A DNA stretch of 64,000 bases. Source: Benincasa hispida. Taxonomy: Eukaryota > Streptophyta > Magnoliopsida > Cucurbitales > Cucurbitaceae. Position numbers and translations under genes: made by a program. The first letter of the stretch is position 1, and each line of letters opens with the position of its first letter. Under the pieces are notes generated by a model, which saw nothing but the letters and a program-made list of their open reading frames with translations, had not been told where the DNA came from and did no database searches. Where the stretch lies: the NCBI RefSeq assembly GCF_009727055.1, contig NC_052351.1, forward strand, positions 55,877,422 through 55,941,421, read 5' to 3'. Shown one piece after another: positions 1 through 64,000 of this stretch.

Positions 1-1770
1 AATTACCATGCCTATGTTGATCGCACCTGACTGGACAAAGCCATTTGAGCTAATGTGCGATGTTAGCAGTTATGCGATAGGAGCGGTGCTAGCACAAAAG
101 AAAAAAACAATGCCACAGCCCATCACGTATACGAGTAGAACATTGAACCCTGCCCAAGCGAATTACACTGCCACTGAAAAGGAACTTCTTGTGGTGATCT
201 TTACTCTGAAAAAATTTAGAGCTTACTTGCTGGGATCCAAAGTGATAGTTCATATCAACCACTCGACAATCAAATATTTAATGACCAAGAAAGATGCAAA
301 GTCGTGGTTAATTCGATGGGTTCTCCTCCTCCAAGAATTCAACATGGAAATAATTGACCGCAAGGGGACGGAGAACCAGGTTGCGGACCACCTATCAAGA
401 TTAGAGAATCCGGAAGTAGATCACAATTAGTTGGAGGTGAACATAAGCTTTCCAGATGAGCAGTTGTTCAAACTTGAAGAATTACCATGGTACGTAGATA
501 TTGTCAATTACCTGGTCTATGAGCAATTTCTCGAAAATTACACAACCCACCAAAAGAGGTGGCTTATGCATGAATGTAAATCCTACTATTGGGACAAGCT
601 GAATCTTTATAAGAGGGGGTCAAACCAGATCTTGCGTCTATGTGTACCAGAGACTGCTTATCAGCGCATACTGTCCCAATGCCATGACTCACCGTATGGT
701 GGACACTTTGGAGGTCAATGCACAGTAGCAAAAGTGTTACAAAGCGGGTATTTTTGGCCGACTCTATTCAAGGATGCACAAGATTATTCTATAAGATGCG
801 ACAAGTGCCAACGCACGGGAAACATTTCATGGAAGAATGTGATGCCAATGAATATTATATTCGAATTGGAACTCTTTGACATGTGGGGCATAGACTTCAT
901 GGGACCATTTCTACCATCAAATGGTTATAAGTACATTCTGTTGGTCGTTGATTATGTCTCCAAGTGGGTTGAAGCGGTTTTTGCGTTGCAAGCGATGCGA
1001 CGATAGTCTCCAAATTCTTGCGAAGAAACATCTTCACTCGTTTTGGCACCCCACGTGTCATAATAAGTGATGAAGGCTCCCACTTTGCCAATGGCATCAT
1101 CAACAAACTGCTGCTCAAGTACAATATCCACCATAAGGTCGTCACCGCATACCATCCACGAACAACCGGTCAAGCCGAGGTGTCTAATAGGGAAATCAAA
1201 CTGATCCTAGAGAAGGTGGTGAATCCTTCACACAAAGATTGGGCCATGAAGCTAGATGATACCTTGTGGGCATACAGGACCGCCTATAAAACACCTATAG
1301 GAATGTCTCCGTATGCACTGGTGTTTGGGAAGGCATGTCACTTACCACTAGAATTGAAGCACAAAGCATTGTAGGCATTGAAGAAGCTCAAGTTTGATTT
1401 GAAGACTGCGGGGGAGGTTAGAAAACTTCAGTTTCCCAAGCTAGACGAATGGAGAATTCAAGCATATAAAAATGCCAAGATCTACAAGGAACGCACAAAA
1501 CGTTGGCATGACAAACGACTATGCAAAAAGAATCTCCAGGTTGGACAGAAGGTCTTGTTATACAATTCTAGGCTATGACTTTTTCCCAGAAAATTAAGTT
1601 TACACTGGTCCGAACCATTTATAATCAAAGAAGTATTCCCACATGGTGCGGTCAAATTAACCAATGAAGGAAGGACCAACACATTCAAGGTCAACGGGCA
1701 AAGAGTCAAGATATATCACGGAGGAGACTTACACCGCGAGAAAACCACCGTGGACCTGAGGAATTCCTGA
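1..1770 (+). pseudogene. Ty3/gypsy (Athila-like) pol fragment: RNase H and integrase
   Basis: Entered mid-gene at the window edge. Positions 8-430 encode an RNase H domain (motifs [32 protein letters not shown]). Positions 431-1006 encode the integrase zinc-binding region (CDKCQRTGNIS) and the first catalytic Asp (WGIDFMGP). Positions 1018-1374 carry the second Asp (IISDEGSHF) and the Glu (GQAEVSNRE), and 1378-1740 the integrase C-terminal part ([15 protein letters not shown]). The order RNase H then integrase is that of Ty3/gypsy; the wording of the C-terminal part is typical of the Athila/Tat group. It is broken: a frameshift in the T-run near 977-981, stops at 1372-1374 and 1576-1578, and another stop near 1768. 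The upstream reverse transcriptase lies outside the window. Confidence 0.9.
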
Positions 1771-2250
1771 CTGAAGAAGAAATGAGCAGTCCCTACGATA
1801 ATATGCGATACAAACTCATCAGGGATGCATTTTTTGAAGTATCCTTTTGATATCTTTATTTCATGAACTTACTTTACCTTTTTGTACAAACATGACTCTT
1901 TAAAATTATCAACTCTCTCTTTCATACTTTTTACCGTCTTAATATTTAGCAACGATCGTAGTAAACGATTGCTGTGGAGCTACGCGATAAAGTAAAAACA
2001 AGCTACCAGTTCATTCAGCCCATCACAATCGAGGAATCAACCCGCCACAAAGAAGGTTTTGATCACAGATGATGCGGGCAGCAGAGAAAATTTGGGGGTT
2101 GTATCTTTCTTTGACTTTCTACTCCAAATTTTGCACTCTCGTATCTCATTTTAACATTGCTAATTTTATCATCGCATCATCTTTAGTTTGGCACAATCAT
2201 TGAATGTTGCAAATTTGGGGGTTATATCTTTCTTTGACTTTCTACTCAAT
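1771..2250 (+). other. 3' noncoding tail of the Athila-like element with duplicated polypurine tract
   Basis: No gene is visible. Two nearly identical blocks of about 45 bp occur at 2085-2130 and 2206-2250, each with AAATTTGGGGGTT followed by a CTTTCTTTGACTTTCTACTC stretch. The G-rich part looks like a polypurine tract, the start site of plus-strand DNA synthesis in LTR elements. No 3' LTR follows; sequence of another element begins directly after the second copy. Confidence 0.5.
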
Positions 2251-3495
2251 CTTCTTTTCATGAGCTAACTTTAGGATCAACTCCTTCAGCATTAAACATT
2301 TTTCAACTAGGTGATTGACGAATCAGTGATACTTGTAGTAGTTGGGGTCGTTGACTTTCCCTAACTGTTCTTGTCGCTCACACTGTGATAGTTGAATGAG
2401 TTGTTTCTCTAATAGTTACTTTAACATGTCTGCAACATCAGAATCAGGGAATGGGTAAACTTTTTCCTACCTTTCTTTAAGAGTTGAACGACGCCTATCA
2501 CCCTAATTGTGTTTTCTTTCAAATTTTGTTTATTTTTCTTTAGTAGAAAATTTCATTGAGGTTGCATGAACAACTATAGATTTTTTGGTGGCACCATTTA
2601 CGATCTTTTCAGTGCTCTTGGTTTCATTCTTGTCTTTTCTCACCTCAGGAACCAAAAAATCCTTAGTTCCCTTATTAGTGATGCTCAAATTCATGTCAAG
2701 GGCGAGAGTCACTAGCTCTTTGAATATACGAAGTTTTATCCTTTGTAGAATGCAGAGAAGTTCCCAATACATGCCTTCAATACACATCTCCACTAGTGAG
2801 TCTATCTTTGCAATCCATAATCAGAGCTCACCATCTGTTGATGTAGTAGATGATTGACTTTCCTTTTTTCTTCTTGATGTTTTTCAGCTCCATCATACTA
2901 ACGATATGTCTAGTGTTGTAACAATAGTTTAAGAAGTCTCTTTTCAGCTATTCCTAACTGTCATTCTCTTCCAACTCCAAATTGCACCAATCAAAAGAAT
3001 TTCCTTTCAAGGTTTGGATGAATTGCTTAACCAGCAAGCCTCCTCTGGTTTCTACATTTTCGCAGGTTTCAATGAAGTGAGCAACATGTTCAGATTGCCC
3101 TTTCCATTGAAATGCTGGAACTTTGGAGATTGGTACCCAGCTGGCATTCTCAGGTTGTCGATTCTCTTGGTGTACGACTTGGAGTACATAAAAGAAGATA
3201 ACAACGGTCCTCTATACCAAGCCCCTATGGAGTTTGTAATCATATTTTGCAATTGTTGAAGCGATAGCGAGGCGATGGAGGCAGTTTGTTGTGGCTGATT
3301 TTCTTGCAAGACAGTCTTTCCTTTGTCATTGGCTTTGGTAGCTGGAGCTTGACTCGTCTCAACAGTTTCTTGAGCCTGCATTTGATCTCTTAAGGAAACA
3401 ATTTCATGGTCTCGCTTTTCAACAACTTTCATTAAAAGATTTATCTTCCTCTCCATCTCTACCATGGCTACCTCAGTTGTTACATCCACCATCAT
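2250..3495 (-). pseudogene. Ty3/gypsy gag fragment
   Basis: Read leftwards from 3495. The start encodes a coiled, charged N-terminus (MVEMERKINLLMKVVEKRD) and then the motif MYSKSYTKRIDNLRMPAGYQ at about 3180, which I recognise from gag proteins of plant gypsy elements, especially cucurbit ones. A second open piece at 2530-2793 (EMCIEGMYWELLCILQRIK, NKGTKDFLVPEVRKD) is the later part of the same protein, and around 2260-2380 a degraded C-terminal stretch (EKCLMLKELILKLAHEKK) follows with stops. The middle of gag, between about 2800 and 3050, is frameshifted. Pol is missing: the sequence ends at the junction with the oppositely oriented Athila-like element. Confidence 0.8.
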
Positions 3496-3803
3496 GATAG
3501 ATACTACATCAAAATGTTATTCTTTCTTTGATCGATCAGTAGAAAGAGCAGAGTTGTCAAACAGAGAAAGAATAAAATTTTGATGTAGTATAACAGAGCC
3601 TTGTTCGAGTAGAAAATTCCATCAGTTGTTCCTAGATTTTCTTCACGATGTCAGAGCCTTGTTCTTGCTCATGCAAGATTCCTTTTGACTGACACCGGTG
3701 ACAAGTCTCGTATATGATCCGCTTGTAACAATTGCTTTGAATGCAACTTTCTTTGGTGTCATTTTTTTGTTTGAATGTTGAGAGATAGATGAGAGGTAGA
3801 GAC

Positions 3804-3822
3804 GTCCCACTGAGTGTGCCAA
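3804..3822 (-). other. Candidate primer-binding site of the gag-carrying gypsy element
   Basis: On the minus strand this reads TTGGCACACTCAGTGGGAC, just inside the LTR end at 3825 and upstream of gag at 3495. The position and the leading TGG fit a tRNA primer site. I cannot assign the tRNA without a search. Confidence 0.55.
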
Positions 3823-3824
3823 TT

Positions 3825-4651
3825 TGTTCGCACGAGGTTCCCATAAAAACGTGTTTCATGGAGTTGAACTTGTGTTGATGTAGATTTTATGTGGATGTAA
3901 TTCAATCTCTAGTACTTGATCATCTGATTCTTTCTTAGTTTAATGTGTACACTAGACTTGAGAAAGCGGAGCACGTGATATTCTTGAAGTTGAAGTCTTG
4001 GAAGAATCTTTGTATCTCTAAAGGACTTCAGTTTTCAAGTGTGATCAGCTTTAGGAGTTAGGGAGTCTTCTGATTATTGGGAGAATTCTCTCTAGGCCCT
4101 TAAGAGTATGAAATTTCTGACCCCACAAATGAAAAGAACTTTTCTACTTATAGAGCGCTCAAGTGGGCTTTGTGGATTTGGGCTTGGTTGGTCCATGGAC
4201 CTAGGCCTGGCCTTTGGGCCTAATTAATTAGATTTGGATCTTCTTTGACATTTAGGTCAAATTAAGTATATTCTTGGGTCCAATTTAACTTTTTCCTAAA
4301 CTTAAATATTTAATTAGACCAAAATAATTAATTTGTTCTAACGGTCAAGATGAAAACACATGACATCACTAGGATTCGCCAATTTATGACTTCAATTTCA
4401 ACTTGGGCCACATGCCAACTTTTAATTAATCCCAAATTCAGTTACTTGCAATTTCATCATTAATTTAGTAAATGACATAACAATTTGTGATTGGTCCAAA
4501 ATTTCTCATTCAACATTAACTTTTGAAAAGAAATTTACAACATGAGATTGCATAAATAGTCCAAAATAATAATAATTATGATTATTATACAAATAAAATT
4601 TAGATTCTAGTTGAAAAATCTTCAAGTCAAAGCTTGGACCATTGTCCAACA
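3825..4651 (-). repeat. 5' LTR of the gypsy element (minus orientation)
   Basis: The right-hand LTR of the gag fragment. The plus strand begins TGTTCGCACGAGG next to the primer site and ends ...GTCCAACA, so the ends are TGTT...AACA. The right boundary is inferred from that terminal match only; the sequence beyond is a different LTR family. Confidence 0.55.
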
Positions 4652-4657
4652 ATGAGT

Positions 4658-6655
4658 TGAAGGGATTGAATCCCAAGCGGAAGCGCATGAATGTTGTACA
4701 AATTTTAATTTCAATTTGAGATACAATCAGAAAATATAGAGAATAACTAAAACATAGGATAAACAATCTCTAATCAATATGCTAAAGGAGAAAAATGAAG
4801 AAATTCTACTTACCTTTGTAGAATTCACAACCTCATGAATCCTCTCCTGATCTCACGAACAAAAAGGATCATTCCTCGGCCTCACCAAGAAAACGCAGTG
4901 ACGAAGGAGAGTAAGGAGAGTACCACCTTGAAGGCTTTCTTGTTATTCTCAAGGAAGAGAACTATAGAGGAGTTGTGGGCTTGTTGTTGATGAATTTTGG
5001 GGAAAGGGAGAGAACTTTTCTCAGAGAGCCCTTTTTTCTCATAAAGAGAAAATCCTAGTGAAAAAACGTAGGAGGAAGAAGATGAATTCCTCTATCAAAC
5101 GTGAACTACTTCATGTAAAAGTGGGGGGTTTGAGAGATTAATGGGGAGGAAGTTATATTATTTAAAAAACAAAATTTAATAAATAAAATTTTGAATTTAA
5201 ATAAAATATAATAACTAACTTTATTATGTATTAATAAAACTATATGTTATATCACATATAACATTTAACCTATAGTTTATATTATATCATATATCATATC
5301 TATAGTTTATTAATCTCTCAAATAATCTATAGAATTAATATGAACCACATTCATATTAATTTTAACTTTTAGTCGTTATATGAATCATATTCATATAATT
5401 AATATTTGAATCAAATTCAAATATCTATTTCTCCTATAAAAACTTTATATTATAATGTATTATAGATATTATATTAATTATATCTTATATAATCAATTTC
5501 TTTTAACTAATTTGAACAATTCAAATTAATCCTATAATGTATCATATACATTATATTATTTATATCTCATATAATTAATTAGTTCCCTTAATTAATTTGA
5601 ACAACTCAAATTAATCTAAAATTCATTATATTCTCATTAATCCTAATTGAGCTAACTAGGGAACCTTATGGACCTATAGATTGAAATACCAATGGTACTT
5701 GATTAATTAATTAAACTCTTTAATTAAATTAATGAACTTCCATTAATTGCCAGTCAATCCACTAAAGACCGACAGTTGTACTCTTTGTACTATAGATATA
5801 TTTCTATGTCCATTGGATATAACCAATCAACAATACGTTGACCCTTCACAATTTGCTCGTAAGTACAGATAGGCCAAAATTACTGTTTTGTCCTTGTAGT
5901 TACCTTTAACTTCTTAAGTACCACTGACCCATCTAATGAACCATTAGTTATAGTCCAACTATAATTGAATCTCTCTCTGATCAGGAGAGAGAGCGCCACA
6001 TTGTTCAAGTCCCAGAATGAGCCTTTAAGGAAGCACTTTCTCTACTTATCCTAACAATGGGGAAGGAATGAATTTCTTCTTGTATAGCTATGTTCCCAGC
6101 TCCCCAACCAGACGAATCCCCAAAATGGTAGACATATTGAGTCGACGAAACTGACCACTCTCACCCATGCAAATCATAGGACCGCCCTCATAGACAGGAA
6201 TTCACAACTCACTCAAGATTTAGGTCACCTATGGTCATCTTGGTAAAATGTAAGTCTCTTCTAGTAATGTTGTTATAAAGAGAGACTATTCATTTCAGGG
6301 TCCAGTCTTATATAAACTCTTTGTATAGGATACATTTACTCACATGTCTCCACATGAATGATCAGGATCAGATCATTTGTAGCACTTTACAATATTTATA
6401 ACAACTATAAAGCATGTTGTATCTGTAGTGTTACCAGGATAAAGTACCTAGCCTTATCCATCTACTACAGAGTGTTTAGGTTATTACTTAAACATGATCC
6501 ATCTGTATGTCTCCACATACATGTTCAAATTACATAAAATAACCTAGGATCTTAGTTTATTAGATTGAGTAAATGCACATAAAATAACAATTATATTTAA
6601 TGATAATGATTTGTTTACAGAGACTTACAAACCACGAGAATAAAGAGAGATTTAG
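4658..6655 (-). repeat. Diverged solo LTR, family R (the same family as 17622-19762)
   Basis: The minus strand matches the long LTRs further along in the same order. Examples are the block around 5760-5840 (complement of 'TGGTTATATCCAATGGACA...AGTGGA'), the block at 5990-6130 with GCGCCACA and GACGAATCCCCAAAATGGTA, and 6310-6400 with AAACTCTTTGTATAGGA and GATCAGGATCAG. The part at 5160-5640 is very AT-rich with repeated ATATAT/TTAATT words, as in the other copies. It carries many small gaps relative to them, so it is older. No internal element sequence lies on either side. The exact ends are uncertain. Confidence 0.6.
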
Positions 6656-6659
6656 GAGT

Positions 6660-7620
6660 GTGTTGTTTTCTTTTGTGGAGAGACTTTATTCTTTGTCCTT
6701 TTTTTTCAACTTTATTGGTTAAAGCTTTTTGTTTGTTGGTTTTCATTGTCTCTTTGACCTCACATTCTCAAGGTGGCTATCACCCAACACTTTCAATCTA
6801 CGCTTGGCCTTCTGTTCAACAACCTAAATGATAAGAATGTTAATGATAAAAGTTGATTATAAAAAGAGGGATATCTTAGTTTGATATTCACCTTCTTGTT
6901 TGTTTTTTATTTTTTTATTTTATTTTATTTTATTTTTTTGTCTCTTCTTTAATTCTTTTCATCATCAGTAACTTCCTCAACTTGCTGCAAAAAAATGCTT
7001 TCAAGTTAGAAAATACCTTGTTACTAAGATAGAACACTATCATTGTCGTGTCTATCACTACTTAGCACTGTCCAAAATCTTAATGATATCTTAGTTAAAT
7101 ATTTACCTTTTTCTCACTTGCATGTTTTGTTTTATTTTCCCTTCATTGATTATGTTCTTTTATCATTGTCATCATCAAGATCAAGATTGGTTTCCTAAAC
7201 TTCAATTCCTGTAAGAAAATGTTGTGAAAATTCATTGTTGCTAAGATAGACAGATATGATGATAGAAAACTATCGTTGTCTATCACTGATAGAAAGTAAT
7301 AAACTTCTATCACTTAGAAAATCTTGAGAAAAGAATCAGACCTTCTACTTCTCTTGTGTTGGGATCTAAGCTTCCTCCAACTCTTATGTTTGCATGTCTT
7401 GTGTTTCGATCTTAGCTTCCTGCAACAAAAAACATATTTTCATTCAAAATATAGTGATAGGGACAAACAACCATCATTGATAGACAATGATATACTTCTA
7501 CCACTATCTATCACTACAAACATTTAGAAAATACCCAAACCTTTTCTATACCTTCTTTATGTCGTATCTGATCTTCAATCTACGAGAAAAAAAAATAGTT
7601 TATATATTTATTTACTATTA
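6660..7620 (-). other. Chain of small exon-like units separated by TATCAC-repeat introns
   Basis: On the minus strand several short purine-rich stretches are each preceded by a pyrimidine tract ending in CAG or TAG and followed by GTAAAT/GTGAAT-like donors. Examples lie near 7410, 7205, 6985 and 6820. Sequences between them contain TATCACTGATAG-type words. This resembles the Lys/Glu-rich small exons seen in decayed plant Ulp1/DUF1985-type genes, but no frame stays open across the units. I name no product. A T/A-rich run at 6905-6940 is low complexity. Confidence 0.3.
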
Positions 7621-10307
7621 TTTTTTTGGACCTTATGATGAGAGGGAGGAGGTAGGAAAGGGAATGGAAGGACACAAACTTGAATTTAATTTGGTGGTAC
7701 TTTTGGGATGGCAAAGAGAGCTAAAAGAGGCAGTATTAGAGGGAGAAGGAAGGAATAAGGAGGGCAAGTTTGGATGCGAAATTTTCATGAGAAGGTTAGG
7801 TTGGAAAGTAGGAGAAGATTTGGGAGAGATTTTGTGGGTAAGAAAAAGAAAAAGGGTTGGATTAAATGGAAATAGGAAATGGATAAAAGGGAATTTAATT
7901 AGAAAAATGAGGTAAAACTTTTTTTTTTCTTGAGGGGTTTTTGTCAAAATGTGTTTGTTTGCTCAACAAAGGAAGGTAGTTTTAAAAATAAAGACTAAAA
8001 GTAGAAAAAATTGGGCCTATTCACTTACAGAAACTTGTGTACATACATTTTCTATGTATTTGCCTCTTTACTAACATTTTGTGTCTATTTGGGTTATTGC
8101 ATATTTACCTTTCACTTACATTTTCTATCTACAATGAAGTTGATACAAGTAAATAAAATGCAACTTTTCTTTTTTTCTTTTTCATATATGAAGAAAGTGA
8201 TGTAAATATATCTTGCCAAGAATTCGTCATTTGTCACCATTTTTTTTAGTATAGGGATGAGACAATTGAATCTCTGACTTCAAAGTTGATAATCAAGAAC
8301 TACGACAATTGAGTTATACTCGTTTTTTAGCATTTCGTCATTTTGTCACAATTTTTTATTTTTACAAAGGGTTCACAAGTCACATTCTCTGTCATTTTGT
8401 ATGAGTAGATAATTCTTACCCAAAAGATATGTTCAAAAGTAAATTTTGCATAAACGTGAAATAATTATTATGTCTTTTTAAATGACTCAGACAGAAATGT
8501 TTATAATTTCTTCTAATTTCTTTTAGACTATCTATGCATTGTGATTTTCAATCCTTGAGACATGGAGCTTATAGTTGGAGTTCAGTTTAATGGTGATATT
8601 TGTGAATTATATTTTGAATGTTTGAATCAAGCCGAAATTCAAAGTCTACCAATTAAGGGTTGATTTTGCTTGACTTGAGAAAAAAGTGTTTTTCAAAACG
8701 CTCATTTTTATTTAAACACTTTTGACAAAAATTATTGAAAATACACTTCAAAAGCTATTTTGAGTGATTGCCAAACACTCCAATTTTTTCCAAAATAACT
8801 TATTTTTTAAACTGAACACTTGAAAATGTATTCCAAATACATCCTAAAGCTTTTGTCATTCATTTTTATGAGTAGTTGAACTTATATTAACTTTCATGTC
8901 TAAATATGATTGGGATGAAATAAAACTATGGATAGTTTTTATTAAAAGAATAACCGATACAAAGCTATTTTCTAATTTTCTTGGTATTTAGAAAGCAATG
9001 GTATTATATGTGAGTTTTTGAGACCTCCTGGTCAAATTCATATGAAATTTTGTTATAAATATTTTTTTTTTCTTCTTATAATTTGTGGTGATTTGTTCCC
9101 TTATGATTTGTTGGATATCTTTTGGATGGGTTGTTGCACTTTCTTTTGTTATGTTCACAGTTGACTTTAATAATAGTGATTTTATGTTTATTTAATTGTG
9201 ATACCAATTTATCGGTGTGATCACAATGATAGGCATATCAATGATATATTGATATCAATATCATTTCTTCCTAGTGCCTGCCCCCACTTAGACTTTTATA
9301 TATGATATGATTTAACATTTGAACTTAATAGATGGTATGAAACTAAAACATTCTAAGAATGAAGCAACCAAGTTACCAAAAGACTAAAGAAAGAGAAGCT
9401 CCAGTTACACACTTGCAAAATATGGTTGAAGTACAAGTTACGATTAAAGAAATTTTAAGAAGATTGACAAGTCAAGAAAGTACATCTATCACGTAATGAA
9501 AGCTAGAATAGTCTAAATGTCAATTAAAAGGTAATACATATAATACTTTCTTCTAAAAACTATAGCTTATTCTAAAGTGTTGAATTAGATTAAAAGTCAA
9601 AGTGTTATGACTATCATCCAGTTACGGTAGTCATAGTTTCAAATTAACTAAAAGACTATTTGTAGTGACTTGGTATAACTGAATTGCTATGACTATCCTA
9701 CAGCTATGGTAGTCATAGACTAGTTATTGATATTGGGATCCCAATTTCATGAATGTTGGTTAGTTTTGATGTATAATGTGATGTGTTGGAATTGATTTTT
9801 AAATTCTCCTCTTCTCAATTTAAAAGCAACTCAACAAAACTTAGTCCATAAATACCACCCATTTCTTATGGAACATATGACTATTGTTTTATTTGTTTTT
9901 GTTGAGTTTGTTGTATTAGTTGTTTTTCTTGACAATCGTTGTTGCTTGGGTTGATAAGTTATTATTATGGTTTCTACTAAGTTCATGAGTTTATTTGTTG
10001 AATTGAGTTTATGTTAATAAGTTTATATGCTTTTGTGTTTATTTATAATTTTTAGTTTTTCATTGCGAATATAAAAGAATGATGCTTCATGTTTGTTGAG
10101 TTTGTTGCATTAGTTGTTTATCTACTAAATTCATTTTAGTTCATAAGTTTTATTAACTTAGTTTGTGTCAATAAGTTTAGTTTATGTAACTTCTCCCTAC
10201 TTTAATTATTTATTCTCACGTGTTTATGTATTTTATATTTTTATTAATTTTTTTTCAGATATCATCTATTGTGGTCTTTAGTAGAGGATTTCATAAAGTT
10301 TGATTCA
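7621..10307. other. Noncoding AT-rich stretch
   Basis: No recognisable protein or RNA gene. A purine-rich patch at 7640-7910 is open on both strands by composition, without family resemblance. A segment at about 8650-8850 (AAAAAAGTGTTTTTCAAAACG ... GCCAAACACTCC) looks like the core of a common plant MITE-like repeat, but I cannot find its ends. A pair of hairpins lies at 9606-9718. Confidence 0.4.
9606..9718. repeat. Two copies of a TATGACTA...TAGTCATA hairpin
   Basis: The first copy, about 9606-9636, has arms TATGACTA and TAGTCATA around a 14-base loop (TCATCCAGTTACGG). The second copy, about 9688-9718, has arms CTATGACTA and TAGTCATAG around TCCTACAGCTATGG. The loops are alike (ATCC...AG.TA.GG), so the unit was duplicated. 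No function can be read from the sequence. Confidence 0.6.
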
Positions 10308-10312
10308 GACAG

Positions 10313-10958
10313 TGTTGGGCCTGCTTCTTGTTGAATGTATTTTAAAAGCCCAAATGATGATTCCAGTGGTCCTGTTTTGCTAATCCAATTCGTGAGCCCA
10401 AGAATTTTGGTTTGGTAGAGTTCTTGGCTATTGTTTGTCCACGAACTTCCAGATGATATGTTCCACATGGTTCGCTCCACTAACCCTTGCCTGATGGAAG
10501 TGAAATGAAAACTTTATTCTGATAGAAATTTGTACAGAATTAATTTCTCTCTCTCTCTCTCTCGTTCTCTCTTTCGATATTGCAGAACTTCTCTAACCCT
10601 AATCTTTTGTTTATTCTGTGTGACTGCTTGAGTAAACGATTGGTGATAAAGAGCATGCAATCTTGTAGAAGAAAAGAGGAAGAAGAGTTCTATACAACAA
10701 TATACGTGTTCGGCAAAATGATGCCTATATCCACGGGAAGGAGGGGAGATCTTATTCAAGAGCTAAGTCACAGTTTTTCTTTTTACAAATTTCAAGCTTT
10801 CTTGAAGCTTTTGTATATTGTTGTATATTACAAAATTTGTAAATGATGAGTATTTATACTATTTTTCTTATACAAGTAGTTACAATAACAACCTGTAAAA
10901 AGTTAAAGAAATGTGAACATCTGTTGAATATGTTGAATGTTTGAGCTTATTTACTTCA
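10313..10958 (-). repeat. 3' LTR of the 10.3-15.8 kb copia element
   Basis: 646 bp. It contains a (TC)n microsatellite at about 10543-10563 and matches 15100-15760 throughout, with scattered substitutions and small gaps such as a 15-bp stretch near 15194 absent here. Confidence 0.9.
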
Positions 10959-11014
10959 AATCTCCACCTTAAGCTCAACATGCAAGCTCTTCTCCTTCCA
11001 GATTTGACATATCT

Positions 11015-14000
11015 TCACCCTTTTTCAGAAAGTTGGAAGCTGAACTGACCAAGACAATTTGCTAGCTTGAGTTTAGATATAGGTTTGATAAGCATGTCAG
11101 TTGCATTTTCGGTGGTATGAACTTTAAGCCCTTCGACTTCTCCTTTCCCTATTATGTCTCTTACAAAGTGATATTTAATATCTATGTGTTTGGTCCTTGA
11201 ATGATATTGAGGGTTTTTGGATAGGTGAATGACACTTTGGTTATCACAGTAGATCTTTACTACTGTTTGATTAATACCAAAGTCCTTCATCAACCCTTTT
11301 AACCACAATGGTTCTTTTATTGCTTCTGATAAAGCCATATACTCTGCTTTTGTGGTTGATAATGTTGTGATTGACTATAAATTTGCTTTCCAATACAAAA
11401 AATTAGGACCAAATAAGAATAGATAACCTGTTAATGATCTTCTTTTGTCTTGGTCACCTGCAAAATCTGAATCAACATATCCATATAACTCTAAATTTGT
11501 TTCATTAGTACTTTGATATGTTAATTTTTACTGTTTAGACTAAATTAGATATCTTAAAATCCTTTTTTTTTTTTTTTGCTTCCCAGTACCTTTTTCTAGG
11601 GTTAGACATGTATCTACTAACAAGACTAGTGTTGTATGATAGGTCTAGTCTAGTAGATATCATTAGGTACATTAGACTCCTTAGTGCTTGATTGTATGGA
11701 ATTGATTGCATTTGAGTCAAATGTTCTATGTCTGTTTCTTTTGGTGAGTTTTTCTGAGGAAAGTTTAAAATGATTAGCAATAGGTATAGTGACTGGTTTT
11801 GCATTAGACATATTAAATCTGTTAATTACTTTTTCACAGTAGCTTAAATGACTAACGGTTAGAGTAGAAAAAGCTCTGTCTCTTTGAATTTCAATCTCAA
11901 GGATCTTTTTAGACTGACCCAAATCCTTCATGTCAAATTCTCTCTTTAGGAGATTTTTTACATGAAATAAATCCTCCTTAGATTTCCCTGCTAGTAGCAT
12001 ATCATCAACATAAAGTAGTAGATAGACTTTGTCCTTATAAGTAGTTGAATTAATATAAGAACAAATATCATAAGAACTTCTTTGAAATCCAATACTCTCT
12101 ATGTAGTCATTAAACTTTCTGTACCAACATCTAGGGGATTGTTTAAGACCATATATAGATTTGTTTAGGAGACAGTATAGGTCTTCCTTCCCTCTTTCTT
12201 CAAACCCTGTAGGTTAAACCATGTAGATAACCTCTTCTAGATTTCCATGAAGGAAAGCAGTTTTAACATCTAGTTGATCTAGTTCAAGGTTGTACTGAGC
12301 AACTAGAGATAAAAGAAATCTAATAGAGGTTTGTTTTACTACTGGTGAAAAATTTTCAGAATAGTCTATGCCTTCCCTCTGAGTAAACCTCTTAGCCACT
12401 AGCCTTGCCTTATACCTAGGCCTTTCTTCTTTGGTAAAACCCTCCTTTAGTTTATATATCCATTTAGAGGCTATAGGTTTGCATCCTTTAGGAAGAGGGG
12501 CTAGGGTCTAAGTATTATTGACAGTGAGTGATTCCATTTCTTCACACATATCTTAAATCTAAGACCTAGCATTAGGACAGTTTACTGCCTCTTCAAAAGT
12601 GGCTGGTTCTTGGTCATTAGGAGCTATTGTGGCATTTAGGACTAGGTTCATGTAATTAGTTTCAGTATACCTAGCTGGAGGAACTATCACTCTTCTTTGT
12701 CTATCCCTAGCCAAAGAATACTGACTTAGATCAGGTACAACTTCAGTATTCCTAGTATGCTCATTTGAGTTTTCCTTTTCTTCTTCTTCAGTTTCATTAT
12801 GAGGGTTATGGCTAGTGGAAGAATCTTTAGGTGTCTCCACCTCAATCCTAGCAGCATTAAGGCTATTAGGAACTTCATAAGTTGTCTTTTCTTTTTGCAT
12901 AAACATCTCTTTTTCTCTGAAAGTGACATCCCTACTTATGACAAACCTTTTCTCAATAGGATTCCATATCTTAAAGCCTTTGACACCTTCTGAGAACCCA
13001 ACAAACATACACTTTACTGCCCTAGACTTTAGTTTCCCCTGATTTTGGTGAATATAGCCAACACATCTAAATACCCTTAGATTTTCTAGGTTAGGTGGAT
13101 GTGTGGTCCATTTTTCTTCAGGAGTTAGAAAGTTTAGGGAGGAATGAGGACACCTATTTAAGGTGTACATAGTTTAGCTTGCTGCCTCAGCCCAATATTT
13201 TTCACTAAGGATTACATCTGAGAGAAGACATCTAACTCTTTCCATGACTGTTCTATTTAGTCTTTCAGCTACTCCATTCTGTTGAGGAGTGAATCTAACA
13301 GTCCTATGCCTAGTTATTCCTATTTCTTTATAGAATTTATTAAACTCTTCACTACAAAATTCCAGTCCATTGTCAGTTCTTAGGTATTTAATTTCTTTAG
13401 AAGTTTACTTCTCTATCATGAGTTTCTATTCCTTAAACCTATCAAACACTTGGTCTTTAGTTTTAATGAATTAGACCCAACTTTTTCTAGAGAAGTCATC
13501 AGTAAAAGAAAGTAAATACTTTGAGCCACTTAGACTAGGTGTAGGAGCTGGACCCCATAGGTTAAAGTGTATATAATCTAGGATAGCTTTTGTGGTGTGT
13601 TGTGCTTTAGTGAAACTTTGCCTTGTGGCTTTTCCTAAAGCACAGTGTTCACAAAAGGTTAGATTTTCTGAGAGACCTTTAAGTAGAATCCCTTATTTAG
13701 ATAGGACTTCTAGGCCTTTAGCACTAATGTGAGATAACCTTTTGTGCCAAACATCAGCCTCTGTGATCTCATTTGTGGTGGCAACATATGCCCCTGTCAT
13801 CATTTCAACTCCTTTGACCACAAATAAGTCATTTATCTTTTCCCCAACTAATATCACCTTAGAATCCTTTAGCACCTCAAGGGTTCCTCTTTTACCCCTG
13901 TACTCACACCCAATTGCATCTAGCATACCTAAGGAGATTAGATTTCTCTAAAGAAGTGGAACATATCTCACATTCCTAAGGAGTTTAATAGTTCCATCCT

Positions 14001-14417
14001 TAAGTTTCATAGAAACAGAGCCAATGCCTTCTATCCTACGGCCTTGGTTGTTTCCCATATAAACCATTTCTTCTTCAATTTCTTTAAAGGTGTTGAACCA
14101 TGGTCTCATTGAGGTCATATGGTAGGTGCATCCGGAATCTAGGACCCAATCATGTTTTCCTAAAGGATTTACAATGTTGGATTTGTCTAAAGTTTAGGCT
14201 AAAACATCTAAGTAGATAAAGGAGCCTTCTACAACAGATGCTTCGGGTGTTTGCCTTTTGAGTCCTTTTCTTTCTCTTGATTCTTTCTTTTTAGGATAAA
14301 ACAGCCTTTGATTAAATGTCCTTTCTTTTTGCAATACTTACATTTTATTTTCTATTTAGACTTATTATCTTCTGAGTTATGTGGTTTTCTGTCCTTTGAA
14401 TGATTTTGTTTGAAGTT
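11015..14417 (-). pseudogene. copia pol (protease, integrase, RT, RNase H)
   Basis: Recognisable parts from right to left: a zinc-knuckle region near 14300-14400; the pre-integrase segment at 13693-13926 (WHKRLSHISAKGLEVLSK); the integrase core at about 13200-13640; the post-integrase region at 12559-13170 (LNRCPHSSLNFLTPEEKW, CVGYIHQNQGKLKSRAVKCMF); RT at 12214-12399 (KTAFLHGNLEEVIYMV); the YVDDM active-site box at about 12000; RT end at 11650-12000; and RNase H at 11015-11338 (YCDNQSVIHLSKNP). Stops interrupt every stretch. A poly-T run at 11562-11577 (an A-run in the coding strand) adds a frameshift. Confidence 0.88.
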
Positions 14418-15026
14418 TCATTTAACAAATAACCCTTCACCACTAGGATGATCCTTTCTATCAATTTGTAACTCTAGCTCTCTAGTTCTTAGGGCTAAAA
14501 TTATAGTATCTGTACTTATACTGTCCCTTCCATATTTTAGAGCATTTTTAATTTCCTTATATGGTTCAGGCAAAGAGTTTAGAAGCACATAGGCCTCATT
14601 TTCATCACCAAGTTTTTCTCCTAGAGTTTTGAATTCAGCAACAATTTTCTTGATCTCATCCAAATTATCAGTTAAAGTTTTTAATAAATCCATTTTAAAC
14701 GTAAAGAATTTCTCCTTAAGGTACATTTTACTAGGAAGATCTTTAGTAGCATATAACTCTTCTAGTTTAGTCCATATCCCATAGGCAGTTTTTTGATCTA
14801 AAACTTGTCTAAAAACACTGTCACTAAGGTTTAGAACCAACATACCATAAGCTGTCAGCTCCCAGTCTTCTTTTTCTTGAGCTGTCACAGTGGCAGGGAG
14901 TGTTGATGGGTCAAGGAGGGCTCTATGAGCTTTTTGCTGGCCGAAAATCAACTTGATTTTTGCCTTCCATAGGCCAAAATCTCCTTTGCCATCGAATTTC
15001 TCTACTTTGAATCTTGCTACTGACAT
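14418..15026 (-). CDS. copia gag polyprotein (UBN2-type)
   Basis: A 202-codon reading frame starts MSVARFKVEKFDGKGDFGLW shortly inside the 5' LTR. This is the capsid-like gag of copia elements (families called UBN2/DUF4219), with the usual LWK..K.L motif at the start and LLNSLPEPYKEIKNAL near the end. It packages element RNA into particles. The frame is unbroken to codon 202 and then meets a stop before the zinc knuckle, so the protein would be a truncated gag. It is the best preserved open frame of this element. Confidence 0.8.
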   Translation of the reverse strand: MSVARFKVEKFDGKGDFGLWKAKIKLIFGQQKAHRALLDPSTLPATVTAQEKEDWELTAYGMLVLNLSDSVFRQVLDQKTAYGIWTKLEELYATKDLPSKMYLKEKFFTFKMDLLKTLTDNLDEIKKIVAEFKTLGEKLGDENEAYVLLNSLPEPYKEIKNALKYGRDSISTDTIILALRTRELELQIDRKDHPSGEGLFVK

Positions 15027-15099
15027 CTTTGAATGAAAAACTTGAATCTTGAATCTTCAAGAACTGTAATTTTGTAAGTCTTTTTCTCTAATACCACTT

Positions 15100-15760
15100 T
15101 GTTGGGCCTGCTTCTTATTGAATGTATTCTAAAAGCCCAAATGATGAATCCAGTGGCCCTGCTTTGCTGATCCAATTCGTGAGCCTAAGAATTTTGCCCC
15201 AAAATGAATTTTGGTTTGGAAGAGTTCTTGGCTATTGTTTGTCCACGAACTTCCAGCCGATGTGCNCCACGTGGTTCGCTCCACTAACCCTTGCCTGATG
15301 GAAGTGAAATGAAAACTTTATTCTGATGAGAATTTGTACAGAATTAATTTCTTTCTCTCTCTCTCATTCTCTCTTTCGATATTGCAGAGCTTCTTTGACC
15401 CTACTCTTTTGTTTGTTCCGTGCGACTGCTTGAGTAAACGATTGGCGATAAAGAGCATGAAATCTTGTAGAAGAAAAGAGGAAGAAGAGTTCTACACAAC
15501 GATATACGTGGTTCGGCAAAATGATGTCTACATCTACGGAAAGGAGAGGAGATCTATTCAAGAGCTAAGTCAAAAATTTTCTTTTTACAAATTTCAAGCT
15601 TTCTTGAAGCTTTTGTATGTTGTTGTATATTACAAAATTTGTAAATGATGAGTATTTATACTATTTTTATGATACAAGTAGTTACAATAACAACCTGTAA
15701 AAAGTTAAAGAAATGTGAACAGCTATTGAATATGTTGAATATTTGAGCTTATTTACTTCA
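15100..15760 (-). repeat. 5' LTR of the 10.3-15.8 kb copia element
   Basis: 661 bp, paired with 10313-10958. It has one ambiguous base (N at 15265), at a position where the other LTR reads T. The (TC)n run is shorter here. Confidence 0.9.
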
Positions 15761-15765
15761 GATAG

Positions 15766-16543
15766 AGATTCAAAGTACTTAAGTTGATATTTTCTTCTTT
15801 TGTTTCAAATGAATCATTATGCTCCAAAGAAACTTGCATTGGAATTTTCGCTATGTAAACTTATAATAGTTACTAGTATTGCTACTAATTTTGTTAATCT
15901 TTCACTTGATGCAATTTGATAATTATAACTTAAGTTGATATAACTTGAAATCTGTGGTAGGTTGATACTTTTTCCTTTGGATTCAATGACAATATTTTGT
16001 TTGATAAATGCATCTTCAATTTTATTTAAATGCTTGGATGATGCAGATCTTTGATAAGTTGGTATTGTTTGAAAGATGATTCATTCTAAATTTATAATAG
16101 GTTTACATTAAATTTGATGTTATTTTTTAATTAATAAATATCTTTCAGCGACATTTTATAGAACACAAATCATAATTTAAAAAGTAGCATGGAATTTATA
16201 TTGGTACACAATATAAATTCTACTGACGTTTTTCCATATTGCAAAAGATGTTTCCAATGGCTCAAAACACACATTTACCAACAAACTTTCACGTTGCTAA
16301 AAATATACTTTCAGAAACAAGCTTGCAGCGTCGCTGTAACTAACAAATAGTGACATATTGTGTGTTACTAAAAGTAATGCATAAGCATTAGTGAAACTTA
16401 AGCCTTAGCACTGCATATTAAAATAGCCAGTGAAATCTTCATTACACGGCTACTACAACATTTATAGTAACACTTCTTATTGATATTTTTTGACTTTCAT
16501 CAATGCATTTTATTCATTACATAAAGTGATTTTTCTTGTAGTG
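15766..16543. mobile_element. CACTA-like transposon remnant (one end visible)
   Basis: The right end at 16530-16543 reads TTTTTCTTGTAGTG, the complement of CACTACAAGAAAAA, the terminal motif typical of plant CACTA transposons. Inside it the sequence at 16250-16400 has repeated words such as TTGCTAAAA and GTTACTAAAAG, as in non-autonomous CACTA elements. I find no matching left end, and no transposase. The left part may be ordinary intergenic sequence. Confidence 0.4.
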
Positions 16544-16546
16544 AGT

Positions 16547-16738
16547 CTAGTGATTTCTTATTCTCCTTGGTGCAATTTCTTCTTTCTTTCTTCTAATCTT
16601 ACTTGACCTTTTTTCTTCAATGGTTATATCTCCTTTATTATCCTTTTTTTCCACAAAGAATCTTTGCCCTTCTTCTTCCCCTTTATTATCCTTTTTTTTC
16701 CACAAACAATCTTTGTCCTTCTTCTTCATGTTCAACAT
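16547..16738 (-). pseudogene. Lys/Glu-rich coding-like stretch with internal duplication
   Basis: Minus-strand frame rich in K, E and D. It contains two copies of a segment of about 45 bp (around 16635-16680 and 16683-16726) encoding WKKKDNKGEEE-type and VEKKDNKGD-type peptides. It lies between TATCAC repeats and in line with the DUF1985-like fragment at 17137-17441, so it may be a later charged exon of that gene. It could equally be simple-repeat sequence; no family is recognised. Confidence 0.3.
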
Positions 16739-16919
16739 ATTTTAATACTTCTTCAACAACTTTATTTTTTTTTTCTCCCTTTCTCTCTCTTTTTTTACCT
16801 ATCTCTTCCTTATCTTTTTCTCTAGATCATGAAATATTTGATTATTGTTGATTCAGATCCTTATTTTGTTGGAACAAGTTAAAGCGTAGAAAACTTCATG
16901 TAAACACATAAATTAAATT

Positions 16920-17110
16920 ATCAGTGATAGATAAAAAATACTAAATATTGATGTCTACCACTAATAGACAATCAGAAGTCTATCACTATCTATAGTAATA
17001 GATAGTGGTAGTAGCCTATTACTGTCTATCATTGATAATGATAGAACACTATTTCTAATAGACAGTGATAGACTATTATCACTAATGATCAATTATATTT
17101 GTTTGAAATA
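16920..17110. repeat. TATCACTGATAG-type repeat array
   Basis: Dense, imperfect repeats of CTATCACTATCTA / AGTGATAGA words, partly palindromic. It lies directly beside a GTAAGTACTT-like donor (minus strand) after the DUF1985-like exon, so it sits in what was an intron. Confidence 0.7.
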
Positions 17111-17133
17111 AGAAATTACAACAAGTACTTACA

Positions 17134-17441
17134 TCATTTGCCTAATATATTCTCAGGAAGATTTTGGTACTTATCTAGCTCTATAGATTCCCAAGAAATA
17201 ATTCTTGGACTCTGATTTCCTAATTTCCTTCCAAATCCAATATTCAAATCTGAAAGTTCTGGTATTATTATTTCAAGAGCCCAAAATATTAATGTAAGTG
17301 GGAGCCTTGAAGGTACACTAATGACATGTTACTATAAGAAGCCTTCTTGAAGTATTCATATATTAGGTTGTAAACAAGTCTCCCCATAATAGTTTTAAAA
17401 ATTTCTAAGGTTCTCTCTATTTATTTCCCGTTCATTGTCTT
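17134..17441 (-). pseudogene. DUF1985-like (Ulp1-associated) gene fragment, second half
   Basis: On the minus strand a frame of about 48 codons ends at 17137 and contains LIFWALEIIIPELSDLN and SPRIISWES. This resembles the 'FPLALQ.WA.E.IP' and 'PRIL.W' segment after DUF1985 in plant proteins often joined to Ulp1 peptidase or carried by Mutator-like elements. Upstream, in another frame, IERTLEIFKT...GRLVYNLIY continues from the first half at 33450-33604. The two halves were contiguous before the LTR insertion at 17442. Stops and at least one frameshift mark it as dead. The family call is from memory of its motifs. Confidence 0.5.
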
Positions 17442-17621
17442 TGAAGGATCTCTTATCGAAGAGTTCCATGAGCGCGTTTGGATCGCTCCAATTTTACAAT
17501 GACCGAAATACATGAAATACGTCCAAACGCACAATTATGCAAACAAACAGTAATTATTGGCATGCTATGAACAAGAAATTACAAGGGAGAGAATTGCCAT
17601 ACCAGTTGAAGACGGTCTTCA
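17442..17621 (-). repeat. Solo LTR of family R, distal piece (continues at 31402)
   Basis: The plus strand starts TGAAGGATCTC, the complement of the family R LTR end. It matches the last ~180 bp of the LTRs at 17622-19762 and 29269-31401, reversed (GAGTTCCATGAGCGCG, CCAGTTGAAGACGGTC). It is cut at 17621, where the full copia element begins. The flank GTCTT (17437-17441) pairs with ATCTT (33450-33454), a likely target-site duplication with one mismatch. Confidence 0.8.
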
Positions 17622-19762
17622 TGTTGGAGTTGATGCCCTAATGTCTCGTGTACTGTAGTTTGTAAATAGTATGTACAAACGCTTGTGTTGTTAATATATG
17701 ATATTTACTTCACATCTTGTATTTTGCTCGGTTACTTGTTTTATTTGCTTTACCACAAACCAATAAACATAAAATCCTTGGTTATCTGTATGTAACTCAA
17801 GCATGTATGTGGTGACATACAAGTAGATCATGTCTTGAGTGATAACCAAAATGGTCTGTAGTATATGGATACAGGAGGGAAACCTTATCCTGGTAACCCT
17901 ACGGACGCGACTCGCTTTGTGGAATGGTCACAAGTGTTGTGATTTGTCACAAATGGTCTGATCTTAATCATTCGTGTTAGGGATATGCGAGCAGAGGCGT
18001 CCTATACAAAGAGTTTATATAAGACCTGACCACGAAGTGTTAACGTCTCGTTATATAACACCGTTCATGACAGAGACTTCACTTCACTAGGATGACCATA
18101 GGTAACATGACCTCAATCCTGAGTGAGTTGGGAACTCCTTCCATTAAGGGTACTCCTTTGATTAGTATGGGTGCGAGTGGCCAGTTCGCCGATTCAAACC
18201 TACCATTTTGAGGATTCGTCTAATTTGGGAGCTGAGAACTCAGCTACACAAGATGAAATTCACTCCTTCCCCGAGGCTGGGTAAGTAGATATATGGCTCC
18301 CTTAACGGCTGATTCTAGGGATAGAACGATGTGGCGCCACACACCTTCTCTTGGCCCGAGAGGTGTTCACACATAGTTAGACTATGTTGTATTGTTCATT
18401 AGAGGAATCAGTGGTACTTAAAGAGTGAGATGTAACTACAGGGACAAAATGGTAAATTGGCCCAGCTGTACTTACGAGCATCTATGAAAGGTCATCGTAC
18501 TCATGATTGGTTATATCCAATGGACACAGAAATATATCTGTGGTAAGAAGAGTTCAGCTGTTGGTCTTTAGTGGAATCACTGACAGTTAACGGATGGTGG
18601 ATCTCGTAGCTAAAGAGTTTAGTCAGCTATTCACGTACCGTTGGAGCTTCGAGCCACAGGTCCATTAGGTCCCCTGGGTAGCTTGGATAAAAGTCAAGAA
18701 CCAGTATTTGGGTTAATCTGAAATGTTCAAATTCACAAGAGGAAGTTCAATTATATATGATATAATTGGACTGGTTAATTATATATGATATAATTGGCTA
18801 AATGTATGAGATACATTATTTTGGAGGAAATTAGATATAAATATGATTTATATCAAGTAGAGGATAAAATACTATAGTAGATATGTGATTTCAAACTATA
18901 GGATATAAATATAATATGATTATATTTATTAATTAATTAATTGATTAACTATATGGTAATTAATACTTTTGTCACGTTTGGACGTGGATTAGTGGGCAAC
19001 GTCAGTTATGGTAACCGATGGGTTAAAATGAAAATAGTTTTCATTTTTGAATCGTGCAATCGATAGTCGTTCAATCGTCCAAAGAGAATTCGTGAAGCGT
19101 GCGTTGGTGAAAGAAGACGATCGTTCGAGAGCCTATATGATAGTCACTTCTCCACCTAGACAATCATTCACCTCACACTAAATGATCGCACACTGTCGCC
19201 TAGACGATCGGATAGCTTCTTTAAACGATCGTATAGTGTGCCGATTTAGCTAAACAGTTTTATACCTTTTCCTAAACGATCGTTCAACAAATCCTACACG
19301 ATCGTGTAGCTCTTCTATGCAATAAGCACTTCTGCTATACGATAGCATCATTTTCTCTCCCACTTGCTTATCGCTTACACGACTCGTTCTTCCTCCGTCC
19401 TTTACCAAATTCACCAAAGCCCACCCTTTGGGTTTTCACTCCGAGAATACCCGGGGCTCATTAGTGGTGGTGTCGTCCCCGTTGTGGTTGTGAGTTCACA
19501 TTGATCGTGCTGCAGTCGACGTTTTTCGTCGGGCGTTGGTAGAACATTTGGAGGGTCCGCTGCGTTGGAGTTCCGGAGATTGAAGATACTCTTCAACTGG
19601 TATGAAACTTTGTCTCCTTGTTATTTATCTTGTTCTGAGCATGCCGATAATTAGTATTTGTTTGTATAACTATATGTTGAATGTATATATTTGTATTTCG
19701 GTCACTGTGAGATCGGAGCGATCCGAACGCGCTCATGGAACTCTTAGATATAAGATCCTTCA
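17622..19762 (+). repeat. 5' LTR of the family R copia element
   Basis: 2141 bp. Notable parts are an AT-rich block at 18740-18970 with repeated TATATGATATAATT, and at 19060-19340 a cluster of CGATCG-centred words such as AAACGATCGT. Many point differences separate it from the right LTR, except for an identical 226-bp island at 18490-18715. Confidence 0.92.
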
Positions 19763-19764
19763 AT

Positions 19765-19777
19765 TGGCATCAGAACC
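19765..19777 (+). other. Primer-binding site, family R element
   Basis: TGGCATCAGAACC, two bases after the LTR end. It differs by a base or two from the initiator-tRNA-Met complement TGGTATCAGAGCC used by most plant copia elements. Confidence 0.8.
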
Positions 19778-20574
19778 AGGTTCTGATACTCCGATTTCAT
19801 CTGTTGCAACGAAATGACATTTACATTCATGGTGGGTGCATTTCTATGCTGGTTTAATAGTTAAATTTTTCTGTGGATGTGCGGATTAATGGATGTTTGC
19901 GGGATGATTAGCCTCAGTTTGTTTAAGATCCTTTTACATTTGCAATTATTTGTAAAGGCCCCCGCATTTTTGGGCATTATTAATTGTTATCAAGTCTGTA
20001 TTCAAAGTCTGTTTGGAGTTTTAAGTCGTTCGTCGAAGTTCTAGGAAAGCGTTGCGGCTCTTCGAGGAAGGAGGCGATCTAGGGTTGATAACATCGTGTA
20101 GAAAAAGTTCTACGCGATCGCTGTCCATCGCATAATTCCACATCATAAAATAACGCATCAAGTGTCCCATTAAAGGATGGCAGTTTTGCACGTTTCTTTA
20201 TTCGATCTCCTGTAAGAAGATAAGGTAACTTAGTCTCTTGTCCTAATCTATCTTTTCTCTATGGTAAGCACATTAGGGCGGGACATTGGCACCGAAAGCG
20301 AGGGGTTCCAAACGATTCTGGACCGAAAAATGGTGGCTATTAGGTTCAGTTCCAAGAGTTGGTTTCTGTCTAATGGTTGAGAATGTCTTATCCCAGCGAA
20401 GGGGCAACTGATCACCCCCCCGGTGGCGTTTTTCCTGACTCACTGGGGCATCATTGCAAAATCGAAGTCTATAACTTAAGGTACTTGAACCTGTTTTGCA
20501 AAACTGTTTGGTTTAAAAGTGGTTTAGCAAAATCTAATAAAGTTTTGTTCGTATTTTTCAGCAACATTTTCAAA
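19778..20574 (+). other. Untranslated leader of the family R element
   Basis: About 0.8 kb between the primer site and the gag start. No open frame of note; a C7 run with flanking GGTGGCG occurs at about 20415-20427. I see nothing else in it. Confidence 0.5.
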
Positions 20575-21526
20575 ATGGCAATAGCCACGTTATCGTTGTT
20601 AAGGACTGAAAAACTTACTGGCGATAATTTCACAACATGGAAATACATGATCACGACGATCCTAATCATCAAGGATCTCATGTTTGCTCTCACGGAGGCT
20701 TGTCCTCCTATTCCAGCTCTAAATGCCGCTCGAAATGTTCGAGAGGCATACGAGCGATGGACAAGGGCGAATGAGAAGGCTTGAGTCTACATCTTGGCAA
20801 GTCTTTCTGAAGTCTTGGCCATGAAACATGAGCCTATGGTCTCAGCACGTGAGATTATGGAGTCCCTGAGAGGGATGTTTGGAAAATCGTCTGAACAGCT
20901 TATGCATGAGGCTCTTAAATACAAATTCAACTCCAAAATGGAAGAAGGCACCTCTGTTCGTGAACATGTGCTAAACATGATGGTCCACTTCAATGTGGCA
21001 GAGTTGAATGGCTTTACCATCGATGAGGGCAGCCATGTAAGTATAATCCTGCATTCTTTGCTGGAAAGCTTCCTACACTTTGTTAGCAATGTGATTCTTA
21101 ACAAAATGAAATATAACCTTACAACTCTCCTCAATGAGTTACAGACATACCAATCTTTACTGAAAAGTAAGGAGAGGCAGAAGGGTGAGGCAAATGTTGC
21201 TTCATCCTCTAGGACATTCCATAGAGGTTGGACCTCAGGAACAAAGTCTGCATCTTCTGCTTCTAACTCTGCAAAGGGGAAAAAGAAGAAGGGTGGTAAG
21301 GGTAAAAGGAAGGCCCCTGCTAACCCACCACTTATCGCCCCAAATAGGCGTCCACAAGTTGCTAAGGGAAAGTGTTGCCATTGCAACCAAGATGGACACT
21401 AGAAGAGGAATTGTCCTCGGTATCTGAAAGAGAAGAAAGTAGCCAAGGCTAAGGCCAAGGCAGATAAAGGTAAATGTGATTTACTTGTGCTTGAAACTTG
21501 TTTGATGGAGAATGATGATTCTACAT
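20575..21526 (+). pseudogene. Family R copia gag with zinc knuckle, two stops
   Basis: The ATG at 20575 starts MAIATLSLLRTEKLTGDNFT, with the gag motif TGDNFTTWKYMI. One frame continues through a TGA at 20782-20784 and ends in a CCHC zinc knuckle (CCHCNQDGH then stop then KRNC) at about 21379-21420, the stop (TAG at 21400-21402) falling where a Trp is common. Between them lie a helical capsid-like region and a Lys/Gly-rich linker (KGKKKKGGKGKRK). This protein would form the particle shell and bind element RNA. Only two nonsense codons break it, and both could come from single-base changes. Confidence 0.85.
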
Positions 21527-22187
21527 TCAGGTGCCACTAATCATGTTTGTTCTTCTTTTTGGGGGATTAGATCTTGGCGACGGCTGGAAGCTGGTGAGAT
21601 GACGATGCGAGTAGGCACTGGGCACGTCGTCTCAGCTCTGTCTCTTATACACATCTAGATGTGTATAAGAGACAGGTGTAATTTCTAAACTAAAAAGGAA
21701 CCTTATTTCTGTAAAGTGTTTATTGCAATGTAAATATACTATCTCTTTTAATGTGAATAAAGCGTTTATTCATAAAGATGGTGTTTTTATTTGCACAGCA
21801 AATCTGGAATCAAATTTATATGTGCTAAGGCCATTAGCCATTAATTTCCTCCATAATACTGAAATGTTCAGAACTGTCGTAACTTAATCAAAACGTCGAC
21901 GAATTTCTTCAAAAGAAAATGCCCAACTTTGGCATCTACATTTAGGGCACATCAATCTCAATAGGATTGAGAGATTGATGAAGAATGAACTTCTAAATGA
22001 GTTAGAAGAAAATTCTTTACATGTGTGCAAATCTTGCCTTGAGGGTAAGATGACTAAACGACCTTTTCCTGAAAAAGGTTATAGAGCCAAGGAGCCTTTT
22101 GAGTTAGTATATTATGACCTTTGTGGTCCTATGAATGTGTGAGCCCAAGGTGGCTATGAGTATTTTATTAGTTTCACTGATGATTAC
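21527..22187 (+). pseudogene. Family R pol start: protease, pre-integrase and integrase start
   Basis: The retropepsin-like motif SGATNHVCSSF is near 21528, followed by MRVGTGHVV. After an adapter sequence (21638-21675) the pol reading resumes with KRNLISVKCLL, then LWHLHLGHINLNRIERLM (pre-integrase) and LVYYDLCGPM...FISFTDDYS (integrase, first Asp) before the nested element at 22188. Around 25 expected residues are missing at the adapter. Frameshifts and stops are present. Confidence 0.8.
21638..21675. other. Nextera mate-pair junction adapter (sequencing artefact)
   Basis: Positions 21638-21656 read CTGTCTCTTATACACATCT and 21657-21675 read AGATGTGTATAAGAGACAG. These are the 19-bp Tn5 mosaic end and its exact complement, placed head to head with no spacer. 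This 38-bp palindrome is the junction left by circularised Nextera mate-pair libraries. It is synthetic and does not belong to the plant. The pol reading frame on either side does not join across it. Confidence 0.97.
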
Positions 22188-24225
22188 TGATGACGGGAAA
22201 TTATAAGTCAAATTATTCAACAACTAAAATCCCGTGGACGCAATATGCGATGCATGTTCTTAAGATATGCATTGATAGTCATGCGTCGATGGTCATGCCT
22301 TAGAATGATTATCGTTAACAAATGTATGCGATGACCATGCGTCCTGTCACAAGTTTTCTTGCGTTCACGCCAAGTATAACGCGAACGCAAGTTTCTCGGG
22401 TGATTCGAGGTCGAACTTAGGGACTTGTAGCAAAATAAATGCGGTAATGTGCATGCGGCAGTTTAAATAAAAGAATGATGGAGGGGTTTCTAAGTTAACA
22501 CTACTTCTACTCCTAACTAGCAGATAACACAATGAGAATATGCATGAGAGGTAGAGATACGACAACACTTGACATGAAACAAATGAATGGGAAAATAGAC
22601 AAAATGCGGAGATATTTTCATTGCAATACTTAAGAGTGACCGCAAGAGCAACCTTAGTCAATGCAAGTCATGCGATCATGCTACACACACTAAAAGCCTA
22701 AATCTAGGACATATGTGGTGGGTATGCATAGTGCTGAGATGACTGCATACAACCACCATATCCTACTTCCTCGATGCATGCAATATCCCGTCCGTAGGGT
22801 GCATTTGCTGCGTGAAAGCAAATAGAGCTTATCTCTAAGATCCCCATTCTTGCCTATACGTTCCAATCCGCTCTCCCGAGTCTTAGATTTTGGTTTTAGA
22901 CTACTCTTCCAAGTATGCCTAAATGATGAATGATGCACTCATAGAACAAGGTACCCGTGTTTCTATCCTTAGTGAACAATGACTTATATTACTTAATGCG
23001 ACCAACCACTTACCCTCCCAGGCAGTTGGTTGTTGCTGACTTTACTCATAGACAAGTAATGTGTTAGCCTATAAACAGGCGTTGCCGCAGCTTCATACTA
23101 AGCAAATAAGGTTTTCTTATATACTGGTACAACACACACCTCTCGGTGGTTTGCTACATGCTTCATATCCCTAATCCACATGACTAAGCACCCGATACCC
23201 AAGCAATCTCACTAAATGTTGCAATGAAAGTAAAGATACTAAGCAAAAAAGATGGAGATGGAGTCGAAGGAAACAGAGAAGTGCATTGAAAACAAATTGC
23301 ATTAATTCCTTAATCATAAAATGTTATACAATACAATATAAGAAAAGAAGGGGAAATGAAATGACCGGCTGGAAGCAAAGACTTGCTTCCAGCAGATGTG
23401 CATCAAGGCTGCCGGTGGTGCCATGGATGAGAGGTGGAGCTAACTCTCCCGAGATCTAGCTCCGATCGAAGGCTCCAAGGATCACGCGGAATGGATGAAG
23501 GAGGTGAAGAACTCTCAAGCGTCTCCTCACGCATTTTGTCTGGATCACAAGGATCCGCCCTAAGCGAACCTCAAGTGACAAACTTGGATAACTTGAATTT
23601 TTGCTCATCGACTTCTATTTATAGAGCTTGGGTCATCGACAACATTAACGGACTGCTCTGAGTCTGACATTCGGCGCGTTAGTCCTTTTCTTAACCTCTA
23701 TCGCTAACGGCGTGGTAGGTGAAATGTCAGCATCAGCTTTTGATTTTCTCAAGGTAGATGCGTTGATGCGTTCATTCCACCAATCTTGCATTGATCCCAT
23801 TAGTATACATTATCGCATAGTCGCAATCATTCAGTGATCGAATTAGCTTAATACCGCAACTCTACACAATGATCGCAATTGCTTGACGAGCGCAATTCCC
23901 ATGCGATGAACACATGCGGCTGATCACCGCAATATCCATGCGTTGATCGAATGCATTTGCCTTTGCGATGGAAAGTTTCTCCGCATGCAGTCGTCTATGC
24001 GATGGTCTGGTTTTCGCACCTGTGTCCACTTCCTGTATTAGTTACAAAAATAGAACATTGAACACATAATAACGTATAATAATGGGTTAGCCGAGATTCA
24101 TCATGCTGATCGACGCAAACTCATTTTCTCATGAATTCCTAGTACAATTGCCGTATATTCTTCTTAACAATCTTCATAATTCTAAGTAAAAGGCCTAAGA
24201 TAACATGCATTTCTGCATGTCTTCA
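22188..24225 (-). repeat. 3' LTR of the non-autonomous element
   Basis: 2038 bp. Rich in short CpG-containing words (ATGCGATG, ATGCGTTGATC, CGCAATC), above all in 23780-24010. Matches 25721-27782 along its length with a 30-bp gap near 22958 and point differences. Confidence 0.92.
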
Positions 24226-25720
24226 CACTCCCAAACTTAAAATCATGTTTGTCCTCAAGCATGCATTATACTCAAGAAATTCTAACTCACCTTCATGCTT
24301 TCCTTTGGGATGACCAGCTTTTCAGAATATAATTTACACACGCCTCTGCCGATCACCGCAATGCTCTCCTCCACTTTGGCTGCTTCTTCAAAAAGATCTT
24401 TTCTAAGTTTAAATCCGGCAAGCCTTTGCTCAAAAACTTTTTATTCATTCACCGCAATTTTGCGTTTAGCTTTTAAGAATGCGTTCGTTAAAATAATTCA
24501 AAACTTTGCGATGACTTATTCAAATGCAGCGTTGAACCTGGTTATGCCCTTCGTTTTGGCTTAGCCCCACGTGTGTCATGCGGGCATCCAACTTTTTTTG
24601 CATTCCATATTCAATTCAACTCTTGTCTTGCTTGTTTTGGCTTGTGTCGGATAGAGGAGTTGTGCGTATGCGTTGATCCTGGCAACTCACTTTCGTTTTG
24701 GCTTGCCCCCACGTGTGTCATGCGGACATCCAACTATGGGTGAGTGCCTTTCAAAACTTAACTCTTATCAACGTGGGTTTTCCCATTGCGTTGACAATGG
24801 AGTTATTATTCTCAAAAACTGACTTCATTTTTTTTTTCCAAACGATCACAATGCAATGAACGCAATTCTCTGAGACCGCTGCCACCCCTAAACTTAGAGT
24901 TTGGCAGCATTCTCACCGCAGAGCTAAGAACAAAATTACAAAAATGTGGTAATAAATGTTTGAACAAAGGTTTGCACAAAATAAAACTTAAGACTTTCAA
25001 AATTTGAAAAAGCTAATAAAAGTAAAGAATGTCTTGCGTTGATTAGTTAGAAGATGCGGTGAACTATACGTACCATCATAGAAACATCACAAAACAATGC
25101 AATCAGGAAAGAAAGAATTTCAAAAGGATAAGGCATACAAGATAACGGGAAAAGACCTTAGGCGGAACAACGCATGTGATCATGCGTTGGAATCCATGCG
25201 ATTGAAGCCATGCATTGATCGGTGAAAGAAATTCTTCCATTGAACTACGAACGAAGGAGACTTATTGTCGTAACTGCCAGGAACAATCGCACCACAACCA
25301 AGGAAGCAGCCATATGTCCAAAATAACAATAAACATAAAAATAACCTATACTAAGAAAGCAAGTTAAAGATAGAGTAGAAGATGTCCCTAGAAAAATAGG
25401 AATGTTGTCACGTAAGGAGTATTCCATGCAGGAGATGGCTCTCAACTGCTTGGGTCAAGTTGCCTTGACCATTGGAACTTCCGGCAATTGTTGGGTTCAT
25501 GTTGGCCACCATGTGCTTAGAATTACCTTCAGCTCTTCTGCGACTGATTGCCCTTCTACCTTAGGGTCAATACTGGCTTCCAGCGTCTCACCTACACTCC
25601 AATATTGTTTGTAACCTGGTCGCACAAGTTGCAACACTCCCAAGATAAAAAGTTTGCTCGCAGAGACACAAAACTTAACAAACAATTAGCTGCCAAGTCC
25701 CCGACAATGGCGCCAAAACT
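24226..25720 (-). other. Internal region of the non-autonomous element
   Basis: No retroviral-type domain is recognisable in any frame. A block of about 45 bp with GTTTTGGCTT...CACGTGTGTCATGCG is present twice (about 24555-24595 and 24692-24733). The purine tract is at the left end and the primer site at the right end, so the signals for reverse transcription remain. Confidence 0.75.
25698..25715 (-). other. Primer-binding site of the non-autonomous element
   Basis: On the minus strand it reads TGGCGCCATTGTCGGGGA, five bases inside the LTR. The TGGCGCC start matches the primer sites I know from Athila/Tat-type gypsy elements, usually described as complementary to tRNA-Asp. The tRNA assignment was not checked. 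Confidence 0.7.
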
Positions 25721-27782
25721 TGGTGACGGGAAATTAGAAGTCAAATTATTCAACAACTAAAATCCCGTGGACGCAATATGTGATGCATGTTCTTAAGATA
25801 TGCGTTCAATAGTCATGCGTTGATGGTCATGCGTTGGAATCATTATGCGTTAACAAATGTATGTGATGACCATACGTCTTGTCACAAGTTTTCTTGCATT
25901 CACACCAAGTATAACGCGAACGCAAGTTTCTCGGGTGATCTGAGGTCGAACTCAGGGACTTGTAGCAAAATGAATGCGGTAATGTGCATGCGACAGTTTA
26001 AATAAAAGAATGATGGAGGAGTTTCTAAGTTAACACTACTCCTACTCCTAACTAACAGACAATGCAATGAGAATATGCATGAAAGGTAGAGATACGACAA
26101 CACTTGACATGAAACAAATGAATGGAAAAATAGATAAAATGCGGAGATGTTTTCATTGCAATACTTAAGAGTGACCGCAAGAGCAACCTTAGTCAACGCA
26201 AGCCATACAATCATGCTATACACACTAAAAGCCTAAATCTAGAACATGTGCGGTGGGTATGCATAGTGCCGAGATGACTGCATACAACCACCACTTCCTA
26301 CTTCCTGGATGCATGCAATATCCCATCCGTAGGGTGCATATGCTGCATGAAAGCAAACAGAGCTTATCTCTAAGATCCCCATTCTTGCCTATGCATTCCA
26401 ATCCGCTCTCCCGAGTCTTAGATTTGGGTTTTAGACTACTCTCCCAAGTATGCATAAATGATGAATGATGCGCTCATAGGACAAGGTAACCGCATGAACT
26501 TTGCTGACCTAAGATTGTTCCTATCCCTAGTGAACAATGACTTACATTGCTTAATGCGACCAACCACTTACCCTCCCAGGCAGTTAGTTGTTGCTGACTT
26601 TACTCATAGACAAGTAATGCGTTAACCTATAGACAGGCGTTGTCGCAGCTTCATACTAAGCAAATAAGGTTTTCTCACATACTCGCACAACGCACATCTC
26701 TCGGTGGTTTGCTACATGCTTCATATCCCTAATCTACATGACTAAGTATGCGATACCCAAGCAATCTCACTAAGTGTTGCAATAAAAGTAAAGATGCTAA
26801 GTAAAGAAGATGGAGATAGAGTCGAAGGAAACAGAGAAGTGCATTGAAAACAAATTGCATTAATTCCTTAATCACAAAATGTCATACAATACAATATAAG
26901 AAAAGAAGGGGAAATGAAATGACCGGCTAGAAGCAAAGACTTGCTTCCAGCGGATGTGCGTCAAGGCTACCGGTGGTGCCATGGATGAGCGGTGGAGCTG
27001 ACTCTCCCGAGATCTAGCTCTGGTCGAAGGCTCCGGGGATCACTCGGAATGGATAAAGGAGGTGAAGAACTCTCAAACATCTCCTCACGCATTTTTTCTG
27101 GATCACAAGGATCCGCCCTAAGCGAACCTCAAGCGAAAATCTTGGATAACTTGAATTTCTACTCATTGGCTTCTATTTATAGAGCTTGATCGCCGACAGC
27201 ATTAATGGACTGCTCTAAGTCTGACATTCGGCGCGTTAGTCTTTTTCTGAGCCTCTGCCGCTAACGGCGTGGTAGGTGAAATGTCAGCATCAGCTTTTGA
27301 TTTTCTCGAGGTAGATGCGTTGATGCATTCATTCCACCAACCTTGTGTTGATCCCATTAGTATGCGTTATCGCATAGCCGCAATCATTCAGTGACTGCAT
27401 TCACTTAATATCGCAACTCTACACGATGACCGCAATCGCTTGACGAGCACAATTCCCATGCGATGGACGCATGCGGTTGATCACCGCAACATCCATGCAT
27501 TGATCGAATGCGTTTGCCTTTGCAATGGAGAGTTTCTCCGCATGCGGTCGTCTATACGATGGTCCGATTTCTGCATTTGCGTCCACTTCCTGTATTAGCT
27601 ACAAAAATAGAACATTGAATGCATAATAACGTATAATAACGGGTTAGCCGAGATTCATCATGTTGATTGATGCAAACTCATTTTCTCATGAATTCCTAGC
27701 ACAATTGCTGCATATTCTGCTTAACAACCTTCATAATTCTAAGTAAAAGGCCTAAGATGACATGCATTTCTGCATGTCATCA
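25721..27782 (-). repeat. 5' LTR of the non-autonomous element
   Basis: 2062 bp, starting TGGTGACGGG and ending GTCATCA. It has the same CpG-word-rich composition as its partner at 22188-24225. A related third copy begins at 63288. Confidence 0.92.
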
Positions 27783-27787
27783 ATTAC

Positions 27788-28220
27788 TTCAGGTATGGGT
27801 ATGTTTATCTTATGCAACAGAAGTCTGAATCCTTTGAAAAGTTCAAAGAGTTCAAGGCTGAAGTTGAAAATGCATTGGATAGACGGACTAAACCACTTCG
27901 ATCGGATCGAGGTAGAGAGTTTTTAGACTCCGCATTCCAAGACTATTTGATAGAACATGGAATCGTTTCCCAACTCTCAGCGTCGGGTACATCTCAACAG
28001 AATGGTGTAGCGAAAAGGAGAAATGGGACCTTGTTAGACATGGTTCGCTCGATGATGAGTTACGCTTCCTTACTGGACTTGTTTTGGGGTTTTGTAGTGG
28101 AGACTGCAGTGTGCATACTCAACTGTGTTCCCTCTAAGAGTGTTGCAAGAACACCTCTAGAGTTGTGGAACGGGCATAAAGCTAGTTTATGTCACTTCTG
28201 CATTTGAGGTTGCCCTGCAC
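27788..28220 (+). pseudogene. Family R integrase core, continued
   Basis: Resumes the integrase interrupted at 22187 (RYGYVYLMQQKSESFEKFK). It then gives the second Asp (LRSDRGREF) and the Glu-region motif (GTSQQNGVAKRRNGTLLDMV), where the catalytic Glu of the usual QNG.(A/S)ER is replaced by Lys. It continues through VETAVCILNCVPSKS and TPLELWNG. A stop follows at 28206. The missing catalytic Glu alone would inactivate the enzyme. Confidence 0.85.
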
Positions 28221-29268
28221 ATGTGCTTGAGGCTAATCCCAAGAAGGGGGGATGGGGGGGAAACCCCCCACCGGATGGGTTATGTCCTCTTGTTAGGCTA
28301 CCCCAAAGTACACGAGGGGTTATTTTTTATGATCTAAAGGAAAATAGGGTGTTTGTTTCAAAAAATTCTAGTTTCCTGGAGGAGGATCATATAAGGGAGC
28401 AAAGTCACGAAGCAAAGTCGTGTTGTGTGAGTTTCCAATGAAACTACTAAAACTTCAACAAGAGTTATTGAAGAGCCTGCTACATCAACAAGAGTTATTG
28501 ATAGGAGTTTATTCAGTAGGTCGGTTCCAACCTCAAGAGTTGAAGGAACCTCGACGTAGTGGGAGGGTTGCAAACTCACCGTTCGATATCTAGGTTTCAC
28601 GAAATCCTTGCTATGGTAGCAGATGGCGATGTTGAGGATCCATTGTCTTATAAGAAGGTAATGGAGGATGTTGACCGGGATGGCGACGTTGATAAACCTT
28701 GTGTCCTACAAGAAGATCATCAACACTTCAGTAGTCTTCTTAAGACTTGTAGTAGACGTTATCCTACTCATTGGGAATTATGTAGGTCTACTGACTGCAG
28801 TTAAGAACTGGCTCGCGACCCAATTCCAAATGCAAGATTTGGGAAAGGCTCAATTTGTTCTAGGTATACAGATCTTTCGGGTCGTAAGAACAAAGTGCTA
28901 GCACTGTCTCAGGCACATCGTACATTGACAATAAGTTGCTCAAGTACTCGATGTAGGACTCCAGGAGGGGCTACTGCCTTTTAGGACATGGAGTCACTTT
29001 GTCTAAGGAAATGTATCCTAAGATGCCTCAAGAGGTTGAGGAGGTGAAACGGATCAGTCTAAGGCCATTTTAATGTTGCTGACTCGTTTTACGAAGGCTC
29101 TCACAGCTACAGTGTTTGAGGGTCACCTACAGAGCATGGGTCTACAGGATCGCCCGTGTTGGACTAGGGCAAATGGGAGATTTTATTGTACTGGGCTTTT
29201 TATGCCTAGTTTATTGTTTGTACTAAGTTTTGTGTACACCCCACTTCGCTTTAGGACAAGTGGGAGAT
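28221..29268 (+). pseudogene. Family R RT and RNase H remnants with large deletions
   Basis: Pieces only: the post-integrase segment GVIFYDLKENRVFVSKNSSF (about 28315-28375), the RT end FQMQDLGKAQFVLGIQIFR (28820-28880) and the RNase H end TRFTKALTATVFEGHLQSMG (about 29078-29140). The RT active-site region and most of RNase H are gone. A G/C run at 28246-28269 (G6-AT-G8-AAA-C6) sits where coding sequence is expected. The purine tract before the 3' LTR is intact. Confidence 0.8.
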
Positions 29269-31401
29269 TGTTGGTGGATTGATGCCAATAAAGTTCGTGT
29301 CCTCGTAGTTTGTAAACAGTAGTGTTACGAACGCTTGTGTTGTTAATATAAGATATTTACTTCACATCTTGTATTTTGCTCGGTTACATGTTTTATTTGC
29401 TTTACCACAAACCAATAAACATAAAATCCCTGGTTATCTGTAATGTGACTCAAGCATGTATGATTGGTGACATACAAGTGGAACATGTCTTGAGTGATAA
29501 CCAAAATGGTCTGTAGTATATGGATATAGGTTTATCCTGGTAACGCTACAGATGCGACACGCTTTGTGGAATGGTTACAAATGTTGTGACTTGTCACAGA
29601 TGGCCTGATCCTGATCATTCTGTTGGGACATGCGAGCGGGGGCGTCCTATACAAAGAGTTTGTATAGACCTGACCACGAAGTGTTAATGTCTCGTTATAT
29701 AACACGTGATGATGAGAGACTTCACTTCACTAGGATGACCATAGGTAACATGACTCAATCCTGAGTGAGTTGGGAATTCCTACCATTAAGGGTGGTCCTT
29801 TGATTTGTATGGTACGAGATGGCCAATTCGCCGATTCAAATCTACCATTTTGGGGATTCGTCTGATATTGGGAGCTGGAACTCAGCTACACACAGATGGA
29901 ATTCACTCCTTCCCGAGGCGGGGTAAGTAGATATATGGCTCCTTAAGGGCTGATTCCAGGGATAGAACGATGTGGCGCCACACACCTTCTCTTGGCCCGA
30001 GAGGTATTTACACATAGTTGGACTATGTTGTATTGTTTCATTAGAGGAATCAATGATACTTAAGGAGTGAGATGTAACTACAGGGACAAAACGGCAAATT
30101 GGCCCAACTGTACTTACGAACATCTATGAAGGGTCATCGTACTCATGATTGGTTATATCCAATGGACACAGAAATATATCTGTGGTAAGAAGAGTTCAGC
30201 TGTTGGTCTTTAGTGGAATCACTGACAGTTAACGGATGGTGGATCTCGTAGCTAAAGAGTTTAGTCAGCTATTCACGTACCGTTGGAGCTTCGAGCCACA
30301 GGTCCATTAGGTCCCCTGGGTAGCTTGGATAAAAGTCAAGAACCAGTATTTGGGTTATCTGAAATGTTCAAATTCACAAGAGGAAGTTCAATTATATATG
30401 ATATAGTTGGTTTGGTTAATTATATATGATATAATTGCAAAATGTATGAATACATTATTTTGGAAAAAATTAGATATAAATATGATTTATATCAAGTAGA
30501 GGAGAAAATACTATAGTAGATATATGATATCAAACTATAGGATTATAAATATAATATGATATATATTATTAATTAATTAATTGATTAATTATATGATAAT
30601 TAATCTTTTTTCATGTTTGGACGTGGATTAATGGGCAACGTCGATTATGGTAACTGATGGTTAAAATGAAAATAGTTTTCATTTTTGAATTGTTCAATCG
30701 ATAGTCGTTCAATCGCCCAAAGAGAATTCGTGAAGCGTGCGTTGGTGAAGAAGACGATCGCTCGAGAGCCTATACGATAGTCGCTTCTCCGCCTAGAACG
30801 ATCGTCCACCTCGGCTAATGATCGCACACTGTCGCCTAGACGATCAGATAGCGTCTCTAAATGATCGTATAGTATGCCGATTTAGCTAAACGATCTTATA
30901 CCTTTTCCTAAACGATCGTTCAGCAAATCCTACATGATCGTGTAGCTCCTGTATGCGATAAGCACTTCTGCTATACGATTGCATCGTTTTCTCTCCCACT
31001 TGCTTATCGTCTACACGACTCGTTGTTCTTCCATCCTCTACAAAATTCACCAAAGCCCACCCTTTGGGTTTTCACTCCGAGAATACCCAGGGCTCATTAG
31101 TGGTGGTGTCGATCCCGTTGTGGTCGTGAGTTCGCATTGATCATGTTGCTGCAGTCGACGATTTCCACCGAGCCTTGGTAGAACATTTGGAGGGTTCGAT
31201 GCGTTGGAGTTCCAGAGATTGAAGATAGTCTTCAACTGGTATGAAACTCTATCTTCTTATTATTTATCTTGTTCTAAGCATGCCGATAATTAGTATTTGT
31301 TTGCATAACTATATATTGAATGTATATATTTGTATTTCGGTCACTGTGAGATCGGAGTGATCCGTACGTGCTCATGGAACTCTTAAATATGAGATCCTTC
31401 A
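29269..31401 (+). repeat. 3' LTR of the family R copia element
   Basis: 2133 bp, paired with 17622-19762. It has many single-base gaps relative to the left LTR at 29440-30110, but is identical at 30132-30357. It ends CCTTCA just before the duplicated target CTTCA. Confidence 0.92.
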
Positions 31402-33449
31402 CTTCAAACTTTGGAACTCAACGCAGTGAAAACCTCTACCCGATCAACCAATGCCCGACAGATGCATCGACTGCAGCATCACGAACAACCGTGAACTCAT
31501 GAGCTCAATGGGGACGACACCACCAGAAAAGAGCCTCGGGTATTCTCGGAGTGAGAACCCAAGGCGTGGTCTTTGGTGAATTTGGTAGAGAAAAAAGAAA
31601 GAACAGATCGTGTAGGCGATAAGAAAGTGGGAGAGGAAAAGATGTTATCATATAACAAGATGCTTATCATTTAGGAGAAATTACACGCTCGTTTAGATTT
31701 TACTGAACGATTGTTTAGGAAAAAGTATACGATCGTTTAGTAAACTTGGCACACTATACAATCGATTAGGGAAGCTATCCAATCATATAGGAACTAGCGT
31801 GCGATCATTTAGGCACGAGGTGGATGATCGTTTAGGCACAGAGCGACTATTGTATAGGCTCTCGAAATTAAACGAACGATTACTTTTCACACCAACGCGC
31901 ACCTGCGATCTCTTTTTAGACGAACGATTCAAAATGAAAACCAATTTCATTTTAATTCATCGGTTACAATAACCAATGCATTCCCATTAACACACGTCCG
32001 AACGTGATTTTTGGCTTAATTATCATATAATTAATCAATTAAAATATTAATAAATATAATCATATTATATTTTTAACCTATAGTTTGATATCACATATCT
32101 ACTATAGTATTTTCTCCTCTACTTGATATAAATCATATTTATATCTAATTTCTTCCAAAATAATGTATCTCATACATTTNATATCACATATCTACTATAG
32201 TATTTTCTCCTCTACTTGATATAAATCATATTTATATCTAATTTCTTCCAAAATAATGTATCTCATACATTTAGTCAATTATATCATATATAACTAACCA
32301 GTCCAATTATATCATATATAATCGAACTTCCTCTTGTCAATTTGAACATTTCAAGTTAACCCAAATACTGATTCTCGACTTTATCCAAGCTACCCAGGGG
32401 ACCTAATGGACCTGTGGTTTGAAGCTCCAATGGTGCGTGAATAGCTGACTAAACTCTTTAGCCACAAGATCCACCATCCGTTAACTGTCAGATATTCCAC
32501 TAAAGACCAATAGCTGAACTCTTCTTACCACAGATATATTTCTGTGTCCATCAGATATAACCAATCATGAGTACGATGACCCTTCACAGATGCTCGTAAG
32601 TACAATTGGGCCAAATTATCGTTTTGCCCTATAGTTACATCTCACTCCTTAAATACCACTGATTCCTCTAATGAACAATACAACATAGTCCAACTAGGTG
32701 TGAGCACCTTTCGGGCCAAGAGAAGGTGTGTGGCGCCATATCATTCAAGCCCTGGAATCAGCCCTTAAGGAAGCTATCTATCTACTTACCACTGCCTCGT
32801 GGAAAGAGTGAATTCCATCTTGTGTAGCTGAGTTCCCAGCTCTCAAATTAGACGAATCCCCAAAATGGTAGGTTTGAATCGGCGACCTGGCCACTCGCAC
32901 CCATACTAATCAAAGGACTGCCCTCAATGGCAGGAGTTCCCAACTCACTCAGGATTGAGGTCATGTTACCTATGGTCATCCTATTGAAGTGAAGTCTCTG
33001 TCATGAACGGTGTTATATAACGAGACGTTAACACTTCGTGGTCAGGTCTTATACAAACTCTTTGTATAGGACGCCCCCGCTCGCATGTCCCAACACAAAT
33101 GATCAGGATCAGGCCATCTGTGACAAGTCACAACACTTGTGACCATTCCACAAAGCGTGTCGCATCCGTAGCATTACCATGATAAGGTTTTCCTCCTATA
33201 TCCATATACTACAGACCATTTTGGTTATCACTCAAGATATGATCCACTTGTGTGTCACCACATACATGCTTGAGTCACATACAGATAACTAGGGATTTTA
33301 TGTTTATTGGTTTGTGGTAAAGAAAATAAAACAAGCAACTGAGCAAAATACAAGATTTGAAGTAAATATCATATATTATACAACACAAGCGTTGGTACAA
33401 ACTGTTTATAAACTACAGGACACGAGACTTTAGGGCATCAACCCCAACA
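31402..33449 (-). repeat. Solo LTR of family R, main piece (continues from 17442-17621)
   Basis: Reverse-oriented copy of the family R LTR, ending CCCCAACA (complement of TGTTGGGG). Together with 17442-17621 it gives a complete LTR with no internal element sequence and short flanking repeats (GTCTT/ATCTT), so it is a solo LTR left by LTR-LTR recombination. The full copia element inserted into it later. It contains the assembly duplication at 32088-32272. Confidence 0.85.
32088..32272. repeat. Exact 92-bp duplication around a single N (assembly join)
   Basis: Positions 32088-32179 and 32181-32272 are identical, separated by N at 32180. The other family R LTRs have this segment once. This is the mark of two contig ends that overlap but were scaffolded with a placeholder base. 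Confidence 0.93.
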
Positions 33450-33604
33450 ATCTTATCATCTTTAAACAAGGTCTCTCTGAGTTCACAAGTTCTATCTTTT
33501 TCTTTCAAATCAATTGGAGGTACCTCGTCGCCTCTTAATCCTGTTATCAGGCAAAACTCTTTTAATCAAAATTCAACAAAATTTCCATTAAAGTTGAAAG
33601 ACAT
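33450..33604 (-). pseudogene. DUF1985-like gene fragment, first half
   Basis: The minus strand encodes MSFNFNGNFVEF, a stop, then LKEFCLITGLRGDEVPPIDL and ELRETLFKDD. The 'F.L.EFCLITGL' core is the hallmark of plant DUF1985 proteins, frequently fused to Ulp1-type cysteine peptidases. The frame runs to the LTR edge at 33449 and continues at 17441. The in-frame TGA and the loss downstream show it is a pseudogene. It may have been part of a Mutator-like element; no transposase is seen here. Confidence 0.55.
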
Positions 33605-33639
33605 TGTCTTCCTATGAGATAAAGAGATGAATTGGTACG

Positions 33640-35009
33640 GTATTTTGGTCATTTTGTGATATAAAAAATGGCCAAAAGGTCCATCTCTACAAGTCCTTAG
33701 GCATGTATCATCTGATACTTTTTTTATTTGTGAGATTACATCTAAGGTTAGATAGAGAGTTATTCAAATGGTATTGTTATTATCTTGAACTATTAATTCA
33801 TGTTTCTGTTTAAAAGACATATTAAAACAATGATTAATAGTCTATCAGAGAGTACATTATAAATCATTATCTATCATCTATTATCAATATATTAGTTTGT
33901 TGACTCACATCATATTACATTATCTCTATTATTGATAAACAATGATAGTACACTATCACTATCTATCACTATAAATATTGATAGTGTTATATCAATCACT
34001 CTCTATCAGTGCTAAGCTCCCATCAATGTAAAAGGAGTTCAACATGATGCAAGGTTTTACTATCATTTTCTATCAGAAAAATACTATTGGACTAAATTAT
34101 CAGTGAAAAAACTATTTGATTTTTATTATCATTGTGTATTAGAAAAATATTATTGAACTAAATTATCAATGAAAATATTTATTGGATGTTGATGTAGTCT
34201 ATTACTGGCTATCTTTAATAGTGATAGAAGTATATCACTCTCTATCACTGATAGAGAGTGATAGTCAGTTCAATCACTCTCTATTAGTGACAAAATTATC
34301 TATGAAAGATTGAAAGTGCTTCAAGTAGGTATTATATATTATTGAAATGTCTTTTTACGTGCTTCTTCTATATGAAATTGCAAGTAAAACTTTCAATACA
34401 CTTACATTTTAGTGCATTTTTTGCATGGGAGAATATAAGGTTATTTTAGTAAGTTGCATGATCAGTGTTGCTTGACATTTGGAGGAAGCATTTTGGGCAA
34501 TTTATTTTTGTATTAGAGCATCAAAGCTAATTGCCCAATCTTAATCTAAAAAAAAAAAAAAAAACACGAAACTCTTGTTACATTTGGATTAAACCTTAGT
34601 TTCTTCTATTCCGACGGTAATAGATATAGTTAGTGATAACAATATATGGATTAAACATGTATTATTATTGTTTATTAGGATAGACAGTGATAGTGTTCTA
34701 TCACTCTCTATCATTGATAGATAGTGATAGTTAGTTTTATCACTCTCTATCAGTGATAACATTGTCAATCGTCCTATCAACATATCTATCATACTAAATT
34801 TTATCATAAAAGCTACAAAATTCTGTCATTGAATAACAAGTTCTATCAATAATAAGTTCTATCATAAATTCACAAAGTAAGTTTTGTCATAAATTAAGAA
34901 GGTCTATCAATACTATCTCTGTCTATCAGTAATAGATACTCTATCACTCTCTATCAGTAACAGTCAACCAGAAGTTCTATGAGCAAGAAGTTTTATCATA
35001 AATTTCTCT
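33640..35009. repeat. TATCACTGATAG-type repeat region
   Basis: No gene. Clusters of CTATCACTCTCTATCAGTGATA words occur at 33830-34020, 34195-34300, 34680-34770 and 34910-34975, many of them palindromic. A 16-base A-run lies at about 34549-34564. It looks like expanded intron sequence belonging to the decayed DUF1985-like locus. Confidence 0.65.
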
Positions 35010-35055
35010 ATGGGAATTGAAAAAAATCAAAATATCTCTAATACCACTATTGAGA

Positions 35056-36700
35056 AAATGAGTTACAAGCATATCATCAACATAAAGAGAAAGAATGAGT
35101 TGATTAAAGTTGCCATCGACCTTAACATAGAGAGTAGTTTCGCTCATACTCCTCCTGAAACCTTGAAGAAATAAGTATGAATCAATCTTATTATACCAGG
35201 CACGAAGTGCCTACTTCAATCTATAAACAACTTTTTTCAAGTGATATCCTTTATTTCCTTTGCCATTCTTCAAAACTCTTCAAGTTGACTGACATAAATC
35301 TCCTCTTCAAGATCACTACTCAAAAAAGTTGATTTGACATCTAGATGGCATATTTTCCATCGCAGCTAAAGCAAGGAGTAATCGTATAGTATCATGTCAT
35401 GAAACTAGAGCTAATGTATCTCCATAATCAACTCTAGGTTGTTGTGTATATCCTACCACCAATCTTGCTTTATATTTGTTGATTGAACCATCAGAATTGT
35501 CGTTTACTTTGAATACCCATTTCACATCTAAAATGTTCTTTTTTTGTGGTTGTTCAACAAGCTCCCATGTATTATTTTTATTGATCATCTCCAATTCTGT
35601 TTTCATGGCAACAATCCATTTAGCATATTATGAAGGTTAACGATAATTATTTAGGTCAACAATAACAAGATTACAACTTTCATAAACATCAGCAAGTGAT
35701 CTTTCATTATAATTTGGATAGTCACCAGTTGCATCAACAAGGTCGTCATTATTTGAATGAAGATCTTGGCCATCTTTATTATTAGAATCAATTGAATCAA
35801 AAGACGATTCATTTTGTTCTAAGTTCTAAAATTAGTGGATAAGTCTCTCACAATTCTTTGCTCTTCAAAATCCTAATAAGAATCTTCATCAATGATGACA
35901 TCACGACTCAAGATAATCTTTTCAGTGATCAAATAAAAAAAATTATGTATCATTTTGAATCAACAACATAGCCAATAAATACTCGTATAATTTCCTTCTC
36001 ATCAAATTTTGATCTCTTGATAGAAGGAACAAAAGAGTAACATATAGATCCAAAAATCTTCAAGTTCTTAACAGAAATTTTTTTACCTGCTCAAGCTTCA
36101 TAAGGAGTTTTTCCTTCTACTGCTCTCGTAGGCAGTCTATTGAGTAAATAAATGGTAGTGCATACCGCTTTTGCCCAAAATTTTTTTGACAATTTTTTTC
36201 TAAACAACAAACATCTTGTCATCTCCATCACAGTTCTATTTTTCCTTTCTGTCACACCCTTCTGCTATGGTGTATAAGCAATGGACAATTGATGTTGAAT
36301 TCCCAAGTCTTCACAAAAATTGTCAAATTGCTTGGAAGTATATTCCTTCCCATTATATGTTCTCAAAATTTTGAGCTTACAACCACTTTCAGTTTCAACT
36401 TAATTAACAAACTTCCTAAAAATTTCAAAAATTTGAGTTTTATCAACTAAAATGTACACTCAAGTCATCTAGTAAAATCATCAATAAAGATAACAAAATA
36501 TTTGTTATTCCCAATAGATGTGTTGTGCATGGGACCACAAAGATCACTATGCACCAATTCAAGTCTTGCTTTGGCTTTAAAATTGCCACCTTTTAAAAAA
36601 GGTAGTCTGTGCATCTTCCCTTCTTTACAACTTTCCCAAATCTAATCAAATGAGGTAAAATTTGAAAAATCATCAATCATATTAGAAGATGCACAATTTT
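35056..36700 (-). pseudogene. copia integrase and partial RT
   Basis: RT motifs at 35397-35606 (NNTWELVEQPQKKNILDVKWV, INKYKARLVV.GYTQQ) and the YVDD box near 35070. Between 35940 and 36700 the minus strand gives the post-integrase and integrase core in pieces, for instance a region resembling 'GTRTAVEGKTPYEA' near 36110 and the DFSR/HG stretches near 36480. Many stops. The region after YVDD is deleted. Confidence 0.7.
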
Positions 36701-36865
36701 CAAAGCTCTGTTGTTGTAATGACCAAAATGATGATGCCACTTTTACTTTCTTCTACTTTGGCATTTAGTGTATGATGACATAGAGAGTCACCATTCAAAA
36801 AGACCATTGCTAATCATGTTGACCCTTGCGATCTCAACTCCTTGTGGGTCAGAAATGACACAAAC

Positions 36866-37171
36866 CTAGTCCTTGAAAACTACAGAAAATTTGTTATGCA
36901 ACAATTGAGCAATACTAAGTAAGTTTTGAGATAACCTTGGAACATATAAAACATTAGATATTCTTTTTTTTTTACCTTGCTTAGTATGCATAATGACAGT
37001 ACCTTTACCTTCAACTAATACCGTCTCACCATGTCTAAGAACTACCTTAGATTGTATGGATTTATCAATTTGACTAAAATGATTGATATCTTTAGCCATG
37101 TGGGTAGTACATCCACTGTCAATAAGCCATGAGCTTGACCCATTGTCATACATATGAGAGGCCATAAACAA
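36866..37171 (-). pseudogene. copia protease and pre-integrase segment
   Basis: Frame starting MFMASHMYDN, with the aspartic protease motif WLIDSGCTTHM (DSG catalytic triad) and ISNVLYVPRLSQNLLSIAQLL, the standard lead into the pre-integrase region. Just upstream at 37230-37370 lie zinc-knuckle-type cysteine motifs (CRYCKKANHAKKNC in another frame). It is open for 101 codons but its neighbours are frameshifted. Confidence 0.8.
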
Positions 37172-37830
37172 GAAATTTGTTTCTTGATTATTGTTGGCAC
37201 AATTTGCTTGCTCTCGAGGGTGTTCAGTTTAGTTTCGTTTGACATAACAAAACTTCTTTGTATGACCATCCTTGTTACAATAATCATAATGGTAGACTTT
37301 CTTATTTTTGGACCAACAATTTTTCTTAGCATGATTGGCCTTTTTGCAATAACGACAAGGAGGAAATTTGCCTTTGTTTGATGCTCTTTCTTTTCTCTTG
37401 TTCCCTTGATCTTTAGTATTTGTTTGTCTATTATCTTATGCAACAAGTTTCTTGCCTTTGGAATTGGCATGGAATGCACCCTTTATTTGCTCCTCATTAC
37501 ACATTGTACCCCTTTGTTCATGGACTTGTAATTTGCTAATCAATTCAGCTATGGAGAGAGTTGGTAGATCAAAAGATTCCTCCATGGCTTAGATCTTTGA
37601 CTCAAATTTATCAAGAACACCGACAATTATTTTTTCCACGACTCTTTGATCTGGAAAATTTCCCCAGCTAATCTTATCTAGTTTGTAATGATCATCACTT
37701 TTGTTGTGTAGTCCTTTACAGAATCTGAATCCTTCATTTTTAGCATCTCAAACCATCTCTTGAGAATTAACAATTTGACAACTTTCACCCTTGCACTTCC
37801 TTCAAATTCCTGATGCAATTTATCCCAAGC

Positions 37831-38148
37831 TTATTTTGCCGTATTACAATCAATAATCCTAGAAAATATAGGATCTGATAAACTGGCATGAATTACGGAT
37901 AAAGCTTTGGGCTTCTTCAATTTCTCTTCTTCATGCAATCTAATTTGATTGAACGTTGGATTTTCTTCCAGTGGTTGAGGATCAGCATCAGTTGAAACTG
38001 ATTCCCAAAAGCCAAGTGCCTTGAGATAGGATTGCATTTTAACAACCCAAAACTGATAGTTTTCACCATTGAAATGTGGAGGAGAGGAAACACTGAAATT
38101 AGAGACATTTTTCAAATACAAAAAATGGAAAAAGAAATTCACTCTCAA
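37831..38148 (-). pseudogene. copia gag start (UBN2/DUF4219-type)
   Basis: Motif PPHFNGENYQFWVVKMQSYL, then EEEKLKKPKALSVIHASLSD, characteristic of one group of copia gag proteins. It ends at a stop replacing the Trp of 'W..L...F.GS'. The natural start would be near 38110-38148. Confidence 0.8.
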
Positions 38149-38188
38149 ACAAAATCACAAGCTTTTAAATCTAAGGCTCTGATACCAC

Positions 38189-38577
38189 TGTTGAAAAAAA
38201 ATCAAAATATCTCTAATACTATTGTTGAGAAAATGGAATCGACGAAAAATAAATAAATATTGCTGAAGCAAACCAATATCTCAATGTTCGTTAAACAAAG
38301 AGAAGAAAAAAGAAAATGAGACTGAAATTCAATCTTTTGATTTAAGTAAGAAAAAGATTGGTAATTCATATTTGACATGAGACATCACTATTTTATAGGA
38401 ACAAAAAGTAAGCTTAATAACTTACAATTTAAGGCATATTAAAAGCATAAACTTGATAACTTTAAATTAAAATCTTAGAAACCAAAAACTGAAAAATAAA
38501 TCAAGCAATAAAGTAAATAACTTCAAGCATTAAATTTTGAAACTAGAGGTGAAAAAGAAAAAACTCATAACTCAACA
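38189..38577 (-). repeat. 5' LTR of the 35.0-38.6 kb copia element
   Basis: 389 bp, ends TGTT...AACA, primer site adjacent. Its first 40 bases recur at 35015-35055. Confidence 0.78.
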
Positions 38578-38582
38578 ATGGA

Positions 38583-40600
38583 CAAAAAGTTCTATCAAGA
38601 AGTTCAATCAATACTATCACTATGATATAAATAAGAAGTTCTATGAACAAGAAATCTATCAATAAAGTTCTAAGTTCTATACAAATTCACAAAGTACTAT
38701 CAGCAAGAAGTTTGATTAACAAAAAATCACAAATAAAATGTATGCAAGTTCTCTATCATACTGTCAATTTTATTTTCTCCCTTTAAGATGTTTCTGATTT
38801 TTTTTCTTTTGGTTGATGGTTCCCTTTTTACTAGAGTTCTTTTTTTTCTTTCCATTTGTTCACAAAGATTAGATATACTTAATTACTGATGGAGATAGGG
38901 TTTGATTAAAAAATAAAAAAGGATATTAGAATTAACCTTGCGTGAAGTAACTCATAGAAGATAATATGACTGATTTATCAAACAAAATTACATTATTATT
39001 TCTTTTTTTTTTAAGGACGAAAATAAAAAATGATTACCAAACATATTTTGTTTCTAGTTCTTAAAAAACAAGAAACATAAAATGGGAAACTGAAACGTTA
39101 TCAAACGGATCTTTTGTCGCTAGTACATACTATATGCCTGTTGAAACTTGATGCATGTTTAACTTGACTCTTGACAAAGATGTTAGTGGCTCAAATCACC
39201 ACATTTGTTGTTAAATTAAAAACAAAAAAAAAAAAAAAGTAAAAAATAATCCTCACATGTTTCCATCTTTCAAAACTAACACAATTTTAGAAAATTTGTT
39301 GAAATAGTTTTTTTTGGTCCATCTGAGCCGAGATTAACTATCAAGATTTGGATAAAATTTAACCTTTTCATCTAATTCATTGTTTGGGCTTGGCTTTATT
39401 CGTGAAATCTCTCACAGAATTAACACCGAAATTCTAGGAAGATTTTTTGGTGACATCTTCATACTGTTCATGGGAGATCTCAAATGTGAAGATTTTTTAT
39501 TTTTTTTTGAAATTGGATTAATACCAAGATTCTACTAATTTTTTCAAATATTATATAATCTTTCCAAATCTTATACTTTTCAAATTTTCTTCAACTTTGA
39601 CTTTCTTTAGCAAATCTTATATAAAAAATAAGATCAAATTTTGCGAAAAATCAGGTAAGATTTGGGAAATATAAAGAATCTCAGTATTATCCATACTTCA
39701 TTAAGAAATCCCAAAACATTCAATAGGATGAAAAAATTGACTTTGACATCCTATCGGATGAAAACAATTAACTTTTTATCTAAATCTCAACAGTCGATCT
39801 CACTGAGAATGGACCAAGAAAAATTATTTGGATGCGTTTTCTAAAATAGTACGAGTTCTCAAATATGAAAACTTTTGGGGCTAATTTTGACGTTTCCCAA
39901 AAAAAAAATCCAATATATGTAATTTATGAGTTTTGACAATGTATTTGTTAGTAGTTTCATTCACCCCCATGGGCCACGAGCATCGAGAACAACAATAGAG
40001 CTTTGAAAAATTGACAAAAATGGCTTATTTGGTGTTTGATTTTGTATTTTGACCTATTTTTGAAAAAAAAAAAAAGTTTTTTTGACCCCCTTGATGATGA
40101 AAATGATGTAAACATGGAAATTATTGGTTGTACAATTACTCTTATGCTCTTTATTAAATTCCAACTCTCAATTTCAACAACCAACCTACCAAATTAATTC
40201 ACCAAAAATTCTCCACCTAAAAAATTTATTTACAAAAAATTAATTGACAAAAAATTATTCACATTCCAACACAAAAAAAATTCTCCATCAAATTTGATTT
40301 GTTTACAACCCCATGCAAAGTTTTCTTTCACCAAATTATTTCTAGAACGAAAAGTCTTTGTAAAGTCCAAAACTTATATTTCACGAAGTTGTAATTTTGT
40401 ACATTTCGTAACAAGGCATGTATTTCATTGTGTATGTATTCAATAGCTCGATGGTTTCTAGAAAAAATGACAAAAATAAATGACCTTTTTGGAGTTTGAT
40501 TTATGCTTGCTTTGTTGATTGTTTCTTATATATATATAATGCCCTGCATTTGATATTTATAAAAAAAAAAAATGAAAAAAGATAGCAAAATTTATTTTTT
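38583..40600. other. Noncoding AT-rich stretch
   Basis: At 38590-38760 it continues the TATCA-type repeats seen left of the copia element. After that I see only AT-rich sequence with A or T runs (39001-39012, 39222-39237, 40066-40075, 40561-40572) and no gene. Confidence 0.5.
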
Positions 40601-40604
40601 TGAA

Positions 40605-40747
40605 GATACCTGATCGGGCTTCACCAAGTAGAAAGGAAATGAGTTAATATTACCTGGTCGGACTTCATCGGGGATAAAATAATTGTTAAAATAAGTTAGA
40701 TACTCGGCCAGGCTTCACTGGGTAGAAAGCAAATGAGTTAAAATTCT
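40605..40747. repeat. Three tandem units of about 47 bp
   Basis: Units begin near 40605, 40650 and 40698, each with (T)ACC/CTCGG.C.GGCTTCA and a tail such as GAAAGGAAATGAGTTAA. Units one and three are closest to each other. No gene is seen in it. Confidence 0.7.
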
Positions 40748-41199
40748 CCATTGTCATTTAGATACTTAGCTTTGAGTCTAACAAAAGATTTTTCTTCCCT
40801 CACAATTCTAGTTTGATGTTTTAGTCCAAGGTTAAATTCTATTTGGCACTAATAATATCTCTCCTAGGTTCCTCTACCTTTCGAAGAAAAATATAATGAA
40901 TCAATAGTCAATTGAAGATGATGTTTGTGTCAAGGAGAGGACCAAAACATGTTTGTCTAAACATGGCTAGTTGTATCGGAATTAGTTTTTTTTTTTTTTT
41001 TTTTGTTAATTTTAGAGATAACCTTTCCAATATGGGAACAACATGAAAGGGTTACAAAAAAAATGATAATTAGGATGAACCTTCCTTTCTAGTTCCATTA
41101 TAACCTACATTTTTCGTCAAATAGATAAAGTTGAAGTCAACACAACACAACAATGCGTCATAATATTTAAAAATAATACAAAAATATAAGCTACTAGTT

Positions 41200-41760
41200 T
41201 TTGTCCCTGCCCCATACCCGACCGGGCCAAAAACTTGTTGCTAGCTTCGAAGATTGCCTGGTCCGACCCCTTCCCAATCCTAAGTCACCCGATCCCAACC
41301 TTTTAACTACTGGTTTTTGACTCGACTGGGCCAGGATTGGGCCAAAAACCAATAGCTAGCTTTGAAGATGACTTGGTCCCAACCGCCCCTTCCTAGTCCC
41401 AAGTCATCCGGTCCACCCGTTCCTATTTTTTGGCCCGACCCCATACTCGATCGGGCCTGGGGCTAGGCCAAAAAACAGTAATGTCCCCTCCCCTTCTCGC
41501 TCGTTTCGCCTTGTTTCCCAAGTCGCACGATCCACCCATTCCTGTTTTTTGGCCTGACCCCATACCCGAGTGTCTCGAGATCGAGCCAAAAAATTGTCTC
41601 CTCCCCTTCTCGCCCGGTCCCGCCCCATCTCGCCTGGTCCTCCCCTCTTCTCGGTCAACATAAAATTTAGCTCACTTCCCCCTTCCCGGTCCTGCTCCCT
41701 TCCTTATCCCGATTCCTCACAAGTCCTGCCTGGTTGCCCGCCCGATCAAGATCTAAAGAA
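41200..41760. repeat. GC-rich diverged tandem repeat upstream of RECA3
   Basis: About four units of 100-130 bp, each with words like CCCATACCCGA, GGGCCAAAAA, CCTGGTCC and AAGTCACCCGATCC. It is C-rich in an AT-rich neighbourhood. Frames open across it (e.g. 41430-41663) have low complexity and repeat with the units, so I do not call a gene. A related C-rich tail continues to about 41760. It ends about 0.7 kb before the RECA3 start. Confidence 0.65.
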
Positions 41761-42445
41761 ACCTGGCCGAACTTCATCGAATTGGAGACGTCTCATAATT
41801 CGAAAATCGGAGTTTAAAGAAAAAAAATTTCTAATGTACAAATCAACTTATATACTATTTATAGGCCTCAAAATCATTCTAAAATGTAACGTTTCTTCCC
41901 AAAAAAATCTAAAAAATTATGAAACCCCATGAAAACCCATAAACTTGTTACAAAAAAAAAGTTCAAATTTTTTTCAAATTTTTTTGAATCAAATGAGCTC
42001 ACATCGATCAAAATTCACTTTTATAACAGAATCAAGGATAAAGATATACAAAAACATGAAATCAAGAACAATGCCAAAAAAAATCAAATTCAAAACTCTC
42101 CTAAAATGTACATAAATACTTACTCGATGGAGATTAACTTGAAGATGATGAACCGAAATGTTGAAGAAAAATTGAAAGAGTGGGAGTTTTGAAAGAAATT
42201 TGAAGGGTTGAAATAAGAAAACGATCTTGGAGGGAGAGATTGAGATTTTGAATCTTTTTTCCAAAAAAAAGACATAATGATCTTTTCTAACTATAATAAA
42301 TTGATGGGGGCAAAAATAAGAAATAACATCCAATGAGTCATTTTTGTCGATTTTGGTAGAGCTTCCTCCCTTCAAAATTCTAGAGCGCCAAAGTTCATAA
42401 TCTTCAAACCCTAACCCAAAACTCCCCCAATAAGCTCTACGAGGC
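41761..42445 (+). promoter_or_regulatory. Presumed promoter and 5' leader of RECA3
   Basis: Inferred from position only. AT-rich sequence with no gene; I cannot point to a sure TATA box or start site. The ATG at 42446 is the first one giving the targeting-peptide frame. Confidence 0.35.
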
Positions 42446-45400
42446 ATGTCATTCTTCCTCGCACCTCCACTCTTCCGCTCTTGCCGTCTCAAGCACTTCC
42501 AAGCATCTCGCTTTTCCTCTCTGTTCCACTCCCTCCGCCAGGTCTCATTCCTTTTTACCGCTTCTTCTAATCATATTACTTCAAAATACTACGTCTTAAA
42601 TTGACTATCTGTTGTTATTGTTGGATTTACAACGTTTTTATTTCTGGGTTTCGTCTGTATTGTCCTCTGTACTGAAATGAATTAGATATTGGCACATGTA
42701 GAAGGATAGTTGTTTTCTTATGAATGTGAAAAGTAAGAAATGAAATAAATTAGATATCGTTCTTGGATAATGGGGCTTTTGAAAGTAGTCTTTTCCCTGT
42801 TTTAGCTTACACTTTAGTAAGGTTTTGTGATCGAGGAGTCTGCCTCGTGGGGAGAAGAGTTGGTTTTTATGGCTTGCTGGGGTGTGTGTCATCTTATGGA
42901 CTAGTGGCGTGAGCAGAATGATAGGACTCTTGGAGAGAGAAATAGGGATCTACTGAAGTTTGGTCTTTTGTTCGCTATCATATTTCTTCGTGGGTTTCAA
43001 TTCTGAAGATCTTTTGTATCTTAGCATCATTATTTTGCATAGCAGAAGTCCCTTCTTGTAGAGGAATGTCTCTTTTTGTGAGCTTGTTTTTTTGTTCTCT
43101 CGTGTATTTTTCATTATTTTCTCAATGAAAGTTCTTTCTTAGAAAAAAAAAAAAGTAATATTGTATAAATGGGTTTTCCCAACTTTGTTTTTCTTCTGTG
43201 ACCCTTTTCCCTTTTGTTCTAAAAGGGAAGGAGAGATGTGATCAGCTGCGGGGGTATGGATGCTTGTCTTTTTTCATCACTAGGTAAAAGGCAACAAACC
43301 AGAAATCTCTTTCTTTGTATTTTGTTAGTTACATAAGAGATGCCCAATTGATGGTGTCTTTTTATCCTGATACACCATAATTTGTGTTCATTAAATTTAG
43401 TTGATGTTTCGGAGTTCGAATGTGATAAGATTAATGATGATACTAGAACAACAGAGAAAGATGCCACACTACGTTCGGCAATCTCTCAGCTTGCTGGAGA
43501 TTTTGGAAAGGAATCTATGTTGTGTTTGCAGAGGTTTTTCAGCTCCCGATATGCACCTGTGATTTCTACTGGATCATTAAAGCTTGACATTGCTCTTGGG
43601 ATTGGAGGATTACCTAAGGTGAGTGACTGCAAGTTGAATTTTTCTTCTGCCATATATTTGATTGATTCTTTCATGTATTTTCCGGAATTGGAATTTCTTT
43701 GCAGTTTAAGTTCATTCCTTTGTTACTTCACTAGTTCACTACCTTTCCATTTAACGTCACCCACACATTCATTGTGTTGATTTGAACATAATGTCTCTTA
43801 GTCTAATGATATTTTGGTATGTCCTTGCCCTGTAGGAGAGATTTACTTATTTAGATTGTGAACCTTACCATGTTTTGTTTTGTCGCATGTTATTTCTGTA
43901 TCACATTTTATTTCTTCACCTTGGCTTTTCAACGGTAGGTTTAAGGGTTGATCATAGTGTGCTTATATATAGAAGATTTTTGGTTAGAAGTTAGAACAAA
44001 TCCTAAATCACTTGACCTTTGTCAACTATGTATAAGGATTGAGGTCCCCAGCTATGTGTGAGGACCCCAGTTCAGCAGCTCCGTTAGTCAATTTCATTTA
44101 TTTTACATTAAGAGGACCTTAATTAAGAGTTCATTCGGAGGACCGTAGTTAAGACTAGGAGCCACGAGGACATTGGAAGACCCTCATAGTTTAATAGAGG
44201 CCCACGTAAATGACCATTCATAATGATAAAAAGAATGGTATGATTGATTTGAATTGATGTTTAGGTTTTATTATAAATTGATTCATTCTAATGAGAAGTT
44301 CTCCTTGTGTACTCTCTTGTATTATTCTTATCGGTACTAAACTTTTTTTAATCACGAAATTCTCAGCATGCTTCAGTTCAAACCAATATTTATATATGAA
44401 TTGCATACTATCAAAGTTCATTGTTTGCAAATGTAGATACTCTTGATAGGGACAACTACCCTCAAACTATCTCTACAATGGTATGATATTGTCCACTTTA
44501 GGCATAAACCCTCATGGCTTTGTTTTTGGTTTCATCCCAAAAGGCCTCCTACCGATGGAGATAGTCACCCTCACTTATATACCCATGATCCTCCTCTTAT
44601 CTAACTAATGTGGGACTTTGGTCGCATTCCCAACAATCCTCCCTTTGAACAAAGGACCACCAAACCTCCCTTCAGTCATCCATCCGTCTAACTCATATCT
44701 AGGCTAACTCCTTTTCACCTGAGCATACCACCTATCCAATAGAGTTCAATCACGGATCACACCATGGCTACTTCCAAGGCTCCACTATACATCTTTGTTC
44801 GGCACCGAGGATTCTACCGAGCATGATTAAGTCAGGAGCATGGCTCTGATATCACTTAATATGGACAACTACCCTCAAACTATCTCCATAATAATATGAT
44901 ATTGTTTACTTTGGGCATAAACCCTCGTGATTTTGTTTTTGGTTTCGCCCCAAAAGGCCTCATACTAATGGAGATAGTCACCCTCACTTATATACCCATG
45001 ATCCTCCTCTTATCTAACCAATGTGGGACTTTGATTGCATTCCCAACAGATACTATTCGTATATTTGTTATATGTATTTGTGCTAGATTCTCTCTACTTG
45101 ATGGCTTCACTTGAATATTATCTGTTCTATAGGTTGTACAGTTGTGTCCTTGAATTCTAGTGTAGTGTCATAAGTATTAATTGTGAGGAGGAGAAGCTTA
45201 TAAGATGGTTGAAGATGCTGGGATGCGAGGTTCGTGGGCTCTCTTCTTCCTACCTTGGCCTTTTGTTTGGAAGCAACCTTAAGGCGGTTGCCCTTTGGGA
45301 CCCGGTGGTGGATAAAGTTAGGAAAAGGTTAGCCTCTTGGAGAAAAGGGTTCTTTTCAAAGGTAGGAAGACTTACTCTGATAAGATCCATTTTGATTGGT

Positions 45401-48400
45401 ATCCCTATTTATTTCATGTCCTTTCTCAGAGCTTCGTGTAAGGTTTGTAAGAGCTTGGAGAGGTTGATGCGTGATTTTCTTTGGAAAGGGATTTATGAAG
45501 GGAAAGGTCTAGGTTCTCATTTGGTTAGGTGAGAGATCATTGAGCAGCCCAGTGAGAAAGGGGGCCTGGAGATCGAGAATCTAAGGCTTCGTAACAAGGC
45601 CTTATTGGCCAAGTAGTTGTGGCGCTTCTATTCCGAGCTGAACTCCCTTTGGCATAAGATTATTGTTAGCAAATACGACTCCCATCCTTTCGAGTGGTTG
45701 GCTAAAGGGATTAAAGGCACCCTCTGGAATTTGTGGAAGGACATTTCGAAAGAGCTCCCGTCTTTTGTTGATTTAGTTCATTGTGTGGTGGGGGAGGGGA
45801 GAGATACCTACTCTTGAGAGGATCATTGGGTGGGTGAGCGACCTCTTCGTGCTTTATATCCTAGACTTCTTCATCTTTCGTCTCTTAAAAATCACTTGTT
45901 GCTGATTTCCTAGTGTGGTTAGGGAGCTCTTTTTTCTTCTCGTTTGGGTTTCGTCACCCCCTTTCCAATAGGGAGGCGATTGACATGGCTTTTCTTCTTG
46001 CTTTGCTTGAGGGTCACTGTTTTAGGCGAGGGAGAAGGGATGTGAGGGTCTAGAGCCCCAATCCTTTTGAGGGGTTCTCGTGTACGTCATTTCTTCATAG
46101 TCTCGTGGATCCCTCTCTCGTAGGTGAGTTGGTCAATTTGATCCTTTAGAGGATTAAGGTTCTTAGGAAAGTGAGATTCTTTACCTGGAAAGTTCTACAT
46201 GATCGTGCATGTTAAAAATAAAAAAGTAGGGAAGAGAATAACAACATAGTTATGTGGAAACCCTAGTACAGTTACGTGGAAACCCTAGTACAGGGAGAAA
46301 AACCATGATATTGAGACTTCTTATTATTTTAATCTGATACACTGAATACATAGGGACACACTGTATAAATAGACAGTAGGAAACCCCAGGGATCTACAAA
46401 ATTACATAAATGCCCCTAGGTTAATAACCCTATTTTCAACACTCCCCTTCAAGTTGGAGCATAAATATCGACAAGGCCCAACTTGCTTACACAATAATCA
46501 AAGCTTTGTCTCAGTAACCCTTTTGTAAGTACATCTACAACTTGTTGATTTGAAGGAATATAAGGGATGCATATGTTTCCACTGTCCAACCTCTCCTTAA
46601 TGAAATGTTTGTCAATCTCTACGTTTTTAGTTTTTTCATGTTGAACTGGGTTATTTGCAATACTGATGGCAGCTTTACTGTCACAAAACAATTTTATCAG
46701 AAGCTCATTATCTTGCTGGAGATCTGATAACACTTTCTTCAACTAAACTTCTTCACAAATCCCTAGACTCATGGCCCTATACTCAGTCTTAGCACTACTT
46801 CTAGCAACAACTCCTTGTTTCTTACTTCTTTAGGTGACTAGATTACCCTAGACAAACGTACAGTACCCAAACGTCGATTTTCTATCAACAACAGATCCTG
46901 CCCAGTCAGAATCAGTGTAGGCTTCAACAGATCGTTTATCGGTCTTTCTGAATATTAAACCCTTGTCAGGAGTTCCTTTCAGGTACCGGAGGATATGTTC
47001 AACTGCTGTCATATGATCCTCACATGGAGCTTGCATAAATTGATTGACAACACCTACTGCATACAAAATATTTGGTCTTGTGTAAGACAAGTAGATCAAC
47101 TTCCCGACTAACTGCTGATACCTTTCTTTATTAACAGGAATTCTATCATTCTTATCACTGAGCTTCACATTGTACTCTACTGGTGTGTCAACAGGTTTAC
47201 GCCTAGTCATGCTTGTTTCCTTTAGTAAGTCCAGTATATTTTCGTTGAGAGACTAATATACCTTCTTTTGATCGAGCCACTTCCATTCCCAGAAAGTATC
47301 TTAGCTTCTCGAGATCTTTAATTTCAAATTCTTCTGTCATCTCTGTTTTGAGCCTCATGATCTTTGCATCATCATCCCCAGATAAAACAATGTCATCAAC
47401 GTAGACAATAAGAATAGCTATCTTCCCTGATGTCGATCTTTTTATATATAGAGTGATCAGAATGCCCCTGAACATACCCTCGTGCTTTCACAAAAGTCGT
47501 GAACCTGTCAAACTAGGCCTTTGGAGACTGGTTCAATTCGTATAACGACTTTCTCAATCTACACACCTTGTTTTTGAATTGACTCTCGAACCCAGGAGGA
47601 GGACTCATATAGACTTCCTCTTCAAGTTCCCCATTCAAAAAGCATTTTTAACATCAAGTTGGTGTAGGGACCAATCCTTATTTATAGTAACTGATAAGAG
47701 CACTCAGATAGTGTTAAGTTTGGCCACAGGAGAAAAAGTTTCAGAATAATCTACTCCATAGGTCTGAGTAAAGCCTCTTGCAACGAGTCTAACTTTGTAC
47801 CGGTCAATCGTCCCATCTGACTTGTATTTTATAGTAAACACCCATTTACATCCAACTGTCTTGTGTCCTTCGGGAGAGCCACCTGTTCCCAAGTTCCATT
47901 CTTCTCGAGAGCTCTTATTTCTTCCATAATAGCAGACTGCCATTCTGGTATTTTTCATTGCAACATTTATGTCATTTATAACCATCTCTGTGTTCAAACT
48001 AGTAGTGAATGCTTTGAACTCGGTTGCCAGATTACTATACGTCATGTAACTATGCATAGAGTATTTAGTACATGAACGAGTGCCTTTCCTCAGAGCTATA
48101 GGAAGATCAAGCGATGCATCATGTTCTTTCAATTTTCCAGGCTCCTCATCATGATCGACTATCTGTGTATCAGAGACTTTAGTAGTATCCTCCACATCAT
48201 CATTAGCTAGAATCATTTCATTCTCTGCTGTCTCCCCTTCTGCTATTCTTTCAATATTACTACTTCCTTCTCCCTTATCTTGCCTGCATTTATCAGTCTC
48301 CATACATACATCAACATCATTAATTTCAGGAATGTACGTACCTGGATTTGATGGTGGGTCTGACTCATGCACTGGAGCCGGCGGTTCTGGCTCGACAGGT

Positions 48401-51400
48401 AACACTGCTTCCTTCCTGAGATTCTTCCTATAGTAAGTTTTCCAAGGAACTTGGTTGGTAGGAAGGACCAGACTGTCATGCTCAGAACTAGGTTTAGACA
48501 AGATATGAATGAGAGCGGACTCTAAGGGAATGGCATAAGATGACCAGTTAGTCTCTTCATTTATGTTCTCCCCCTGAAGATGACTAATAGGGAAAAATGA
48601 CTGATCCTCGATGAAGGTGACATCCATTGAGACATAGTACTTACGAGATGACGGGTGATAGCATTTATATCCACGTTGGTGAAGTGGATATCCAACAAAG
48701 ACACACTTCTGAGCACAAGGAGTAAATTTTGTGCTATTTGGACCATGGGAGTGAACAAAGGCAACACAACCAAAAACCCGAAGAGGAACATCGGAGATTA
48801 ATCGAGTGGTTGGGAAAGGACTCTTTAAACAGTTCTAAAGGAGTATGAAGATTAAGAATACGATAGGGCATCCGATTAATGAGATGGGCAGCAGTGAGAA
48901 CTGCATCCCCCCATAGGTATGATGGAAGAGTGGTAGATAACATAAGAGACCGGGCTACTTCAACCATATGACGATTTTTCCGCTCAGCTACTCCATTTTA
49001 TTGCAGAGTGTAAGCACACGAGCTTTGGTGGACAATACCCTTAGAAACAAGAAAATCCTTGAAGGAGGCATTGAAGAATTCTCGCCCATTATCACTTCGT
49101 AAAATTCCAATCTTTGTTTTGAACTGAGTTTCGACAGTTGTATAAAATTGTTGGAAAATAGATGACACCTCAGATTTGTCAGTGAGGAGGAAGACCCAGG
49201 TAAGGCGGGTGTGATCGTCTATAAATGTGACAAACCATCGTTTTCTAGTGGAAGTGGTAACCGGTGAGGGACCCCATACATCACTATGGATAAGGGAAAA
49301 AGGACTCGATTGTTTGTAAGGCTGAGACCGGAAAGAAACACGACTTTGCTTGGCACGAATACACACATCACAATTTAAAGAAGTATTAACATTGCGAAAT
49401 AAGTGCGGAAACAAATATTTCATATATTGAAAATTCGAATGTCCTAAACGGAAATGCCACAACATAAAGTTATTTTCAGAAACAGAAAAATTTAACGACA
49501 TAAACCCAGTTTGATGATCATCTCTAGAGGAAGCTTCCTCAGAAAGGAAGTAGAGTCCCCTATCGTGCCGGGCAGTGCCAACCATCATCCTCGATTTCAG
49601 ATCCTGAAACAAAACGGAATCAGGTGAGAAAATTGCCTTACACTTCAAATCCCTTGTAATTTTACTAACAGACAACAAATTATAAGTGATTTTAGGTACA
49701 TGTAAAGTATCACGCTGAATTAAAACCGTCAAACGGAGAGATATGGCCTTTCCCGCAACAGGGGCAAAAGACCCGTCTGTAATGCAAATACGCTCATTTC
49801 CAGCACTTGGATTATACGATAAACAATTCTGAAGAACTTGTGATGATCTGTGGCCCCTGAGTCCACAATCCATGGTTTTTTACCATTTATACTAATAAGG
49901 CCAAATGAAGGAAAATTACCTGACTGTGCAATAGCACTCACCCCAACCCTACTCAAGTTGTTCTTACTATCAACGGAAGACTGCTTCTAAGTTTGTTCAT
50001 CTGCTGAGTTACTTACCAAGGCACGAACAGTATTAGATTTGTCATGAGATTGTCGTCGCTTGCTGTTTGGAGGTTTCTCGTTGAATTTTCAATACTGGTC
50101 CTTTGTGTGCTAGAGCTTCTTACAATGTTTACACATAGGTGAGGGTTTTTTTATCGCCATCAGCACTGGACGACTTTGCAACGAAGGCAGTTGCATCAGT
50201 TGTAGGAATGGGATTATTCATGGCACACGACTGATCCTCTTCCAGCCGTATTTCGGAGCAGACTTCTCTGAGTGAAGGAGTCGGGCGCTGGCCCAATATT
50301 CGACTACGGACACCATTGAATTTAGGATTTAATCCAGCCAAGAACACATAAACATGGTCTACCTCTTTGATTTTCAAGTATTGAGCCCCATCTTGTGCAC
50401 AGTTCCAGACAATCTCTCGACACAGGTCCATCTCTTGCCACAATATTGATAGTTTGTTAAACTAAGATGTAACATCCATGGATCCTTGTTTGCATTCGTG
50501 GACCTGTTTGTGAAGCGTATATAGTCGAGAGGCATTCTGTCTCTTTGAGTACAAATCTCGCGCTGCCTTCTAGATATCCTTGGCGGTTGCAGCATATAAT
50601 AATGGTCTGCCTATTTAAGGTTCCATACTATTCACCAAAACAGAGCGTAATAGCGTGTCTTCTCCTTTCCAGATTCGTTCTTGTGGATCGCCTGGTGCTG
50701 GCTTTGGAATCTCCCATATCAAGTACCCAAATTTGTGACACCCTTCCAAGGTTGATTCGGATTGATTGAGACTAGGTGAAATAATTTTGGCCATTTAATT
50801 TTTCCCCTACAAAAAATCCTGTGGAATTGCCCATCGAACCAGATAAATAAGAAACATTTGGCAAAATAGGGAACGAGTTTACCGGGTTCTCTAAATAGAC
50901 TAGTTGAATCGGTTGGGGATTTGTGCCAAACATCGTATCCAAATCTGAAATCTGTTGTTGGAGATAAGCCAATCGTTGTCTCACATCGTCTGAGTAATGG
51001 GTCGAACCACAAGTGGCCGGAAACGGGGCAGCTCCTGTCGGCTGAAAAGACGTCGCCGATTGGAAGGAGGTCCCCGGCATCTGTGAAGAAGCCAGCCAAC
51101 CGGACGGTTCGAGATGATCACCGACTCGTAGTTGGTCGAACCCATCTGGTGTGGAAAACCCAGTCGTGTTCGGCGCTGCCCTTTGTAGGTCGATCCGACC
51201 TGTTGCAGAATGGCAGACCAGCGCGAAACCGACTGGCGCAAACGTCTGTGACAGCGCGAAGGGCTCCGACGGCGTGGAAGGCAACGACCTGCAACTTGGA
51301 ACGACCGGATCTGTCTGTCCATCGAGGATCCGTCTGTGATCTGCTTGTCCATTGATCGGAGCTTCTGTCTGGTGCGGCGGCTCTCACGGATGGCAGCTCT

Positions 51401-54400
51401 CCGTCGACTGCTGTTGGACGGCAGAAAGTAACTCCAGTAGGACTGCTTGAAAACACTCTTTTACGGCTGCTCGAATAGCCGTCTTCATGTCAAAACTCGA
51501 AGTTCCATCATCAGAAGATGATTGTGCTTGATTCTCTTCCATAACGGCTAGGGTTTCGTCGCCTAGCTCTGATACCATGTTAAAAATAAAAGAGTAGGGA
51601 AGAGAATAACAAGACAGTTACGTGGAAGGGAGAAAAACCACGATATAGAGACTTTTCTTATTATTTTAATCTGATGCACTGAATACATAGGGACACACTG
51701 TATAAATAGACAGTAGGAAACCTTAGGGGTCTACACAATTATATAAACGCCCCTAGGTTAATAACCCTATTTTCAACCGTGCATATACGATGGATTGTCT
51801 TTCTAGGAAACTCTGCTCGCTTGTTGGGTCGTTCTGCTGAATCCCTTATTAGAAGACGGAGGAAGATCTGGATCATATTCTTTGGTGGTGCGAGTTCGCT
51901 AGTTTTGTTTGGGAGCGTTTTATCCAGACATTTGGCTTATCGTTTGTTCATCAGAGGGATGCTAGTGCTATGATTGAGGTGTTCCTCCTCAATCCGCCTT
52001 GTGGCGAGAAGGTGTGCTTTTTATGGTTAACTGGGGTGTGTTTGATCTTGTGGGTTTTGTGGGGGGAGCGGAACGGTAGGATCTTTAGAGGGGTGGATAA
52101 GGACCCTAGTGAAGTTTGGTCCCTTGTTCACTTTCACGTTTCTTTGTGGGCGTCGGTTTCAAAGACCTTTTGTAATTATTCTATGAGTAGTATTTTGCAT
52201 AGTTGGAGCTCCTTTCTAAAGGGGTTCGTGTGTTTGTGGGCTGGATTTTCTTTTGTATGCCCATGCATTTTTTTCATTTTTTTCTCAATGAAAGCTGTTG
52301 TTTTTATTAAAAAATAAAATTTCCTTGAATTCTATGGAGATTCTCTCTACATTTTGAAGTATTCTTTGAGAGCATCCTACTTTCTACGCAGGGAAGAATA
52401 ATTGAAATATATGGGCAAGAAGCTTCTGGAAAGACAACATTGGCGCTCCACATCATTAAGGAAGCTCAGAAACTTGGAGGTGTCTGTTGGTTTTGCCTTT
52501 TTTCTGGATCAGAATGATAACTAGTTGAAAATTCTGGCAAGTTTATTTTTAAATATTTTATTAAAGAAAGGCCAATTTGATTTAATATCAACGTTGATTA
52601 CCGTACCATCCTTTTTGTCAAGTGTGTTCTTCACTTTTGTCCAATCTTATTGTTACCCTAATATTGAAACTACTTGTAGAATCATGGATTGTTGTTGATC
52701 TCACTTTCAAATTCAAATCTAGCCTCCTATTATTTATTATTTTTTTTAGGAATGAAATGTGAATGTTGTAATGAATTATGGAGATAAGATGGTATTGTTT
52801 TCCAAGAAATGATTTTGGATATGATTTCTTGTTGGCTATGGGTACCTGCCACTTCGTATATGTATATGCATGTATTTCTGGAATTTACCAATGATATATA
52901 CTCATTGAAAACTTGCGAGCATTCTATATCGGCATCCTTGACATTTTCAGTTGCGAAAATTACAACTTTCATTGCCACTTTTCTGGTTTGTATTTACCCG
53001 AATTTTTTCTGTGTGCAATTTCCCTAGCCCCTTTCCTGGTTTGGAAGGTCGCTTAAGAGCAAACAAGGAAGCCAGACTAATATATGGATTTCAAGGAAAT
53101 ATTAAAATGTGTCGGTTCAATGATTTGCCACTATCACTGTTGAACACACATGTATACGTATATTTCTTTTGTGCAACATGTGCATGAGGCTATATTTCCT
53201 AGCCATACCAAATTTAGTGAAATTTATCAATAGCTTTTTGGTTTCTCTGTTTCACTGTCATCTTTTGTTAACTGATTTTTTCCCTTGGCAGGATATTGTG
53301 CATATTTTGATGCAGAAAATGCAATGGACATGTCACTTGCGGAATCAATGGGTGTAAATGTAGATAATCTTCTTATATCACCTCCAGATTCTGCTGAAAA
53401 TTTGTTGTGTGCCGTTAATACTCTAGTTAAAAGTGGATCTGTGGACGTAATTGTGGTTGATAGTGTAAGACTACCGGACCTTTCCATTGTGTATTGTATT
53501 ACTTATCACATATTTTTATATGCAAAATTTCCGAAGGATCAACAGTAATATCTTCAGTAATTATGTCATTAGTGATATGCCTTATCATATTTTCCTTTTC
53601 CTGCATTTATTCTTTGGACTCATGCTTGCTGTTAATTATTGGGCAACAAAATAGTTAACTATATATTATCGAGTCTTCTGTATTATTCTATCCGCTGATG
53701 CTTTTGTTGATACTGGCGTATAAAATGGATTCCTCAGGTAGCTGCCCTTGTTCCGCAATGTGAACTTGATGCTCTGATTGGCAGTCCTCAGCAAGACAGT
53801 CAATCACGAGTGATGACTCGAGCATTAAGGAAAATACATCATTCACTAAGTCTATCTCAAACTCTGATTATTTTTACCAATCAGGTTGGTACTAAGTTGC
53901 AAAAGTGCTTCCTGATATTGTCATTTATAAGGCATCAATTACATATAGCGACATAGCGTTTCACTGTGCAGCATTATTGTCTATATACAGGTTAGATCAA
54001 GTGCAGGATCTCGGAATGGTTTTGAACATATGAATGAGGTAACCTGTGGTGGGAATGCCTTGCAATTTTATGCAGCAGTCAGATTGAGGCTTTTGAGAAG
54101 GGGATTATTGAAGAGTGACGACAAGGTAAACTTTAAATATTGTTTGTTAACATGGTAGTACTAGTGGCTTCAAAAAAAAAAAAAAAGAAAAAGATTTTAC
54201 TGACTATTTACTACATGATCATTTTTATATTGTATACTTCACAAAAAAATGTCATTTAATTTTTGGGGGCATTTTGCATTAAAACCCAACCCGAGAACAC
54301 TTGCACTTCAGAAAATACTGGTTTTTCGTAAGGAATGCTTGTGCTACCCAGTTGTTTTAAATCTGACCACGGTTCTTTCTAGGTCACTGGTCTTGCAGTC

Positions 54401-54679
54401 GGCGTGCAGGTGGTGAAAAATAAGTTAGCCCCGCCTATGAAAATGGCAGAACTGGGGATACATTTTGGGAGGGGGTTATGGTGTGAATCTGAGGTTCTGG
54501 AATTGGGTTGTGAGCATGGAGTTATTCTTCAAGATGGAAGCAACTTTCATATTGAAGGGAGGATTTGCAGCAGCAAGCATGAGGCAGAGCAGTATCTGAT
54601 GGAAAATGAAGATGTTCTTCATAAGATGGTTGAGATATTAAGAAACCAGTTATTTGTACAAGAGTTCTTGAGCTCTTGA
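42446..54679 (+). CDS. RECA3: Organellar RecA recombinase, RECA3 type (seven exons)
   Basis: Exons by hand: 42446-42541, 43415-43618, 52392-52479, 53292-53464, 53738-53884, 53991-54125, 54383-54679; all introns GT-AG, 379 codons, no stops. Residues 1-32 are rich in R, S and F without acidic residues, as in mitochondrial targeting peptides. Then come [30 protein letters not shown], the Walker A loop GQEASGKTT (108-116), the catalytic Glu in YFDAEN (E138), the Walker B VIVVDS (D186), the ATP-sensing Gln in IIFTNQ (Q236), TCGGNAL and VVKNKLAPP. It ends ...[11 protein letters not shown] without the acidic tail of bacterial RecA and RECA2, a RECA3 trait. Such proteins promote strand exchange and restrain mitochondrial recombination between repeats. 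The exon 2 acceptor was chosen at TCGGAG/TTC because the upstream TTTAG would break the frame. Confidence 0.9.
42810..43154 (+). mobile_element. 5'-truncated LINE tail in RECA3 intron 1
   Basis: Aligns with the LINE 3' end at 51960-52316: TTTTTATGG.T.GCTGGGGTGTGT, GAAGTTTGGTC.TTTGTTC, TATTTTGCATAG, TTCTCAATGAAAG. It ends in a 13-base A-run (43142-43154). The left edge is approximate and I found no target-site duplication. Confidence 0.75.
44441..45048 (-). mobile_element. TRIM (terminal-repeat retrotransposon in miniature)
   Basis: Two terminal direct repeats of 195 bp (44441-44635 and 44854-45048) enclose 218 bp of internal sequence without coding capacity. The target-site duplication GATAC is exact (44436-44440, 45049-45053). 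On the minus strand the repeat starts TGTTGGGAATGC, a purine tract (CAAAGGGAGGAT) lies beside 44636, and a primer site TGATATCAGAGCC lies at 44842-44854, overlapping the repeat edge by one base. These are the only signals such elements need when enzymes come from elsewhere. The repeat wording (GTATATAAGTGAGGGTGAC) is one I know as widespread in plants. Confidence 0.9.
46210..46441 (-). repeat. 3' LTR of the nested copia element
   Basis: 232 bp. It carries about 31 extra bases relative to the other LTR, from a local duplication of a GTGGAAACCCTAGTACAG unit near 46250-46296. Confidence 0.9.
46442..49960 (-). pseudogene. Nested copia pol: protease, integrase, RT, RNase H
   Basis: Protease at 49729-49956 ([13 protein letters not shown]); pre-integrase and integrase core at 48998-49873 ([47 protein letters not shown]); the rest of integrase at 48734-48967; RT at 47704-48627 ([33 protein letters not shown]); the [11 protein letters not shown] box at 47203-47475; RT end at 46848-47210 ([25 protein letters not shown]); and RNase H at 46449-46742 ([15 protein letters not shown]). 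Stops lie between the pieces. Long open stretches suggest a moderately young element. Confidence 0.92.
50040..51577 (-). pseudogene. Nested copia gag, deleted and frameshifted
   Basis: The frame starting [15 protein letters not shown] at 51578 gives an N-terminal tail. Further on [14 protein letters not shown] (about 50780) is the usual gag opening motif. The next part jumps in frame, and 50129-50443 ([20 protein letters not shown]) is the gag C-terminal half before the zinc knuckle. Between 50780 and 51380 four frames are open on both strands; this reflects high local GC content rather than extra genes. Confidence 0.75.
51578..51778 (-). repeat. 5' LTR of the nested copia element
   Basis: 201 bp. 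The last base is C where the partner LTR has A, so the terminal CA is mutated. Confidence 0.9.
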
Positions 54680-56730
54680 AAATTTCCTTGCATTATAACT
54701 TTTCCATTATACCAATATGTTTATAGCTGAAGCGATTTTTGGTGTATTTTGGTTGTTTCCGATAAGTCAAGCAAGTGAGAAATCGTTGGAGAAGTCGAAA
54801 GTCTTCCGAAGCTTCTCTTTTGAGAACTGACAGAAGGAAGAGAGCAACCATTTAATCTATTACTTGCCTTAATTAGCTGATGGGAAGTGCTTGGAGACGT
54901 CATTGTTGCTACCATTGGCCTACAGTTGTTGAGTTTTTTTCCCCAGTTTCCAAGACGAGCAAAAAGCAACCTTGTTGAAGGTATCTTACCAAGCTTCTTC
55001 TTCTGCAGGTCCAGATATATACGTTACTTCTTTTTTGATTGGAGATAAAAGAGAATTTTGTAGCGAGATATTTGTTTGTAGAGTAGTCACTTTTATCTCT
55101 TCAACCCGACAACAATTTTTATGTAGTTGTATGATGATAGAGTAGGATTGAACTGTTAATATGAAAATGTCGAGATTTGATTTCAATGGAAATTATTATT
55201 TGTTATTTTCCCTGTGAGCCATTTTTTCTTGTACTATCTTTGGTGTCTTCCGTTATTTACTCTCCTGTATTGTGTTGACATGTGGCTGTTTCTTTCCGTT
55301 TAGATTCATGGAGTGAATTCACTGAGCTTTCCTCATCTTCAGTATGTATCTTAACCTATGGCACGTGGTATTTTGATTATGGCGTCAAGCTCAAGCACAG
55401 CCGACGATGACATCCACACGGTGATGACGATGATACCATCTTTAACCTTTGTTATCACACGGACCATACCTTCAAGTACACTACGGTGTTGCTTCACATC
55501 TTTCCTTACTCTTCTAGTTACTTAGAGAATACCCATCTCTCAAACACGCAACCCTAATTTCCTCCTTCCTCACATTGCTCGGCCTCAACCAAGGCGCTTC
55601 ACGAATTGCGATCATCTCAGTTCTCGTTTTCACCGATATTTAATGGTGGTCAAAACAAATAGTGAAGCTCTACTTATATTTACCGATAGACTCATTACAA
55701 TATAATCGATCACTGATAGACTCCTAGAGTTAGATCTAAATCTTATCATATATACAAATTTTTTTGCATTGTGTTATATTTGTTAATATTTTAGGTTTGA
55801 TGATTATATTTGCAACTGTCCCCTTATAACAACAAGATAATTATTATGATTTAAGTTTTCTATGAATGGAAGTATACAAATAGAACATGGACAGAGTGTG
55901 ATGCATGGCCATTCTCTTGTAAATCACCCAAACACTGTGATAAATCACCCAAACACTGAGATGAATCAAAAGATATATGCGTTATTAGTTAAAATATACT
56001 AAAGGCCCATATATTACAAAATTCTGCAACGTTTTTGAACTAATTTTAGGGTCATTTAGTAGGTTTATGTACTTTTAAATTGGTGCCAATAACACTCTAG
56101 AGTCTAGGGTTGTTTGGGATGTTGAGATGATATAAGATGTGAGGAGTTCTGATATCTGGAGAGTTTTGATGTTTGGGGAGTTCTGATTGAGTATGAACGA
56201 TCGAGTATGTTCAAATATTGAATATACGATACATGGAAGGAAAGTGACGGTGAGATACGAAACACGTACTTGTATCAGTGATGACAACATCATCACCGAG
56301 CACATTGATTGGGACACATGAACTAAAGTGGCTTTTGAATGCGACCTATCGGCTTAGGGGCACTTGCTACTAAAATGGGTGTACCCGGAACGGGGTTCCG
56401 ATCTCTAAATGGATCTGCTATAGCTACTCGATCTCGATCAAATGGCTTTGGATCTGTCTCTACATCTGGAATATCTGTAAGAGGATATGGAATTTTATAA
56501 GTATAGATGTTTGAATGACTAGTAATGCCACGTGGACTATTTAATGTACCTAGCACATTCATTAGACTTGTAACGTAGGTTCTTCAACCTTTTTATTGGT
56601 TGTTTACTTTGATGACATTTTAGTTTACAGAAAGAAGAGACAAGAAAAACCTCTTTTCACTTGTATAATTTGTTTAAAGTTCTAGCTAAAATAATGTAGT
56701 AATCAATCTTAAAAAATGTTCCTTCCTGGA
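54680..56730. other. RECA3 3' flank and intergenic sequence
   Basis: The first ~500 bp presumably hold the RECA3 3' untranslated region; no certain polyadenylation signal was picked. The rest is AT-rich with no recognisable gene. Short repeats of GGAGTTCTGAT occur around 56140-56190. Confidence 0.45.
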
Positions 56731-56734
56731 CTAA

Positions 56735-57950
56735 TCAACTTTTTCTCGCCATTGTTATTTAATGAGTATGGTATTTCAGTTGATCCTATAAAAACTGCAG
56801 CTACGCACTAGAGGTATTCATGGGTTGGGTTGGGTTGAAAAACTGTTTAGACCCAACCCAATTGTTCAGGTTGTAAATTTCTTCAAGTCAAATAACCCTT
56901 ATTAAAAAATGAACCGAACCCAACTTAACCATGAAATATTTGGGTTGGATTGGTTTGGGTTAATCGAGTCATTTATTTAAAATTTTGTTCTAGAAAGAAA
57001 CAAAATGTAAATATGTAAAAATCTAATTTAATTATTTTCATATATTGAATTAAGATTATCTACTTAATTTTAATATATGTATAAATATTTGTGTTATAAG
57101 TAACAAATTTTTTTTTTTTTTTTTAAAGTTAATAATAAATTTGGGTTGGTTTAGGTTATATTAACCCATGAAACAACTCAATCTATAAAATTTTCATTTA
57201 TTTGAACCTAACTTAACTCAAATGAGTTGATAACCCAACCCAAACCGTACGGATTGGGTTGGATTGATTGATTTTTTCAGATCATCAAGTTTTTTGAACA
57301 CCCCTACTATACACAATTGGCCAATACCTAATTTGAAAGCAATCCAAGGTTTCCTAGGATTAGCATCTTTCTACAGGAAATTCATTAAACATTTCAGTAC
57401 ACTGGCAGCCCTATTAACCGACTGTCTGAAAAAAGAAAATTTTTGATGGCTAAAGGAACAGTAAAATAGCTTCCGGCTCCTTAAAGAAAAGTTGTGTACA
57501 GCCCCAGATTTGGCTTTACCAGATTTCTCTAGGCAATTCGAAGTAGCAGTATATGCTTCAGGGCTGGGCATTGGAGCTGTCCTATCACAAGAAGTACATC
57601 CTCTTGAGTTTTATTTATTTATTTTTATTTATTTATTTTTTTCTTTTCTTCTTCTTCCGAAAAACTAAGTGAAGCTCGCCAAAAGTGGAGTAGTTATGAG
57701 CAAGAGCTCTCAAAATTTTGGAACACTACTTGTTAGGTAAAGGTTTTGTACTTTTTTCTGACCATTCTTTAAAGTTTCTTCAAACTCAAAAAACTATTAG
57801 TCATATGCATGTTAGATAACTTAGTTTTATTCAAAGATAACTTAGTTTTATTCAACGTTTTGATTTCGTTATTAAACATAAAGTTGGAAGTTTTAACATT
57901 GTTTCTGATGTTCTAATAGTATTTGGGAAGACTTATCCATGGATTTTATA
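56735..57950 (+). pseudogene. Ty3/gypsy RT/RNase H remnant, broken by a MITE
   Basis: Left piece at 56760-56800 encodes EYGISVDPIKT. The right piece from 57315 encodes [23 protein letters not shown] and, after a stop at 57447, [20 protein letters not shown]...IGAVLSQ, all matching the RT thumb/RNase H start of gypsy pol. Near 57665-57720 SEARQKWSSYEQEL and near 57885-57915 [12 protein letters not shown] are the RNase H end. Full of stops and deletions. The MITE splits it at the residue after KTAA. Confidence 0.8.
56809..57306. mobile_element. hAT-type MITE, 498 bp
   Basis: Terminal inverted repeats: TAGAGGTATTCA at the left, and TGAACACCCCTA at the right, which is the complement of TAGGGGTGTTCA. 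The TAGGGGTGTTCA end is typical of plant hAT MITEs. The 8-bp flanks CTACGCAC (56801-56808) and CTATACAC (57307-57314) match at six positions. Inner sequence has GGGTTGGGTTGG words on the left and matching AACCCAACCCAA words on the right. No transposase. It interrupts the gypsy pol remnant. Confidence 0.8.
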
Positions 57951-58472
57951 CTTGGTCTTCTCAAAACTCAACGAGGGGTAGATTATGTTCTTGTAGTGGT
58001 CGGTTTAGTAAAATGTTTCATTTTTAACCATGTAGGAAAAATTCTGATGCCATTAATGTTGCAAACTTGTATTCTTAAGGAAATTGTTAGGTTGTGTTGA
58101 AGATTTGGTTTGTTGGATTTATAATTTTCTATAAGGCAGTGGTTCTGTAGATGTCTTAAATGAAGTATTAACATCCAGTTGTGATATTAAAGTATTTTCT
58201 TGCAGAATATTTTCCATATTTGAAAATATTCGGCTGTGATATTTAGTCCGATATGTTCCTTTTTGAAGCATGACTTTTTATTCCAAATGAGGACGTATTT
58301 CTTTTATTGGATTTGTTTATTTAAAGTAAGTGTTGTAGCCTATTTAGAATTGTCGCATTTGTGTAATTGAGCAAGACGTTTTTCTATATTGTGGCTGAAC
58401 TATTCTATATTGTGTTCTTGTTTGTTTGCTCATTATTCCGTTGTGCATGTTCTTCATTTGTTGAGTGCAACA

Positions 58473-59030
58473 TGTTGAAGAGTTTCAAGGTCTTAAGGGG
58501 AGTCTAAACCATTACTGCTAGAGAAGAGATTCTCAGTCTTAGCAGAAGCCTAAGACTTAGCTTTAGATAAAGAGTTCACTGTCTTAGGGGGACTTAAGAA
58601 TTGTCGGTGAAGGAAATTCACTGATCGATAATCAAGCTTAGAGGAGTCTCACATACTTTCGGGTGCCAAAGTGTCAGATACTAATATTAATATACTTAGA
58701 GAGAGCCTAAATTTAGTTGAGAGGGAGTCTTATATCTAGAGGGAGCCTAGGTGTTTATTATAGATAAATTTAGTTAATATTAACATACTGTAATAGTTGT
58801 TTATTATAGATAAATACTATGTTGTAAATTGCTTAACTCTTCAATATTAGTGGATTATCTTTCCTAGGCTTTATGCCACCCAGATATAGGTGTTTATCAC
58901 CGAACTGGATTACCAACTATCATGTGCTTTTACTTGTTTACTTGTTGGTATTTTTGTTATTATAGTTGTTGTCAGTGCTTTCAGTTTAATATCCGTATAT
59001 CGAGTGGTGATTAACCTTAGTGGCTTTTCA
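58473..59030 (+). repeat. 5' LTR of the 58.5 kb copia element
   Basis: The right end (TTTTCA, two bases before the primer site) is firm; the left end at TGTTGAAGAG is a guess. It contains about six spaced variants of CTTAGGGGGAGCCTAA between 58490 and 58760. Confidence 0.55.
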
Positions 59031-59073
59031 ATTGGTATCAGAGCAGATCACCCTTATCTTAGGTGCTTTGATC

Positions 59074-59739
59074 ATGGAAGGAATCAAGGAAGGAGGCTCT
59101 ACCACTCGTCCATATGTTCTTGATGGAACAAACTATTCTTACTGGAAAGCTCGAATGACTATCTTTCTGAAATCGATTGATAACAAAACTGGGAAGGCTG
59201 TTGTATGCGGATGGACTCATCCAACCATCAAAACTGATGATGGAAAGGAAATTTTGAAGTTGGAATCTCAGTGGTCTAGAGAAGAAGATGAAGCCTCTTT
59301 GAAAAATTCTCATGCCTTGAATGTTATATTCAATGGTGTAGATCGCAACATATTTAGATCAATTAACACTTGTGTCTCAGCTAAAGAGGCATGGGACATA
59401 TTATCTATTGCTCATGAGGGAACACCTAAAGTAAAGATGTCTAGGCTGCAGTTGATGACATCAAAGTTTAAGCATCTTAGAATGCACGAAGAAGAATCCA
59501 TTGTTGAATTCAATTTACGTTTGCTAGATATTGAAAATGAGTCATTTTCTCTCGGAGAAAAGATTTTAGAAGAAAAACTTGTTAGGAAGGTACTTAGATC
59601 TCTACCCAAGAGATTTGACATGAAAGTCACGACCATTGAGAAAGCTCAAGATATAACAAAGTTGAGAGTAGACAAATTATTTGGCTCCTTACTCACTTTT
59701 GAAATTTTCCTGGATGGGAAAGTCAAAAAGAAAAAGTAA
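59074..59739 (+). CDS. copia gag polyprotein, 5' portion
   Basis: The start MEGIKEGGSTTRPYVLDGTN was chosen at the ATG 30 bp after the primer site; the open frame extends upstream but only into it. Motifs: LDGTNYSYWKARM, IFNGVDRNIFRSINTC, AKEAWDIL, KMSRLQLMTSKFKHLRM and RKVLRSLPKRFD, the classical copia gag (UBN2) sequence. It forms the particle capsid. The frame is open for 221 codons and stops after KKKK. The zinc knuckle follows in another frame at about 59995-60045 with one stop inside (C, stop, ECGGLGHIQVEC). Confidence 0.85.
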   Translation: MEGIKEGGSTTRPYVLDGTNYSYWKARMTIFLKSIDNKTGKAVVCGWTHPTIKTDDGKEILKLESQWSREEDEASLKNSHALNVIFNGVDRNIFRSINTCVSAKEAWDILSIAHEGTPKVKMSRLQLMTSKFKHLRMHEEESIVEFNLRLLDIENESFSLGEKILEEKLVRKVLRSLPKRFDMKVTTIEKAQDITKLRVDKLFGSLLTFEIFLDGKVKKKK

Positions 59740-60625
59740 GGGAATTGCCCTTCAATCAGCGTTGAAGAAGAGTTGTTAGTGACAATAGAGAATCAAAAAA
59801 TCCTCTTGCTAAATTGATTACTTTGTTTTCAAAATAGTTTAATTGTGTGCTAAAATGTTCTGATAAGAGGTCTGACTCTTATAATAATAACAAGTCTGAT
59901 GGTTATATATTTCTTCCAATCAATTCAGATCTCAAAATAGTAAAAGGGAATTTGACAAGCTAGGCAATCTACTTTCGCACAAGGAAAAGAACTTCAAATG
60001 TTGAGAGTGTGGTGGACTCGGTCATATACAGGTTGAATGTCCCACTTTTCTGAAGATACAGAGCAAAGGATACATATTAACTTTATCTGATACGAAATTC
60101 GAAGATATAAATGACTCAGATGATGATGTCAAAGCGCTTATTAGCAACATCTCCTCGGATATCTCATGATGTGATATTTCTAAATATGATGTGTATGCAA
60201 AGATCAATCATGATATTGCAGGAATTGAGTCTACAGATCCACAGATCCCTCTTATCATACTCTTTTTCTCAAATGGTAAGATGATAAGAAAGCCCTTGAT
60301 GTGTAGAAGGTAAGAATTGAGACTTTGATAGATGATAATCACAAACTTATGTCTACTGTTGCAGATTTGAAGTGTGAACTCTCTCAAGTTAAAGCTGAAA
60401 AGGATTCAGTATACAAGAATATCAGAATGTTGAATACTGAAACCGAGCCTCTGGAAAAACTTTTGATAGAAGGAAAATCTACTGGTGATAACTATGGCCT
60501 TGGATTTTCTAAAAGAGGAAGTTAACATTAAAACCAGTCAAATCTAAAAGGGAAGCAAAAAATTGAGTTTGTTAAAGTTGAAGATCCCGAGTCTTATAGC
60601 TTTACAGGTACATTTACCAATAACG
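59740..60625 (+). pseudogene. Decayed copia gag end and linker
   Basis: Short coding-like pieces: zinc knuckle at about 60000, the acidic stretch DTKFEDINDSDDDVKALISN at 60090-60150, and the coiled-coil-like IDDNHKLMSTVADLKCELSQ at 60325-60525. Interrupted by many stops. It ends at the chromovirus boundary. Confidence 0.65.
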
Positions 60626-60973
60626 TGTTGGGTAACCAACCTGCAAACAACAAACCAGAGAATACCCAAACAAGATCTTCCCCAAAACAGAGCAATGCTC
60701 AATCTAGTTTATTTATAAACTTCAGGGAAAAAACTTACAGCACTTGACTAACCAATACATGGAAAGATATAAGAGCAGAAAATCTAAAAAATACCAGCAC
60801 TTTTAAGAGGGCTGGAAATCCTTTCCTCACTCAAGTCATTGAGACTATTTCCCTTAGATTTTTCTTACTATAGACCCTCCTACCTTCATCTATTTATAGC
60901 AGAATTCTTCTCTCCCCCCAAGAATCTTTTCCTTACCGAATTGGATATTTCCAACGGATTTTTCAGGCCTTAA

Positions 60974-61207
60974 TCATGGAGCATATATTTTTCTAACAGC
61001 CTCGTTTGTGGTTTGTGGAATGTCTTTTCTGCCCCTCCTCTTGTATATGTATAATATAGGGGGTGTAATACTACCTCTCTTCTCGAAATGCACCTTGTCC
61101 TTAATGTGGATATCAGGAAATTGTTGTTTTATAGCCTTTACAGATTCCCACGTTGCTTTATTCTCAGGTAGTCCTTCCCATTTAATGAGCCATTCATTAG
61201 CTACCAT
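60974..61207 (-). pseudogene. Chromodomain at the integrase C-terminus
   Basis: EWLIKWEGLPENKATWESV is a textbook chromodomain core (W..LP...ATWE), followed by LKEQFP-like and KVHFE wording. It would bind methylated histone tails during integration. The frame breaks off from the integrase at a stop near 61208, so it would not be made as part of pol. Confidence 0.85.
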
Positions 61208-61273
61208 TCCCTTGTTCTGGACTCCCCAACATCGTTTCTGGTAACATCTGAAGTTTGAATTCCTCTATTAAGG

Positions 61274-62280
61274 CTAGGGGGTGGTGCTGTGAGATTGCCC
61301 CAGCTTCTTTTTCAGTTGGGATACGTGAAATACATTGTGGATAGATACTTCTGGCGGTAGTTCTAACTTGTATGCCACTTCTTCTATTCGTTCAATAATT
61401 CGATAAGGCCCATAGAACCTTGGAGCTAATTTTTCATACTTCTTCCAAGCCAATGTTTTCTGTCTATATGGTATGGGTTTTAAAAATATCTCATCCCCTA
61501 CTAAAAATTGCAACTCTCTTCGTTGTAACTCCGTTTGTTTTTTCATGCAGTTTTGAGCCATTAATAAATTCTCCTTCAAGGCTGAAAGTGCTAAATCTCT
61601 TACTTGCAATTATTGTTCCACACTATCATTCGTTGTCTTCTTTTGCCCATATAAGACTAAGGGAGGTGGTGGACGGCTAAAAATTGCTTGGAAAGGGGTC
61701 ATCCTGATCGCTAAATGTGAGGTGGTGGACGACCGAAAACTGCTTGGAAAAGGGTCATCTTGATCGTTGAATGGAAGATTCTATACCATAATTCTGTCCA
61801 CGCCACCCATTTTCTCCATTTGGTTGGTTGTTTGTTACAAAAAAACCTTAGATATGTTTCCAAACATCTATTAACCCTTTCGGTTTGCCCATCCGTTTGG
61901 GGATGGAATGTTGTGTCTCTTCAATGTTGTTCCCATCATGGAAAATAGTTCCTTCCAAAAGTGACTTAGAAATATCTTGTCCCGATTTGTTACTATGGAG
62001 TTAGGTACTCCATGGAGTCGGATAACTTCCTCAATGAATAAATTTGCCATTTGTTTTGCTGAAAAAGGATGTCTGAGTCTAATAAAATGCGTATACTTAC
62101 TTAATCCGTCGACAACCACCAGAATCGAGTTGTAACCGTCGGATTTAGGTAGCCTTTCAATGAAATCCATCGTCAAGTCTTCTCAAATCATATTTGGAAT
62201 GGGAAGTGGTTGTAATAGGCCTGCTGGGTTTAAGGCTTCTGACTTAATTCTTTGACATGTATCACATCCCTCCACATACT
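61274..62280 (-). pseudogene. Chromovirus integrase
   Basis: Zinc-binding end near 62190-62275 (CDTCQRIKSEALNPAGLLQ in an interrupted frame). Core at 61871-62176 ([38 protein letters not shown] with the second Asp). After a locally duplicated segment, the C-terminal part follows at 61274-61609 (LQRRELQFLVGDEIFLK, NVFHVSQLKKKLG). The segment GGTGGTGGACGG...GGTCATCCTGATCGCTAAATG at about 61664-61712 is repeated with changes at 61720-61772, an insertion of about 58 bp that shifts the frame. Confidence 0.85.
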
Positions 62281-63287
62281 TCTTGACGTCATTCTTCATC
62301 CCTTGCCAATATATCTCACCATTCAATCTTTTATATGTTTTTAAGAACCCTAAGTGTCCTCCTATTATTGAGTTATCGAAAGTGTGCAGCAGTGAAGGGA
62401 TAAGGGCTGAAGCCCGGGAGATGACTAAACGACTTTTATATAATAGTTCCTCATTTTTCCATTGATAATTGGGTTTCCCATCAGGGTTTACTTTTACACT
62501 TTCAATGATTTTCTACAGATCCTCATCTTGCTCCATTTCTTGAAGGGCTATCTTCACATCAAATAAACTTGGGACTGTCAACGTGTAGATCTCAGTTGGT
62601 GTGGACACTCGTGAAAGTGCATCTGCCGCTTTGTTTTATAATCTGGGCTGGTACAAAATGTCAAAGATGTAGCCCAAGAGTTTAGTCAGCCATCTTTGGT
62701 GTTGAGGTTGAACTTCTCGTTACTCGATTAAGAATTTCAGTGCCTTTTGGTTAGATATAACTGTGAATTTATTCCCAGTAGGTAGTGTCTCCACTTTTCC
62801 ACTGATAGGACTACGACTATTAGTTCCCTTTCATATATTGATTTGGCTTGTGCTTTTGGGGAAAGCTTCTAACTACAGTATGCTATAGGTCTATATTTTG
62901 AGAGAGAACTGCCCCCAACTCATATCCAGATGCATCCGTTTCAATTACGAAAAGTAGAGAAAAGTCAGGCAAGGCTAGAACAGGGGCTGTCATCATGGCC
63001 TCCTTAGGTTCCTTGAAGGCTTTCATGGCTTCCTCTCCCCAAACGAAGGCATTCTTTTGTAATAATTTTGTCAAGGGGGCTGCAATGCTTCCATACCTCT
63101 TTACAAACCTTCGATAGTATCTAGTCAGTCCCAAAAATCCTTGTAGTTCTAACGTGTTCTTGGGTTGGGGCCATCTAGCCATTGCTGCTATTTTCTCTCC
63201 ATCTGCCTCCACCCTTGAGATATCCAATGACCCAAGTATTGTATTCTTGGTTGGTAGAACACACATTTCTTTCGATTGCCAAAACCT
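62281..63287 (-). pseudogene. Chromovirus RT end and RNase H
   Basis: At 62883-63266: VEADGEKIAAMARWPQPKNT, LQGFLGLTRYYRRFVKRYG, PVLALPDFSLLFVIETDASG..LGAVLSQ. Upstream of it the reading shifts frame around 63210-63220 (QYLGHWISQ in the next frame). The RNase H continues to about 62600 with stops. The catalytic Asp of RNase H (TDASG) is present; the RT YVDD box lies beyond the insertion at 63288. Confidence 0.85.
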
Positions 63288-64000
63288 TGGTGACGTAAAA
63301 TTAGCCGCTAAAACTTTGATGACTAAAATTATGGTGAACGCAATATGGGATGCATGTCTTAAGCTATGTGTTTACTCTCATGCGTCGGTGATCATGCGTT
63401 GTAATGAAATTATGTGTTACTCTTATATGCGATGAACATGCGTTCCTGTCACAATTTTTCTTGTTCTCAGCCCAAGTATAATGCGAACGCAAGTTTCTCG
63501 GGTGATCCGATGTCGAACTTAGGGACTTGTAGCTAAATGTATGCGATGATGTGTTTGCGGCAGATGAATAAAAGAATGATGGGGGTTGTAAGCTAAGCAC
63601 TACTCCTACTCCTAACTAATAGACAAAACAGTGGGAATATGAATGAGAGATAGAGACACGACAACTGTTGACATAGTAAAATGCATGAAAAATAGATAAA
63701 ATGTGAGGATGTCTTCATCGCAACCCTAAGCTTGACCGCAAGGGAAACCTCAACCAACGCAAAGCTATGCGATCATGCTACACATACTTGAGCCTAATTC
63801 TAGGATGTATGCGATGTATATGCGACGGTGTCGAGAGGCCTTATTTCTAAGTCTCTATTCCTACGCATGTGCTCCCACACATAAATAAAATGACCACATA
63901 CCACTGTATCCTACTTCTGGACGCATGCAATATCCTATCTGTAGGGTGCATACGTTGTGTAATAGCAAACGAAGCTTATTCTAAGTTTCCCATTCTTGCT
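63288..64000 (-). repeat. Third copy of the long CpG-word-rich LTR (window edge)
   Basis: Starts TGGTGACGTAAAATTAG, close to TGGTGACGGGAAATTAG at 25721. It follows that LTR through ATGCGAACGCAAGTTTCTCGG (about 63481), CGAACTTAGGGACTTGTAGC and CAATATCC...GTAGGGTGCATA (about 63928-63952). It is clearly more diverged than the two LTRs at 22188-27782, so it belongs to another insertion. It begins abruptly within chromovirus RT sequence and runs off the window. It is either a 3' LTR of a minus-strand element or a solo LTR. Confidence 0.8.

Follow-up and report, generated by a model that had tools for sequence, protein, structure and literature searches.

A palindromic 38-bp sequence in a wax gourd Copia element, almost certainly an untrimmed mate-pair junction adapter

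A perfect palindrome of 38 bp lies within a Copia-like reading in a 64-kb stretch of DNA from wax gourd (Benincasa hispida); this whole stretch is called the window below, and all coordinates refer to it unless a locus or contig is named. The question that the locus raises is whether the palindrome belongs to the plant at all and, if it does not, how it came to stand between two parts of one retroelement, and at what cost to the sequence around it.

The palindrome and the element that it interrupts

Positions 21638-21675 consist of two inverted 19-bp Tn5 mosaic ends that abut without a spacer (21638-21656 and 21657-21675), and they match the 38-mer of the Nextera mate-pair junction exactly, with no mismatch. 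The 38-mer is its own reverse complement, and we assign the feature no strand; its identification draws on the exact match and on the recurrence within its own assembly described below. Each half has the sequence of the mosaic end (19 bp) used in engineered Tn5. The palindrome occurs at a single place in the window, and no exact mosaic end lies there outside its two halves; a third mosaic-end-like place (12157-12175) carries three mismatches. With up to three mismatches allowed, the 38-mer had no match in 100 dinucleotide-preserving shuffles of the window, and an exact search of the window with a typed set of other kit adapters found none. The adapter has one frame (21640-21675) without a stop on either strand, which translates to VSYTHLDVYKRQ, a peptide that is a common artefact among predicted proteins; its last 11 letters gave no match in a literature search.

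Domain matches support the view that the host of the adapter is a decayed Copia retrotransposon. On the plus strand, a Copia gag reading upstream (20785-21402, with the matching frame at 20785-21399) matches PF14223 with 31 bits (cut-off 27), and a gag_pre-integrase reading downstream (21888-22142, with the matching frame at 21888-22139) matches PF13976, gag_pre-integrs, with 49.7 bits (cut-off 28.4). Between these lie the two flanks, also on the plus strand and delimited by translation and by comparison with other copies: the left flank (21563-21637), in which the Copia reading is cut by the adapter and ends MRVGTGHVVSA at 21637, and the right flank (21676-21887), in which it goes on in a different frame with VISKLKRNLISVKCLL from 21678. 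The two short pieces adjoining the adapter (25 and 69 residues) matched no Pfam family, and the loss at the site was therefore measured on DNA copies. Further downstream, the Copia element is split by a nested LTR retrotransposon (22188-27782) with direct repeats of ~2 kb (22188-24225 and 25721-27782, 91% identical), bordered at each outer edge by the pentamer ATTAC (22183-22187 and 27783-27787); by eye, a Copia-like reading picks up again beyond it.

A search for copies with a stretch of the window, in which the best 40 of 8445 candidates were scored, gave at least 39 other copies (its 41 rows also include a match of the window to itself and an opposite-strand match of the adapter), and 19 of these 39 were fetched and compared. 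In all 19 the flanks are collinear and equally oriented, separated by 52-64 bp (61 bp in 12 copies, 60 bp in three, and 62, 64, 53 and 52 bp in one each), and the adapter is missing at the corresponding point in every one. The site has thus lost about 61 bp, or 20 codons and one base, and gained 38. A first-pass annotation of this DNA had assigned both flanks to one copia protein with about 25 residues missing between them; the two readings at the adapter and the two Pfam matches bear out the assignment, and the distances in the copies bring the loss closer to 20 codons.

Mean identity to the copies is 89.7% for the left flank, against 88.8-91.2% among the copies themselves, and 93.2% against 92.2-94.6% for the right flank. 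A join of two different Copia copies is not needed to account for these values: on average, the divergences are those expected of a single copy, and the same two loci (L149 and L142) are closest on both sides. The left flank is nonetheless somewhat odd, since the window's best left-flank relative (90.6%) falls just under the best-relative range of the other copies (90.7-92.8%) and since positions 21500-21549 are 72% identical to the copies. The copies form an almost unresolved star, and the divergences hint only weakly at a single copy.

Recurrence of the junction

The assembly from which the window is taken (912,946,352 bases in 1791 contigs) matches the 38-mer at 10,759 places with at most two mismatches, and a reversed-pattern control gave no match. 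This density, approximately one junction per 85 kb, corresponds to 0.75 expected per 64-kb window, and at least one is expected in 53% of such windows if the spread is even. Elsewhere, the exact 38-mer was found in genome contigs (at least 120 stretches), in seven viral stretches and in five of 72,556 plasmid records; 50,697 phage records and 5,426 complete E. coli genomes gave no match. By hand count, 19 prokaryote assemblies carry it among the matches listed. Records titled as chromosomes also contain the junction (CP051244.1, CP017948.1 and NZ_CP051236.1, with loci among L025, L101, L115 and L120), and these three are among the genomes that represent their species. Lone mosaic ends numbered three beside 56 junctions in the fetched wax gourd loci, some of which overlap, and 38 beside 154 junctions in the other fetched loci.

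Because the 38 bp match the adapter exactly, recur at 10,759 places in their own assembly and have exact copies in unrelated prokaryote assemblies, we conclude that they are almost certainly an untrimmed Nextera-type mate-pair junction adapter that was carried into the consensus, and hence an assembly artefact. The first-pass annotation had read them in the same way, as two head-to-head mosaic ends without a spacer, and had held that any claim of a natural palindrome or terminal inverted repeat would be wrong. Both points stand, the second also because none of the 19 Copia copies compared has the 38-mer at the corresponding place.

The published protocols are consistent with this identification. 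The NextClip paper describes a Nextera mate-pair protocol in which a 19-bp biotinylated adaptor is added to each fragment end and circularisation joins both, and a search of the reads that asks for 18 of 19 adaptor bases, or for 34 of 38 bases of a pair; a clinical sequencing paper prints the identical 38-mer as that study's own circularisation adapter. The window's assembly is very likely that of wax gourd B227, which, according to its description (PMC6856369), was built with ALLPATHS-LG from paired-end data plus five mate-pair libraries of 2 and 8 kb, followed by PBJelly with PacBio reads. A point on the other side is that the main text of the same paper nowhere mentions Nextera and leaves the mate-pair kit unnamed. 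A later long-read wax gourd assembly, pf3 v1.1, is described in PMC9905507. A literature search for adapter or misassembly in the present assembly returned no such title among the matches listed. The window itself contains only two N, at 32180 and 15266; the one at 32180 falls where the repeat 29265-31404 recurs in inverted form, and approximately 95 bp of that repeat (30440-30534) are represented both before and after this N, as would be seen if a gap had been closed imperfectly.

Origin of the join

How, then, would an adapter come to replace part of a Copia reading? In the artefact reading, which we hold to be almost certain, the two Tn5 mosaic ends of a tagmented fragment were joined on circularisation, and the joint was left untrimmed in the reads. 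A small gap would have been located in the repetitive Copia element; one mate-pair read may have covered the left flank plus adapter, and a read of another molecule the adapter plus right flank. Either at assembly or at gap filling, both reads would then have been overlapped through the common palindromic 38 bp, and the closure of the gap would have put the adapter in place of the ~61 real bases. Within the artefact reading, we believe that the gap was probably closed in this manner, by reads that overlap through the palindromic adapter; we infer the involvement of two molecules, and likewise the joining program.

The other junctions bear on this point through the offset between their flanks. 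We compared 53 junctions with the other fetched loci, in equal orientation, which detects offsets inside loci of ~2-3.7 kb and the window only; 20 had an offset, 10 gave partial matches only and 23 gave none, and the offsets at L129, L158, L167, L168, L171, L172, L173 and L179 draw on one or two diverged copies. Sixteen of the 20 fall within about 310 bp. Ten of these are negative: about -215 bp at L131, -178 at L173, -158 and -55 at L177, -96 and -17 at L134, -76 at L169, -19 at L154, -17 at L180 and -10 at L158. Six are positive, namely +1 at L171, +61 in the window, +152 at L129, +297 at L167, +308 at L172 and about +310 at L174, where one diverged copy each underlies the values at L129, L167, L171 and L172, and those near +300 (L167, L172, L174) may reflect repeat copies of unequal length. 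The remaining four (L168 and L179) measure at least 514 bp, and a middle piece is displaced there. If reads of different molecules that end in one gap overlap through the palindrome, positive as well as negative offsets of up to a few hundred bases are expected; circles alone would give negative offsets, and two cuts close together on the same molecule would leave positive offsets or short duplications. At most of the 20 sampled junctions (of 53) with an offset, some bases appear to have been lost, duplicated or moved in addition to the presence of the adapter. Another copy of the Copia family carries two junctions 47 bp apart (L134:2496-2618), whose flanks overlap by 96 and 17 bp when set against other Copia copies. 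At L128 (C1:9706), the two flanks match different places, and no single row holds both.

We lean slightly towards extending the same reading to the ~10,800 junctions as a whole: these may be false joins in which the palindromic adapter served as a universal overlap, each of them a patched gap that hides a small deletion or a false tandem duplication, with unrelated places occasionally joined. The scale of such false joins would be ~61 bp lost in the window and 10-215 bp duplicated at ten other junctions.

For the mechanism at this site, we rank ligation at the bench second, after overlap through the adapter. Two neighbouring Tn5 cuts in a single molecule, approximately 61 bp apart, would have released a small piece that was lost, and the larger fragments would have been ligated to one another, so that the assembler would have read a real chimeric molecule. 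This would explain the collinear flanks and the small loss, and some trace of it might be seen in the seven of 152 junctions that share 5-10 bases at both flank ends (L002, L003, L013, L058, L071, L081 and L105), which is more than we would expect by chance; one of them (L058) shares exactly 9 bases, the length of the Tn5 target duplication. However, such ligation is unable to yield the overlaps of 17-215 bp at other junctions, a chimeric molecule would be rare relative to the true reads, and no 9-bp direct repeat is present at 21638-21675, where the flanking 9-mers differ. We thus consider it unlikely. A 9-bp Tn5 duplication as the general origin of the junctions was likewise rejected, with only one exact 9 among the 152.

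A more doubtful proposal, raised as a possibility in the first-pass annotation, takes the flanks for opposite ends of a single mate-pair fragment that was circularised. Such an origin matches the definition of a faithful junction read, and direct flank copies in circle-like order do occur elsewhere. They were seen at 24 of 50 junctions on contig C1, with an inverted match at one (this sample is non-random, being the first junctions listed on the first 6.1 Mb of the contig, with L152 dropped as a duplicate of L129); exact 20-mers at the same 50 gave 19 direct and no inverted matches. Exact 25-mers gave 44 circle-like and no inverted matches among 139 scored junctions (139 of 159, including L128-L131 and the window, with 20 omitted for short flanks or N), and shared 16-mers 41 direct and five inverted among 152, where the flanks could include a neighbouring adapter, itself inverted. 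At the present site, however, a circle would place the right flank upstream, whereas 19 of 19 copies place it 52-64 bp downstream, and neither flank has a second copy in the 21 kb upstream or 42 kb downstream within the window. The fragment could still have run between two different copies of the element, but its ends would then have to match within about 60 bp. The proposal thus fares poorly here. Fold-back through the palindrome was rejected as well, in view of the inverted matches at only one of 50 junctions (24 direct) and at none of 139 with exact 25-mers.

Circles may nonetheless have been read around in other places. At L168, L178 and L179 the right flank matches ~0.3-1 kb upstream, and at C1:2861251-2861789 (L163) four junctions stand at an exact spacing of 167 bp with an identical 129-bp unit between them, like a cycle that the assembler walked several times; all of these look like read-around circles. 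The L163 array could be mistaken for a natural tandem repeat.

That the 38 bp are genuine plant DNA, a natural palindrome or terminal inverted repeats, is suggested by the perfection of the palindrome and its single place in the window, and is close to inconceivable for a sequence that equals a laboratory adapter letter for letter, recurs in bacterial, viral and plasmid records and is missing from 19 of 19 Copia copies at that point. Insertion of a transposon was rejected too: there is no 9-bp direct repeat, and the site is not intact (52-64 bp lost).

Consequences and comparison with known systems

The locus thus holds no new biology, and the 38-bp palindrome is not a real plant feature. For users of this published vegetable-crop reference, the approximately 10,759 adapter junctions are a warning about data quality, and we suggest that they be masked before palindrome or MITE searches, gene models or structural-variant calls are made on the assembly. 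If the false-join reading is true, gene models, repeat annotation and structural variants based on the assembly would carry the signature of the junctions.

The closest known counterpart is the Nextera mate-pair junction (circularisation) adapter, which shares all 38 bases with the window's 38-mer without any difference in sequence, and which is likewise made of two head-to-head 19-bp mosaic ends with no spacer. The two differ in setting: the Nextera adapter stands between far fragment ends, whereas the copy in the window has collinear flanks and is part of an assembled consensus. Compared to Tn5, from which the mosaic ends are known, the window's 38 bp have neither the transposon body nor a 9-bp duplication, and ~61 bp are lost there. 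Identical 38-bp sequences lie within contigs of Enterococcus sp. 10A9_DIV0425, Ideonella sp. MAG2 and Scytonema tolypothrichoides VB-61278, and at some adapter remnants in other public assemblies the flanks are directly duplicated; unlike the window, these adapter-carrying comparison assemblies, with at least 120 stretches in all, are those of prokaryotes.
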